NCBI GenBank assembly: GCA_003162415.1
Contig: PMOL01000005.1
Location: 256,064-320,063, forward strand
Length of the DNA stretch: 64,000 nucleotides
Reading direction: 5' to 3'
DNA from: Candidatus Dormiibacterota bacterium
GTDB taxonomy: Bacteria > Chloroflexota > Dormibacteria > Aeolococcales > Aeolococcaceae
Below the pieces are notes generated by a model, which ran no database searches, was not told where the DNA came from, and saw nothing but the letters and a program-made list of their open reading frames with translations. Of the stretch, positions 1-64,000 are shown piece by piece. The position numbers and the translations under genes are program-made. Positions within the stretch are counted from its first letter, which is position 1. Each line of letters opens with the position of its first letter.

Positions 1-439
1 GGCGACGAGCCCTTCGTCGAGCAACCGCGCGAGCGCTCGCACCGAGGTCGGCCATGGTGTTCGCAGGTCAGGGGCGTGGATCAAATAGAGGTCGATGGGA
101 AGGCCATCCAGGGCTGCGAGGCTGGACTCGCAATCGGCAAGGATCGCCTTGGCGCGACCGTCCGGGATCCACGCACTTGCGACCCGGGTCATGCCGCCTT
201 TGGTGACGATCTTCGCGCGCCGGTCGGCGCCGCATGTGCGCAATGCGCTGGACAGGAGCCGTTCGTTCCGTCCATACGACGCATCGTCGCCGTATGCATG
301 CGCGGTATCGAAGACGGTGATCCCAGCCGCAGCGGCGGCGGCGATGGTCTCGGACGCCAGGGCGTCGTCGCCTTCTGACACCGGCAGGCGCATGCAACCG
401 AGGCCGATACGGAGTCCCAGGGTCTCGAGCCAGCGCTGA
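1..439 (-). CDS. aldo/keto reductase, truncated by window start (start codon unclear)
   Basis: Manual minus-strand translation ...LGLRIGLGCMRLPVSEGDDALASETIAAAAAAGITVFDTAHAYGDDASYGRNERLLSSAL...KIVTKGGMTRVASAW...IDLYLIHAPD...; FDTAxAYG and VTKGG motifs; in frame to base 1. Not in the ORF track. Confidence 0.85.
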
Positions 440-572
440 CGGTTCAGGCTTCAGAGGGTACGGCACAGAGCGGTGCTGAGACGCGACGCTTTTGGTCCCA
501 GCAGTACCCTCTCGCCGCTGTTAGGGTGCAACGCACTCGTGCAGCCGCAGGAGAGGCCAGAAGGGAGAAGCC

Positions 573-2786
573 GTGACGCATTGTCATCAGGTCCGGTCAC
601 TGACAGCGCTTCTGGGCTCCGTGGCGATCGCGGCCATGGCGGGCTCGCTTCCGGCTGCGGCGCATCAGGCCTCGAGAGCGTTCCCAGCGGGCGTCCAGCC
701 CGATCATCTCGTCACCCTCGTCACCGGTCAGCGCGTGCTCGAAACGGTGAGCGCCAACGGCGCCACGGTCATCAGCGCCGCTCCGTCCGTGGCGTCGCCG
801 CTGCTGTCTTTCGAAGTCAATTCGGCGTGGTATGCCGTTCCAGCTGTGGCGGTGCACAGTGTCGGCGCACAACTCGATCCGGCGCTGTTCGACCTCTCCG
901 CATTGAGCAAGGCCGAGGCTGCGACTCCTGGTCAGGTTCCCGTGCAGGTGCAGTGGCAGGGCGCATCCGCGCCGGCGATGCCCTGGTTGCTTCATCCGAC
1001 GACGATCACCGCGGGTGTGACCGACGGCGTGGTGACAACCGCATCCGGTCCAGCGCTGCAGGGTGCGCTTGCTGCCGGGACGCTCCCGACCATCAGCCGG
1101 ATCAGCCTGCTGGGTGCCGTAACCGCGCCTTCCATGCCGTACGCGGGCTTCACGCTGCACACGCTGACGGTCAACGGCATCGATTTCAAAGGTGCGCCGG
1201 ATACCGGTGACATCGCGATTCTCATCAACGCGGACGATGCGCTTCGGAATGCCGGAGTGGGCTTTGCGCAGTGGTATCGCGGGGTATTCAAGGTGAGCGT
1301 TCCGGACGGCCACTACTCGCTGCTGGGCGACTTCGTGCACTTTTCCAAAACCGGCGTCGTGGCAGGTGGAGGCCCGACGTCCGGCGGTCAAGAGCATATG
1401 GCGATCATGAACTTCACCGTGCACGGAAACACGACGGTGACCGTCGACGCGCGCTCCGCCACCGCCCGCGTCGCAGTCCTTACGCCCCTTCCCACCGATG
1501 TCGGGTCCGCCACCGCCACGTGGCAGCGCGACAGCCGGGTGAACGGTGGTACAGCCTTCGCAACCGGGTGGTCAATCGGTGGCGGCGCACCTCCCTTCAG
1601 CGTCTACGTCAGTCCGGGGCCTGCGCCGGCGGTGGGCACGCAGGGATGGGTGACATCCTTCCACCTCGATTCGCCCTCCACAAGTTCCACACCGTACTCG
1701 TATGACGTGACCTACGGTGGTGAGGGTGCCATCTCGAGCGTGCAGCGCCATCACGTCCGAGCATCGCAGCTGGCAAAGGTCGCAACGCGCTATTTCAGCG
1801 ACATCGCGGGTAACCAGGAGATGGAGATACGTCCATCTTTCTTCCCGTGGCAGTTCTTCTCCACTGGAATCCCGGACATTTTCAGCGCCCCACTCAATCG
1901 AACCGAGTACGTTCTCGCAGCGCCCGACCTCCTTTGGACGCAATCGGTGGTCGCCGATGCGAACACGTTCGCGGGGATGACTCAGGATTCGCCTCGCGTC
2001 TTCGCCCCGGGAGAGACCACCAGTGCGGACTGGAACGGCGGGCCCATCGGCCCCGGGGTCCCAGTCGACACCGGGGCCGCCGCCAGCGTCCCGTTCATCC
2101 AGGGCTGCCCGGCCTGTGTCGAAGCAGGGATGCTCGAGCTGTCCGTGTTTCCGTTCGGGGACAATCCGCCGGGTCATTACGGTTTCCCCAACTTCCCGAC
2201 GCCGGGTCTGACGGAAACTGACGCATACACGATCTGGCAGGACGGCGTCGCGATCAGCACGGGACAGGATCCGCTCGGCGTCGCAGTTCCGATCGCGTCC
2301 GGCCCCGCCCACTACCAGCTGCAGTACAGCGTCGCCATGACCGCACCCTGGCGAACCCTGTCCACGGCTGAGACGACGACGTGGAGCTTTTCCACCCCCG
2401 CGTCCACGAGCACGCAACCCCCCGCGGGATGGGTGTGCTTCAGTGGCACAAGTTTGGGTTGCAGCGTCGTGGCACTGATGCTCCCGAACTATCAGCTTCC
2501 CGAGGACGAGACCGGTCACGTTGCGTCAGGACCGGTGATGTTCCAGCTGGGGGTATCGCACATCCTCGGCGTCTCCATCGCCGCGACGTCGGCACAGGTC
2601 TCGGTCTCGTTCGACGGCGGCACGACCTGGGTTCCCGCCCACGTGAGTGCGAGCGGCGCCAACAGATTCGCGGTCAGCTACACGGATCCGACGACCGCCG
2701 GCACGGCTGCGATCCGTATCCATGTCACCGATGCCAAGGGCGGCGTTCTCGACCAGACGATCTTCAACGCGTACGCATTTCCATGA
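573..2786 (+). CDS. secreted protein resembling the non-catalytic regions of large actinobacterial S8-type peptidases
   Basis: 737 aa ORF, N-terminal signal peptide (LLGSVAIAAMAGSLPAAAH); DHLVTLVTGQRV and DxxTVTVDAR/..VPDGHYSLLG segments; no HGT or GTS catalytic motifs found. Confidence 0.6.
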   Translation: MTHCHQVRSLTALLGSVAIAAMAGSLPAAAHQASRAFPAGVQPDHLVTLVTGQRVLETVSANGATVISAAPSVASPLLSFEVNSAWYAVPAVAVHSVGAQLDPALFDLSALSKAEAATPGQVPVQVQWQGASAPAMPWLLHPTTITAGVTDGVVTTASGPALQGALAAGTLPTISRISLLGAVTAPSMPYAGFTLHTLTVNGIDFKGAPDTGDIAILINADDALRNAGVGFAQWYRGVFKVSVPDGHYSLLGDFVHFSKTGVVAGGGPTSGGQEHMAIMNFTVHGNTTVTVDARSATARVAVLTPLPTDVGSATATWQRDSRVNGGTAFATGWSIGGGAPPFSVYVSPGPAPAVGTQGWVTSFHLDSPSTSSTPYSYDVTYGGEGAISSVQRHHVRASQLAKVATRYFSDIAGNQEMEIRPSFFPWQFFSTGIPDIFSAPLNRTEYVLAAPDLLWTQSVVADANTFAGMTQDSPRVFAPGETTSADWNGGPIGPGVPVDTGAAASVPFIQGCPACVEAGMLELSVFPFGDNPPGHYGFPNFPTPGLTETDAYTIWQDGVAISTGQDPLGVAVPIASGPAHYQLQYSVAMTAPWRTLSTAETTTWSFSTPASTSTQPPAGWVCFSGTSLGCSVVALMLPNYQLPEDETGHVASGPVMFQLGVSHILGVSIAATSAQVSVSFDGGTTWVPAHVSASGANRFAVSYTDPTTAGTAAIRIHVTDAKGGVLDQTIFNAYAFP

Positions 2787-2817
2787 AGACGTTCGTCCAG
2801 ATGAAAGGAACACCACA

Positions 2818-3996
2818 GTGAAGAGTCAGTGGATCGCGATCGGGTCGCTGCTGGTGGCTTCGGTCGCGGGGGGTACGATCAGTCAGGCGGCTGATCCCGG
2901 TGCGAGCTCTACTCAGGTGTGCGCAACTCCCGCGCCCGGCACGGCGCATTGTCTCGCCGATGTCGTGACCGGTCTTCCGATTGCGCGTTCTACGGGCACG
3001 ATCATCGGATACAGCGCGTCCCAACTCGAATCGGCCTACAAGCTGCCAATCACCCGGGGGGCGGGACAGACCATTGCGCTCGTCGATGCTTACGACGATC
3101 CCACCGCCGAGTCGGACCTCGCGACCTACCGCAGCGCGAACGGGCTCGCGCCATGCACCACATCGAATGGCTGCTTCCGCAAGCTCAATGAGAGTGGCGC
3201 AGCCGGGCCGTATCCGATTGCCGATCCCGGGTGGGGCATCGAGATCTCGCTGGACCTTGACATGGTCTCAGCCGGCTGCCCTCGCTGTGACATCGTGCTC
3301 GTCGAGGGGTCGTCTCCCTCCGTACTGGATCTCGGAATCTCCGAAGACACTGCGGCAGGCCTCGGCGTGGCGGCAATCTCCAACAGCTACGGCTTGCCGG
3401 AGTTCAACGGGATGCAGCAGTACGAGAAGTACTACCGCCATCCAGGGACGGCGATCCTCGTCTCCACCGGTGACTTCGGGTTCGGCCCGGCGAACTTCCC
3501 GGCGGTCATGTCGAGCGTCATCGCTGTTGGTGGCACGTCACTCTTCCCCGCGAGCACCGCGCGAGGGTATTCGGAGATTGCGTGGAGCGGGGCGTCGAGC
3601 GGTTGCTCTGCCTACATCACCAAGCCCTCGTGGCAGCACGATACCCGCTGCTCGATGCGCATGGTCGCCGACGTTTCGGCCGACGCCGACCCCAACCCTG
3701 GCCTCGCCGTGTACGACACGAGCTTTCCGCCCGGATTCGATGGACTCAACCCCGGGTGGATCGCCGTCGGCGGGACGAGCGCGTCCTCGCCGTTTGTCGC
3801 TGGTGTCGTTGGCCTTGCGGGCAACGGGAAGACGATGGCCTCGTCATTTCCGTATCACCACGTCAGTGATTTCTTCGACGTTGTCGGTGGCTCCAACGGA
3901 TTCTGCGGCGGCATTCACGACTACCTCTGCAACGCCGTCAAGGGCTATGACGGACCGACCGGCATCGGAAGCCCGAACGGGGCGGGAGGTCTCTAG
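2818..3996 (+). CDS. S53 (sedolisin) family secreted serine peptidase
   Basis: GTG start; signal peptide; GWGIEISLDLD (Glu/Asp), STGDFGF (oxyanion Asp), GGTSASSP (Ser), C-terminal GYDGPTGIGSPNG Ca-site-like motif. Confidence 0.85.
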   Translation: MKSQWIAIGSLLVASVAGGTISQAADPGASSTQVCATPAPGTAHCLADVVTGLPIARSTGTIIGYSASQLESAYKLPITRGAGQTIALVDAYDDPTAESDLATYRSANGLAPCTTSNGCFRKLNESGAAGPYPIADPGWGIEISLDLDMVSAGCPRCDIVLVEGSSPSVLDLGISEDTAAGLGVAAISNSYGLPEFNGMQQYEKYYRHPGTAILVSTGDFGFGPANFPAVMSSVIAVGGTSLFPASTARGYSEIAWSGASSGCSAYITKPSWQHDTRCSMRMVADVSADADPNPGLAVYDTSFPPGFDGLNPGWIAVGGTSASSPFVAGVVGLAGNGKTMASSFPYHHVSDFFDVVGGSNGFCGGIHDYLCNAVKGYDGPTGIGSPNGAGGL

Positions 3997-4820
3997 CCGA
4001 CCCGCCGGTAGCTCCGCACAGCCAACGGGACGAAGACGATCAGCACGCCCGCGAGCCACACGATGCTCTCCCAGAGCGCCGGGTTCAACGGAAACGCCGG
4101 GCCGCCCAGTGCCATCGAGCGCATCGCGTCGATGACGAGGGTTACCGGCTGATTCTTGGCGAACACCTGCAGCCAGCTGGGCATCGTGGCGATCGGCACG
4201 AACGCCGAGCTGACAAAGGTCAGCGGGAAGATCCAGATCAGACCGAAGGCCTGCACCGATTCCTCGTCCTTGATCGCGAGTCCCACGAATGCCGATACGG
4301 AGCACACGGCAATCCCGAACGCTTCTGCGAGGAGGATCATGCCGATCGCGCCGACGACTCCATTCTGAAAGCGGAAGCCGACGGCGTAGCCGACGCCGAT
4401 GATCACCAGGATCACGATCAGCATCCGGATGGAGTCGGCGATGAGTCTGCCGGCAAGCACCGCGGAGCGAGCCATCGGCATGGCACGGAAGCGGTCGATG
4501 ACTCCCTTGGTCGCTTCCTGAGCGAGAGCGATCGCGGTCGCGAAGGTTGCGAATGCAGCAGTCTGGGCGATGATGCCGGGCATCAGGTAGCTGACGTACC
4601 CGCCCGATCCCGGTGCCTGGATGGCGCCGCCGAACACGTACCGGAAGAGCAGCACAAAGATCACCGGCTGCACGACGGTGAAGACGATGTAGGCCGGGAC
4701 GCGCAGCCACACCAGAAGATTTCGACGCGTCATCACCAGCGAGTCGCTGATCGCCCAGCGGGCCATCTGCGCTGCACCGGGCCGGACCCTGGTGTTCACC
4801 GGTTCTGCGATGGCGGTCAT
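3993..4820 (-). CDS. ABC-2 type transporter permease, DrrB-like
   Basis: 275 aa multi-TM protein; LVMTRRNLLVWLRVPAYIVFTVVQPVIFVLLFRYVFGGAI; coupled to ATPase gene. Confidence 0.85.
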   Translation of the reverse strand: MTAIAEPVNTRVRPGAAQMARWAISDSLVMTRRNLLVWLRVPAYIVFTVVQPVIFVLLFRYVFGGAIQAPGSGGYVSYLMPGIIAQTAAFATFATAIALAQEATKGVIDRFRAMPMARSAVLAGRLIADSIRMLIVILVIIGVGYAVGFRFQNGVVGAIGMILLAEAFGIAVCSVSAFVGLAIKDEESVQAFGLIWIFPLTFVSSAFVPIATMPSWLQVFAKNQPVTLVIDAMRSMALGGPAFPLNPALWESIVWLAGVLIVFVPLAVRSYRRVG

Positions 4821-5833
4821 GACGGCACTCCTGCGGTTGGGGTCTTGTGCGCTTTGCTCCCGATCTCCGGCGGCGCTTCGGTTGCATGACCGGTGACCGC
4901 CAGGAACACGTCGTCGAGCGAAGGCCGGTGCAGGGCAAGGTTCTCGGTCACGACGCCTGAGGCATCCAGGCGCCGCACGGCTTCGACGAGAGCCGTCGAT
5001 CCGCGATTCCCGACGGCCACCTTGACGCGCCTCGTCTCCGTCTCGACAGTCGGGGTGGAGTCCGACAGTCCGGCGACGGCTGTGACCGCGTCATCGAGCC
5101 GGCTGCGGTCAGGCACTGTGAATTCCAGGAGATCGCCTCCGACCTGATCTTTGAGCTGATTCGGCGTCCCCGAGGCGATGACCCGGCCGTGATCGACGAC
5201 CACGATCGTGTTCGCAAGCTCATCGGCCTCGTCGAGGTACTGCGTCGTCAGCAACAGGGTCGTGCCGCGGCCGACCAGCTCCCGGATGATGTCCCACATT
5301 CCGAGCCGCCCATAGGGGTCGAGGCCGGTGGTCGGCTCGTCGAGAAAGAGCACGGACGGCTCGGCGACGAGGCTTGCCGCGAGGTCGAGCCGCCGCTGCA
5401 TGCCGCCCGAGTACGTTTTTGCGGGGCGGTCGGCGGCGTCCGCAATATCGAATCGCTCGAGCAGCTCGGCGGCCCGTCCCCGGACGCTCGATCGCGGCAT
5501 GTGGTTGAGGCGCCCCATGATCTCGAGGTTCTCACGCCCGGTGAGCTCGAGCTGAATGGCCGTCGACTGGCCGGCAAGGCCTATCCGGCGGCGGACGGCA
5601 GCGGCGTCCCGGACCACGTCGTAGCCCTCGATGATGACCCGGCCCGAATCCGGGCGCAGCAGCGTGGTCAGGACGCGAACCGCGGTGGTCTTACCGGCGC
5701 CGTTGGGTCCGAGCATGCCGAGCACGCTTCCGCGAGGAACCGCGAAATCGATCCCGCGCAGCGCATGCACCTCGCCGAAGGACTTGTGCAGCGCGGCGAC
5801 CTCGATGGCGAAATCGGTGTTGGTGAGAGTCAT
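4817..5833 (-). CDS. ABC transporter ATP-binding protein, DrrA-like
   Basis: Walker A GPNGAGKTT, signature YSGGMQRR, Walker B LFLDEPTTGLDP; internal ATG at 5833 preferred over 5854. Confidence 0.9.
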   Translation of the reverse strand: MTLTNTDFAIEVAALHKSFGEVHALRGIDFAVPRGSVLGMLGPNGAGKTTAVRVLTTLLRPDSGRVIIEGYDVVRDAAAVRRRIGLAGQSTAIQLELTGRENLEIMGRLNHMPRSSVRGRAAELLERFDIADAADRPAKTYSGGMQRRLDLAASLVAEPSVLFLDEPTTGLDPYGRLGMWDIIRELVGRGTTLLLTTQYLDEADELANTIVVVDHGRVIASGTPNQLKDQVGGDLLEFTVPDRSRLDDAVTAVAGLSDSTPTVETETRRVKVAVGNRGSTALVEAVRRLDASGVVTENLALHRPSLDDVFLAVTGHATEAPPEIGSKAHKTPTAGVPS

Positions 5834-5893
5834 GGACGCACGAGGATAGGGCAAGCGGGCCGAACGACCACCTGCGGCTTACGGCGTAGGGAG

Positions 5894-6490
5894 TTAGTCC
5901 AGCTTCGCGACCCGTTTGACGAGGGCAATGACATCGGGAGCGACGTCGACGGGGTCCGCCCCCGCGCCCGCAAATGCGTCGATGAAGGCGAACCCGGTGA
6001 GCACGTGGATTGCATGGACAACGTCGGCGTGATCGGCGCCGGGGTGGCCGCCCTCAGCAACGCGACCGAGCAGCACCCTGAGGCCCTCGAGCCGGCGCGT
6101 GTCTCGTTCTGAGCTCCCAAGCGCGCTTCGACCGAGCACCACCATCGCGTGGAGGCGTCTGAGGAGCAGGCGATGTGTGGAGTAGAAACCGCAGAAGATC
6201 TCCACGAACCGCTCCAGCGCGGCAATCGGGTCGGCCTGACTGAAGGCATCGGGCAGCTGGGTCAGGCCGCCCGACTCGGCGAGGTCATCGAAGATCGCTT
6301 CGACGAGCGCCTCGCGACCGCCAAAACGGTCGTAGACGGTGACGCGAGCAACACCGGCTTTGCGCGCCACAGCCTCGAGGGTGAAGGCGTCACTGCCGAC
6401 CAGCACGCGTTCGGCGGCGACGATGATCCTGATGCGGGTTGCGTCCATGTCGGAGCGACGCTGCTTCAGCTCGTAGGGCCGGGGGCTCAT
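5894..6490 (-). CDS. TetR/AcrR family transcriptional regulator
   Basis: RIRIIVAAERVLVGSDAFTLEAVARKAGVARVTVYDRFGGREALVEAIF HTH. Confidence 0.9.
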   Translation of the reverse strand: MSPRPYELKQRRSDMDATRIRIIVAAERVLVGSDAFTLEAVARKAGVARVTVYDRFGGREALVEAIFDDLAESGGLTQLPDAFSQADPIAALERFVEIFCGFYSTHRLLLRRLHAMVVLGRSALGSSERDTRRLEGLRVLLGRVAEGGHPGADHADVVHAIHVLTGFAFIDAFAGAGADPVDVAPDVIALVKRVAKLD

Positions 6491-6504
6491 GGTTGCATTT
6501 CAGC

Positions 6505-6524
6505 TTACACTCTGTATGCTGTAA
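6505..6524. promoter_or_regulatory. imperfect palindrome, candidate TetR operator
   Basis: TTACACTCTGTATGCTGTAA between divergent TetR and membrane-protein genes. Confidence 0.5.
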
Positions 6525-6568
6525 AGCGTGACGCCGTACTCGAACCCGATCCACGGTGAGGAACGCTG

Positions 6569-7108
6569 ATGACCCTGTATGCCTTCGCCCTGTTCGTCCA
6601 CATCCTCGGCTCGTTGCTCCTGACCACGGCGTTCACCGCCGAGGGAATCGGCCTCTTCCAGCTCCGCCGCGCCATCACCGATTCGGCCGTCCGGCAGTGG
6701 GAAGGCATCCTGGGCCTCGCGCGGGTCTTCGGCCCCGCGTCAGTGGTCACGATCCTGGCCTCGGGGCTGTACATGATGATCTCGTCCTGGGGATGGGTTC
6801 CGTGGCTCGCGGTCGGGCTGCTTGCGTGGGTGCTGATCGCGGTGCTTGGGGCCGTCAACGGTATCCGCCTCAGCCTGACGATCCGGCAGCTGCCGACCGG
6901 CGCCGCGCCGGGGACGAGCCTTCAGAGCCGGGGTTTCGTCATCTCCTGGCTGACCCGGCTCTCGATCGCTGTTGGAATCGTGTTTCTCATGACCAACAAG
7001 CCGGATCTGCTCGCGGCACTGCTCTGCATCGTGGTCACCGCGGCCATCGGCGTCGCGGCCGCCGTGGCCCTGACCCGCGGTGGTCGCACGCGTTCGCCGG
7101 CCGTGTGA
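6569..7108 (+). CDS. DUF2269-like integral membrane protein
   Basis: 179 aa, several TM helices; MTLYAFALFVHILGSLLLTTAF. Confidence 0.65.
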   Translation: MTLYAFALFVHILGSLLLTTAFTAEGIGLFQLRRAITDSAVRQWEGILGLARVFGPASVVTILASGLYMMISSWGWVPWLAVGLLAWVLIAVLGAVNGIRLSLTIRQLPTGAAPGTSLQSRGFVISWLTRLSIAVGIVFLMTNKPDLLAALLCIVVTAAIGVAAAVALTRGGRTRSPAV

Positions 7109-7120
7109 CATTCTCAATGG

Positions 7121-7492
7121 GTGGCGTATCACGTCTCCGCTGACGAGTTCGAGCGCATCGCCGCCGAGGCGCTGGAGAGCATCCCGCCGGCGCTTCGCGC
7201 TCAGATGGATGCCGACAACCTGCTGATAACGATCCAGCAGGACGCGACCGAGGACGACCGCGGCGGAGGGATCGACCAGCGTGTGCTTGGTTATTTCCAG
7301 GGCAGCACCGAATCGACGTTCAGCGCGACTGGGTATCCCAAGAGGATCGTGCTGCTCCAGCATCACATCGAACGGTGGTCCAGGACGCGTGAGGAACTGG
7401 TCGACCAGGTGCACGACACCGTGCTGCACGAGGTTGCCCACTACTTCGGCATGAATCACAACGATATCGAGCAGACTCGACTGCACCACTGA
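7121..7492 (+). CDS. small zincin-like metallopeptidase family protein
   Basis: VLHEVAHYFGMNHNDIE (HExxHxxGM); GTG start. Confidence 0.8.
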   Translation: MAYHVSADEFERIAAEALESIPPALRAQMDADNLLITIQQDATEDDRGGGIDQRVLGYFQGSTESTFSATGYPKRIVLLQHHIERWSRTREELVDQVHDTVLHEVAHYFGMNHNDIEQTRLHH

Positions 7493-7501
7493 GGAGCGGC
7501 G

Positions 7502-7918
7502 ATGACCGGTGAACCAGATCCCAATCAGTACGACGATCGATCCGGCGCGATCACCAAACAGAGTCCGCTGTCGGTAGACGGCACGGTGGCGCGTCTCCTG
7601 GCACTCGTGACCTCGAAAGGGATGAGGGTCTTCGCGGTGATCGACCACAGCGGAGCCGCCGCCGGCGTCGGGCTGACCCTGCGGGATACCAAGGTCGTCG
7701 TCTTCGGCTCACCACTGGCGGGAACGCCGGTGATGCAAGCCTCTCCGCTCGCCGCTCTCGATCTGCCCCTCAAGGTCCTAGTCTGGGCGGACGGGAGCCA
7801 GACCAAGGTCAGCTACACCGCTCCGAGCGCCCTTATGGCCCGCTATGGGCTGACCCCGGAGTTGGCCGCGCGCCTCTCAGGTATCGACGCCCTGACCGAC
7901 GGCATCGTGGCGGCTTAG
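7502..7918 (+). CDS. DUF302 domain protein
   Basis: MRVFAVIDHSGAAAGVGLTLRDTKVVVFGSPLAGTPVMQASPLAALDLPLKVLVW...VSYTAP. Confidence 0.8.
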   Translation: MTGEPDPNQYDDRSGAITKQSPLSVDGTVARLLALVTSKGMRVFAVIDHSGAAAGVGLTLRDTKVVVFGSPLAGTPVMQASPLAALDLPLKVLVWADGSQTKVSYTAPSALMARYGLTPELAARLSGIDALTDGIVAA

Positions 7919-8006
7919 GAGGAACCGCGCGGAGGTTGCGGCGCCGTTCCGGGATTGCTCGCAGGCACCGACCCGCCGGAACATCGTCGCCCACGCTCGT
8001 AGCCTG

Positions 8007-10382
8007 ATGCTGTCGACGGCAGCCGATGCTGGCTCCGCGATCGTCACGAGGCAGGAAGTGAGACGAGGCAATGAGACAGTGCGCCCGTCATCACGGGACC
8101 GGCACTTCTGGCTGACCAGCGCAGCCGCCGTCCTGTTGACGCTCGGCGTGGTCGCCGCCATCGTCGGTCTGCATGAATGGTCGAGTCAGAGTGAGCGGGC
8201 CGCGCAGTCGATCGGCTCCCTTCGCACCGCAATCGCCGTCGAACAGGAGGGGATCCTCGACTCCCCTCGTTTGACCGCGACGCGTCAGGCTCAGGCGAAT
8301 CAGGCCCTTGTGCTTGTTCAAGCCACTGAGACGTCGACCGCGACCCGGGGAGTGATCGCCGGGATGACCGCCATCTACCAGCTGGCAGTCTCCGACGAGG
8401 TATATGCCCTGCGTCGAGGCGACGTGCTCTCGGCGGACACCCTGAATGTCGCACTCGGCGATCCGGCCTTCACGGCGCTCGACGGCAAGCTCGCAACCGT
8501 CAGCGGGGCGGAGACATCGAGTGCGGCACGCGGTGTGACAATCGCTTTCGTCGCCTCGATCGGCATTGTCACCGGCTCGGGTGTCGTGACCGTGCTCTTT
8601 GGGGTGTTCGCGCGCCGCAGGCGCGCCGCGATTGCTGCACAAATAGCGTTGTCAGCGGCCCTGGTATCCGAGGCGCGCGTCACCTTGACACGCGAGGAGA
8701 CATTCAGATCGCTGTTCGATGAGAATCCGCAGGCGATGATGGTGACCAGGCTGCCGGCACTCATCACCGAGGACGGCAACCTCACCTTCCTTGCGGTCAA
8801 TAATGCCGCGATCGCGATGTATGGACACAGCCGTGCTGAGTTTCTCGCGCTCACGCTCGCGGAGATACGCCCCGCTGAGGATCGAGCGCTGCTGCGTAGC
8901 AACCTGCATGCCATGCGGGGAGGACGCACCCACTTCGACGGCATTCGCCACGCAACCAAGAATGGCGGCGTGCTCGACGTCGAGATTGACACACGCGAAA
9001 CCATCTTCCAGGGCGAGTCGGCGATGGTCATTTGCTCGACCGATGTCACCGACCGTGCCCGCCTGCAGCGCGAGCTCGAGCACCAGGCATTTCACGATGC
9101 GCTCACCGGCCTGCCGAATCGTTCGCTTTTCGGAGATCGTCTTGAACATGCTCATCAGCGTCTCGCTCGCGGGACCGGCTGTTACGCGGTCCTGATGCTC
9201 GACCTCGACAACTTCAAGACGGTCAACGACGGCCTGGGTCACGCCGCCGGCGATGCACTCCTTCTCGAGGTGTCGCGCCGGTTGTCGACAGGAATCCGGG
9301 CCGGCGACACGGCTGCGCGTCTCGGTGGTGACGAATTTGCGATCCTCCTGGAGGATCTCGCCGATCCCGCTGCGGCTTCGCGCGCGGCAGAGGGCCTCCG
9401 CGAAATCCTCCGCACCCCCTTCGCCGTCGCCGGACGATTCCTGACCGTCAGCGCAACCATCGGCGTGGCCACGTCATCGGGTGGTGGAGCAGCCACCGAT
9501 GTCGTCCGCAACGCGGATGCGGCTCTGTATGCCGGCAAGGCTGACGGCAAGGATCGTCACGCGGTCTATTCCGAGGACATGCATGTCACGGCCATCGAGC
9601 GGCTGACCCTGGAGCAGGATCTGCGGTCGGGTATCGGTCGCGGTGAGCTCGTGCTCATGTATCAACCGAAGGTGGATGCCCGAACCGGGCAAATGGCCGG
9701 CGTCGAGGCGCTCGTCCGGTGGAATCATCCCCTCCGTGGCGTGATCGCTCCCGATCAGTTCATCCCCATCGCGGAGCAGAGCGGGCTCATCAACGACCTC
9801 GACACCTGGGTGCTGTCGGCGGCGTGTCGACAGGCTCAAGCCTGGGCCACGTCCGCGGTCGGCGCCGTGCCGGTGGCGGTGAATGTCTCGGGACGGAACC
9901 TGGTGAGCTGCGGGCTCATCGATCGCGTTCTCGCCGCGCTCAAACAGACGGGTCTGGACCCGAGGCTTCTCGAGCTCGAAGTCACCGAAAGCGCCGCCGT
10001 TCCCCAGCAGGGCGAGGCGCGTGACCTGCTTCAGGGCATCCGCGACCTGGGTGTGCGCATCGCGATCGACGACTTCGGCACCGGGTATTCGGTGCTGAGC
10101 CGCCTCCAGGGTTTCCCCGTGGACACGCTCAAGATCGACCTGTCATTCGTTCGCTCGATCGTGTCGGAGCATGTCGGCGCACCGATCGTCGACGCGATGA
10201 TCGCGATGGGGCTCAGCCTCGGCCTGAAGATCGTGGCCGAGGGGGTTGAAACCGAGGTTCAGCGCGCGTACCTGGTGAAGCGCCATTGCACCGAGCTTCA
10301 AGGCTATCTGATCAGCCGTCCGATCACCGGGGACGAAGTGGTGGCACGGTTCCGGCCGCCGGCGCTCGTCAGGGTCGCATAG
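8007..10382 (+). CDS. membrane PAS-GGDEF-EAL protein (dual c-di-GMP enzyme)
   Basis: N-terminal TM segments, PAS region, RAGDTAARLGGDEF (I-site plus GGDEF), GVEALVRWNHP, DDFGTGYSVLSRL, AEGVETE. Start could be further downstream. Confidence 0.92.
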   Translation: MLSTAADAGSAIVTRQEVRRGNETVRPSSRDRHFWLTSAAAVLLTLGVVAAIVGLHEWSSQSERAAQSIGSLRTAIAVEQEGILDSPRLTATRQAQANQALVLVQATETSTATRGVIAGMTAIYQLAVSDEVYALRRGDVLSADTLNVALGDPAFTALDGKLATVSGAETSSAARGVTIAFVASIGIVTGSGVVTVLFGVFARRRRAAIAAQIALSAALVSEARVTLTREETFRSLFDENPQAMMVTRLPALITEDGNLTFLAVNNAAIAMYGHSRAEFLALTLAEIRPAEDRALLRSNLHAMRGGRTHFDGIRHATKNGGVLDVEIDTRETIFQGESAMVICSTDVTDRARLQRELEHQAFHDALTGLPNRSLFGDRLEHAHQRLARGTGCYAVLMLDLDNFKTVNDGLGHAAGDALLLEVSRRLSTGIRAGDTAARLGGDEFAILLEDLADPAAASRAAEGLREILRTPFAVAGRFLTVSATIGVATSSGGGAATDVVRNADAALYAGKADGKDRHAVYSEDMHVTAIERLTLEQDLRSGIGRGELVLMYQPKVDARTGQMAGVEALVRWNHPLRGVIAPDQFIPIAEQSGLINDLDTWVLSAACRQAQAWATSAVGAVPVAVNVSGRNLVSCGLIDRVLAALKQTGLDPRLLELEVTESAAVPQQGEARDLLQGIRDLGVRIAIDDFGTGYSVLSRLQGFPVDTLKIDLSFVRSIVSEHVGAPIVDAMIAMGLSLGLKIVAEGVETEVQRAYLVKRHCTELQGYLISRPITGDEVVARFRPPALVRVA

Positions 10383-10386
10383 TGGC

Positions 10387-11766
10387 TCAGGCCCCCGAAG
10401 CCTCCAGCGACCGGCGGAAACGGCGCTTCTTCGCAGCGTACATTGCTGCGTCCGCCCGTCCTGTGACCGTGGCGAGGGACTCGCCCTCACGCGCGGTGGC
10501 GGCGCCGAAGGAGAGCTGCAGCGCCGACACCTCGGTCGCCTGGATACGGCGGAGGGCGGCGCGGACGCGGGAGAGGTAGCGCCCAGCGCCGTGCTCGTCA
10601 GTTTCGGGCATGAGTATCAGAAACTCGTCACCCCCGACCCTGGCGATGCGATCCGATCCTCGAGCGTGCCTGCGAAGGAGGTTGGCGGCGGCTCGGATCA
10701 AACGGTCGCCGGCTTCGTGCCCGTAGCGGTCGTTCACGGACTTGAGATTGTCGAGGTCCGCGCTCACGATCGTGACCGACCGCGCGTATCGACCGCGCCG
10801 GGCTTCTTCCGCGACGACATGCTCGTCCCACGCTGCGCGGTTCTCCAGCCCGGTGAGAGGATCGATGCGCGCCTGACGCGCGTAACGGTCGCGGTCCGCA
10901 GAGAGCTCTTCGCGCGAGATCGCCTGCACGAGGAGCGATTCGGCCACCTCCGCGAGCGCGTAACCGATGCGCTGGCACAGGTTGGTGAAGCCGCGGGCGC
11001 GCGTGGCCGCGTGAGCGACCACGAGTACCCCAAAAGGCTTTGGATGGCCGATCGGAACGGCGAAGCGCGCGACCAGTCCCTGATCGCGCCCGAGGGCATC
11101 GCCGGCCGCTGCTTCCAGCTCCAGTTCCACGAACGCTCCCTGCTCCGCGCGTTCGAACAAGGTGATGAGCGTGCTTCTGATCGCCGCGGAATCGAGCTGC
11201 TGTGACCAGTTCCGGGTCACCACCTCGGCAACCAGGCTGCCGTTGGAGTGCAGCAGCACCGCACCCACCTCGCACGCGAGCGGCTCAGCAGCCTTGCCGG
11301 CGATGTGGCGCGCAGTCTCGACCACGAGCTCGGGTCGAAACTCGATGAGGTCGCGGATGGCATGCACCACCTCGAGCTCATCGGCGAGGAGCTTCGCCGG
11401 GGACACCTTCTGGACCTCTGCGACGAGGTGTGCCGCAGCGGGGACCAGGGTGGCATCGGGGTCGGGCGAGGGCTCGTCACCGCCGAAAACGACGAGGTGC
11501 TCACCGCCCACCGGAACCAGGACGGCGTGCTTCGCCCAGTACGGGCCGATGACTCGGACAGGCTCGCCTGCGCCGTCAACTCTCGCCGGGCGGCTGGAGC
11601 CGTGGACCCGTGTCGCGAGCGGCTCCTCCTCGAGCGCCAGATCAACGATGCCGGTCCATACGGCACCGCGTCCGCTCCCACCGACGAGACTGAGCCCGGC
11701 CGGCGAGATGTGAAAGATCAGCGTGTCTTCAGACATGCGCGGAGATTCATCCCTTCTTGCGTGCAT
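10387..11766 (-). CDS. GGDEF diguanylate cyclase with N-terminal sensor (GAF-like) region
   Basis: RGSDRIARVGGDEFLILMPETD (RxxD I-site and GGDEF). Confidence 0.88.
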   Translation of the reverse strand: MHARRDESPRMSEDTLIFHISPAGLSLVGGSGRGAVWTGIVDLALEEEPLATRVHGSSRPARVDGAGEPVRVIGPYWAKHAVLVPVGGEHLVVFGGDEPSPDPDATLVPAAAHLVAEVQKVSPAKLLADELEVVHAIRDLIEFRPELVVETARHIAGKAAEPLACEVGAVLLHSNGSLVAEVVTRNWSQQLDSAAIRSTLITLFERAEQGAFVELELEAAAGDALGRDQGLVARFAVPIGHPKPFGVLVVAHAATRARGFTNLCQRIGYALAEVAESLLVQAISREELSADRDRYARQARIDPLTGLENRAAWDEHVVAEEARRGRYARSVTIVSADLDNLKSVNDRYGHEAGDRLIRAAANLLRRHARGSDRIARVGGDEFLILMPETDEHGAGRYLSRVRAALRRIQATEVSALQLSFGAATAREGESLATVTGRADAAMYAAKKRRFRRSLEASGA

Positions 11767-11937
11767 GGTTCCTTCGGCTCCCCTGTGCGAGACGCGCTCG
11801 CGGGCCCGAGTCTCACATATTGGGACTGGCTACGTCGGGACCAAAGGCGACTGCTTCTGATGCCAAAGGCCCCTGGTGTGCCGGTCGGCAGCACGACTAC
11901 GGTCATCAGTACACACCAACTCGCCCCGGAGGAACTG

Positions 11938-13002
11938 ATGAAAGCCGCAGTCGTTCGTGATTTCCGTCAACCACTCGTCATCGAGCATCGTCCGGTTCCG
12001 ACACCGAGCCACGGCGAGATCGTCGTCCGCATCGAGGCCTCGGGGCTCTGCCACACGGACATTCACGCAGCGCATGGCGACTGGCCCATAAAGCCGACCC
12101 TCCCGTTTGTTCCGGGCCACGAGGGCGTCGGCATCGTGACGCGCGTCGGAGCCGGGGTGACCCGCGTCAAGGAAGGTGATCGTGTCGCGCTTCCATGGCT
12201 CGGTTACGCGTGCGGCACCTGCGAGTTCTGCGTGTCCGGATGGGAGACGCTCTGTGCGCAGCAGGTCAACACCGGATACGGGATGGACGGCGCGTACAGC
12301 GAGTACGCCAAGGCGTTTGCAGCCTACGTCGGCATCGTTCCCGCGGGCCTCGATCCGTTCGACGCGGCCCCCCTGGCGTGCGCCGGCGTCACCACGTACA
12401 AAGCGGTGAAGGCCTCGGGCGCGCGGTCGTCAGACCTCGTCGCAGTGTTCGGCGTCGGGGGCCTGGGACACCTGGCAGTGCAGTACGCGAAGATCGCGGG
12501 TGCCACTGTCGTCGCTGTCGACCTCACCGAGGACAAGCTCGCCATGGCGAAGCAACTCGGCGCGGATTACACAGTGAACGCGGCACGGGAGGATCCGGTT
12601 CAGGCGATCCAGAAACTCGGAGGCGCTGACGCCGCGATCGCGCTGGCGGTGTCGCCGCGTGCATTCGAGCAGGCATTCGCATCGCTGCGGCGCAAGGGCA
12701 CGCTGGTCTTCGTCGCGCTACCGGCCGACAACTCGGTCCGCATCCCGATCTTCGAGACGGTGCTCAACGGCATCACCGTCGTCGGTTCGATCGTCGGCAC
12801 GCGCAAGGATCTCGATGAGGTGTACGAGCTGCACGCGCGCGGACGCACCCATGTGATCCGCGAGACGCGCTCGCTCGAGACTGTGAATCAATCCATTCAG
12901 GACGTCCTCGACGGCACCGTCACGGGACGGATCGTCTTCGACCTCAGGGACGCCGCTGCCGCGGAACCGCTCGAGCGTCAGCTCACTGCGGCTGGAGCGT
13001 AG
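11938..13002 (+). CDS. zinc-dependent alcohol dehydrogenase
   Basis: MKAAVVRDFRQPLVIEHRPVPTPSHGEIVVRIEASGLCHTDIHAAHGDWP...GHEGVGIV..CGTCEFC; true start at 11938, not 11248. Confidence 0.92.
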   Translation: MKAAVVRDFRQPLVIEHRPVPTPSHGEIVVRIEASGLCHTDIHAAHGDWPIKPTLPFVPGHEGVGIVTRVGAGVTRVKEGDRVALPWLGYACGTCEFCVSGWETLCAQQVNTGYGMDGAYSEYAKAFAAYVGIVPAGLDPFDAAPLACAGVTTYKAVKASGARSSDLVAVFGVGGLGHLAVQYAKIAGATVVAVDLTEDKLAMAKQLGADYTVNAAREDPVQAIQKLGGADAAIALAVSPRAFEQAFASLRRKGTLVFVALPADNSVRIPIFETVLNGITVVGSIVGTRKDLDEVYELHARGRTHVIRETRSLETVNQSIQDVLDGTVTGRIVFDLRDAAAAEPLERQLTAAGA

Positions 13003-14923
13003 CCGGGGCCTTGATTCCGGTGACTGCCAGGATCTCCGCCTCGCCGAGCGTGTCGTGCTCGAGCAACGCGTGGACAAGCGCATCGAGCTTGTCGCGATTG
13101 CTCGTGAGCAGCGCAACAGCCTGGCGGAGACACTCCTGGCAGATGCGCCGCACCTCCTCGTCGATGAGGGCAGCGGTCTCCTCGCTGTAGGGTCGCGACA
13201 GTGCCAGCGGCTGGCCCGGGCCGTCCTCATCCGCGAGGCTGAGCACGCCGACCTTCGGGCTCATGCCCCATTTCACGACCATCTGACGTGCGACCGCAGT
13301 CACCTGGCGCAGATCGCTCTCGGCTCCCGTGGTGACGACGCCGTAGACGAGCTCCTCGGCCGCGCGGCCGCCGAGCGCTCCTGTTATACGTCCTCGGAGG
13401 TAGTCCTCCCCATAGCTGAAGCGATCGTCGACAGGGCTCTGCACGGTGACGCCGAGCGACTGCCCGCGGGGGATGATCGACACGCGGCGGACCGGGTCGG
13501 CTCCGGGCTGGAGCAGCCCGAGCAATGCGTGGCCGGATTCGTGATACGCGATCTTCTCGCGGTCGAGCGCAGTCAACGAGAGCTTGCGCTCCGATCCCAG
13601 CTCAACCTTCTCAAGCGCGTCGGTGAAGTCAATTTGCGAGACGGTGGTCGCGTCCCGGCGGGCTGCGGCAAGTGCAGCCTCGTTGGCGAGGTTGCGCAGG
13701 TCCGCCCCAACCATCCCGGCGGTGAGCGAGGCGGTCAGCTCTAGGTTGACGTCCGGCCCGAGCGGAATGTGTCTCGTGTGGATGCGGAGTATCTCGAGGC
13801 GGCCCCGCCGATCCGGGAACGGCACGGTGACCCTGCGGTCGAAACGTCCAGGGCGCAGCAGCGCCGCGTCGAGCACGTCGGCGCGGTTGGTGGCGGCGAG
13901 GACGATCACCCCGGTATGCGGATCGAAACCATCCATCTCGGTCAGGATCTGGTTGAGGGTCTGCTCCTGCTCCTCGTTGCCACCAAGGCGAGCGCCGGTC
14001 GAACGCGAACGTCCGATCGCGTCGAGCTCGTCGATGAAGACGATCGCCGGTTGCGCAGCCCGCGCCTTCTGGAACAGGTCGCGCACGCGGGCGGCGCCGA
14101 CTCCAACGATCGCTTCGATGAACTCCGATGCGGAGATCGAGAAGAACGGCACCCCTGCCTCACCGGCGACCGCCCGGGCCAGCAGTGTCTTGCCGGTTCC
14201 CGGCGCTCCGATCAGCAGGACGCCCTTCGGGATCGTGCCGCCGAGGCGCTGATATTTCTCCGGTTTCTTCAGAAAGTCAACGATCTCGACGAGTTCCGCC
14301 TTGACCTCGTCGATCCCCGCGACGTCGGCGAATGTGGTGTCGGGTCGCTCGGCGTTGTAGAGGCGTGCGCCGCTCTGCCCGAACCGTCCGAGAATGCCGC
14401 CGGCGCCGCCCCCGCCGAGCGCTGCGGCACTCCGGCGCATCAGGTAGATGAAGCCGAAAACGATCAGCAGCGTCGGCCCGAAAAAGAGGAGCAGCGTCTC
14501 CCAGAATGGCGTGGGAGGGTTGGGCGGCTCCGCGAGGATGCTGACCTTGTCCTTGAGCAGCGTTGCCACGAGATTGTCGCTGGCGAATGACGGACGCTGC
14601 GTCAGGAAATTCTTCGCGCTGGGTTGCCCTGAGCCTGCGCTGACAGCGGTTTTGGTGGTTCCTGTGATCGAGTCACCGGTCGCGGTGATATTGACCACGT
14701 TGCCGCCATTGACCTCGTCGAGGAAGAGGTTGTACGGAATGGTCACCGAGGCCGGCTGGCTGGCGGACTGGATGATGCTGCTGACAATGATGTTGATCAG
14801 GAGCAGGCCGACGATGAACACCCAGAAGCGTCGCCAGCGCATCGGGTTGTACCCGAGTGTGTTTGAGCCCTGAGGAGCTCCGGTCGTCGGCCCCCGACCC
14901 GGGCCGGGAGTTGCGGTCGCCAT
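12983..14923 (-). CDS. ftsH: ATP-dependent zinc metalloprotease FtsH
   Basis: [51 protein letters not shown] zinc site; N-terminal TMs. Confidence 0.95.
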
Positions 14924-14984
14924 CGGTGAAGCTTAGTGGCCGCGCCTGGCCACGCCGGGCCGCGCGCCGATCAACAGACCGCTG

Positions 14985-15368
14985 CTAGCCCCGGCCTTCG
15001 GGGACGACGTGGACGGCAGCGTCCTCGGCGCCTTCGTCGTCGTCGTCCTCAACGGAGTCGGACGGGTCCGGCTCACCGGGCGCCAGCGTGATGTCGTCAT
15101 CGCCCGCCTCAGGCGCTTGCAGCGCACCTGCCTCCGGCTCCTGCCAGAGGGCGGCTCGATCGGGCTCCTCTTCGCTCAGGCGCTCATCGAGCGTTTCACG
15201 ACGGTATTCATCAACGTCGTGCAGACGTCCCGCCAGGGATTCGTCGCGCTGGGCTGGGTCGTCCTCGTCGCCGGTCACCTCTGCGGGATCCGGTTCTGCG
15301 CTCCCCAGGGGTGCGTCTGAGTCGGCGGGGACGTCGTTCCAGGGCAGGTCTTCGGGATGCTCGGTCAT
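14985..15368 (-). CDS. acidic DUF5709-like hypothetical protein
   Basis: Highly acidic 127 aa; REXTLDERLSEEEPD motif. Confidence 0.6.
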   Translation of the reverse strand: MTEHPEDLPWNDVPADSDAPLGSAEPDPAEVTGDEDDPAQRDESLAGRLHDVDEYRRETLDERLSEEEPDRAALWQEPEAGALQAPEAGDDDITLAPGEPDPSDSVEDDDDEGAEDAAVHVVPEGRG

Positions 15369-15438
15369 ACCCTCATGATGGATGAAGGGTCCTGGTGGCC
15401 GCGACCCTTCATCCGCGATATGCCAGAGGAGGCAACCG

Positions 15439-15945
15439 ATGACCAGCGCCGAGTTGCTTGCGGATGCTTTCGGCAGGATCCGCGAGGTCGTTCATCACGT
15501 GCTCGACGGCCTCAGCCGCGAGCAACTTGCGTTTCGCGTGGACAGCGAGGCCAACTCGATCGGATGGCTGATCTGGCATCTCACGCGCATCCAGGATGAC
15601 CACGTCGCGGGCGCCGCCGGGACCGAGCAGGTCTGGACGTCGGCCGGTTGGGTGGATCGATTCAAGCTGCCGCTCGAACCTTCGGATCACGGGTACGGGC
15701 ACACGTCGGACCAGGTTGAGTCCGTGGTGGTCGACGCCGAGCCACTTCGTCAGTACTACGACGCAGTTCATGCGGCGACCCTGGCGTATGTCGCCGGCCT
15801 CACCGACGCCGACCTCGACCGGGTCGTGGACGACCGCTGGGATCCGCCGGTAACCCTTGGCGTCCGGCTGGTGAGCGTGATCCACGACGACGTCACCCAC
15901 ACCGGGCAGGCCGCATTCGTTCGCGGAATCCTCGAGCGCAGGTAG
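15439..15945 (+). CDS. DinB superfamily (DUF664-like) protein
   Basis: GWLIWHLTRIQDDHVA...HDDVTHTGQAAFVRG, metal-ligand-like His pattern; ATG at 15439. Confidence 0.8.
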   Translation: MTSAELLADAFGRIREVVHHVLDGLSREQLAFRVDSEANSIGWLIWHLTRIQDDHVAGAAGTEQVWTSAGWVDRFKLPLEPSDHGYGHTSDQVESVVVDAEPLRQYYDAVHAATLAYVAGLTDADLDRVVDDRWDPPVTLGVRLVSVIHDDVTHTGQAAFVRGILERR

Positions 15946-15946
15946 G

Positions 15947-16014
15947 GGTCGGACGGGACCCCGGCTCCAGCTTCAACCCGGACTATTCAGCCTCCGCCGG
16001 AGTCCCGTCCGACC
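15947..16014. repeat. long inverted repeat filling a convergent intergenic gap
   Basis: GGTCGGACGGGAC (15947-15959) / GTCCCGTCCGACC (16002-16014), 13 bp perfect, then 1 mismatch and CCGG/CCGG. Confidence 0.8.
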
Positions 16015-16016
16015 GC

Positions 16017-17870
16017 TCAACCGGCGATCGGGCGTCCGCTCGGCTGGTCTCCGTCGGTCGGTTGTTCGTACAGGCTTTCGATCTCCGCGGCGAAACGTTC
16101 GGCAACGACCTTGCGTCGCACCTTGAAGGTTGGGGTCAGCTCGACACCGACTGCGAATTCTCCCGGCAGCACCCGCCACCGCCTCACCTTCTCGACGTTG
16201 GCGAGGTGGCTGTTCACTGATTCCACGCGTCGCTGTATCTCGTCGAGCAGCGTGCGGTGGCTCATCAACTCGTCGAGTTTGGTCGGGAGGCGGTGACGGT
16301 GAGCGAAGTCCTGAAGTCCAGACGCGTCGAGCGCGAGCAGCGCGGCGATGTACGGTCGCCGGTCCCCGATCACAACAGGATTCGCGATCAACTCGCTGCG
16401 CAGCGCGTCCTCGATGTTCGAAGGGGACACGTTCTTCCCGCCTGCGGTGATGATCAGGTCCTTCTTGCGATCGGTGATTCGAAGATACCCGTCGCTGTCG
16501 AGCTCGCCGATGTCGCCGGTGTGCAACCAGCCGTCGATCAGCGCCTCCGCAGTTGCAGCCGCGTCCTTGTAATAGCCGGCAAAGACCACGTCGCCCCGCA
16601 TCAGGATCTCGCCGTCATCCGCGATGCGCACCTCGATACCCGGAACCACCTGTCCGACCGTGCCGAGTCGCGCCTGACCACGCCGGTTGACGGCGGTCAC
16701 GGTCATGTTCTCGCTCATCCCGTAGCCCTCGAGCACCTCGAGCCCGAGAGCATGGAAGAAGCGCAGCACCTGCACGGATATCGGGGCGGCCCCGGTGATG
16801 AGCGTGTGCGCCTGGTCGAGACCGGTCTCGGCGCGGATGCGGCTGAGCACCAGACGGTCTGCCACGCGATGGCGTACCCGCTGCGCGGCCGTCGGCGACT
16901 GGCGTCGCTGACGTTGATCGACACTCTGTTCTCCCACGGCGATCGCCCACCGCGCCAGCCGCCGCCGTGACGCGGGCATAGCATCGATCGCGGCGTTGAT
17001 GGTTGACGCCATCTTCTCCCACACCCGCGGCACGCCGACGAAGCAGGTCGGGCGAAGGTCGCGCACCTCGTTCGGCATCTCGACGATGGAAGCGGCGAAC
17101 CAGAGCGCGTTGCCAGCGCAGTACAGGCGGATCTCGCTGTTGAGGCGTTCGAGGATGTGCGCCAATGGCAGGTAGCTCAGAACACGGTCGTCCGCCGAGA
17201 GGTTGACGATCGGTCCCAGAGCGTTGATGGCCGCGATCAGGTTTCCATGTGTTGCCATCACCGCTTTTGGCGGTCCCGTTGCCCCACTCGTGTAGACCAG
17301 GGTGGCGATGTCGCTCGGTTGCACCGCATCGGTTCGCCGATCCAGGTCATCGGCTACCTGCGTCAGCGCATCCGCGCCTCGCTGCAGCGCCCGCGCCCAC
17401 GGCACCACGAACGTCTCCTCGCCGTCAGGTGCGGCGCCTTCCATGAGAACGACGCATTTCAGGGCCGGCAGTCGGTCGCGCAGCTCGAGCACCATGGAGA
17501 GCAGCTCATGGTTCTCGACGACGGCAATCGGCGCGTCGGAGTGCGAGAGGACGTAGGCGGCCTCGGCTCCGCTCAAGGTCTGATAGAGCGGCGCGGTGCA
17601 CGCACGCGCCAGCATCGTCGCGGTGCTGGCGACCAGGAATTCCGGTCTGTTGAATGACCAGATCGCGACGTGCTCCTGCTCTTTCAGCCCGGCGCTGATG
17701 AAGAACGCGGCCAGCGACCGAGCCTGCTCGGCGTAGGCACTCCATGCGATCGACGTCCAATGATCGCTGTCGCGATGGAACATCGCCGGGCTGTTCGCAC
17801 GTGAGTTCGCCTGGCGACGGAACAGTTCGACCAGCGTGCGCTCCGGAACCGGCGTTGCATTCGTCATCAT
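16017..17870 (-). CDS. long-chain acyl-CoA synthetase (AMP-forming)
   Basis: YTSGATGPPKAVM, GYGMSENMTVTAVN, DGWLHTGDIGELDSDGYLRITDRKKDLIITAGGKNVSP. Confidence 0.93.
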   Translation of the reverse strand: MMTNATPVPERTLVELFRRQANSRANSPAMFHRDSDHWTSIAWSAYAEQARSLAAFFISAGLKEQEHVAIWSFNRPEFLVASTATMLARACTAPLYQTLSGAEAAYVLSHSDAPIAVVENHELLSMVLELRDRLPALKCVVLMEGAAPDGEETFVVPWARALQRGADALTQVADDLDRRTDAVQPSDIATLVYTSGATGPPKAVMATHGNLIAAINALGPIVNLSADDRVLSYLPLAHILERLNSEIRLYCAGNALWFAASIVEMPNEVRDLRPTCFVGVPRVWEKMASTINAAIDAMPASRRRLARWAIAVGEQSVDQRQRRQSPTAAQRVRHRVADRLVLSRIRAETGLDQAHTLITGAAPISVQVLRFFHALGLEVLEGYGMSENMTVTAVNRRGQARLGTVGQVVPGIEVRIADDGEILMRGDVVFAGYYKDAAATAEALIDGWLHTGDIGELDSDGYLRITDRKKDLIITAGGKNVSPSNIEDALRSELIANPVVIGDRRPYIAALLALDASGLQDFAHRHRLPTKLDELMSHRTLLDEIQRRVESVNSHLANVEKVRRWRVLPGEFAVGVELTPTFKVRRKVVAERFAAEIESLYEQPTDGDQPSGRPIAG

Positions 17871-17914
17871 CGATTTCTCGCCTCAATCCGGCGATCGTCC
17901 CCGAGTATGCGGGG

Positions 17915-19009
17915 TCAGGCCACGGCGGCATCGGAGCAGACCGAGACCGCGTCGAGACACTCATCGATGATGGCGTGGACGAGGCGGTCGACACGCTGCT
18001 CACCGAGCCGCGGCGCATGACGGGAGAGTCGCTCGACGATCGCGTTCTCCCGGACGCGATCCCGCTCCGGCAGCAGAGCGGCAGACTTGTGCTGCTGCAC
18101 CGCCTCCACCATCGCCACGCGGTATTCGAGCATGCGGAAGACCGCATCGTCGATCGTGTCGATCATCGCCCGGCATCCGGCAACCGACCCTGCGACAGCT
18201 GGGCGCGTCATCGCGCACAGCGACAGTGATGTCTGCACGATTCGGGTCAGCACCTGTGGCGTGATCGCCTGTGCGGCGTCGCATAACGACGCGGCCGGGT
18301 CGGGATGACACTCGATGAGGAGTGCGTCAGCGCCGGCCGCAAGTGCCGCGACGGCGAGTGACGGGACCCAACGCGCATTGCCGGCGGCATGGCTCGGGTC
18401 GACTGCGATCGGCAGATCAGTCATATCTCGCAGGACGGCGATCGCGCCGACATCGAGTGTGTTCCGGGTTGCGGTTTCGAAGGTTCGGATGCCGCGCTCG
18501 CAGAGGACGATCTGGCGGTTGCCCTCGGCGGCGATGTAGTCGGCGGCCGCGAGCCATTCGTCGTAGGTTGCCGACATCCCACGCTTAAGGATCACTGTCA
18601 TGCCGCTCTGTCCGGCTGCGCGCAGCAACGGTGTGTTGTGCATCGAGCGCGCTCCGATGAGCAGCGCATCGACATGGGGGCGCAGCAACTCGATGTCCTC
18701 GGCGGCGAGCGGTTCGGCGATCACGGGCAAGCCGGTCACGCGTTTCGCCTCGTCGAGCAGAGGCAGCCCAGCAGTTGTTCCGAGGCCCTGGAACGATCCA
18801 GGGCGTGTCCGCGGTTTGAGGACGCACCCTCGCAGTACCGATGCGCCGGCCCGATGGGCGGCGACCGCATGTTCGACGTAGCCCGCCTCGACCGCGCACG
18901 GCCCCGCGATGACCGGCACGGTATCGCCGCCGACCTCGACGGCGCCGATGCTGACGCGGTGCGTGTCCTGGCGTCGGGTCGCGCTGATGAGCAGCGGCTC
19001 GATGGTCAC
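17915..19009 (-). CDS. 3-deoxy-7-phosphoheptulonate synthase (type I beta) fused to C-terminal AroQ-type chorismate mutase
   Basis: AGPCAVE, KPRTRPGSFQGLG, LKRGMSATYDEWLAAADYI, DPSHAAG; C-terminal CRAMIDTIDDAVFRMLEYRVAMVEAVQQHKSAALLPERDRVRENAIVERL. Confidence 0.93.
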   Translation of the reverse strand: MTIEPLLISATRRQDTHRVSIGAVEVGGDTVPVIAGPCAVEAGYVEHAVAAHRAGASVLRGCVLKPRTRPGSFQGLGTTAGLPLLDEAKRVTGLPVIAEPLAAEDIELLRPHVDALLIGARSMHNTPLLRAAGQSGMTVILKRGMSATYDEWLAAADYIAAEGNRQIVLCERGIRTFETATRNTLDVGAIAVLRDMTDLPIAVDPSHAAGNARWVPSLAVAALAAGADALLIECHPDPAASLCDAAQAITPQVLTRIVQTSLSLCAMTRPAVAGSVAGCRAMIDTIDDAVFRMLEYRVAMVEAVQQHKSAALLPERDRVRENAIVERLSRHAPRLGEQRVDRLVHAIIDECLDAVSVCSDAAVA

Positions 19010-19104
19010 TGTGTGGCACCTCCGTGTGGTGATGGGCCATCACACGGGATCCCGGGGCTGACCCATCTCTGATGAACCAGCCCTGGTAACGACTGCGCGT
19101 TGGT

Positions 19105-19167
19105 CTAGAAAACCCCCGGCAGCCTTACGGCTGGCGGGCCAAAGTATCGACGCGCAGTTGCGGCCAT
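19105..19167 (-). CDS. candidate attenuator leader peptide MAATARRYFGPPAVRLPGVF
   Basis: 20-codon ORF with adjacent Tyr and Phe codons upstream of DAHP synthase; overlaps intrinsic terminator. Confidence 0.45.
   Translation of the reverse strand: MAATARRYFGPPAVRLPGVF
19107..19138 (-). terminator. candidate intrinsic terminator/attenuator in DAHP synthase leader
   Basis: Minus strand CCCGCCAGCC-GTAA-GGCTGCCGGG (one mismatch) followed by GGTTTTCT. Confidence 0.6.
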
Positions 19168-19175
19168 TGACGCAA

Positions 19176-19184
19176 ACCCTAGCA
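19176..19184 (-). promoter_or_regulatory. candidate extended -10 element for DAHP synthase leader
   Basis: Minus strand TGCTAGGGT, ending 8 nt before the leader-peptide ATG. Confidence 0.4.
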
Positions 19185-19230
19185 CACGCGCGGCGTCCTC
19201 GATCGGCAACTTGATCTGAAAGGCCCGAGC

Positions 19231-23753
<4,523 letters not shown>

Positions 23754-23754
<1 letters not shown>

Positions 23755-25187
23755 TGGGCCCGCGAACAGGTTTCCTGGAGCACACGCGCCACACGGCCCA
23801 CAAGCGGCCGGTGGCGGAGCGCATCGCCGACTACCGCGAGGTCTATGTGCCGCTCCCGGTCCAGGTGTTGCGCGAGCAGGGATCGCGATGCATGGACTGC
23901 GGGGTCGCGTTCTGTCACCACGGATGTCCGCTCGGCAATCTCATCCCCGAATGGAACGACCTCGTCTCTCGCGATGACTGGAGAGCCGCGGTAGAGCGCC
24001 TCCACGCCACCAACAACTTCCCCGAGTTCACCGGCCGCCTCTGCCCGGCTCCATGCGAACCGGCGTGCGTGCTGGCGATCAACGACGATCCGGTGGCGAT
24101 CAAGCAGATCGAGCAGTCGATCATCGATCGCGCGTTTGACGAGGGCTGGATCCGTCCGGAGCCGCCGGCGCACCGCACCGGACGGCGCGTCGCCGTCGTC
24201 GGCTCTGGACCGGCGGGGCTCGCCGCGGCGCAGCAGCTCAACCGCGCCGGCCACCGTGTGACCGTCTTCGAGCGTTCGGATCGCATCGGTGGCCTGCTCC
24301 GGTACGGGATCCCCGATTTCAAGATGGAGAAATGGGTCATCGACCGGCGCATCGATCTCCTCGAGGCGGAGGGGATCACCTTCGAGACCGGCTATGACAT
24401 CGGTGTCGACGTCAGCGCAGAGCAATTGCGTGAGCGATTCGACGCAGTCGTGCTGGCGGTCGGCGCCGACCGGCCGCGCGACATGGACGTACCCGGGCGC
24501 CGGCTGCGCGGGATCCATTTCGCGATGGACTACCTGGTGCAGCAGAACCGCCGGGTTGCCGGGGAGCGCGTCAACGCTCACCCTGAGATCACTGCGCGCG
24601 GGCGGAGGGTCCTCATCGTGGGAGGCGGCGATACCGGTGCGGACTGCCTCGGCAACGTGATCCGTGAGCAGTGCAGCGAAGTGCAGCAGCTCTACATCTA
24701 CGCGCAGCCGCCCGACACCCGCGCAGAGGGGAACCCCTGGCCGCAGTGGCCGTTGATCCTCCGCACCTATCCCGCCCACGACGAGGGCGGCTCGCGGGAG
24801 TTCGGCCTCATGGTGACGCGTTTCGAGGGCGAGCACGGAGACCTGCGCAGCGTTCGTGCGGTTCGCGTCGAGGCCCGTCGCGAGGATGGGATCCGCACGT
24901 TCGTCCCCACCTTCGACGCGGAGGTGCAGCTCGATGCCGACCTCGTGCTCATTGCAATCGGCTACGAGGGCGCCACGCGATCCGCGCTGCTCGATGGGCT
25001 GTCGGTGACATTCGACGCCCGCGGGAATATCGGCGTCGACGAGGGGTTCACGTGCGCCACGCCGGGTGTCTTCGCGGCCGGGGACGCGGTTCGCGGTGCG
25101 TCGCTGATCGTCTGGGCGATCGCGGATGGGCGCGCTGCCGCACGCACCTGTGACGCGTACCTGACCGGGAGCGTTCGGCTCCCCTGA
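23754..25187 (+). CDS. gltD: glutamate synthase small subunit
   Basis: CMDCGVAFCHHGCPLGNLIPEWND; GSGPAGLAAAQQLNRAGH; overlaps gltB stop. Confidence 0.95.
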
Positions 25188-25215
25188 ACGTGGTGCGCGC
25201 CATGGATGTCTCGTA

Positions 25216-25548
25216 ATGACACCGGCGCGGGCGCGACAGCTCGCACTGGCGCTGCCGGAGGTCGTCGAGCAGGATCACCACGGGTTTCCGTCATTTCGCG
25301 TCGCCGGCAAGATTTTCGCCACGCAACCCGACGGGCAGCATCTCAACGTCATGCTCGATGAGCCTGCGATACGAGCAGCGTTGAGCATCGACCCCGACGG
25401 CTGCGAGGAGTTGTGGTGGGGCCGGCGGCTCCGCGGCGTGCGAGTGGACCTGGCCCGCGTCAGGCCCGCCCTGCTCTCGGATCTGCTCGCCGACGCGTGG
25501 CGGCGCAAGTGCCCACCGAAGCTGCTGGCGAGAGAACCCTCGGGTTAG
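25216..25548 (+). CDS. MmcQ/YjbR family protein
   Basis: ALALPEVVEQDHHGFPSFRVAGKIFATQPDGQHLNVML. Confidence 0.75.
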   Translation: MTPARARQLALALPEVVEQDHHGFPSFRVAGKIFATQPDGQHLNVMLDEPAIRAALSIDPDGCEELWWGRRLRGVRVDLARVRPALLSDLLADAWRRKCPPKLLAREPSG

Positions 25549-25687
25549 GGCCGGTGGGGTCGCATCACCAGGAGTGCTAGGCGTGCCACGCCGTGTCCAA
25601 GTGTGATAGTCTCACTATACAAATCAGCTACAAGATCGCTAGCGGTATCCGCGCGGAGATACCAGCGAAGAGAAAGGAGGCACAACA

Positions 25688-25915
25688 ATGGGTCTAGGAG
25701 TGGGCATCTTTCTGATAGCCGTGGGAGCCGTGCTGGCTTTCGCGATCCATGTGACCACCAATGGGGTCGACCTTCACACCATCGGGTACATCCTGATGGG
25801 GGTCGGTGCCCTGGGGATCGTTCTTTCGTTGATCTTCTGGTCGTCCTGGGGCGGTCCTGGCTCCATCAGGCGCAACGGAACCACCACGACCACGGTCGAC
25901 GACCGTCCGCTCTAA
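25688..25915 (+). CDS. DUF6458-like small membrane protein
   Basis: 75 aa, two TM helices, strong SD GAGAAAGGAGG upstream. Confidence 0.65.
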   Translation: MGLGVGIFLIAVGAVLAFAIHVTTNGVDLHTIGYILMGVGALGIVLSLIFWSSWGGPGSIRRNGTTTTTVDDRPL

Positions 25916-25981
25916 GAGCGGACGCGTACGCCGATCGACCAAGCAGAGCACCATGAAGTTCGCGGCACAAGGAGGCGAGGC

Positions 25982-26137
25982 ATGATCGTACTGGGCATCA
26001 TCCTGCTCATCATCGGGTTGGTGGCAGCGATCCCAATCCTGGTGACCATCGGGGTCATTCTCATCGTCATCGGGGTCGTGCTCGAGCTGCTCGGAATAGC
26101 CGGGCATGCGGTGGGCGGCCGCCGCCACTACTACTGA
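25982..26137 (+). CDS. 51-aa DUF6131-like membrane protein
   Basis: Manual translation MIVLGIILLIIGLVAAIPILVTIGVILIVIGVVLELLGIAGHAVGGRRHYY; SD AAGGAGG upstream; below ORF-track size cutoff. Confidence 0.75.
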   Translation: MIVLGIILLIIGLVAAIPILVTIGVILIVIGVVLELLGIAGHAVGGRRHYY

Positions 26138-26167
26138 GGCGTCGGGTCACCGACGAGACCAATTCCG

Positions 26168-26205
26168 AAAAAGACACGTCCCGTTCGCGGGACGTGTCTT
26201 TTCTT
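26168..26205 (+). terminator. intrinsic terminator, possibly bidirectional
   Basis: AAAAAGACACGTCCCG-TTCG-CGGGACGTGTCTTTTCTT, 11-bp perfect stem. Confidence 0.9.
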
Positions 26206-26249
26206 CGCAGGCGCAGTCAGCGGGACCGCCGTACACTGACCGGCACTCC

Positions 26250-26798
26250 ATGCCTGAAGAACCGGCCGCGACCCACGGCAACCACCCGCAGGATGCGAGG
26301 GGATCGGGCGGAATCAGCGGCGTCCTCTCGTGGCCCGAAATTCGTCGTGGCACACCGCTTCGCGTCCTGATCGACCTGGTTCAATACGGCGTCGCGATCG
26401 TGTTGCTCGTCCTCGCGGCGGTCGTGCTGGTGCGGAGCTTCATCGATTTCTTCACGTCATCATCGGGCTACACACAGGCGCTGATCAGCGCTGTCGATGG
26501 CGTCCTGGTCGTGATCATCCTCGTCGACATCATGCGTACCGTGCTGACACACCTGGCAGGGTGGGGCTTTCCTTTTCGACCATTTCTCGTCATCGGCATC
26601 ATCGCCGCGGTCCGGGACATCCTCGCGGTCTCGACGCGTCTGACCTTCTCGGCCGGTGCACAGCCGACAGGCACCCCAACGATCACTCAGTCGTTGTTCG
26701 AGCTGGGAACCAACGCCGGCGTGATCCTGGTGCTGGCGGTCGCGCTGTTTCTCACCCGAGGGCAGAACGTCGACGCCGAGGCCGACCCCAGGCAGTAA
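26250..26798 (+). CDS. PsiE-like phosphate-starvation-inducible family membrane protein
   Basis: LIDLVQYGVAIVLLVLAAVVLVRSFIDFF...VDGVLVVIILVDIMRTV...RPFLVIGIIAAVRDILAVSTR. Confidence 0.7.
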   Translation: MPEEPAATHGNHPQDARGSGGISGVLSWPEIRRGTPLRVLIDLVQYGVAIVLLVLAAVVLVRSFIDFFTSSSGYTQALISAVDGVLVVIILVDIMRTVLTHLAGWGFPFRPFLVIGIIAAVRDILAVSTRLTFSAGAQPTGTPTITQSLFELGTNAGVILVLAVALFLTRGQNVDAEADPRQ

Positions 26799-26872
26799 CC
26801 CTCGGTTGACCGGAGTGGTCTCCTCGATGGACTCATCCATCGTCGAGTACTCCCGGTCCGTTAGCGAGGGTT
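26797..26872. repeat. extended imperfect stem-loop between convergent genes
   Basis: AACCCTCG..GACCGGaGT..CTCGATGG-actcat-CCATCGtCGAG..ACTCCcGGTC..CGAGGGTT. Confidence 0.7.
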
Positions 26873-27490
26873 GGGCCGGTCCAGATTCCAGTGACGTCCC
26901 ACGACCGCGAGCCACAAGCCTTTCGGCGTCATTGTCAGGGCGAACCGGCTGATCATTCGCTGGCCACCCTCGTGGTCGCCGTACATGAGGTCGATGGTCA
27001 CCGGTTGCCCCGCGGTCGCCGCGTCACGTGCCACCGAGAAGATCGACTCGCTCGGATCGCGGAACGCGCCCTGCCAGAAGCCGGCGTCGCCGGCAGGCAC
27101 ATAGATATCTCGTGTGAGCCGTCGAAACTCGCGGCTGTCGCGCGGCTCGCCCGTGGTAACTCGTTCGGGGTAGAAGTACCAGCCGTGGAGCACAGCGATC
27201 CCCGAGCCGGCGTTGCGCAGACCGATCACCAGGTAGATCGCCTCGGGACTGACCTCGAATGCAGCATGACCGCCTTCGATGGTCACCCAGTGCTGGTCGG
27301 CAAAGGACACCTTCTGGGGTGGATCCTGGAGTCGCGAAGGCATGAGCACGGGACGCAATCCGGCCAGGAGCGAGCGCTCGGCTGCCCGGGCCGCGCGGTT
27401 GGCGGAACGAACCGACGAGAACGTGGCGACCGCGAGGACGAGGGTTCCGCCCGCGGTCGCGAGCGCCGAGATGGTTACCCAGTCGACCAT
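26861..27490 (-). CDS. hypothetical protein with N-terminal TM helix
   Basis: MVDWVTISALATAGGTLVLAVATFSSVRSANRAARAAERSLLAGLRPVL; upstream ORF extension runs antisense/out of frame through the HxlR gene. Confidence 0.65.
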   Translation of the reverse strand: MVDWVTISALATAGGTLVLAVATFSSVRSANRAARAAERSLLAGLRPVLMPSRLQDPPQKVSFADQHWVTIEGGHAAFEVSPEAIYLVIGLRNAGSGIAVLHGWYFYPERVTTGEPRDSREFRRLTRDIYVPAGDAGFWQGAFRDPSESIFSVARDAATAGQPVTIDLMYGDHEGGQRMISRFALTMTPKGLWLAVVGRHWNLDRPNPR

Positions 27491-27501
27491 GAGGCGGGAG
27501 C

Positions 27502-28020
27502 TTACCGATCCCGCCTGTGCATGGTCATTTGTGGACGCGTGGTCAGGCCGGGTGCGAGACGAGGGCGCCAGGCTTGTGCCCCGGGGCCCGTGGACGCGAC
27601 CACGTCGCGAGCTCCGAGACGCTCGCCGCACGAGCCGCACACCATCATCGCCTCGGTGACCGCTCCACACGATTTGTGCGTCACCAGCAGCGGTGGCCCG
27701 CTCGGCGCGGCATAGCGATCGCCCCACTGACGCATCGCGGTGAGCACGGGCCAGAGGTCGCGCCCCTTGTCGGTGAGACGGTAGTCGTGCCGCGGCGGAT
27801 GCGCGGAGTACTGCACGCGCACCAGCACCCCCGCGCCCACGAGCGTGTTCAGCCGCTCGTGAAGGATGTTGCGGGAGATGCCGAGCCGGCGCTGGAAGTC
27901 GTCGAAGCGGGTCACGCCGAGAAACGCGTCCCGGACGACGAGCATGCTCCACCATTCCCCGACGACCTCGAGGCACTGCGCAACCGAGCAGTCCATCCCG
28001 GCAAAGCTCTTGCGATCCAT
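27502..28020 (-). CDS. HxlR family transcriptional regulator
   Basis: MDRKSFAGMDCSVAQCLEVVGEWWSMLVVRDAFLGVTRFDDFQRRLGISRNILHERLNTLV. Confidence 0.92.
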   Translation of the reverse strand: MDRKSFAGMDCSVAQCLEVVGEWWSMLVVRDAFLGVTRFDDFQRRLGISRNILHERLNTLVGAGVLVRVQYSAHPPRHDYRLTDKGRDLWPVLTAMRQWGDRYAAPSGPPLLVTHKSCGAVTEAMMVCGSCGERLGARDVVASTGPGAQAWRPRLAPGLTTRPQMTMHRRDR

Positions 28021-28037
28021 TCTTCCTAGCATAGTGA

Positions 28038-28057
28038 GTTGCATAATAGAACGCAAC
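28038..28057. promoter_or_regulatory. candidate HxlR operator
   Basis: GTTGCATAATAGAACGCAAC inverted repeat (GTTGC/GCAAC) between divergent HxlR and MFS genes. Confidence 0.5.
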
Positions 28058-28072
28058 CTCTACAGTCACCGC

Positions 28073-29539
28073 ATGACCGAGGTGAGCGCTCCCGCGCCGA
28101 GCACTCCCGCCGCGACCCCGGTGAGCCGGCGGCGGGTCATCTTCGTGGTCACCGCGCTCGCTGCCTTCATGGCATCGCTGGATCTGTCGATCGTCAACGT
28201 GGCGTTTCCCGCGCTCGAACGCTCGTTTCCGAGCGACCCTCGCGCGACGCTCGCGTGGGTGATCACGAGTTACGGCATCGTCTTCGGGTCGCTGCTGGTG
28301 ATCGCGGGCCGCACGGCGGACCGCCTGGGCAGCCGGCGGGTGTTCTTAGCCGGCCTCACCGTCTTCACCGCCGGCTCGGCTCTCTGCGGCCTGGCGCCTT
28401 CGGTGGCGCTGCTCGTGGCTGGCCGGGTGATCCAGGGGTGTGGCGCGGCCGCGCTCCTGCCGGCGTCGCTGAGCCTGCTGCTCGCCGCATTTCCCAGTGA
28501 CCGCCGCTCACAGGTGGTCGCGCTGTGGGGTGGGGTCGGTGCGCTGGCGGTGGCCACCGGGCCGTCGTTCGGCGCGGCGCTGATCACCGTCGGAGGCTGG
28601 CGCTGGGCGTTCTTCGTGAATGTGCCGATCGGGGCGGTCGCGTGGATCGCGGGCCGTCGCGTCCTCGTGCAGTCACGTCCGGCCACGCCCGGAGCGGCGC
28701 CGGACTACCTCGGTGCGATGTTGATCGCGTTGACTCTCTCGGCGCTCGTCCTCGGCATCACCGAAGGGCCGACCTGGGGCTGGTCGACGGCGCCCGTGAT
28801 CGCGTGCTTCGCCGGGGCCGTGGTCGTCGGCACACTTTTTCTCCTCCGGTCTGCACGGCATCCCGAACCGGTCCTCGATCTGACGCTCTTCAGGGCGCGC
28901 TCGTTCAGCGTGGCCAATGCCGCGACCTTTCTCTACGCGATGGGATTCTTCGCGATGCTGCTGGGCAACATCCTGTTCCTCACCAGCGTGTGGCACTACC
29001 CGATTCTCGAGGCGGGTCTCGCAGTGACGCCGGGTCCGCTCGTGGTCGCGCTGGTGTCGGGCCCCGCCGGCCGCATGGCGGCACGGGTGGGATTTCGCAG
29101 GGTGCTGCTTGCCGGTTTCACCGTGTTCCTGGCCGGGCTGGTATGGCTCGCGACTCGCGTCGGACTCCAACACGACTACCTGACGACGTGGTTGCCGGGG
29201 ACGCTGATCATCGGGCTCGGCATCGGGCTCACCTTCCCCGTGCTCAGTGCCGCGGCGGTCTCGAGCCTGCATCCCAACCGGTTCGCCGTCGGCAGCGCGG
29301 TCAACCAGACTGCGCGGCAGATTGGCGGCGCGTTCGGCATCGCCTTGCTCGTGGTCATCCTGGGAACGCCGCACAGCCCAGCAGAAGCACTGGCGCATTT
29401 CCACAACCTGTGGTGGTATGCGGCCGCCGCCACTGCGCTCTCGGGGAGTGCGTGCACGCTGATCAGCCACAGGCCGCGAGTTGTGGTCGAAGCGGCGCCC
29501 GTCGCCGAGGCGGTCACCGAGGCCCGCGCCGCGGTCTAG
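28073..29539 (+). CDS. MFS drug transporter, DHA2/EmrB-QacA type
   Basis: FMASLDLSIVNVAFPALERSF; 14-TM-like hydrophobic pattern; ATG 28073. Confidence 0.9.
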   Translation: MTEVSAPAPSTPAATPVSRRRVIFVVTALAAFMASLDLSIVNVAFPALERSFPSDPRATLAWVITSYGIVFGSLLVIAGRTADRLGSRRVFLAGLTVFTAGSALCGLAPSVALLVAGRVIQGCGAAALLPASLSLLLAAFPSDRRSQVVALWGGVGALAVATGPSFGAALITVGGWRWAFFVNVPIGAVAWIAGRRVLVQSRPATPGAAPDYLGAMLIALTLSALVLGITEGPTWGWSTAPVIACFAGAVVVGTLFLLRSARHPEPVLDLTLFRARSFSVANAATFLYAMGFFAMLLGNILFLTSVWHYPILEAGLAVTPGPLVVALVSGPAGRMAARVGFRRVLLAGFTVFLAGLVWLATRVGLQHDYLTTWLPGTLIIGLGIGLTFPVLSAAAVSSLHPNRFAVGSAVNQTARQIGGAFGIALLVVILGTPHSPAEALAHFHNLWWYAAAATALSGSACTLISHRPRVVVEAAPVAEAVTEARAAV

Positions 29540-30609
29540 GCGGCCAGCACCCGTCGCGCCTCACGCGCCATCTCAGCGTCCTCGCGCGCCGTGACCACGA
29601 TCACGGCGGATCCCCGATCCGCGGGCGCGATGACCGCGTCCCCGTCGGCAGGCAGCAGCGACCCCGGAAGTCCGAGAAGGCTGAGCCGAGCGCAGACGCG
29701 CTCGCGAACCAACGCCGAGTGCTCGCCGATCCCCCCGGTGAAGACCAGTGCGTCGAGGCGGTCGAGTGACGTGGCAAGGCCGCCGATCACGCGGCTCAGC
29801 ACGTGGACGTATACATCGAGTGCGAGGACGCAGGACTGGTTGCCGAGCGCCGCCTCGCGCTCGACGTCGCGGATGTCCGACATCTCGCAGAGCCCGAAGA
29901 GCCCGCTGCCGTGCTCGAGCAACCGCGTCATCGCGCCGACGGTGAGCCCGTGGTAATCCTGGAGCCAGAGCAGTGCGCCCGGGTCAATGGTGCCGCTTCG
30001 TGACGCCATCACCGCGCCCTCGAGTGGCGTGAATCCCATGCTCGTGTCGACACTTCGTCCATCGCGCACCGCGCAGGCCGAGACGCCAGAGCCGATATGT
30101 GCAATCACGACGTGGAGCTCATCGACCGGCCGTTGCACCAACTCCGCGCTGCGCCGGCTCGACCATGCATACGACAGGCCGTGGAAACCGTAGCGGCGCA
30201 CTCCCCACGAGCGCCAGTGCGCCGGCACCGCGTAGGTGGTGGCGAACTCGGGGATGTCTGCGTGAAATGCCGTATCGACACAAACGACCTGGGGCCGGTC
30301 GATGCTCGCACGCGCAGCATCGAGCAATGCCAGCGCGGGGGGCACATGCAGCGGTGCGAGCGCGACGGCCGCGTCGAGCTGGCGACGCACCTGGTCGTTG
30401 ACGAGTGCCGCGTGCCGTATTGCCGCACCACCGTGGACGAGCCGGTGGGCGACTGCGTCGACACGTCCCACCCGGGCGGCGAAGTCGCGCAACGCGCTGA
30501 TGGGATCCGCACCGCCGTCAGTCTCCTGCGCGTCCTCGACATTGTCGTTGTCGTCGACCACGCTGAGCTTCAGGCTGCTCGAGCCCGCATTGACCGCGAG
30601 GATTCGCAT
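29536..30609 (-). CDS. ackA: acetate kinase
   Basis: MRILAVNAGSSSLKLSV, DTAFHADIPE, YGFHGLSYAW, HIGSGVSACAV. Confidence 0.93.
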   Translation of the reverse strand: MRILAVNAGSSSLKLSVVDDNDNVEDAQETDGGADPISALRDFAARVGRVDAVAHRLVHGGAAIRHAALVNDQVRRQLDAAVALAPLHVPPALALLDAARASIDRPQVVCVDTAFHADIPEFATTYAVPAHWRSWGVRRYGFHGLSYAWSSRRSAELVQRPVDELHVVIAHIGSGVSACAVRDGRSVDTSMGFTPLEGAVMASRSGTIDPGALLWLQDYHGLTVGAMTRLLEHGSGLFGLCEMSDIRDVEREAALGNQSCVLALDVYVHVLSRVIGGLATSLDRLDALVFTGGIGEHSALVRERVCARLSLLGLPGSLLPADGDAVIAPADRGSAVIVVTAREDAEMAREARRVLAA

Positions 30610-30647
30610 CGATCAGCCCGGTGCGGTGGGCAGCGACCAGGGCTCGC

Positions 30648-33008
30648 TCATCCCGGCCACCGCCACTCGCGGATCTCGGGCATGTCCTCGAAGTGCTCGC
30701 GGACGTAGGCATGATGCCGCCGGAGCTGTGCCTCGCAGAACCGGTGCAGCTCCTCGGCGCCGGCGGGCGTGCGCCGCGCGCGACGGAGGGCCTCCATCAC
30801 CAGGTGGTAGCGGCTCATCTCGTTCAGCACCACCATGTCGAAGGGTGTCGTGGTCGTGCCGTGCTCGTTGTATCCGCGAACATGGAATCGACCGGCGTTC
30901 GGACGTCCGTGCACGACCTGGTGAAACGCTCTCGCATATCCGTGAAACGCCATGACCACGTCGGTCTCATCGGTGAACAGCTCCGTGAAGGCCTCGGGAC
31001 CGAGCGCGTGCGGGTGGAATGGCGCGGGGCTCACCGCCAGCAGGTCGACGACGTTGACCATGCGGAAGCGCAGGTCGGGAACGTGCTCGCGGAGGAGCGC
31101 GGCGGCGGCGAGTGTCTCCAGCGTGGGGATGTCACCGGCGCAGCCGAGCACGACGTCGGGGTCGCCGTCGTCAGCGCTCGACGCCCACGACCACACCGAC
31201 GCACCGCGCGCGCAGTGCTCGATGGCCGCGTCCATCGAGAGGTACTGGAGCTCCGGTTGCTTGTCGATGACAATCAGATTCACATAGCTTCGACTCGTGA
31301 AACAGTGATTCGCCACCGAGAGGAGGCAGTTCGCGTCCGGTGGCAGATAGACGCGGACCACGTCGCCGCTCATGGCCATGACCGTATCGATGAGCCCCGG
31401 TCCCTGGTGGCTGAAACCGTTGTGATCGTTGCGCCAGCAGGTCGAGGTCAGCAGGATGTTCAGCGCGGCGACGGGCTCACGCCACAGGAGTCCACGAGCC
31501 GCCTCGAGCCACTTGGCGTGCTGCACAGTCATCGACGCCGAGACCATCGCGAAAGCCTCGTAGGTCGCGAAGAGGCCGTGCCGCCCGGTGAGCAGGTATC
31601 CCTCGAGCCACCCTTCACAGAGATGCTCCGACAGCACCTCCATCACCCGTCCCGAAGGGCTCACGTGGTCGTCGATGGGAATGGTTGCCTCCTCGAAGCA
31701 TCGGTCCTCGATCTCGAAGACCGCTCCGAGCCGGTTGCTGTTGGTCTCGTCGGGGCAGAAGAGCCGAAAGTTGTCGGCGTTGTCGCGGTAGATGTCGCGG
31801 ATCCACTCACCGAGCCGCCGCGTCGACTCCGCGACTGTGACCCCCGGGTCGACAGCCATCGCGTACTCGGTGAACTCCGGAAGCCGCAGCGGCCTGAGCA
31901 ACTTCCCCCCGTTGGCGTACTCGGTCGCGCCCATGCGCTTGTCGCCGTGGGGCATGAGTGCGGTCACGGCTGCGACGGGTGTGCCCGCGCCGTCGAAGAG
32001 CTCCTCGGGTCGATAGCTGCGCATCCACTCCTCGAGCTGCGCAAGATGGTCCGGGTTGGTCCGCACGTTGTCGAGCGGCACCTGGTGAGCGCGGAAGGTC
32101 CCTTCCACGGGCAGCCCGTCGACGAACTTGGGACCCGTCCACCCCTTGGGTGTGCGCAGCACGATCGCCGGCCATACGGCACGTCCAACGCCGGCTGCGC
32201 CGCGGGCGGCAGCCTGGATCTCTCGGATCCGCTCGTAGCAGCTATCGAGGGTTTGCGCAAACTCCTCGTGCACGCCACGCGGGTCATCGCCGGCGACGAT
32301 ATGGACGTCGTAGCCATGAGCGCTCAGCAATGCGCGAACGTCCTGCTCGCGAGCGCGTCCGAGCACGGTGGGCCCGCTGATCTTGTAGCCGTTGAGCTGA
32401 AGGATCGGTAGCACCGCACCGTCGCGGCGCGGATTGAGAAAGCTCACGCCCTTCCACGACCCCTCCAACGGGCCGGTCTCCGCCTCTCCGTCGCCGACGA
32501 CGCACGCCGCGATCAAGTCGGGGTTGTCAAAAACTGCGCCGAATGCGTGTACCAGCGCATAACCGAGCTCGCCGCCTTCGTGGATGGAGCCCGGGGTGGG
32601 GACGCTCACGTGGCTGGGGATGCCACCCGGGGTCGAGAACTGCCGGACCAGTCGAAGCAGACCGGGCTCGTCGAGCGAGACCGCCGGATAGATCTCGGAA
32701 TATGTCCCTTCCAGGTACACGTTGGCGACGATCGCGGGGCCGCCATGGCCGGGACCGGCGACGTACAACACGTCGCAGTCGCGCTGCTGGATCAGACGAT
32801 TGAGCTGGACGTAGATGAGGCTGAGCGCCGGCGACGTCCCCCAGTGCCCCAGCAGTCGCGGCTTGATGTGTTCCGCCCGCAACGGCTCCCGAAGCAGCGG
32901 ATTCTGCTGGAGATAGATCTGCGCGACCGTCAGGTAGTTCGCCGCCCGCCAGGAGGTGACGAGCGCGTCCAGGTCGACGGTCTCGATCGACGGTGTCAGG
33001 GTGCTCAT
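30648..33008 (-). CDS. xfp: phosphoketolase (xylulose-5-phosphate/fructose-6-phosphate)
   Basis: About 787 aa; YLTVAQIYLQQNPLLREPL, LGHWGTSPALSLIYVQLNRLI, GPGHGGPAIVANVYLEGTYSEIYP. Confidence 0.95.
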   Translation of the reverse strand: MSTLTPSIETVDLDALVTSWRAANYLTVAQIYLQQNPLLREPLRAEHIKPRLLGHWGTSPALSLIYVQLNRLIQQRDCDVLYVAGPGHGGPAIVANVYLEGTYSEIYPAVSLDEPGLLRLVRQFSTPGGIPSHVSVPTPGSIHEGGELGYALVHAFGAVFDNPDLIAACVVGDGEAETGPLEGSWKGVSFLNPRRDGAVLPILQLNGYKISGPTVLGRAREQDVRALLSAHGYDVHIVAGDDPRGVHEEFAQTLDSCYERIREIQAAARGAAGVGRAVWPAIVLRTPKGWTGPKFVDGLPVEGTFRAHQVPLDNVRTNPDHLAQLEEWMRSYRPEELFDGAGTPVAAVTALMPHGDKRMGATEYANGGKLLRPLRLPEFTEYAMAVDPGVTVAESTRRLGEWIRDIYRDNADNFRLFCPDETNSNRLGAVFEIEDRCFEEATIPIDDHVSPSGRVMEVLSEHLCEGWLEGYLLTGRHGLFATYEAFAMVSASMTVQHAKWLEAARGLLWREPVAALNILLTSTCWRNDHNGFSHQGPGLIDTVMAMSGDVVRVYLPPDANCLLSVANHCFTSRSYVNLIVIDKQPELQYLSMDAAIEHCARGASVWSWASSADDGDPDVVLGCAGDIPTLETLAAAALLREHVPDLRFRMVNVVDLLAVSPAPFHPHALGPEAFTELFTDETDVVMAFHGYARAFHQVVHGRPNAGRFHVRGYNEHGTTTTPFDMVVLNEMSRYHLVMEALRRARRTPAGAEELHRFCEAQLRRHHAYVREHFEDMPEIREWRWPG

Positions 33009-33059
33009 CACCTAGATCGTAGCCGCGGCCGCCGTCTGACCCGGTTGAGAGCTCGTCGG

Positions 33060-33620
33060 TCAGTCGGTGTCGCGAAACGTCAGGGAGTACCCGCGACCCG
33101 GCTTGTTGACGAGATCGCAGGGGATGGCAAGGCGGACCAGGATCTTCCTGAGGCGCAGCACGTAGTTCCGGACCTCCTCCGGGAAGAGCGCCGAGTCGGA
33201 CCACGCCAGGCTGGTGATCTGCGACGCCGTGTAGTACCGATGGGGGTGATCCAGCAGGAACTGGAGGAGCTCGAACTCTCGAGTGGTCAGGACGGCCTCG
33301 TGGCCCTTGTGGCGGATGACGCGTCCGTCGGGATCCAGCCACAGGCCCTGCAGCTGCCACACGCGCTGATACCAGAGGTCGAGGCGGGCGTAGTAGCCGT
33401 CCATCTGCGCTTCGATGAAGCCGATGTCCTCGTCGGCTGCCGCCTGCGCCACGGGATGCAACTTGGGCAGTTCGCGTTTCACTCGATCGAGCAAGCCCAG
33501 CTTGAAACGGATCAGGTCGTCGTAGATGCTCATCCAGTGGCGCGCGTCTTCCCAGTGTTCGGTCTGGATGTCCTCACCCTCGAGCGGGCGGGCCTGCGGT
33601 GCGGCGCGGCCGGTATCCAC
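33060..33620 (-). CDS. winged-helix (OmpR/PhoB-type output domain) regulator with novel N-terminal helical domain
   Basis: LTTREFELLQFLLDHPHRYYTASQITSLAW...EEVRNYVLRLRKIL...LVNKPGRGYSLTF; no receiver domain. Confidence 0.8.
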   Translation of the reverse strand: MDTGRAAPQARPLEGEDIQTEHWEDARHWMSIYDDLIRFKLGLLDRVKRELPKLHPVAQAAADEDIGFIEAQMDGYYARLDLWYQRVWQLQGLWLDPDGRVIRHKGHEAVLTTREFELLQFLLDHPHRYYTASQITSLAWSDSALFPEEVRNYVLRLRKILVRLAIPCDLVNKPGRGYSLTFRDTD

Positions 33621-33681
33621 GGCCGTGACTATACGAAAGCTGTTGCTGATCTTCTTACGCGTCGTGGTGTATCAGAACATC

Positions 33682-34038
33682 ATGAACCAGAACGCGGCGC
33701 GTGAGCGCCCCGACATCATCGCTGCCATCAGAGGCGGGGACGACTCCCTGGGCATGGAAGGGGAGGCCGATCTCGCCACCGCAACGCTGGAACAGGCGTT
33801 GTTCTGGAAAAACATCTACACAGAGATACTCGCCATGGAGGAATCGGTTCTCGAGCGCATCCAGCAGCTGATGGCCGATCAGTCGCCCCAGGCGCGACAG
33901 GAGGTTGCTCTCACCAACGTGCCGGTCGTGGTCGCCCAGGCAGAACGGTTTCGATCGCGCCTGGGCTTCTGGGAGTCCGCGTGCCGGCGCATTGGTGCAA
34001 GGGGCGTTGGTTCGGGGATTGCGCCGGTACTGCCCTGA
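33682..34038 (+). CDS. hypothetical protein sharing a helical module with the adjacent regulator
   Basis: EQALFWKNIYTEILAMEESVLERIQQL...SPQA...VAQAERFRSRLGFW aligns with 33060-33620 N-terminus. Confidence 0.6.
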   Translation: MNQNAARERPDIIAAIRGGDDSLGMEGEADLATATLEQALFWKNIYTEILAMEESVLERIQQLMADQSPQARQEVALTNVPVVVAQAERFRSRLGFWESACRRIGARGVGSGIAPVLP

Positions 34039-34161
34039 GCGCGGTATCGCGGAACGCCTTCTGTTACTGGAATTGTTGCGCTCTCGGGCGGAGACTGGGC
34101 TCACGTGGGACCGCAGGCTGAACGGATTTCAGTGTCGAGCGTCCACAAAGGAGCTGGGCAC

Positions 34162-34602
34162 ATGACCGATATGCGAACTCAGGATCAGTCCGTCACGAAC
34201 TACGGACCGAACCGGACGGGCGTCAATACCACCACCGAAACGGTCGCCGATCCGTCCACGGGCACGAGCATGCGCTGGAGCTCGACCAGCGTGTGGTCGG
34301 GGAGATCTCCGGGCGTCGAGTTCGTCTGGCTCATCGCAGGAATCGTGGTCGCCTTTCTCGCGCTCGACTTCATCTTCCATGCAGCCGGAGCGAACGACGT
34401 CGGATTCGCCGCGTTCGTCTTCTCCGTCGGCAAGGCCCTGGCCTCGCCGTTCGCCGGCATCTTCAAGACGGCGACCGCCGCGCGCGGGAACCTGATCGTA
34501 TGGGCCGACGTCCTGGCGATGGTGATCTACGTGCTTGCGGCAGCCGTGATCGTGAAGGTTGTCACTCTGATCTCGGCGCGCAGCGCGACGACAGCGAACT
34601 AG
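34162..34602 (+). CDS. YggT-like hypothetical membrane protein
   Basis: C-terminal two/three TM helices; start at 34162 with SD AAGGAG. Confidence 0.55.
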   Translation: MTDMRTQDQSVTNYGPNRTGVNTTTETVADPSTGTSMRWSSTSVWSGRSPGVEFVWLIAGIVVAFLALDFIFHAAGANDVGFAAFVFSVGKALASPFAGIFKTATAARGNLIVWADVLAMVIYVLAAAVIVKVVTLISARSATTAN

Positions 34603-34632
34603 ACGGCGAAAGCAGCGGAGGGCGGACAGCTA

Positions 34633-34941
34633 ATGCTTGCACTGGTCTCGGTGACATTCGACCTCGGTTCGATCCTCGTGTGGGCACTCATCGGGTTGAT
34701 CGCGGGCTTCCTGGCCAGCAAGGTGATGACCGGGCACGGCAAGGGCATCGTTGCCGACCTCGTGATCGGTGTCATCGGAGCTATTGGCGGCGGTTTCCTG
34801 GCCCGCTCAATCGGCGTGACCACCGCGGCCACGAGCCACTCGATCATCGTCGAGATCGTCATCGCGTTTGCGGGAGCCGTGATCCTGCTCGCCATCCTGC
34901 GACTCGCCGGCTTTGGGAAGCGCCGAAGCCTCTTCAGGTAA
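34633..34941 (+). CDS. GlsB/YeaQ/YmgE-like stress membrane protein
   Basis: ILVWALIGLIAGFLASKVMTGHGKGIVADLVIGVIGAIGGGFLA. Confidence 0.85.
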   Translation: MLALVSVTFDLGSILVWALIGLIAGFLASKVMTGHGKGIVADLVIGVIGAIGGGFLARSIGVTTAATSHSIIVEIVIAFAGAVILLAILRLAGFGKRRSLFR

Positions 34942-35025
34942 GGTCGGGTCGCTCCTGAGCGGCCCCGGAGCACGACACCGGCGCTGCTGACCGCGCGCTC
35001 GCGGCACCCGCTGTCGTGGAGGCCG

Positions 35026-36150
35026 GTGTGTCACATAGTGTCTGCACCAGCGATGCGCGACCAACGCGACAACGAGCGCGGCGAGAAGGGCGGACGGCGT
35101 CTGAACTCGCGAGCCGTGATCGGCCTCCTCTCGATCATCGCCGTCGCCGGGGCGGTCGGCATCGTCGTGTCCTTCGGGCAACGCCCGTCGGCGCCGGCGA
35201 CGCACCCGTCACCCGCGCCGGTCGTGCGTCAGCCGATCACACCGAGCCCGGTCCCCATCGAGCCGCAGTCGGGTCTCGGCTTCAGCGTCGCCGACGACCT
35301 TGCGACCCACACCATCGTGCTCTTCGGCGGCGTCGGCAACTACCCGAACACCTGGCTCTGGGATGGCTCGAGATGGACGCTGGCGCAACCGCAGGCGAGT
35401 CCCGCGGGACGCTTCGGTGCCGCTGAAGCCTACGACCCGCAGACCAAGGCGGTGATGCTGTTCGGCGGCCGCCTCGAACCCGGCACGCCAGTCCACGACA
35501 CCTGGGCGTGGAACGGGACCACCTGGGGGGCGCTCGACAGCGGGGCGGGCGGTCCGCCGCCCGGCGAGGGATCGGACATGGCCTGGGACCCCGCGACGAA
35601 GCAGATCGTCCTGCTGACCCGATCGGGGGTGATCTCGAGTCCCGCAGCGACGTGGATCTGGGCCGGAAACCATTGGATCAAGCCCGCGGACGGGTCGCTC
35701 CCGGCCGGCGCCGCTTACAGCCCGATGGGGTTCGACCCGCTGACCAGTTCGCTGCTGGCGGTCGGGTGCTGCGTGGGACCACCGCCCGCCACCGGTGCGG
35801 TCAACACAACCTGGCGGTGGAACGGCGCCACCTGGACACTGCTGCCGACCTCGAGCCACGCACCCAGCAACGGGTCCACCATGGCGCTGGATCCGGCGAT
35901 CGGACGGCTCGTCCTCTGCGCGTGCGACGCGGCGGCCAAGGCCGATCTGACCGCATGGAGTGGCAGTGAATGGGATGCGCTTGCGGGCAGCCGGTTGCCG
36001 GTAGGGGGAGGCGTCGAGATCACCGACTACGACCGCAGCCGGTTGCTCCTCTTTGGAAGCGGGACGTCGCAGCCACTGACCGGGCAGGCGCCGGTCGAGC
36101 TCTGGCAATTGACCGGGTCGAGTTGGAGCCGGGTTGGCCCGGCGGCGTAG
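35026..36150 (+). CDS. membrane-anchored kelch/galactose-oxidase-like beta-propeller protein
   Basis: Repeated blades: HTIVLFGGVGNYPNTWLWDGSRWTL, KAVMLFGGRLEPGTPVHDTWAWNGTTWGAL; N-terminal TM. Confidence 0.75.
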   Translation: MCHIVSAPAMRDQRDNERGEKGGRRLNSRAVIGLLSIIAVAGAVGIVVSFGQRPSAPATHPSPAPVVRQPITPSPVPIEPQSGLGFSVADDLATHTIVLFGGVGNYPNTWLWDGSRWTLAQPQASPAGRFGAAEAYDPQTKAVMLFGGRLEPGTPVHDTWAWNGTTWGALDSGAGGPPPGEGSDMAWDPATKQIVLLTRSGVISSPAATWIWAGNHWIKPADGSLPAGAAYSPMGFDPLTSSLLAVGCCVGPPPATGAVNTTWRWNGATWTLLPTSSHAPSNGSTMALDPAIGRLVLCACDAAAKADLTAWSGSEWDALAGSRLPVGGGVEITDYDRSRLLLFGSGTSQPLTGQAPVELWQLTGSSWSRVGPAA

Positions 36151-36152
36151 CT

Positions 36153-36887
36153 TTGGCGATTGCGTACGCTGGATGCATCATCGCCGCGACACCAGCCAAC
36201 ACTCGAGACGTCACCTTCCCATCGCGGGGCTCGACGTTTCACGGCTACCTGGCAATGCCGGAGGGTGCCGGACCCCACCCGGGCGTGGTCGTCATCCATG
36301 AAGCCTTTGGCCTCAACGCCCACATTCGCGATATCACGCGCCGTTTTGCGGGCGAAGGGTATGCCGCGCTCGCCGTCGACCTTTTCACCGACCACAGCCG
36401 CCCCGTCTGCATGGCCGGTCTGATGGGGTTGATGCTCACCGGTCGGGAGCCGTCGTCGATTGCCGACCTCTCCGCGACGATGGATCATCTCGTCGCGGAG
36501 CCCGGCGTCGACCCGGATCGGGTCGGTGCCATCGGGTTCTGCATGGGAGGTGGCTACGCGATCGCGTGGGGTCGACGCGACAAGCGACTCCGCGCCATCG
36601 CTCCCTTCTACGGCACCAATCCGCGGCCGCTCGAGGCGGTGCGCCGCATTTGTCCGGTCGTCGGCAGCTACCCGGGCAAGGACTTCACCGCGCGCTCCGG
36701 TCGAAAGCTTGACCGCCGGCTTGCGCAGCTGGGTGTGGCCCGCGACATCAAGGTGTACGCCGGGACACGCCACTCGTTCTTCAACGACACCGGCAGGTCA
36801 TACGACGCCGGAGCAGCCGCGGACGCCTGGAGGCGCACCCTCGAGTTCTTTGCGGAGCACGTGCAGTCGCCGCGCCCAACCCGTTGA
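36153..36887 (+). CDS. dienelactone hydrolase family protein
   Basis: VVVIHEAFGLNAHIRDITRRFAGEGY, GFCMGGGYA (Cys nucleophile), GTRHSFFN; proposed TTG start. Confidence 0.85.
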   Translation: MAIAYAGCIIAATPANTRDVTFPSRGSTFHGYLAMPEGAGPHPGVVVIHEAFGLNAHIRDITRRFAGEGYAALAVDLFTDHSRPVCMAGLMGLMLTGREPSSIADLSATMDHLVAEPGVDPDRVGAIGFCMGGGYAIAWGRRDKRLRAIAPFYGTNPRPLEAVRRICPVVGSYPGKDFTARSGRKLDRRLAQLGVARDIKVYAGTRHSFFNDTGRSYDAGAAADAWRRTLEFFAEHVQSPRPTR

Positions 36888-37477
36888 CCGAACCGATCGA
36901 CGTCCGCGAGCGTGCGGAGCTCTGCGACCTTCTGCTCGAGCTGGGTCCGGATGCGCCCACGCTGTGCGAGGGGTGGACCACGTCGGATCTCGCCGCGCAC
37001 CTCGTTCTGCGCGAGCATTTCCATCGCTGGTCCGACGCCCAGCGCGCACCCGAGAAGGCTAAAGGGCTCCCCGCCATGGTCGCCCGCCTCCGCGCCGGAG
37101 CGCCGCTCATCCCGTGGCGCGTCCCGCGTGTTCGCGATTTCTTCAACGGGCTGGAGTACTTCATCCACCACGAGGACGTTCGCCGCGCCAACGGTCGCGA
37201 ACCCCGCCCTCCGATCGCCGACCTCGAGGCGTTGTCGTGGCGGATGATCGGCCTCAGCGCGCGACGGCTGGCGCGAAGGATCCGCCCCTACGGGCTGGAG
37301 CTCGTGCGTCCGGACGGTCAGCGGCGAAGGTACGGCTCCGGCGACATGGTAACGATCAGCGGTCCGGCATCCGAGATGGTGCTCTACTTCAGTGGCAGGC
37401 GCACGGCAGCGCGCGTGACCCTCGAGGGCGCCCCCGCTGCGGTCGACACCGTCGAGCGAACCAAACTAGCCGTCTGA
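36884..37477 (+). CDS. TIGR03085-like/maleylpyruvate isomerase-like DinB-fold protein
   Basis: LCDLLLELGPDAPTLCEGWTTSDLAAHLVLREHF. Confidence 0.75.
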   Translation: MTEPIDVRERAELCDLLLELGPDAPTLCEGWTTSDLAAHLVLREHFHRWSDAQRAPEKAKGLPAMVARLRAGAPLIPWRVPRVRDFFNGLEYFIHHEDVRRANGREPRPPIADLEALSWRMIGLSARRLARRIRPYGLELVRPDGQRRRYGSGDMVTISGPASEMVLYFSGRRTAARVTLEGAPAAVDTVERTKLAV

Positions 37478-37504
37478 GCACCCGCCGGCACGTCGAGTGC
37501 ACGC

Positions 37505-37915
37505 ATGGGAGGATCCGTGACTGACTCGGTGACCCGGATGCTCGCCGGCGATGCCGCTTCACGTGCGCTCGGCATCGAGGTGCGTGACGTGAGCGAGGGA
37601 GCCGCCACCGCAACCATGACGATCCGACCGGACATGGTGAACGGGTACGGCATCACCCACGGGGCCTTCGTGTTCGCGGTTGCGGACACCGCATTCGCGT
37701 GCGCCTGCAACAGCCACGGCCCGCTGACCGTCGCTGCCGCCGTCGACATCACGTTCGTGGCGCCGTCACGCGCCGGCGATGTCCTCGAAGCTCGCGCGGT
37801 GGAACGCACCCGCTTCGGTCGCTCGGGAATCTACGACGTCACGGTGCGACGCGGCGATGACGTCATCGCGGAATTTCGCGGCACCAGCCGCACCATCGGG
37901 CAGGATCCAGCGTGA
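37505..37915 (+). CDS. paaI: PaaI-type hotdog thioesterase
   Basis: MVNGYGITHGAFVFAVADTAFACACNSHG. Confidence 0.9.
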   Translation: MGGSVTDSVTRMLAGDAASRALGIEVRDVSEGAATATMTIRPDMVNGYGITHGAFVFAVADTAFACACNSHGPLTVAAAVDITFVAPSRAGDVLEARAVERTRFGRSGIYDVTVRRGDDVIAEFRGTSRTIGQDPA

Positions 37916-39222
37916 CCACTCTTGGCGCAGCGCCGCCGCTCGAGCAACTCGACTCGGGAGAGCGCCTGAGCCGCGAAGAGCTGCTCGACCTCCAACTCGA
38001 GCGCCTTCGCTGGTCGCTGCACCATGCCTACACGAATGTGGCGCATTACCGGCGAGCCTTCGAGGTCGCGGGCGTGACGCCCGGCGAGTGCCGGACGCTT
38101 GCCGACCTCGCGCGATTTCCCTTCACCACCAAGCTCGATCTTCGCGACAACTACCCGTTCGGCATGTTCGCCGTGCCACGGCCGGACGTGCGTCGCATCC
38201 ACGCCTCCAGCGGCACCACCGGCAGACCAACGGTTGTTGGCTACACGCAGGGTGACCTCGACACGTGGGCCGATCTCATGGCGCGTTCGATCCGCGCGGC
38301 GGGCGGGCGCCCGGGCGATATCGTGCACGTCGCCTATGGCTACGGGCTCTTCACCGGCGGCCTCGGTGCGCACTACGGAGCGGAGCGGCTCGGGTGCACG
38401 GTGATCCCGGTCTCGGGTGGGATGACACCACGCCAGGTGCAGTTGATCTGCGACTTCGAGCCCTCGATCATCATGGTGACGCCTTCGTACATGCTCGCCC
38501 TCATCGACGAGTTCGAACGTCAGGGCGTCGACCCGAGGACGAGCTCGCTGCGCATAGGCATCTTCGGCGCGGAGCCGTGGACCGAGGCGATGCGCGCCGA
38601 GATCGAAGCGCGCATGGACATGCATGCGGTGGACATCTACGGACTGTCGGAGGTCATGGGTCCCGGCGTGTCGCAGGAGTGCGTGGAGACCAAGGACGGC
38701 CTCCACATCTGGGAGGACCACTTCTATCCTGAGATCATTGACCCCGTCAGCGGCGAGGTGCTTCCCAATGGGGAGATTGGCGAGCTGGTCTTCACGTCAT
38801 TGACCAAGCAGGCGCTGCCGGTCATTCGCTATCGAACCCGCGACCTCACCCGGCTGCTGCCCGGCACGGCCAGGCCGGCATTCCGGCGCATGGAGAAGGT
38901 GACCGGGCGCAGCGACGACATGATCATCCTGCGCGGTGTCAACGTCTTTCCGACGCAGCTCGAGGAGCTGGTGGTGCGCACCGCCGGTCTGTCGCCCCAC
39001 TTCCAGCTGATCCTCGGACGCGAGGGGCGGCTCGACACCTTGAGCGTGCGGGTCGAGGCACGGTCCGACTGCCCGCCGGAGCGCCGCGACCCTGCCGCCG
39101 AGGCGCTCGCCCGCGAGATCAAGGACCGGGTCGGCGTCACGGTTGCCGTCGAGGTTGTCGACCCCGAGACCCTCGAGCGCTCGGTCGGCAAACTCCAGCG
39201 GGTGATCGACCGCCGGTCGTAG
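37912..39222 (+). CDS. paaK: phenylacetate-CoA ligase
   Basis: FPFTTKLDLRDNYPFGMFAVPRPDVRRIHASSGTTGRPTVVGYTQGDLDTW. Confidence 0.95.
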   Translation: MTTLGAAPPLEQLDSGERLSREELLDLQLERLRWSLHHAYTNVAHYRRAFEVAGVTPGECRTLADLARFPFTTKLDLRDNYPFGMFAVPRPDVRRIHASSGTTGRPTVVGYTQGDLDTWADLMARSIRAAGGRPGDIVHVAYGYGLFTGGLGAHYGAERLGCTVIPVSGGMTPRQVQLICDFEPSIIMVTPSYMLALIDEFERQGVDPRTSSLRIGIFGAEPWTEAMRAEIEARMDMHAVDIYGLSEVMGPGVSQECVETKDGLHIWEDHFYPEIIDPVSGEVLPNGEIGELVFTSLTKQALPVIRYRTRDLTRLLPGTARPAFRRMEKVTGRSDDMIILRGVNVFPTQLEELVVRTAGLSPHFQLILGREGRLDTLSVRVEARSDCPPERRDPAAEALAREIKDRVGVTVAVEVVDPETLERSVGKLQRVIDRRS

Positions 39223-39267
39223 ACTCCGCCAGCCCCCGAGTCCAGGGGTTCACGGGAGGCACATCGG

Positions 39268-39735
39268 GTGGATCGGTTTCTTCTGTATCGGACCTACGAT
39301 GAGCTGGAGGTCGGGCAGACCCAGCGCACCCGGGGGCGGACCATCACCGAGACAGACATCGTCAGCTGGTGCGCGCTCACCGGAGACTGGTTCTACCCGC
39401 ACATCGACAAGGTCGCGGCGGAGCGCTCCATGTTCGGTCAGCGCGTCGCGCCCGGGATCATGGTGTTCGCGCTCGGGACCGGGCTCGGCGTCCCCAGCGA
39501 CGCGACCACCATCCTCGCCAACTACGGCACCGATCGTCTGCGCTACACGGCACCGACATGGATCAACGACACCATCTACCTCGACATCGAGGTGATCGAG
39601 AAGTCCGATCGGGACGCCACCTCCGGGCTGGTCTCGTATCGCTGGGATGTGCTCAATCAGAACGGCGTCACCGTGTGCGCAAGCCAGCTGAAGATCCTGA
39701 CCGCCAAGGAGCGGGCGCCGTATGCCGGAATCTGA
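39268..39735 (+). CDS. MaoC-like hotdog hydratase/dehydratase
   Basis: GTG start; SWCALTGDWFYPHIDKVAAERSMFGQRVAPGIM. Confidence 0.85.
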   Translation: MDRFLLYRTYDELEVGQTQRTRGRTITETDIVSWCALTGDWFYPHIDKVAAERSMFGQRVAPGIMVFALGTGLGVPSDATTILANYGTDRLRYTAPTWINDTIYLDIEVIEKSDRDATSGLVSYRWDVLNQNGVTVCASQLKILTAKERAPYAGI

Positions 39736-40516
39736 CGACTTCCAAACGGTTCGCCTGACCATCGAGGCGGGCGTCGCCGAACTCGTGCTCAACCGGCCCG
39801 ACAAGATGAATGCGATGAGCAAGGCGATGGTGCGGGAGCTCACCGCGAGCCTCGACGCTGCGGAGTCGGGCGGCGCCAGGGCGCTCCTGGTTCGTGGCGA
39901 GGGCCGTGCCTTCTGCAGCGGGCGTGACCTCTCCGAGGCCGACCCGCTGCACGAGGATGGCGAGGCGATCCTTCGCGACCTCGTCAACCCGCTGATGACC
40001 CGCATGGCCGCCCTCGCGATGCCGGCCATCGCTGCGGTGCATGGCGCCTGTCTCGGCACCGGGCTCGGCCTCGCCCTCGCCTGCGACGTGTTGTACGCGG
40101 CAGACGATGCCCGGATCGGCTCGCCCTTCGCGCGCATCGGCGCCGTCCTGGACAGCGGTGCGCATGCGGCCCTGGTTTCGCGCATCGGGCCGCACCGCAC
40201 CCTCGAGCTCGTCTACACGGGCCGGCTGCTGTCCGGGCGGGAAGCAGCCGAATGGGGACTGGTGAATCGCAGCGTTGCCGGAACCGACCTCGTTCGCCGG
40301 ACCCGCGAGATGGCCCGGGCGATCGCGCACGGACCCACCGCGGCATTCCTGGAGTCCAAGCGCATCGTGGGGCTGATCGCGGACACCTCCCCGTCGCGGG
40401 CAGACCTGCTCGCCGCCGAAGCCGCGGCCCAGGGTCGTGCGTCGCGCACCCACGATTACCAGGACGGCATCACGGCGTTCCAGGAGAAACGGAAGCCAAC
40501 CTTCACGGGGCGGTAG
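39722..40516 (+). CDS. enoyl-CoA hydratase/isomerase (PaaG/PaaF-like)
   Basis: LNRPDKMNAMSKAMVRELTASL...GEGRAFCSGRDLSE...HGACLGTGLGLALACDVLYAADDARIGSPF. Confidence 0.9.
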   Translation: MPESDDFQTVRLTIEAGVAELVLNRPDKMNAMSKAMVRELTASLDAAESGGARALLVRGEGRAFCSGRDLSEADPLHEDGEAILRDLVNPLMTRMAALAMPAIAAVHGACLGTGLGLALACDVLYAADDARIGSPFARIGAVLDSGAHAALVSRIGPHRTLELVYTGRLLSGREAAEWGLVNRSVAGTDLVRRTREMARAIAHGPTAAFLESKRIVGLIADTSPSRADLLAAEAAAQGRASRTHDYQDGITAFQEKRKPTFTGR

Positions 40517-40525
40517 CCGGCGGAC

Positions 40526-41338
40526 ATGACGGACCTCGCGAGCGCGTTTCCGAGCCTCATCTTCGAGCGACCCGAAGACGGGATCCTGGTGATCACCATG
40601 CAGGCCGAGGGTCGCCTCAACGCGGCCGACGCCGCCATGCACCGCGACCTCGCGGAGGTGTGGCGCGCCGTGGATTCCGATGCCGAGACCCGAGCGGTCA
40701 TCATCCGCGGGGCGGACGGCACCTTCTCCTCGGGTGGGGACTTCGATCTCATCGAGGAGATGGCCGCGGATTTCGCGGTCCGCGCCCGGGTACTCCGTGA
40801 GGCACGGGACCTGGTCTACAACGTCATCAACTGCAGCAAGCCGGTCGTCTCCGCGATGGACGGCGTGGCGGTGGGTGCCGGGCTCGTGGTGGGCCTCCTC
40901 GCGGACATCTCGATCGCCGGGCGGTCCGCCCGGTTGATCGACGGCCACACCCGGATCGGCGTTGCCGCCGGCGACCACGCCGCGATCATCTGGCCGCTGC
41001 TCTGCGGCATCGCCAAGGCCAAATACCACCTGCTCCTCTGCGAGCCGGTCAGCGGCGAGGAGGCCGAGCGCATCGGCCTCGTGTCGCTGAGCGTCCCGGA
41101 TGACCAGGTCCATGCCAGGGCGCTCGAAGTCGCGCGCCAGCTCGCGGCCGGCTCGCCGACCGCCATCAGCTGGACCAAGTACGCGCTCAACAACTGGCTG
41201 CGGGCCGCCGGGCCCATCTTCGACAGCTCACTCGCGCTCGAATTCCTCGGTTTCACCGGTCCTGACGTCGCCGAGGGGGTTGCCGCGAGACGGGCGAAGC
41301 GCGCGCCGAACTTCGGCGGCCAGGGTCCGCAGCGGTAG
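40526..41338 (+). CDS. enoyl-CoA hydratase/isomerase family protein
   Basis: [22 protein letters not shown]...[18 protein letters not shown]. Confidence 0.88.
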
Positions 41339-41349
41339 GATCGATCAAC

Positions 41350-42468
41350 GTGAGTGTGGAGGTGTCGTCCGCCGCCAGCGGACCGTCCTCATTTCCAGGG
41401 CTGTCGAAGGCGGCCTGGCAGGACGTCGCCGCCGAGGGTGCGCTGGGCACCGCCAACCCACACGCCGTCGATCTGGGCGCCGACCAGCTCCGCTCCCTCT
41501 ACCGCCTGATGGCGCTGAGCCGCCGCGTGGACCGCCAGGCGATCAACCTCACCCGCCAGGGAGCGCTCGGCGTCTTCGCTTCGAGCCACGGCCAGGAGGC
41601 GGCGCAGGTGGGCTCGGTCTTCGCGCTCGAGCCCGATGACTGGCTCTTCCCGACCTACCGCGAGACGGTGGGCACCTTCGCCCGCGGGGTCGATGTCGTC
41701 GAGCTCCTTGCGCTCTTCTCGGGAAGCTGGCATTGCGGCTTCGACCCGTACAAGTACCGGGTCGCTCCGCTGACCACGCCGCTCGCCACCCAGGCTCTCC
41801 ATGCGGTCGGCCTCGCGATGGCCGCGAAGATCAAGCACGATCCGATCGTCGCGCTGACCTTCTTCGGCGACGGCGCGGCGAGTGAAGGTGATGCGCACGA
41901 GGCCCTCAACATGGCCGGGGTGTACGACGCACCGGTGGTGTTCGTCGTGCAGAACAACGGCTACGCGATCAGCGTTCCCTATCGCCTCCAGACCAGGGCG
42001 TCGTCGATCGCGCTGCGCGCCGCGGGGGTCGGGATCCCCGGCATCCGCGTCGACGGCAACGACGTCATCTCCGTCTACGGTGCGGTGAGGACGGCGGTGG
42101 ACCGGGCGCGCCGCGGGGACGGCCCGACGCTCGTCGAAGCCGTCACCTACCGCCTCGAGGCGCACACCACGGCCGACGACACCAGCCGTTATCGCAGCGA
42201 CGGCGAGGCCTCCGAATGGCGGGCACGCGATCCCGTCGAGCGGTTCCTGGGGATGCTTCGTGAGGGTGGTGTGGTCGACGACGCGTTCCTGGCCGAGGTT
42301 GAGGCCGAAGGCGAGGCGACCGCTGCGCGCATGCGTGATTTTCTCTTCGACGCTCCGGCGGGCGACCCGCGCGAGATGTTCGACCACGTGTATGCCTCGC
42401 GCACGCCGCAGTTGGAGACGGAGCGCGCGCTTCTCGACCAGGAATTGCGGGCGGCCGAGGAGCGCTGA
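41350..42468 (+). CDS. thiamine-dependent 2-oxoacid dehydrogenase E1 alpha subunit
   Basis: [43 protein letters not shown] motif. Confidence 0.93.
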
Positions 42469-43442
42469 TGGAGCTGACCATGGCGGGGGCGCTCAATGCG
42501 GCGCTGCGCGACTCGATGCGCGACGACGACAGCGTGGTCGTCTACGGCGAGGATGTCGGCCGGCTCGGAGGAGTGTTCCGCATCACCGACGGACTGCAGG
42601 CGGAGATGGGCGCGGACCGTTGTTTCGACACCCCGGTCGCTGAGGCGGGCATCGCCGGCACCGCGATCGGCATGGCGCTCTATGGGCTGCGTCCGGTCGT
42701 CGAGATGCAGTTCGACGGCTTCTCCTACCCGGCGCTCAACCAGGTGATCAGCCACGTAGCGAAATACCGCAATCGGACCCGCGGCCGGGTCGGCCTGCCA
42801 ATGGTGATCCGCATCCCGTACGGCGGCGGAATCGGCGCAGTCGAACATCACTCGGAGAGCCCTGAGGCGTACTACGCGCACACGGCGGGGCTCACCGTCG
42901 TGTCGCCCGGGACGCCCGCCGACGCATATGCGCTCCTCCGTGCCTCGATCGCGTTCGACGACCCGGTGATCTTCCTGGAACCGAAGCGACGCTACTGGCT
43001 CAAGGAGGATCTCGAGCTGCCGGTGACCGCTCCACCGATCGGGGAGGCGATCGTGCGCCGTAAGGGAACCACCGCGACGGTCATCGCCTACGGACCGATG
43101 GTCACCACCGCGCTGGAGGCCTCCACACGCGCCGCCGAGGAGAGCGGCTGGGACCTCGAGGTCGTCGACGTCCGCACGCTCTCCCCGGTCGACATGGACA
43201 CGCTGGTAGCGAGTGCAAGCAAGACGGGACGGGCGCTCGTGGTGCACGAGGCGGCGCGCTTTGTCGGCTACGGCGCGGAGATCGCCGCCGAGTTGAGCGA
43301 GCGCGCCTTCGGTTACCTGGCGGCCCCGGTGCTCCGCGTCACGGGCTTCGACGTCCCCTATCCGTCGGCAAAGATCGAGCGTCACTTCCTCCCCGACGCG
43401 GACCGCATCCTCGACGCCGTGGCGCGACTGCTCGAGTACTGA
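42468..43442 (+). CDS. 2-oxoacid dehydrogenase E1 beta subunit
   Basis: MTMAGALNAALRDSMRDDDSVVVYGEDVGRLGGVFRIT...PVAEAGIAGTAIGMALYGLRPVVEMQF. Confidence 0.93.
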   Translation: MELTMAGALNAALRDSMRDDDSVVVYGEDVGRLGGVFRITDGLQAEMGADRCFDTPVAEAGIAGTAIGMALYGLRPVVEMQFDGFSYPALNQVISHVAKYRNRTRGRVGLPMVIRIPYGGGIGAVEHHSESPEAYYAHTAGLTVVSPGTPADAYALLRASIAFDDPVIFLEPKRRYWLKEDLELPVTAPPIGEAIVRRKGTTATVIAYGPMVTTALEASTRAAEESGWDLEVVDVRTLSPVDMDTLVASASKTGRALVVHEAARFVGYGAEIAAELSERAFGYLAAPVLRVTGFDVPYPSAKIERHFLPDADRILDAVARLLEY

Positions 43443-43445
43443 TCG

Positions 43446-44681
43446 ATGCTCACGGTTCGCGACTTCCTCATGCCCGACCTTGGCGAAGGGTTGACCGAGG
43501 GAGAGATCAATCGCTGGCTGGTGGCCGAAGGTGACGTCGTCGTCGTCGACCAGCCGGTCGCGGAGATCACGACCGAGAAGGCCGTCGTCGAGGTGCCAAC
43601 TCCCTTCGCGGGGCGCGTGGCCACCCTGCACGGCGCCGAGGGCGAGACCATCACGGTCGGCAAGCCGCTGATCAGCATCGAGGTCGCCGCGGCCGCGAAT
43701 GCCGAAGGAGCATCGGGCAACGTCCTCGTCGGCTACGGCACCAGCGAGGTGGCACCGCGATCACGGCGGAGTGCGCCACCGGAGCGACCCGGTGGTCCCG
43801 CCAGCGTCGTGACCGCCGCGATGCCCCCGGCTTCTCCGCTGGTCAGGCGACGGGCGATCGAGCTCGGCATCGACCTGAGCACGATCACAGGCAGCGGACC
43901 GGGCGGCATGGTGAGCCAAGCGGACCTCGAGCGGGCGGCGAGGCAAGACGGCGCCGCGCCGGCAATCGAAGGCTCAGCGACAGTTTCGGTGGGCGACCGC
44001 GTGGCCCTCACCGGCGTCGACCGGATTGCCGCGGAACGGCTCGCCAGGTCACATCGCGAAGCGCCGACCGCAACCGCATTCGTTCGCGCCGACGCAACCC
44101 GGCTCATGGAATTGCGCGCGGAACTCGCGCCCGGCGCGACGGATGCCTCGGTCACACCCTTCGCCTACATCCTGCGGCTCAGCGTGATCGCGCTCCGAAA
44201 ATTTCCGAGGCTCAATGCGCATTTCGACACTCGGGCGAACGAGGTGGTGCACTTCAGGCCGATCCATCTCGGGGTCGCCGTGCAAACCGATCGCGGCCTC
44301 GTCGTTGTGGTGATTCGCGACGCCCAGAGCAAGTCGTTGCCAGGGATCGCCGATGACCTCCAGCGGCTTGCGACCGCAGCTCGCGACGGATCCATCGACG
44401 CGACCGATCTCCGCGGAAGCACCTTCACGGTCTCCAACTTTGGTGCCTTCGGTGTCGACGGGGGCACGGCGATCATCAATCCCCCCGAGGCAGCGATCCT
44501 CGGCGTCGGACGGATCGCGACGCGCCCCTGGGTCGTGGACGATTACGTGGTGCCGCGCTCGGTGGTTGAGCTCTCACTCGTCTTCGATCACCGCGTTGCT
44601 GATGGAGGCGTCGCCGGCGGCTTCATCAAGCATCTCGCGGACCTTGTCGAAGCACCCGACCAGGCAACTGCGGATGACTGA
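43446..44681 (+). CDS. 2-oxoacid dehydrogenase E2 acyltransferase (one lipoyl domain)
   Basis: ITTEKAVVEVPTPFAGRV lipoyl site; SPLVRRRAIELGIDLSTITGSGPGG; FDHRVADGGVAGGF. Confidence 0.93.
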   Translation: MLTVRDFLMPDLGEGLTEGEINRWLVAEGDVVVVDQPVAEITTEKAVVEVPTPFAGRVATLHGAEGETITVGKPLISIEVAAAANAEGASGNVLVGYGTSEVAPRSRRSAPPERPGGPASVVTAAMPPASPLVRRRAIELGIDLSTITGSGPGGMVSQADLERAARQDGAAPAIEGSATVSVGDRVALTGVDRIAAERLARSHREAPTATAFVRADATRLMELRAELAPGATDASVTPFAYILRLSVIALRKFPRLNAHFDTRANEVVHFRPIHLGVAVQTDRGLVVVVIRDAQSKSLPGIADDLQRLATAARDGSIDATDLRGSTFTVSNFGAFGVDGGTAIINPPEAAILGVGRIATRPWVVDDYVVPRSVVELSLVFDHRVADGGVAGGFIKHLADLVEAPDQATADD

Positions 44682-45645
44682 GATCCCAACCAAGTCACCG
44701 GTCGCAAAGTCCGAGCTTCGCCGTGCACAGTCGGACACGTGGGTGTACTTCGAGGGCGAGCTGTGCAGGTACGGCGATGCACATCTCGGCCTGCTCACCC
44801 ACGCGCTCCATTACGGGACCGGCTGCTTCGAGGGCATCCGGGCGTACTGGAGTGAGCGCCAGCATCGGATCAACGTCTTCCGGATGCCCGATCACTTCGC
44901 GCGCATGTCCGGCAACGCTCGCATGCTCCACATGGAGCTGCCGCACGGCGTTGACGAGCTGTGCGACATCACCGTCGAGGTGATGCGCCGCAACGACTTT
45001 CGCACCGATGTCTACATCCGCCCGCTCGTCTTCAAGGCGACCGAGGAGATCGGTATTCGCTTCCACAACCTGCGAGACGGCTTCATGATCGTCCCGGTGC
45101 CGTTCGGAGCGTACGTCGACACCACGGGGGGCATTCGCTGCCAGGTGTCGAGCTGGCGGCGGATCGACGACAACGTCGCGCCGGCGCGCTCGAAGGCGAC
45201 CGGCATCTACATCAACAGCGCACTCGCCAAGACCGAGGCATTCCTCAACGGTTTCGACGAGGCAATCCTCATGACCCAGGACGGACACGTCTGCGAGGGC
45301 AGCGCGGAGAATCTCTTCATCCTCCGCCGCGGTCAGCTGATCACGCCGCCTGCATCGGAGAACATCGTCGAGGGCATCACCCGTTCGGTGCTCATGCAAT
45401 TTGCGACGGACGAGCTCGGTGTCGAGGTCGTCGAGCGCACCATCGATCGCAGTGAGCTCTATGTCGCCGACGAGGTGCTGCTCTGCGGTACCGGCGCGGA
45501 GGTCTCAGCGGTGATCGAGATCGACCAGCGCACCATCGGTTCCGGGTCGCCGGGTCCCCTGACCCGCAAGCTGCAGGACCTCTATTTTGCTGCCTGCAAA
45601 GGCGAGGACGACCGCTACGCGAGCTGGCTGACCCCGATCACCTGA
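44674..45645 (+). CDS. ilvE: branched-chain amino acid aminotransferase-type PLP enzyme
   Basis: YFEGELCRYGDAHLGLLTHALHYGTGCFEGIRAY...YINSALAKTEAFLNGFDEAILMTQDGHVCEGSAENLF. Confidence 0.92.
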   Translation: MTEIPTKSPVAKSELRRAQSDTWVYFEGELCRYGDAHLGLLTHALHYGTGCFEGIRAYWSERQHRINVFRMPDHFARMSGNARMLHMELPHGVDELCDITVEVMRRNDFRTDVYIRPLVFKATEEIGIRFHNLRDGFMIVPVPFGAYVDTTGGIRCQVSSWRRIDDNVAPARSKATGIYINSALAKTEAFLNGFDEAILMTQDGHVCEGSAENLFILRRGQLITPPASENIVEGITRSVLMQFATDELGVEVVERTIDRSELYVADEVLLCGTGAEVSAVIEIDQRTIGSGSPGPLTRKLQDLYFAACKGEDDRYASWLTPIT

Positions 45646-45669
45646 CCGAGGTCGCCGCCACCCACCCGA

Positions 45670-46788
45670 TCACTGATCGAAGTCGAGGACGACCGTCGGC
45701 GTGGTGGGATGCGACTGGCAGGCGAGCACGAAGCCGGCATCGATCTCGCGCTGTTCCAGCGCGAAGTGCTGGTCCATCTCGACGCTGCCACTGACCAGAC
45801 GCGCCCGGCAGGTGCCGCAGACACCACCCTTGCACGCGTATGGCGCGTCCGAGCGCACGCGCAATGCGGCGTCAAGAATGCGCTCGCCATCCGGGTCGAC
45901 GCTGAACGTCGAGCTGCGTCCGTCGAGGACGATGGTCACCTCCGCAGCACCTGCTGACGGTGTGGCCGGAGTCAGCTGCTCGTCGGTGCGCGGGCGCTGC
46001 GCGTCCTTGGCGTGGAAGAGCTCGGCGTGCACGTGTTCGGCATCCACGCCGCGCTCGAGCAGCACCTCTTTCGCGGATTCGATCATCTCCCGCGGCCCGC
46101 AGAGGAACCATTGGTCGACGGTGTCGGGACGAACCAGCTGGTCGAGGAACCGGTTCACCCGCTCAGCGTCGATGTGCCCGTGGAAGAGCTCGACCTCCTG
46201 CTCCTCGCGGGAGAGCACGTGGTACAGGGCGAACCGCTCGGGGAACTGGTTCTTGAGGTCCTCGAGCTCCTCGAGAAACATGATGTCCTTGACCGTCCGG
46301 TTGCCATAGATCAGCGTGACCGAGCTCTGCGGTTCGACGGCGAGGATGGTGCTGAGATTGGACAGGATGGGCGCGATCCCGCTTCCTGCGGCGATCATGG
46401 CGTACGAGATCGCATTTCCCGGATCCAGCGGCGTGTTGAAGTGGCCGATCGGGGTGACGACTTCGACGACGTCGCCGGCGCGCAACTGCTCCAGCGCGAA
46501 TGCCGAGAAGACCCCTCCCGGCAGGCGTTTCACCGCGACGCGGAGCCGGCCCGAGCCGGCGGCACTGCAGATGGAGTAGCTGCGCCGGGTGTCGTCGCCG
46601 GCCGCCTCGCACCGGAGCGAGACATGCTGCCCGTGGGTGAACGAGAACTCGCTTTCCAGCTCGGGTGGAATCTCGAACTCGATGACCACCGCGTCATCGG
46701 TGACCGGCTCCACGGCCTTCACGGCAAGAGGGTGGATGGTCGCGCGACGATGTCCCGCGGACACCTCCGCAACCGGCGTGGCGGTCAA
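45670..46788 (-). CDS. paaE: phenylacetyl-CoA epoxidase reductase subunit PaaE
   Basis: FNR-like RRSYSICSAAG plus C-terminal 2Fe-2S CKGGVCGTCRARL. Confidence 0.93.
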   Translation of the reverse strand: MTATPVAEVSAGHRRATIHPLAVKAVEPVTDDAVVIEFEIPPELESEFSFTHGQHVSLRCEAAGDDTRRSYSICSAAGSGRLRVAVKRLPGGVFSAFALEQLRAGDVVEVVTPIGHFNTPLDPGNAISYAMIAAGSGIAPILSNLSTILAVEPQSSVTLIYGNRTVKDIMFLEELEDLKNQFPERFALYHVLSREEQEVELFHGHIDAERVNRFLDQLVRPDTVDQWFLCGPREMIESAKEVLLERGVDAEHVHAELFHAKDAQRPRTDEQLTPATPSAGAAEVTIVLDGRSSTFSVDPDGERILDAALRVRSDAPYACKGGVCGTCRARLVSGSVEMDQHFALEQREIDAGFVLACQSHPTTPTVVLDFDQ

Positions 46789-46792
46789 ACGC

Positions 46793-47272
46793 TCAGTGCT
46801 CCTTGAAGTGCGGGAAGGTCTCGCCGCAGGCGTCGCACTGACGCACCGCCTGACACTGTGTCGACCCGAAGTGTGCGAGCTCGTGCGTCCTCGACGAGTC
46901 GCATCGCGGACACTGCACCGCGATGGTCAGCAGGGTGAGGTCGAACCCATGTTGACGTGGAGGCGCGATCCCGTACTCACGGAGCTTGACGCGGCCCGCC
47001 TCTGACATCCACTCGGTCGTCCACGCCGGGGACAGCACGATGCGTACGGTGACGTCGGTGTACCCCTGGTCGCGCACGCATCGCTCGACGTCCTCGCGGA
47101 TGGTGTCGAGCGCCGGGCATCCCGAGTACGTCGGCGTGATGTCGACGTCGACGTGACCGGAAGCGTCGACGCGGACATCGCGCAGAATGCCGAGATCTGC
47201 GATGGTCAGGGCAGGCATCTCCGGATCGGGGATCGCGCCGGCGATGTTGCGGATCTCGTCGACGGCGGTCAC
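46793..47272 (-). CDS. paaD: phenylacetyl-CoA epoxidase subunit PaaD
   Basis: IPDPEMPALTIADLGILRDV...PTYSGCPALDTIREDV...CPRCDSS..CDACGETFPHFKEH. Confidence 0.95.
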   Translation of the reverse strand: MTAVDEIRNIAGAIPDPEMPALTIADLGILRDVRVDASGHVDVDITPTYSGCPALDTIREDVERCVRDQGYTDVTVRIVLSPAWTTEWMSEAGRVKLREYGIAPPRQHGFDLTLLTIAVQCPRCDSSRTHELAHFGSTQCQAVRQCDACGETFPHFKEH

Positions 47273-48033
47273 CAGGTCACCCCGGGGAGCGAGCGATGGA
47301 GGTGTTGCATCTCAGCCAGCATGTACCCGAACGACTCGGTATGCAGTCCCTGCCGTCCTCCCGACGGCGTCCATGTGCTTTCAGGCACCACCAAGGTCGC
47401 GTCATCGAGGACGCGGCGGACATACGCCTGCCACTCCGGCCGGAGTGCTGCCGGATCGGGGCCGACCCCCAGGGCGTCGGCCTCGCGGGCAACGGCGTCG
47501 CTCTCGAACAGCTCGGCGGTGAACGGCCAGAGCGCTGCGAGCGCGCTCTCCATTCGGCGATGGCTCTCGTCGTTGCCATCGCCGAGGCGAAGCGTCCAGT
47601 CGGTTGCGTGGTCGCGGTGATATGAGGTTTCCTTCACCGCCTTGGCGGCGACGGCGGATACTTGCGCGTCCGTCGAGGTCGTGAGCGCCTGCCATTGGGC
47701 GAGCTGGAATGTCGAGCACAGCAACTGGCGGGCGATGGTGGTGGCGAAGTCGCCGTTCTCCTGCTCGACGAGCAGGCAGTTGACGAACTCGCGCTCGCCC
47801 CGCATGAACGCGTAGTCATCCTCCGACCGGCCGGTGCCGTCGAGCTCGGCGGTTCGTGCGTACAACCCGCGCGCCTGACCCAGGAGGTCGAGGGCGACGT
47901 TGGTCAAGGCAATGTCGTCCTCGAGCGTCGGAGCCCGTGACGACCACTGCGCGAGCCGGTGCGACAGCACCAGGCAATCGTCCGCAAGGCGCAGCGTGTA
48001 AACGGCCGCCGCGCCGGCGACCACGAGGGTCAC
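47269..48033 (-). CDS. paaC: phenylacetyl-CoA epoxidase subunit PaaC
   Basis: LADDCLVLSHRLAQWSSRAPTLEDDIALTNVALDLLGQARGLY; synteny. Confidence 0.94.
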   Translation of the reverse strand: MTLVVAGAAAVYTLRLADDCLVLSHRLAQWSSRAPTLEDDIALTNVALDLLGQARGLYARTAELDGTGRSEDDYAFMRGEREFVNCLLVEQENGDFATTIARQLLCSTFQLAQWQALTTSTDAQVSAVAAKAVKETSYHRDHATDWTLRLGDGNDESHRRMESALAALWPFTAELFESDAVAREADALGVGPDPAALRPEWQAYVRRVLDDATLVVPESTWTPSGGRQGLHTESFGYMLAEMQHLHRSLPGVTW

Positions 48034-48320
48034 AGCTGCTGCACTTCCTTGGGTATCGAGTAGAAGGTGGGATGGCGGTAGGGCTTGTCCGCCGCCGGGT
48101 CGAAGAAGGAATCCTTCTCGTCAGGTGACGACGCGGTGATCACCGCCGAGGGGACGACCCAGATGCTCACTCCCTCCATGCGCCGCGTGTACACGTCACG
48201 CGCATTGCGCAGGGCCATCTCGGCGTCGGGGGCGTGCAGGCTGCCCACGTGGTTGTGCGAGAGGCCGCGCTTGCTCCGGATGAAGACTTCCCAGAGCGGC
48301 GCTGGAGTTTCCTCGCTCAT
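48030..48320 (-). CDS. paaB: phenylacetyl-CoA epoxidase subunit PaaB
   Basis: [38 protein letters not shown]. Confidence 0.95.
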
Positions 48321-49330
48321 GCCGCGGCGCTGGTCGCCGGGTGCTTGGCTGCATAGGCGGCCGCCGCCGCGCGTACCCAGGCACCCTCGTCGTGAGCTGC
48401 GAGATGATGCGCGGCTCGCTGCCGGTTGCAGGGGCCGTCCCCGCTGACGACGCGGCGCAGCTCCTCGAAGTCGGGCTCTCCGAAGTCGTAGTGTCCGCGA
48501 TCCTCGTTCCAGCGCAGCTCCGGGTCGGGTGGTGTGAGTCCGAGCACGACCGCCTGCGGCGCGACCATGTCGACGAAGCGCTGGCGCAACTCATCGTTCG
48601 AGAAGCGCTTGATGCCCCATGCCATCGACTGCGCGCTGTGCGTCGACTCGGTGTCGGGAGGGCCGAGCATCTCGACCGAGGGCCACCACCAGCGGTTGAC
48701 CGCGTCCTGGGCCATCTCGTGCTGCTCGGGGGTGCCGTGCGACAACGCATAGAGCGATTCGAACCCTTGCCGCTGGTGGAAAGACTCCTCCTTGCACACG
48801 CGCACCATCGCCCGTGCGTATGGCCCGAAGGAGCAGCGGCACAGGGGGATCTGGTTGGTGATCGCGGCGCCGTCGACGAGCCATCCGATGGCCCCGACGT
48901 CAGCCCAGGTGAGCGTCGGGTAGTTGAAGATGCTCGAGTACTTCTGGCGTCCCTGGTGAAGCAGGTCGATCAGCTCGGCACGATCGACCCCGAGCGTCTC
49001 AGCCGCGCAGTACAGGTACAGGCCGTGACCAGCCTCGTCCTGCACCTTGGCCATGAGGATCGCCTTGCGCCGCAGTGAGGGAGCCCGGGTGATCCAGTTG
49101 CCCTCCGGCTGCATGCCGATGATCTCCGAGTGCGCGTGCTGCGCGATCTGGCGGATGAGTGACCTGCGGTAGCCGTCGGGCATCCAGTCGCGCGGCTCGA
49201 TGCGCTGGTCCGAGTCGATCAGGGCCTGGAATTCAGCCTCGTGAGGGTCTGAGATCACCTCCGCGGCGGCCTCGCCGGCGGAAGGATCGCCGTGTATTGC
49301 CCCATGCTCAGTCTGGCTGCTTGATCTCAT
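48317..49330 (-). CDS. paaA: phenylacetyl-CoA epoxidase subunit PaaA
   Basis: [10 protein letters not shown] start; [11 protein letters not shown]-like block; [42 protein letters not shown]. Confidence 0.95.
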
Positions 49331-49335
49331 GCACC

Positions 49336-49342
49336 TACAATA
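49336..49342. promoter_or_regulatory. overlapping divergent candidate -10 elements (hppD +, paaA -)
   Basis: Plus TACAAT (49336-49341), minus TATTGT (49342-49337); each lies 6-8 nt before the respective ATG. Confidence 0.45.
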
Positions 49343-49349
49343 GAACCAC

Positions 49350-50450
49350 ATGGTCCAGGGAGCCGAGATTGCCGTACCCGTGCTCGAAGGCACCGATCAC
49401 GTCGAGTTGTGGGTCGGCAACGCGCGCCAGGCCGCGTACCACTACCGGAAGGCCTTCGGGTTCGACGTCATCGCCTACGCCGGCCCCGAAACCGGGGTGC
49501 GTGACCGGGCCAGCTACGTCCTCCAGCAGGGCAAGGTGCGCCTCGTGCTCACCGCGCCTTTGCAGCCCGAAGGCGACATCGCCGACCACATCCGCCTCCA
49601 CGGCGACGGCGTCCGGACGATCGCGCTCCGGGTCGAGGACGCCGCGGCGGCCTATGAGGCGGCGACCGCTCGTGGGGCGCGCAGCGTTGCCGAGCCAAGT
49701 CGCGCCGAGGACGAGCACGGCGTCGTGACCTCCGCGTCGATCGCCACCTTCGGCGACACCGTCCACACCTTTGTCGAGCGCAATGAGTACTCGGGGGTCT
49801 TCTGGCCGGGATATCGAGCTGACAATCGGAGTGGCGGCGGGGTCGGGCTGCGCTTCATCGACCACACCGTCGGCAACGTCGACACCGGCAAGATGGACGA
49901 CTGGATCTCGTTCTACTCCGAGGTGTTCGGATTCACCGTCTTCCAGGAGTTCGACGAGAAGGACATCGCGACCCAATACAGCGCCTTGCGCTCGAAGGTC
50001 GCTCGTGACCCGCGGACCCAGATCACCATGCCGATCAATGAGCCCCACGTCGGGCTCAAGAAGTCGCAGATCCAGGAATACCTCGACTACTACCGAGGGA
50101 GCGGCATCCAGCACATCGCCATCCACACCGATGACATCGTGGGCACGGTGCAGGAGATGCGCGACCGCGGCGTCGAGTTCCTCACCGCACCGGGGGCGTA
50201 TTACGACGCGCTCGGTGATCGCGCCGCGGGCATCGATGAGGACCTCGACCGCCTTCGTTCGCTGAACATCCTCATCGACCGCGATGACGACGGCTATCTG
50301 CTGCAGATCTTCACGCGCCCGGTTGGCGATCGGCCGACGCTCTTTTTCGAGGTCATCCAGCGCAAGGGGTGCAAGGGCTTCGGGAAGGGGAACTTCAAAG
50401 CCCTGTTCGAGTCGATCGAGCGCGAGCAGGCCGCCCGAGGCAACCTCTAA
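49350..50450 (+). CDS. hppD: 4-hydroxyphenylpyruvate dioxygenase
   Basis: [51 protein letters not shown]. Confidence 0.95.
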
Positions 50451-50585
50451 GCGCCGAGCTGGCCGCGAGCAGGGTGCCGTACCCCGGGGCCGAGGTTCAC
50501 AGCATCAAACGCGCCGAACGAACCATAAAGTGTGCGATGATGTTCCTGCCTGCAAGTCGGCACGGCGGAAGGGGGACGGGACGGA

Positions 50586-50801
50586 ATGGACCAACAGGAA
50601 GACGCGTGGACGCGCGTCATTGGTTTGATGCGTGATCTCGAGATGCTGCTGCTGGTCATCAAGGAGGCAGCCGTGCCTGTCCTGACTGCCGGGGAGCCTG
50701 ACCAGGCATGGCGGACGCGACGCTTCCTGCGCCTCGCGGACCGGATGCTGGAGGACATGCACGGCCTCCAGTTCGCGTCGGACGATACGAACCCGAACTG
50801 A
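50586..50801 (+). CDS. 71-aa hypothetical helical protein
   Basis: MDQQEDAWTRVIGLMRDLEMLLLVIKEAAVPVLTAGEPDQAWRTRRFLRLADRMLEDMHGL; purine-rich SD-like GGGGGACGGGACGGA upstream. Confidence 0.5.
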   Translation: MDQQEDAWTRVIGLMRDLEMLLLVIKEAAVPVLTAGEPDQAWRTRRFLRLADRMLEDMHGLQFASDDTNPN

Positions 50802-50813
50802 CTCAGGCGGGGA

Positions 50814-51230
50814 TCAGACCGGCGGCCACTGCTCGGGCGCCGCCGGGGTGCGTGGCTTGCCGGCCCAGTCGTCTCGCGGCGGCGAGAACGTCTCCACGAT
50901 CGTGCATCCTGCCTTGCCCGCGCGCTCGACGTTGTGGGGAACGCCGGGCGGTATGACCCACATGTCGCCGGGCTTGCGCAGGCGGGTCTCACCGCCGATT
51001 GTGAAGGTGAACTCACCGCGGATGACGACTCCGACCTGCTCGTTGGGATGGCGGTGCTCTGGCATGGCGATGCCGGGATCGAGTTCGAAGATGCCCAGCG
51101 TGATGCGCTCGCCACTCACCGGCCGGACGCGCAGACCCTCCATGAGCGCGAGGGGCGCGATGTCAGTGACGGTCGCGAACTCGTGGGCGTTGTTCTCGGA
51201 TTCCGGCATGGCGGTCGCAACCATACTCAA
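50814..51230 (-). CDS. cupin domain protein
   Basis: IAMPEHRHPNEQVGVVIRGEFTFTIGGETRLRKPGDMWVIPPGVPHNV. Confidence 0.88.
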   Translation of the reverse strand: MSMVATAMPESENNAHEFATVTDIAPLALMEGLRVRPVSGERITLGIFELDPGIAMPEHRHPNEQVGVVIRGEFTFTIGGETRLRKPGDMWVIPPGVPHNVERAGKAGCTIVETFSPPRDDWAGKPRTPAAPEQWPPV

Positions 51231-51231
51231 A

Positions 51232-51624
51232 TCAGTGGTCCGGGCCTTCGACGTTAATCACTGACTGTCCCTGCCCGGAGCGGGTGACGATGAGCGTCGC
51301 CACGATGTCTGTGGTATTGCTCTCGCGGTGTACGGCGTGGGGCGGGACGTACACGAAGTCGCCCGGCTGCGCATCGAACACGTCCTGGCCGTGCGCACCG
51401 GATTCCATGCGCAGCGCCCCCGTGGCCACGTAGATCACCGACTCGTGCTCGCCATGGTGATGCCAACCGGAGAATGCCCCCGGCTCGGTGTGCACCATGC
51501 CGGCCCAGACGCGATCGGTCGCGACCGCCTGACTGCGGAGCATTCCCGGGGTCGAGGGTCCGTCGGAGAGTTCGCCGGCTCGGATCCTGCGGATGCGCTC
51601 AGCGATGGGGAAATCCCGGTCCAT
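51232..51624 (-). CDS. cupin domain protein
   Basis: GAFSGWHHHGEHESVIYVATGALRMESG...QPGDFVYVPPHAVHRE. Confidence 0.88.
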   Translation of the reverse strand: MDRDFPIAERIRRIRAGELSDGPSTPGMLRSQAVATDRVWAGMVHTEPGAFSGWHHHGEHESVIYVATGALRMESGAHGQDVFDAQPGDFVYVPPHAVHRESNTTDIVATLIVTRSGQGQSVINVEGPDH

Positions 51625-51633
51625 GAACCCTCG

Positions 51634-52605
51634 TCATTCGTGCTCCGACGGCGCGTAGCCGAGGGTCTTGTCGACCACGTTGAGGAGCGGCTCACCGAGC
51701 AGGAATCGCTCGAGATTCCGCCGGAACAGGCCGGCGATGTCACGCTGCCAGCCGGCGTGATCGCCGGACATGTGCGGCGAGATGAGCAGGTTGGGGACGT
51801 CCCAGAGCGGCGAGTCCGCCGGGAGTGGCTCCGGTCGCATCACGTCGAGGGCCGCGCCGGCGAGCCGGCCCGCGCGAAGCGCATCGCACAGCGCGTCCTG
51901 GTCAAGGGTCGATCCCCGACCCAGGTTGACGAGACGGGCCGTTGGCTTGAGCGCAGCGACAGCTGCCTCGTCGACCATTCCCTCGGTCTGCGGCGTGCTG
52001 GGGAGGAGCATGACAACGTAATCCGTGCCGGCGAACAGCGTCTTCAGCTCATCGGGCGATGCGATGTCGCCAAAGTCGGGATCGCCACCTCTCGCGGTCC
52101 GGCCGATGCCACGAACCGACATGCCGAGTGCCTTCGCGAGCTGCGCGGTCCGTCGCGCGATCGGCCCGACGCCCACCATCACAGCGGACTTGCCGGACAG
52201 TGTCTCGGTCTCTCGCTGAACCCAGCGATGCTCGGCCTGGTACCGGAACGTGGTGAGCAGGTCCTTGCTCAGAGCGAGCATCAGGGCGATCGTGTACTCG
52301 GCGAGGGCTTGATCGAAGACGTATCGCGAGTTGGTCAGCACCACGTCGCTCGACGCGAGCTCGGGGAAGAGCACCCGCTCGACCCCCGCGCTCCCGGCGT
52401 GAACCCAGCGCAACCGCCGGAAGCGACTCCAGTTCTCGCGCAGGACGCCACTGCGCGGGTTCCAGATCAGGAGCGCATCGACATCGAAGGTCTCAGGCGG
52501 CGGTTCGGATGGCGGGTCGATGAAGACGTAGGCGACGTCCGGCAGCGGTGCGAGGACGTCGCGACTGGGGGTGTCGCCCTCGACGACACCGACGAGGATA
52601 GTCAT
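51634..52605 (-). CDS. D-2-hydroxyacid dehydrogenase family protein
   Basis: KSAVMVGVGPIARRTAQLAKALGMSVRGIGR...LVNLGRGSTLDQDAL...GAALDVMRPEPLPADSPLWDVPNLLISPHMSGD. Confidence 0.9.
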   Translation of the reverse strand: MTILVGVVEGDTPSRDVLAPLPDVAYVFIDPPSEPPPETFDVDALLIWNPRSGVLRENWSRFRRLRWVHAGSAGVERVLFPELASSDVVLTNSRYVFDQALAEYTIALMLALSKDLLTTFRYQAEHRWVQRETETLSGKSAVMVGVGPIARRTAQLAKALGMSVRGIGRTARGGDPDFGDIASPDELKTLFAGTDYVVMLLPSTPQTEGMVDEAAVAALKPTARLVNLGRGSTLDQDALCDALRAGRLAGAALDVMRPEPLPADSPLWDVPNLLISPHMSGDHAGWQRDIAGLFRRNLERFLLGEPLLNVVDKTLGYAPSEHE

Positions 52606-52733
52606 GGCGTCGTCAGCTCCGGCAGCCCGGCGGAGCCCATCTGAATGCCGAAGTCCCGCACTCGTGGCACCGTCATACTGTGCCAGGTTGACCGACCACG
52701 ACGGGCCGGCAGGTGGTGGAGTCCAGGAGCAAT

Positions 52734-54071
52734 ATGACGGTTCAGGTCGCGCAAAGCCGGATGACCAGCGAAGAGATCGCACGGCTGTCGAAGCAGCACA
52801 CCTTCTTCTCGTGGTCCGTCCAGGGCGCCGTCGATCCCATCGCGATCGATCACGCCGAGGGTGTGTGGCTGTATACGCCGGAAGGGAAACGCATCCTCGA
52901 TTTCAACAGCCAGCTGATGTCGGTGAACATCGGCCACGGTGACCAGCGCGTCGTCAACGCGATCGTCGAGCAGGCGACCAGGTTGCAGTTCGTCCAGCCC
53001 GCCTTCGTCACCGAGATACGGGCGCGTCTCGGGGAGAAGCTGACCGGGCTACTCCCCGGCGATCTCGACAAGGTCTTCTTTACGCTGGGCGGCGCCGAGG
53101 CCGTCGAGAACGCGATCAAGATCGCTCGCCAGTACACCGGCCGCGACAAGATCCTGGCGCGGTACCGCGCGTATCACGGGGCGACCATGGGTGCCATGAC
53201 GCTGACCGGCGATCCTCGGCGCTGGGCCACCGAACCCGGGCTTGTCGGTGTCGTCCGCTATCCCGACACGCATCGCTGGGGCGAGCGCGAGCCGCGGCCG
53301 GCGGAGGAGAGCCTCCGCGGTCTCGAGGACGTGATCATGTACGAAGGACCGCACACGATCGCCGCCATATTTCTCGAGACGATCGTGGGGACGAACGGCA
53401 TCCTCATCCCGCCCGATGGCTACATCCAGGGGGTTCGCGAACTCTGCGATCGCCACGGGATCCTGATGGTCGCGGACGAGGTGATGGCGGGTTTCGGGCG
53501 CACCGGAAAGTGGTTCGCGATCGAGCACTGGAATACCGTTCCCGACCTGATGACCATGGCCAAGGGCCTGACCTCCTCGTACCTGCCCCTGGGTGCGGTC
53601 GCCATCCGCCGGCACATCGCCGACAAGTTCGATTCGATGATGTTCGCCGGTGGCCTCACCTACTCCAGCCACCCCGTGTCACTCGCTGCGTCGCTGGCCA
53701 CGCTGAACGTCTACGAGGAGGATCACCTCATCGAACGCTCCGCCGCGATGGACTCGGTGATGCGCGCGCACCATGAACGTCTGGCCGCAAAGCATCCGAG
53801 TGTCGGCACGCATCGCAACCTCGGGCTCTTCGGCATCCTCGACCTGGTCAGACGGCAGGAGCCGTACACCCCGATGACCGGCTTCAACGCGAGCAGCGAT
53901 GAGATGGCCGCCATCGGCAGATATCTTCGCGAGCACGGGGTGTACACGATGGTCTCCAACAATTCCATCCATACCAACCCGCCGCTGTGCATCAGCGAGG
54001 ACGAGCTCTCCCAGGGATTCGAGGTCATCGACGGTGCGCTGTCGATCGCCGACCGGGCCGTGCAGGGCTAG
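52734..54071 (+). CDS. class III (omega) aminotransferase, taurine-pyruvate aminotransferase-like
   Basis: GGAEAVENAIKIARQYTGRDKILARYRAYHGATMGAMTLTGDPRRW...LMVADEVMAGFGRTGKWFA...MAKGLTSSYLPLGAV. Confidence 0.88.
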   Translation: MTVQVAQSRMTSEEIARLSKQHTFFSWSVQGAVDPIAIDHAEGVWLYTPEGKRILDFNSQLMSVNIGHGDQRVVNAIVEQATRLQFVQPAFVTEIRARLGEKLTGLLPGDLDKVFFTLGGAEAVENAIKIARQYTGRDKILARYRAYHGATMGAMTLTGDPRRWATEPGLVGVVRYPDTHRWGEREPRPAEESLRGLEDVIMYEGPHTIAAIFLETIVGTNGILIPPDGYIQGVRELCDRHGILMVADEVMAGFGRTGKWFAIEHWNTVPDLMTMAKGLTSSYLPLGAVAIRRHIADKFDSMMFAGGLTYSSHPVSLAASLATLNVYEEDHLIERSAAMDSVMRAHHERLAAKHPSVGTHRNLGLFGILDLVRRQEPYTPMTGFNASSDEMAAIGRYLREHGVYTMVSNNSIHTNPPLCISEDELSQGFEVIDGALSIADRAVQG

Positions 54072-54086
54072 ACCCGAACACCGCGT

Positions 54087-56723
54087 GTGACCACCGAGGA
54101 CGCCGAGCGCGCGCGGCTGCGCGACGACCCGGCCGGATGGCGGCGCTGGGGGCCCTACGTCAGCGAGCGTGCCTGGGGTACGGTGCGCGAGGACTACAGC
54201 GCGAATGGCGACGCCTGGAACTACGTGACGCATGACCAGGCGCGGTCGCGCGCCTTCCGCTGGAGCGAGGAGGGTCTGGGTGGGATCTGTGACGACCACC
54301 AACTGCTGTGTCTTGCGTTCGCGTTCTGGAACGGGGTGGACCCGATCCTCAAGGAGCGGATCTTCGGCCTGACTGGTCCTCAGGGGAACCACGGCGAAGA
54401 TGCCAAGGAATACTGGTGGTACGTCGACTCGACGCCGACGCACTCGTGGATGCGGTGGCGGTACCTGTATCCACAGGTGGCGTTTCCCTACGACGACCTG
54501 ATCGCCGAGAACGCACGCCGCGGCCAGCTCGATCCCGAATACGAGCTTGCCGACACCGGGGCGCTCGACAACGGCTTCTGGGACATCACCGTCGACTACG
54601 CCAAGGAGACACCTGAGGACCTGGTGCTCGAGCTGCGCGCGCGAAACGCCGGTCCTTCCCCGCAGACGCTCCACGTGCTTCCGACGCTGTGGTTTCGCAA
54701 CACCTGGGGGTGGGGCCTCACCGACACCAAGCCCGCAATGCACGTCGAGAGCAAGCGGATCGTCGCCGACCACACGGTCGTCGGCCGGATGTTCCTCATC
54801 GGCGACGGCGACTACACGCCGCTCGTCTGTGACAACGAGTCCAACGCCGAGCGGCTCTGGGGATCCAGGTCGTCGAGTGGCTTCCCGAAGGACGGCATCA
54901 ACGATCACGTCATCCAGGGCGCAGCAACCGTCAATCCAACCCAGGCGGGAACGAAGGCCGCACTCCACTACGTGCTCGCGGTTGACGCGGGCATGAGCGC
55001 GGTGATCAGGCTCCGGTTCGGTCGCCGCGAGGTCGAGGCCGCCGACGGCGCGAACGCGGTTCTTCGGCTTCGCCAGAGCGAAGCCGATTCCTTCTACGCG
55101 AGCGTGATGCCCAGCCGTTTGACGAACGACCAGCGTCTGGTCGCCCGTCAGGCACTGAGCGGCATGCTCTGGGGCAAGCAGTTCTATCACTACAACGTGA
55201 CCCGTTGGCTCGACGGCGACCCGGCACTCCCCGCACCGCCGCCGGAGCGTCTCGCCGGCCGCAATGCGGGCTGGCGGCATCTCGACACCGCCGACGTGCT
55301 CTCCATGCCCGACAAGTGGGAGTACCCCTGGTTCGCCGCGTGGGACCTCGGCTTTCAGTGCGTCGCGCTCGCGCACGTGGACCCCGAGTTCGCCAAGCAG
55401 CAACTCATCCTGCTGTGCCGCGAGTGGTACATGCATGCCAACGGTCAGCTACCCGCCTACGAGTGGTCGTTCGACGACGTCAACCCACCGGTGCACGCGT
55501 GGGCGGCGCTGCGTGTCTTCGAGATCGACGGGGCGACCGACTTCCAGTTCCTCGCTCGTGTCTTCCACAAGCTGCTCATCAACTTCACCTGGTGGGTGAA
55601 TCGCGAGGACGCCGAGGGCAACAACATCTTCGAGGGCGGGTTCCTCGGCCTCGACAACATCGGTCCGTTCAACCGGTCCGTGGTGCTCCCGGCAGGCGGC
55701 CACCTGGAGCAATCGGACGGCACCGCGTGGATGGCGATGTACTCGCTCAACCTCCTCGAGATGGCGCTGGTGCTCGCCACCTTCGACCGCACCTACGAGG
55801 ATGTCGCCACCAAGTTCTTCGAGCACTTCGCGGCGATCGCGACCGCCATGAACGAGCAGGGACTCTGGGATGACGATGCGGGCTTCTACTACGACAGCTG
55901 GCATCTCGCCGACGGCACGCGGGTGCCGATCCAGGCACGTTCGATCGTCGGGCTGATCCCACTCTGCGCGGCAACCACCCTGGGCGACGCCACCTTGCGC
56001 CGGCTTCCCGACTTCGCAGAGCGCCTGCGCATGTTCATCAAGCTCAAGCCGCGCTACGCCGCCGCCGTGTCGCTCGAGGTCGTGAATGCGGAGCGCGAGA
56101 GCCGCCTGCTCGCGATCGTCGACCCCGACCGGCTCCGCCGCATCCTCGACTACGTCCTCGACGAGTCCGAATTCCTCAGCGATCACGGCCTGCGCGCGCT
56201 GTCCCGGTTTCACGCCGACCACCCGCTCGATATCGACCTCGGTGGCGCGGTCGCGCGGCTCGACTACGAGCCCGCGGAGTCGACGTCGCGCCTGTATGGG
56301 GGCAATTCGAACTGGCGCGGGCCGGTCTGGTTTCCGGTCAACCACCTGATCATCGGGGCACTTCGGGTCTACCACCGGTTTCTCGGTGACACGTGGACCG
56401 TCGAGTATCCGCGGGGGTCCGGAAAGCAGGCGCACCTCGGCGCGATCGCAGACGACATCGCGGCGCGGCTTGCCTCGATCTTCCTGCAAGCAGCCGACGG
56501 GCGGCGTCCAGTGGTGGCGGGTATCAGGCTGTACGCACGGCCGGATCTCGCCGACGCCATCCCGTTTCACGAGTACTTTCACGCCGAGACCGGGCAGGGA
56601 CTCGGCGCGTCCCACCAGACCGGCTGGACCGGCCTCGTGGCGGACCTGCTTCTGCGCAGCACAGCCGCACGCGACCGCTATGACATCGCTGCGCTCTCGG
56701 AGCGTCCGGCTACACTCGGCTGA
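54087..56723 (+). CDS. GH63/MGH1-like glucosidase
   Basis: 878 aa; RAWGTVREDYSANGDAWNYVTHDQARSRAFRWSEEGLGGICDDHQLLCLAFAFWNG; KWEYPWFAAWDLGFQ; YGGNSNWRGPVWFPVN. Confidence 0.85.
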   Translation: MTTEDAERARLRDDPAGWRRWGPYVSERAWGTVREDYSANGDAWNYVTHDQARSRAFRWSEEGLGGICDDHQLLCLAFAFWNGVDPILKERIFGLTGPQGNHGEDAKEYWWYVDSTPTHSWMRWRYLYPQVAFPYDDLIAENARRGQLDPEYELADTGALDNGFWDITVDYAKETPEDLVLELRARNAGPSPQTLHVLPTLWFRNTWGWGLTDTKPAMHVESKRIVADHTVVGRMFLIGDGDYTPLVCDNESNAERLWGSRSSSGFPKDGINDHVIQGAATVNPTQAGTKAALHYVLAVDAGMSAVIRLRFGRREVEAADGANAVLRLRQSEADSFYASVMPSRLTNDQRLVARQALSGMLWGKQFYHYNVTRWLDGDPALPAPPPERLAGRNAGWRHLDTADVLSMPDKWEYPWFAAWDLGFQCVALAHVDPEFAKQQLILLCREWYMHANGQLPAYEWSFDDVNPPVHAWAALRVFEIDGATDFQFLARVFHKLLINFTWWVNREDAEGNNIFEGGFLGLDNIGPFNRSVVLPAGGHLEQSDGTAWMAMYSLNLLEMALVLATFDRTYEDVATKFFEHFAAIATAMNEQGLWDDDAGFYYDSWHLADGTRVPIQARSIVGLIPLCAATTLGDATLRRLPDFAERLRMFIKLKPRYAAAVSLEVVNAERESRLLAIVDPDRLRRILDYVLDESEFLSDHGLRALSRFHADHPLDIDLGGAVARLDYEPAESTSRLYGGNSNWRGPVWFPVNHLIIGALRVYHRFLGDTWTVEYPRGSGKQAHLGAIADDIAARLASIFLQAADGRRPVVAGIRLYARPDLADAIPFHEYFHAETGQGLGASHQTGWTGLVADLLLRSTAARDRYDIAALSERPATLG

Positions 56724-56726
56724 CCA

Positions 56727-57620
56727 ATGGAGGCGCAGCACCGGGTTCACGGCACCATCGCAGCCGCTCTGACACCGCTCACCGGTGTCGACGGCACGAT
56801 CGACAGCGACGGCATCGACGCCGTGGTGGATTTCTACGCGCGGTCAGGCCTCGATGGCATCCTCGCACTGGGGACGACCGGCGAAGGAATTCTCTTCAAC
56901 GTAGACGAGCGCCGGCTGGCGGCCGACGAGTACGTGACCTCAGCGCATCATCGACTGGCGGTGATCGTGCACTGCGGTGCGCAGACCACGCACGACACCG
57001 TCGTGCTCGCCGAGCATGCCGCGGGCCATGGGGCTGCGGGCGTCGCGGTGATCCCACCACCGTATTTCGCGCTCGACGCAGATGCGATCTGGCGTCACCT
57101 CGATGCGGCAGCCAACGCGTGCGCGCCGCTGCCGTTCTACATCTACGAGTTCGCGGCGCGGAGCGGCTACGCGGTGCCCATCGACGTGGTGGAACGATTG
57201 CGCTCCACCGCGCCAAACTTCGCGGGTCTCAAGGTCTCGGACTCGCCGTTCGAAAGCGTCCAGCCATATCTCCTGCCCGGACTCGACGTGTTCGTCGGCG
57301 CAGAGGGCTTGATCGCGCAGGGAATGGCCTCCGGGGCGGCCGGAGCAGTGTCCGGGCTCGCGGCGGCCTTCCCCGAATTGACCATCGATGCGGTCGTGTC
57401 GCGCACCGCGGAGGCGAGCGCGCGTGCGGCGCGGGTGCGCGCGCTGATCGAACCGTTTCCCTTCCAGTCCGCCTTGAAATTCATCCTGCAACGACGCGGC
57501 GTTGCGATCGAGGACGCGGTCAGACCACCGCTTCGCACCCTCGACGACGTGCAGCGAGACGCGTTGCGGACGCTGCTCGACGATCCTTCGGGAGAGATCG
57601 CCGCCCTGCTGACTCCTTAG
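56727..57620 (+). CDS. dihydrodipicolinate synthase (DapA) family lyase/dehydratase
   Basis: GTTGEG, YIYEF, GLKVSDS Schiff-base Lys motifs. Confidence 0.88.
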   Translation: MEAQHRVHGTIAAALTPLTGVDGTIDSDGIDAVVDFYARSGLDGILALGTTGEGILFNVDERRLAADEYVTSAHHRLAVIVHCGAQTTHDTVVLAEHAAGHGAAGVAVIPPPYFALDADAIWRHLDAAANACAPLPFYIYEFAARSGYAVPIDVVERLRSTAPNFAGLKVSDSPFESVQPYLLPGLDVFVGAEGLIAQGMASGAAGAVSGLAAAFPELTIDAVVSRTAEASARAARVRALIEPFPFQSALKFILQRRGVAIEDAVRPPLRTLDDVQRDALRTLLDDPSGEIAALLTP

Positions 57621-58813
57621 AGCACCGCAGTCTCGACTGCACCTCCCGATTCTGTGAATCGGTTCAGTCGCAGGGGATGCAGGTCGAAGGTCGTGCAGCG
57701 TCCCGCAGTCACCAGGTCGGTCACCGCCTGCCCGGCTGCGATCGAGTGCATGATGCCGTGTCCACCGAAGCCGGCGCACTGGATGAACCAGGGCATGTGA
57801 GGGGCGGCGCCCACGATGGCGTGATGGTCCGGTGTCTCCGGGTAGAGCCCGGCCCAGCACTTGCGCGGGCTGATCGGCACATCCTCGAGGAATGGAAATC
57901 GGTTGCCGATGCGCACGGCGATCGCATCGAGGAACGCCGGATCGAACGCGGTGTCCATGCTCGGTGGATCATCGGGATCCGAGAACCCGATCAGGAATCC
58001 AGCACCTTCCCTGCGAATCAGCACTCCGGTGTCGGTGTCCACGCACATCGGGATGGCCGCGGGAAACCCGGAGATGGATTCGGTGCAGGCGAGATTGCGT
58101 CTGCGTGACGTGACCGGGAGGTCGATACCGGCCTTCGCGGCCACATTCCGAGCGAATGGACCTGCCGCATTCACCACGAAGTCCGCATGCATGTCCCCGG
58201 CGGTGGTGCGCACCGTCGCGCCGTCGCCCTCGCCGGCCAGGTCGAGCACCTCGGTGTCGAAGAGGAAGCCGGCGTCAAGCCGCCGAGCTTCGTGCCACAG
58301 CGCGGTCACGACACCATGCGGATCGATGATGCCGTCTCCCGCCGAGAAGGCCGCCGCGGCGAGCCCATCGACGTTGACGAATGGCGCCAGTTCGATGACC
58401 TCTGCCGCGGACAACCATTGCACGTCGACACCGAGCGAGCGCTGGAGCTCCCATGCGCGTCGCAACGCGATCTCGCCCGCATCGGTGCCGGTCAGAAAGA
58501 GATAGCCAACACCACGAAAGCCCACCTGGCCACCGGTCTGCTCGTGCAATTCGCGGAGCTTCTCGATGGTGAACTGCGAGAAGGCGATGTTCACCGGCGT
58601 TGTGAACTGCGCTCTCACGCCGCCGTTGGCTCTGCTCGTCGAGCCCATACCTGCTGATGCATGGCGGTCGATGACCACGACGCGGTCGACGCCGCCCCGG
58701 CGCAGCTGCAGCGCGACCGCGAGCCCGACCGCGCCGGCTCCCACCACCACCACCCGGGCGCGACCGCCATGCGCTCTCGTGGACGCCGAGTCGCTCGCGG
58801 GCCGGCGGCTCAT
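57617..58813 (-). CDS. FAD-dependent oxidoreductase, DAO/sarcosine-oxidase-beta-like
   Basis: VVVVGAGAVGLAVALQLRRGGVDRVVVIDR; C-terminal GLYPETPDHHAIVG. Confidence 0.9.
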   Translation of the reverse strand: MSRRPASDSASTRAHGGRARVVVVGAGAVGLAVALQLRRGGVDRVVVIDRHASAGMGSTSRANGGVRAQFTTPVNIAFSQFTIEKLRELHEQTGGQVGFRGVGYLFLTGTDAGEIALRRAWELQRSLGVDVQWLSAAEVIELAPFVNVDGLAAAAFSAGDGIIDPHGVVTALWHEARRLDAGFLFDTEVLDLAGEGDGATVRTTAGDMHADFVVNAAGPFARNVAAKAGIDLPVTSRRRNLACTESISGFPAAIPMCVDTDTGVLIRREGAGFLIGFSDPDDPPSMDTAFDPAFLDAIAVRIGNRFPFLEDVPISPRKCWAGLYPETPDHHAIVGAAPHMPWFIQCAGFGGHGIMHSIAAGQAVTDLVTAGRCTTFDLHPLRLNRFTESGGAVETAVL

Positions 58814-58816
58814 CCT

Positions 58817-60217
58817 CTACGGAGTCGGTGCGCCGGATTGCAACTGCGCGAGGGGCAACCCGCGGATGGACGCGTCGATCAACTCCACCGGGTGAAAGGC
58901 CGGGAGCGGATGTCGGGAACGGCGCAGCGCCGCGCTGATCTGGAGCAGGCAGCCGCCGTTCCCCGCGGTCACGAGGTCCGCTCCGCTGGCGGCGATGTTG
59001 CCTGCCTTGCGCGTCCCCAGGTCATCGGCGGTCTGCGGGGCGACGAGGTTGTAGACACCCGCGCTGCCGCAGCACACGTCGGCCTCCCTGAGATCCACGA
59101 GCTCGAGTCCCGGGATCCGACCGAGGACGGCGCGAGGCTGCGCGCGAACTCCCTGGGCGTGGGCGAGGTGACACGCGTCGTGATATGCGACCCGCGCCGG
59201 TAGCGGGTGCAGTCGCGCGGGACGCTGTACCTCGAGGTCGGCGAGGACCTCCATCACGTCGCGAACCCTTGCCGAAAAGCTCGCGGCGCGTGCAGCCCAG
59301 AACGGATCGTCGGCGAGCAGCGCGCCGTACTCCTTCATCGCCGAACCACACCCGGCGCTGTTCACCACGATGTGGTCGATATCGAGGTTCTCCATCTGGG
59401 CGATGAGCTCGCGCATACGCTGCATCGCCGGTTGCTCCCGACCGGAATGGAGCTCCAGCGCTCCGCAGCAGCTCTGCAGCGGAGGGACCAGCACCTCGCA
59501 TCCGTGGGCAGCGAGGACCCGAGCCGTGGCTCGATTGACGTGCGAGAAAAACGCGTCCTGCACGCACCCGGTGAGCAGTGCGACGCGCAGCACCCGCCGC
59601 CCCCTGGGGCGGAGGTGGCGCGGCGTCGGCGCCGCCAGGTCGGCTCGGCGGATCGACGGCGCCATGTCGTCGAGCCGCAGCAGCGTCTGGGGCACGAAGC
59701 GTCGCACCGGCCGCACTTGCAACACCTTGCGGAGTCCGAGCGCCTGGGTGAGCGCAACCGCGGACGCGACCGTGCGCATCCGTCGCGGGTGGGGAAGGAC
59801 GGAGAAGAGTGCAGCGCGGGAGGCGCGGACGCGCCAGGTGCGAGCAAAGCGGCGTTCGATCTGCGGACGAACCTGCTCGACGAGGCGGTTGTACTGCACG
59901 CCCGAGGGACAAGCATCGACGCATGCCATGCAGCCAAGGCATGCATCCCAGTGGCGAACCACCTCCTCATCCATGCCCACCTCGCCGCGCGCCGCGAGGT
60001 CCATGAGCAGGATGCGTCCGCGAGGAGAGTCCATCTCCTCACCCCAGAGCAGGTAGGTCGGACAGGCGGGAAGGCAGAAACCGCAATGCACGCAGTCGGC
60101 GATCAGCGCCGGATCGGGCGGGTGGTGATCGTCGAATGCGACGGTCTCGGCACCCGCGCGCGCGTGGCCGGGCACTCGGGGCGGACCCGTGGTCACAGCG
60201 GCCACGTCAGATGCCAC
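58817..60217 (-). CDS. glcF: glycolate oxidase iron-sulfur subunit
   Basis: CVHCGFCLPACPTYLLWGEEMDSPRGR, CLGCMACVDACPSGVQY, two CCG domains. Confidence 0.93.
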   Translation of the reverse strand: MASDVAAVTTGPPRVPGHARAGAETVAFDDHHPPDPALIADCVHCGFCLPACPTYLLWGEEMDSPRGRILLMDLAARGEVGMDEEVVRHWDACLGCMACVDACPSGVQYNRLVEQVRPQIERRFARTWRVRASRAALFSVLPHPRRMRTVASAVALTQALGLRKVLQVRPVRRFVPQTLLRLDDMAPSIRRADLAAPTPRHLRPRGRRVLRVALLTGCVQDAFFSHVNRATARVLAAHGCEVLVPPLQSCCGALELHSGREQPAMQRMRELIAQMENLDIDHIVVNSAGCGSAMKEYGALLADDPFWAARAASFSARVRDVMEVLADLEVQRPARLHPLPARVAYHDACHLAHAQGVRAQPRAVLGRIPGLELVDLREADVCCGSAGVYNLVAPQTADDLGTRKAGNIAASGADLVTAGNGGCLLQISAALRRSRHPLPAFHPVELIDASIRGLPLAQLQSGAPTP

Positions 60218-61424
60218 CGACCTGGCGCCCGGGGCTCAACGTCCGGGCGGGATCGAGCTGACGCTTCACCGACCGCATCAGGTCGACGGCCACGTCGTCG
60301 TCCGCGTCCCCGGACACGAACACATCGCCCCGCCGGATCGCCAGCCGCCCACCGGCGGTGCGGACGGCCGTGCGGACGGTCTCGAGCGCCTCGGGCGCGA
60401 AGCGCATCTCCCCGGTGCCGAGCAGGGGACGCCACGCGACCGCATCGCACGTAGCAGACATGGATGACAGAAACTCACCGGCCCGCGCCGGTAGCGTGGC
60501 GACAGCGGCGACCGCACCGGCGCCTGTCCACGGCGAGCCCGCGCGCGACGCAGTCAATGCGGCCCCATCGTCCGGAGTAAGGTTGCGTCCCCCGATGTCG
60601 CGGGTAACGCGCTCTGCCTGCACCGCAGCGCCCTGCTCGGAGCTGTCGAAGCGCACCACGACGACCCCCTCGGGCCAGTGGAGGTCGACCACGCTCGGCG
60701 TCACCTGGAGCCGCCCGACTCGCGCGGCAAACTCGCAGAGCTCGAGCACCGACCGCGACTCGAAGGCGACGGTACTCGACGCCGCCGGCAGCGGATGGAG
60801 GCGGAAGGCCACCTCGGTCACGATCGCGAGGGTCCCGAGCGAACCGATCAGCAGCTTGGCGACATCGAACCCCGCGACGTTCTTGACGACCTTGCCGCCG
60901 CTTCGCCCCACGGTGCCGTCGGAGAGGACGAAGCTCGCCCCGATGACGAGATCGCGAGGAGTGCCGAATCGAGTGCGCAGCGGACCGCTTGCGGCGGTTG
61001 CGAGCATGCCGCCGATGGTGGCAGCGTCTCCCTGGGGTGGGTCAAGCATGAGGCGCTGCCGGAAACCGGGAGCCGAGGCGAGGGTCTTCTGAAGGTGACT
61101 GAGCGTGGTCCCCGCCCGTACCACACAGACCAGGTCCGCCGGCTCGTGATCGACGATGCCTTCGATCCGGGAAGTCGAGAGCACGACATCGCACCGTTCC
61201 GGCGGCGAACCCCAGTCGATCTTGGTGCCGCCTCCTCGAGCGACGACTGCCAGGCCGCGCGCCGTGGCTGCGGAGAGCACCGAGGCGACCTCGTCCTCGT
61301 CCGCCGGTGACACCACCAAGCTCGGAACCACGCCGCCGACGGCATCCGAGGCATCCGCGGCCCTGACGTGAGCCGCGCCGACCAGCTCGGCGAAGAGGAC
61401 GAGCTCCGGCGCCACCGACGCCAT
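60207..61424 (-). CDS. glcE: glycolate oxidase FAD-binding subunit
   Basis: VVARGGGTKIDWGSPP...ATIGGMLATAASGPLRTRFGTPRDLVIGASFVLSDG. Confidence 0.92.
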   Translation of the reverse strand: MASVAPELVLFAELVGAAHVRAADASDAVGGVVPSLVVSPADEDEVASVLSAATARGLAVVARGGGTKIDWGSPPERCDVVLSTSRIEGIVDHEPADLVCVVRAGTTLSHLQKTLASAPGFRQRLMLDPPQGDAATIGGMLATAASGPLRTRFGTPRDLVIGASFVLSDGTVGRSGGKVVKNVAGFDVAKLLIGSLGTLAIVTEVAFRLHPLPAASSTVAFESRSVLELCEFAARVGRLQVTPSVVDLHWPEGVVVVRFDSSEQGAAVQAERVTRDIGGRNLTPDDGAALTASRAGSPWTGAGAVAAVATLPARAGEFLSSMSATCDAVAWRPLLGTGEMRFAPEALETVRTAVRTAGGRLAIRRGDVFVSGDADDDVAVDLMRSVKRQLDPARTLSPGRQVGGI

Positions 61425-62875
61425 CACAGCCGCTCCGCCAGGCCCGACATCTCGATCGCGTGGGGTCGGTACATCCCGGGGACCTCGCCACAGAGCCTCG
61501 GGGTGGGCAGCGCCTTGCCCGGATTGCAGAGGTCGCGCGCATCGAAGGCGTCGCGAACCCTCCCCATCACCGAGATCGAGCCGGGGCTGAACATCTTCGG
61601 CATATAGCAGGCCTTGTCCGAGCCGACCCCATGCTCACCGGTGATCGAGCCGCCGGCGGTGATGCAGGCGTCGAGGATCAATCCGGCGAGCTGGAGCGCC
61701 CGCTCCCCCGCGCCCGGCTCACTGTTGTCGTACAGAACCAGGGGGTGGAGGTTGCCGTCGCCGGCGTGGAAGACGTTGGCGACGCGCAGCCCGTAGGTTG
61801 CCGAGAGCGCGCCGATCTGCTCGAGAACGTCGCGCAGCCGTGTGCGCGGAATGACCCCGTCCTGGACGTAATAGTTCGGGCTGATCCGTCCCATCGATGC
61901 GAAGGCGGCTTTGCGTGCTTTCCAGATGAGGGCGCGTTCGGCTTCGCTCGCCGCAACGCGGGTCTCGGTCGCTCCGCTCGCAGCGCAGATGTCGAGGACA
62001 TCGCGGAGGAATGCGGCGGACTCGACGGCGGGACCGTCGAGCTCGACGATCAGGGCGGCGCCGCAGTCCGGGTAGCCGGCATGCACGATCTCCTCGCAGG
62101 CCTGGATCGCCAGGCGGTCCATCATCTCGATGGCGGCGGGGGTGATACCTGCGGCGATGATCCGCGACACCGCCTCGCCGGCGTCACCCATCGTCGCGAA
62201 CGCCGCGAGGACCGTCTCGGTGGATTCGGGGACGCGGACGATGCGGAGCACGACCTCGGTCACGATGCCGAGGGTCCCCTCGCTGCCGATCACCATGCCG
62301 AGCAGGTCGTAGCCCGCGGCGTCGCGCACCGCCCCGCCGAGCCGCGCGATCCGTCCGTCGGCGGTGACGAACGTCGCCCCGAGGACATGGTGCGTGGTGA
62401 AGCCATATTTCAGGCAGTGGGCGCCGCCGGAGTTCTCGGCGACGTTCCCACCGATCGTGCACACCTGCTGCGACGAGGGATCGGGTGCGTAGAAGTAACC
62501 AAGTGGCCGCACGGCTTTGCTGACCTCGAGGTTGGTGACACCGGGCTGCACTGTGACCTGGTGGTTGTCGAGGTCGATGTCGAGGATCGCTCGCATCCGG
62601 CTGAGGCCGATCACCACGCCGTCGGCAACCGGGAGGGCTCCACCGGAGAGACCAGTTCCGGCGCCGCGCGCGACAAACGGCACCTGTGCCTCAGCGCATG
62701 CGCGGACGATCTCGGCCACCTCCGCGGTGGTGAGCGGCAGGACGACCGCGGCCGGCGAGACGCGCCGCCCGGTGAGGCCGTCGCATGCATAGGTCTGCAG
62801 TGCCGGCGTCGCGGTGATCATCCCGTCGTCGCCGACAATGGCGCGCAGCGTTTCGAGAAAGGCGCGATCAAGCAT
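61424..62875 (-). CDS. glcD: glycolate oxidase subunit, FAD-linked
   Basis: VARGAGTGLSGGALPVADGVVIGLSRM...GGNVAENSGGAHCLKYGFTTHHVLGATFV...GEHGVGSDK. Confidence 0.95.
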   Translation of the reverse strand: MLDRAFLETLRAIVGDDGMITATPALQTYACDGLTGRRVSPAAVVLPLTTAEVAEIVRACAEAQVPFVARGAGTGLSGGALPVADGVVIGLSRMRAILDIDLDNHQVTVQPGVTNLEVSKAVRPLGYFYAPDPSSQQVCTIGGNVAENSGGAHCLKYGFTTHHVLGATFVTADGRIARLGGAVRDAAGYDLLGMVIGSEGTLGIVTEVVLRIVRVPESTETVLAAFATMGDAGEAVSRIIAAGITPAAIEMMDRLAIQACEEIVHAGYPDCGAALIVELDGPAVESAAFLRDVLDICAASGATETRVAASEAERALIWKARKAAFASMGRISPNYYVQDGVIPRTRLRDVLEQIGALSATYGLRVANVFHAGDGNLHPLVLYDNSEPGAGERALQLAGLILDACITAGGSITGEHGVGSDKACYMPKMFSPGSISVMGRVRDAFDARDLCNPGKALPTPRLCGEVPGMYRPHAIEMSGLAERL

Positions 62876-63968
62876 GGGCGCCCAGCACCGCCGCCGCGGC
62901 ATCGATCGTACGTGCTGCCTCGGCTTCGGTGACCGTGCCCATGTGGCCGATGCGCACGCCCCGTCCCGCCCAGGGACCGAGACACCCCGCGATCAGCACG
63001 CCACGTTCCGACATCCCGGCACGCAGCCTGGCGTCGTCCGCGCCGTCCGGGAGCGCCAGCACGCTCAATGTCGGCGCCAGAGACGCGGGCTCGGTGAGTG
63101 GCTCGAACCCGAGCTCGCTCATGCCATCGCGAATCATCGCCGCCACCCGGCGGTGCCGCTCGTATCGCTCCGGCAGCCCCTCGGCGAAGATGGCGTCGAG
63201 CGAAGCCTCCAGGGCACGAAGCAGCGACACCGAGTGCGTCGAGAAGTATTTGCGCGGGTCGTCGACGGAGGCATCCCAGCGGCGCAGGTCGGCGTAGTAC
63301 GCACGGATGTCCCCCAGCGCCTCGCGGCGGCTGCGGGCGCGCTCCGACACCGCGAGCAGCGCCAGACCCGGGGGCACGCTGAGTGCCTTCTGAGCACCGG
63401 TGAGCAGGACGTCGACATCCCAGTCGTCCATCGCCTCCTCGATCCCGCCGGTTGCGCAGACGCCGTCGAGCACGATGACCGCGTCGTTCGCGGCGGCTCG
63501 AACCGTTGCCGCGGTCGCGGCGCAGTCCGCAAGCACACCGCTGCTCGTGTCCACATGCGTGAAGCACACCAGCGCCGGCGGGTCGCCATTCCGAAGCAGG
63601 CCACTCAGCGCGTCCTGGTCGGCACGCCGTCCCCAGTCGACCTGGAGCACGTCCGGCCGCATCCCAAGGGCGCCGGCTATCTCGGTGAAGCGGTCACCAA
63701 AGTAGCCGTGGCTCACCACCACGACACGATCGCCGGGGGCCGCGTGGTTGACGAGCGCTGCCTCCATCGCGAGGGTTCCCGCTCCGGCGAAGCAGTGGAC
63801 GCGCGCGCCGGCGGATCCGACCAGGCGGCGGATTCCCTCCTGGATGCGGATCATGGTTGCGGCGTTCTCGGGTCCGGTATGGCTCCGCACCGGCTCGGCG
63901 AGAGTCGCGAGCACGCCGGGGGCCACCGGCGTGGGTCCGGGGATCATGAGCAGCGGCGTCGTTGTCAT
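62868..63968 (-). CDS. alanine-glyoxylate/serine-pyruvate aminotransferase family protein
   Basis: MIPGPTPVAPGVLATLAEPVRSHTGPE...DVLLTGAQKALSVPPGLALLAVS. Confidence 0.92.
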   Translation of the reverse strand: MTTTPLLMIPGPTPVAPGVLATLAEPVRSHTGPENAATMIRIQEGIRRLVGSAGARVHCFAGAGTLAMEAALVNHAAPGDRVVVVSHGYFGDRFTEIAGALGMRPDVLQVDWGRRADQDALSGLLRNGDPPALVCFTHVDTSSGVLADCAATAATVRAAANDAVIVLDGVCATGGIEEAMDDWDVDVLLTGAQKALSVPPGLALLAVSERARSRREALGDIRAYYADLRRWDASVDDPRKYFSTHSVSLLRALEASLDAIFAEGLPERYERHRRVAAMIRDGMSELGFEPLTEPASLAPTLSVLALPDGADDARLRAGMSERGVLIAGCLGPWAGRGVRIGHMGTVTEAEAARTIDAAAAVLGAHA

Positions 63969-64000
63969 GAGCCGCCTCATGCTGCCACAAGGCGGGCGCC

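Follow-up and report, generated by a model that had tools for sequence, protein, structure and literature searches.

A probable leaderless Phe/Tyr(/Trp) attenuator acting on translation of the DAHP synthase-chorismate mutase gene in Dormibacteria

In the pheL-pheA and trpL attenuators of Escherichia coli, a leader ORF that is preceded by a Shine-Dalgarno (SD) sequence is combined with a Rho-independent terminator. In translational attenuators of the erm and cat type, a ribosome stalled in the leader frees a buried SD.

DAHP synthase is the entry enzyme of aromatic amino-acid synthesis. A Phe/Tyr leader before a DAHP synthase gene is already known in Corynebacterium glutamicum (PMC11802643). 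There, the aroR leader carries Phe-Tyr-Phe ahead of aroF (PMC11802643; PMC4046766), and the aroR-aroF attenuator (Neshat et al. 2014) is described in PMC11802643 as transcriptional. Mycobacterial leaderless small ORFs (sORFs) with polycysteine stretches are described as attenuators that regulate translation of the downstream genes (Canestrari et al. 2020; PMC9031893, PMC9094748). For actinobacterial ileS T-boxes and LEU elements, sequestration of the SD has been proposed in place of a terminator, and Phe/Tyr operons of the Actinobacteria have no conserved RNA structure reported in the same survey (PMC1262725). No leader-peptide attenuator of the uncultured soil phylum Ca. Dormibacterota was found in the literature searched.

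Here we describe the region upstream of a DAHP synthase-chorismate mutase gene in a 64,000-nucleotide stretch of a Candidatus Dormiibacterota genome (contig PMOL01000005.1), which we call the window and to which all coordinates refer unless a contig is given. Like C. glutamicum aroR-aroF, the locus has a Phe/Tyr leader peptide before a DAHP synthase gene, with the same inferred signal and target. It differs from that system, as described, by the lack of a conserved terminator and by SD sequestration instead, and further by its occurrence in a different phylum and by the fusion of the DAHP synthase to a chorismate mutase. With the mycobacterial polycysteine sORFs it shares a seemingly leaderless leader ORF with a run of the relevant amino-acid codons, cysteine there and aromatic amino acids here, and by analogy these leaders would be the closest known mechanism. 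Mutually exclusive hairpin segments read by a stalled ribosome would be common to the present element and to pheL-pheA and trpL, whereas the last step here would be the SD. The proposed SD sequestration is also a likeness to the ileS T-boxes and the LEU element, although the former read tRNA directly and the latter is a pseudoknot in which the role of the leader codons is doubtful. In the erm and cat systems, the stall is drug-induced and not caused by uncharged tRNA.

The regulated gene (17915..19009, minus strand) starts with a GTG at 19009, as confirmed base by base, and its product matches DAHP_synth_1 (DAHP synthase; PF00793) and CM_2 (chorismate mutase type II; PF01817), placing the gene in the same pathway as the sensor amino acids. 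Orthologs are present in 27 of 110 genomes of the class, and none was found outside it among 399 sampled genomes of the phylum at E ≤ 1e-82. Wherever the gene shares the contig, the leader element occurs once per genome and only 5' of this gene. No aromatic leader was seen upstream of the other two DAHP synthase genes of the same genome, and a simple pattern search gave no box-plus-ORF candidate upstream of its two chorismate-binding genes. One congener genome (G005, 92% completeness) has neither the DAHP synthase-chorismate mutase gene (at E ≤ 1e-76) nor the leader element. At another locus (L062; G000:C13:about 60282-62400, minus strand), a single open frame of 718 aa encodes a three-part fusion whose N-terminal part resembles AroQ chorismate mutase and whose other parts are a prephenate dehydratase domain and a DAHP synthase, and a second prephenate dehydratase match neighbours it on the opposite strand (C13:59671-60234). 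For gltB (19231-23754, plus strand), the frame is open upstream of the listed ATG at 19534, back to a CTG at 19231; this position is ATG in the congeners L004, L005 and L074 and CTG in the window and L003, which suggests that gltB starts at CTG in the window.

The leader ORF (MAATARRYFGPPAVRLPGVF; 19105..19167, minus strand) runs for 20 codons from ATG to TAG and has no SD. Its sensor codons (19141..19146) are Tyr8 (TAC, 19146-19144) and Phe9 (TTT, 19143-19141). A base-by-base check located the -10 box, the leader ORF, the hairpin arms, the outer complement, the second hairpin and the SD exactly where the sequence-only reading, which had proposed a Tyr/Phe leader-peptide attenuator upstream of this gene, had placed them. 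The window leader has just two clustered sensor codons, and three aromatic codons in 20 are, taken alone, unremarkable by chance.

All 26 orthologous loci of the class with complete upstream sequence have a leader ORF, 20-28 codons long and containing a cluster of 2-7 Phe/Tyr/Trp codons; this count includes the G004 leader, located at a contig end and found with a covariance model, and the G028 leader, which precedes a fragmentary gene. In each of the 26, the aromatic cluster stands just before the pairing arm termed B below, and 25 leaders align in frame, their length changes being multiples of three. Phe, Tyr and Trp account for 79 of 411 codons in 18 representative leaders (shuffled mean 23.5, sd 4.3), and the other two frames contain 14 and 22 aromatic codons; both synonymous codons are used for Phe as well as for Tyr. 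Within the window's genus, identity is about 94-99% in the leader ORF and 5' region, 85-96% at the gene start and 58-93% in the spacer upstream of the promoter. Because of its conservation at 26 of 26 loci, the aromatic enrichment in the ORF frame only and this pattern of identity, we regard the leader as beyond chance. Conserved leaders, frame-specific enrichment and the domains of the downstream product together support the type of element first proposed, and no orthologous leader without ORF and hairpin came to light.

The leaders form three groups: group 1, with ten loci including the window plus G004 (...ARRYF..., ...RFYF..., ...HFYFYFY...), group 2, with eight loci (MFAIAPRFYFYFEY... and relatives), and group 3, with seven loci (...WRYFFGF..., ...WTYWYSF..., ...WFTF...). 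In the leader of L061 (G028), Ser has replaced Phe at two codons of the run (RSYSYFEY), with the Tyr codons retained, perhaps a drift toward Tyr sensing.

Leader ORFs that act through reinitiation are described (PMC4833913), and an ORF of this kind could also act through translational coupling or reinitiation to boost expression of the gene behind it, without any amino-acid sensing. As 72-96 nt separate the leader stop codon from the start of the gene, and as such a mode of action would give the aromatic cluster no role, we consider it very unlikely.

An extended -10 box, TGC-TAGGGT (TGCTAGGGT; 19176..19184, minus strand), lies 8 nt before the leader ATG, which puts the predicted transcription start at or within about 3 nt of this codon. 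Every one of the 26 homologs has a TANNNT box whose end lies 6-11 nt upstream of the leader start (8 nt in the window), and two members of group 3 (L022 and L027) also have TTGACA at 17 bp spacing from the box. In 464 kb, made up of 400 kb of the organism's own genome and the window, candidate starts show an excess of TANNNT at distances of exactly 6-8 nt upstream (15, 11 and 9 versus 2.6 per position). Leaderless mRNAs thus seem to be common in this organism. Since a box precedes every leader start at a similar distance, the leader ORF is probably leaderless, and judging from the -10 spacing, the transcript would start at the leader ATG itself. The earlier suggestion of a nearly leaderless ORF is in keeping with both the homologs and the genome-wide peak.

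The leader RNA is predicted to fold into a series of helices, all on the minus strand. Segment A (ACTGCGCGT; 19150..19158) is the 5' side of the outer helix A:D, in which 19158-19150 pairs with 19100-19092. Hairpin P1 (B:C; 19115..19138), previously taken for a terminator with a perfect 10-bp stem, is present with arms at 19138-19129 and 19124-19115, but consists of 4 + 5 bp with a C.C mismatch. Its segment B (GCCAGCC; 19129..19135) can pair with C in P1 or with E in an alternative helix. The small hairpin P1b (GGUUU-ucu-AGACC; 19102..19114) has homologs with complementary GG..CC arms that differ in sequence. The 5' arm of the alternative helix S is formed by the P1 loop and segment C (19117..19128) and its 3' arm by segment D and flank (19086..19099), the D part pairing with A in the other state. 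Segment E (GGCTGGT; 19076..19082) pairs either with B or with F, in the latter case as the 13-bp hairpin P2 (19055..19083). The 5' part of F (GATGGGTC; 19060..19067) is complementary to 19038-19031 within hairpin P3, a complement present in 8 of 8 leaders tested. P3 (19015..19053) is the predicted SD sequestor: it had been thought to end just before the SD but spans about 19053-19015 and pairs most of GGAGGTG (19017..19023), the SD of the DAHP synthase gene, verified base by base. These assignments derive from predicted folds, supplemented by comparison of cognate with swapped arms for A, P1 and both arms of S, by swap test and covariation for the 3' arm of S and for E, and by SD-opening energy and a swap test of the Y:SD arms for P3. 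A search of Rfam yielded no family above its gathering score; a match to the L-myc IRES at 18423-18597 stayed under that score and was taken as chance.

In group 1, B either pairs with C, or B, loop and C together pair with D, flank and E (helix S plus B:E). The two arrangements are mutually exclusive, S excludes A:D as well, and both overlap the leader ORF and covary in the window's group. The alternative fold S + B:E contains five pairs in which both sides have changed (mean of shuffles 1.8; 0 of 500 shuffles), its covariation score was reached by none of 500 shuffles, and 93% of its cells are paired, falling to 16-48% once slid. Four pairs with changes on both sides are located in S, and B:E shows a compensatory A-U to G-C change. 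Exact permutation of cognate versus swapped arms within the window's group gave P = 0.0005 for S, P = 0.006 for B:E and P = 0.003 for B:C, in a set of few, related sequences. For A:D, cognate arms pair better than swapped ones over 18 leaders (P = 0.0002) and not within the window's group (P = 0.62); cross-group P values are generally stronger than within-group ones. The F:P3 complement is conserved in sequence without a covariation signal (P = 0.23, eight leaders), and P2, F:P3 and P3 vary too little within the window's group for a test. In groups 2 and 3 taken alone, most pairings are not significant, and RNAalifold applied per group is weak at these small numbers. In group 2, the partner of D is either A, which holds the aromatic codons, or C (-27 to -30 kcal/mol); in group 3, direct pairing is possible between the leader arm and the anti-SD arm (GGAGC..GGACGA with UCGUC..GCUCC). 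So the same switch logic seems to be built differently in the three groups.

Folds of this kind might equally serve another sensor, the RNA being a riboswitch or a protein-binding leader and the ORF incidental. The long conserved blocks of the window's group (GCCAGCC....GGCTGCC and ACGCGCAGTC) and the few Tyr/Phe codons of the window copy would suit such a reading, but aromatic enrichment confined to the ORF frame over 18 leaders, the use of both synonymous codons and length changes in multiples of three would not, and neither a conserved unpaired core common to the three groups nor an Rfam match was seen. We therefore judge it improbable, though less so than simple coupling.

A classical transcriptional attenuator, with P1 as an intrinsic terminator whose formation is blocked by the stalled ribosome, would be in keeping with the description of C. 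glutamicum aroR-aroF as transcriptional (PMC11802643), and in the window copy a GC-rich hairpin is followed by GGTTTTCT, which had been interpreted as the U-tract. However, this tract consists of just four consecutive T, three of the four U pair inside P1b, and a terminator scan of the window leader found none. At the matching site, the congeners have GGGGGTCCTCTAA, GGGGGTCTTCTAA or GGGGGTCTTGTAA and the window has GGGGGTTTTCTAG; the T-run is absent from the congeners and all other homologs, TTTT being found in the window copy only. No U-rich tract follows P1, P2 or P3 in 18 leaders scanned, the few U-rich tails belonging to hairpins within the aromatic codons, and the orthologs have no conserved intrinsic terminator hairpin plus U-tract. 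Comparison of homologous upstream regions thus bore out the expected aromatic codons, kept at 26 of 26 loci, but not the terminator, whose U-tract is missing outside the window copy. Because the U-tract is not conserved, whereas SD pairing and the alternative helix are, the hairpin crossed by the leader ORF is better read as a switch hairpin; the ORF does run through it, but read-through of an intrinsic terminator no longer fits. Intrinsic terminators with a weak U-tract are conceivable, and a transcriptional attenuator is, on balance, unlikely, if slightly the strongest of the alternatives.

Rho-dependent termination between leader and gene has been proposed for the terminator-less leader peptides of mycobacterial cys operons (PMC1262725). 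Here, none of 21 relatives had a match to the Rho RNA-binding domain, and with a full-length Rho model none of 61 genomes of the class, incomplete genomes of which 22 are at least 90% complete, exceeded the cut-off of 509 bits, the maximum being 72 bits. Either search recovers Rho from most control genomes, and the matches below the cut-off are best read as related ATPases, for example ATP synthase subunits. With no Rho factor recognised in the 61 class genomes, a Rho-dependent leader attenuator is the least probable of the readings considered, and extremely so.

All three groups have the SD of the DAHP synthase gene paired in the default fold. Once the ribosome has left the leader behind, opening the SD is costlier in 17 of 18 leaders than in their dinucleotide shuffles (mean z 1.75), and for P3 the cost amounts to 8.3 kcal/mol versus 5.5 in shuffles. 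Moreover, cognate Y:SD arms pair better than species-swapped arms, with 0 of 5000 permutations as good (18 leaders). When the leader hairpin is shuffled, modelled SD opening changes little overall (mean z -0.4).

In 11-12 of 21 homologs, the SD is easier to open, by more than 1 kcal/mol (mostly 2-6), with the ribosome edge at the aromatic codons than with a ribosome past them, a count not materially changed by the choice of a footprint of 8-13 nt from the A-site codon; one homolog of the 21 shows the opposite direction. In L014 and L018, the SD comes free of its sequestor arm in the fold with a ribosome inside the aromatic run and is closed in the fold with a ribosome at the last Tyr. In the window copy and its congeners, the SD-opening energy hardly changes with ribosome position and stays at about 8.3 kcal/mol almost throughout. 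If the ribosome edge is placed directly upstream of B, the window RNA has S + B:E as its minimum-energy fold, in which P2 is dissolved and P3 persists, and F:P3 pairing is 4.0 kcal/mol worse than retained P3, in equilibrium folding that leaves out co-transcriptional order and pseudoknots. Opening of the SD by a stall is thus modelled for about half of the homologs and not for the window copy.

We propose that the element is a ribosome-mediated attenuator of the DAHP synthase-chorismate mutase gene that would sense charged Tyr and Phe tRNA and, in relatives, Trp tRNA too. The leaderless transcript would begin at the leader ATG. With an ample supply of Tyr-tRNA and Phe-tRNA, or with the leader untranslated, A:D, P1, P2 and P3 would form and P3 would bury the SD. 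A ribosome stalled on the aromatic codons would cover A and stand just before B, so that B, loop and C could pair with D, flank and E; this would release F, which could invade P3, leaving the SD free and the DAHP synthase gene translated. The direction of this response, with starvation raising expression, would follow from pathway logic and from the modelled behaviour of about half of the homologs only; stalling and SD release in the window copy are likewise part of the model.

That a ribosome-mediated attenuator senses charged Tyr/Phe tRNA and acts on the SD of this gene appears likely to us. Most likely, it is a new, class-wide leaderless Phe/Tyr(/Trp) attenuator that acts on translation rather than transcription. 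The element fits leader-peptide attenuation in a new form and falls outside the definition of a terminator-type attenuator. More tentatively, and with somewhat less than even confidence, it may be a leaderless, terminator-free translational aromatic attenuator throughout this class of uncultured bacteria, in which three exclusive pairings relay the signal over ~100 nt to an SD that is open only during a stall on aromatic codons. That the SD would be closed on an untranslated leader as well as after passage of the ribosome, in a class without recognised Rho, is a possibility that we hold just as tentatively.

If this is true, amino-acid attenuation can run without a terminator or Rho on a leaderless mRNA, and a ribosome stall can be relayed to a distant SD. 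The three distinct architectures that the 26 homologs use for one task would then offer natural variants for studying how such a relay evolves.
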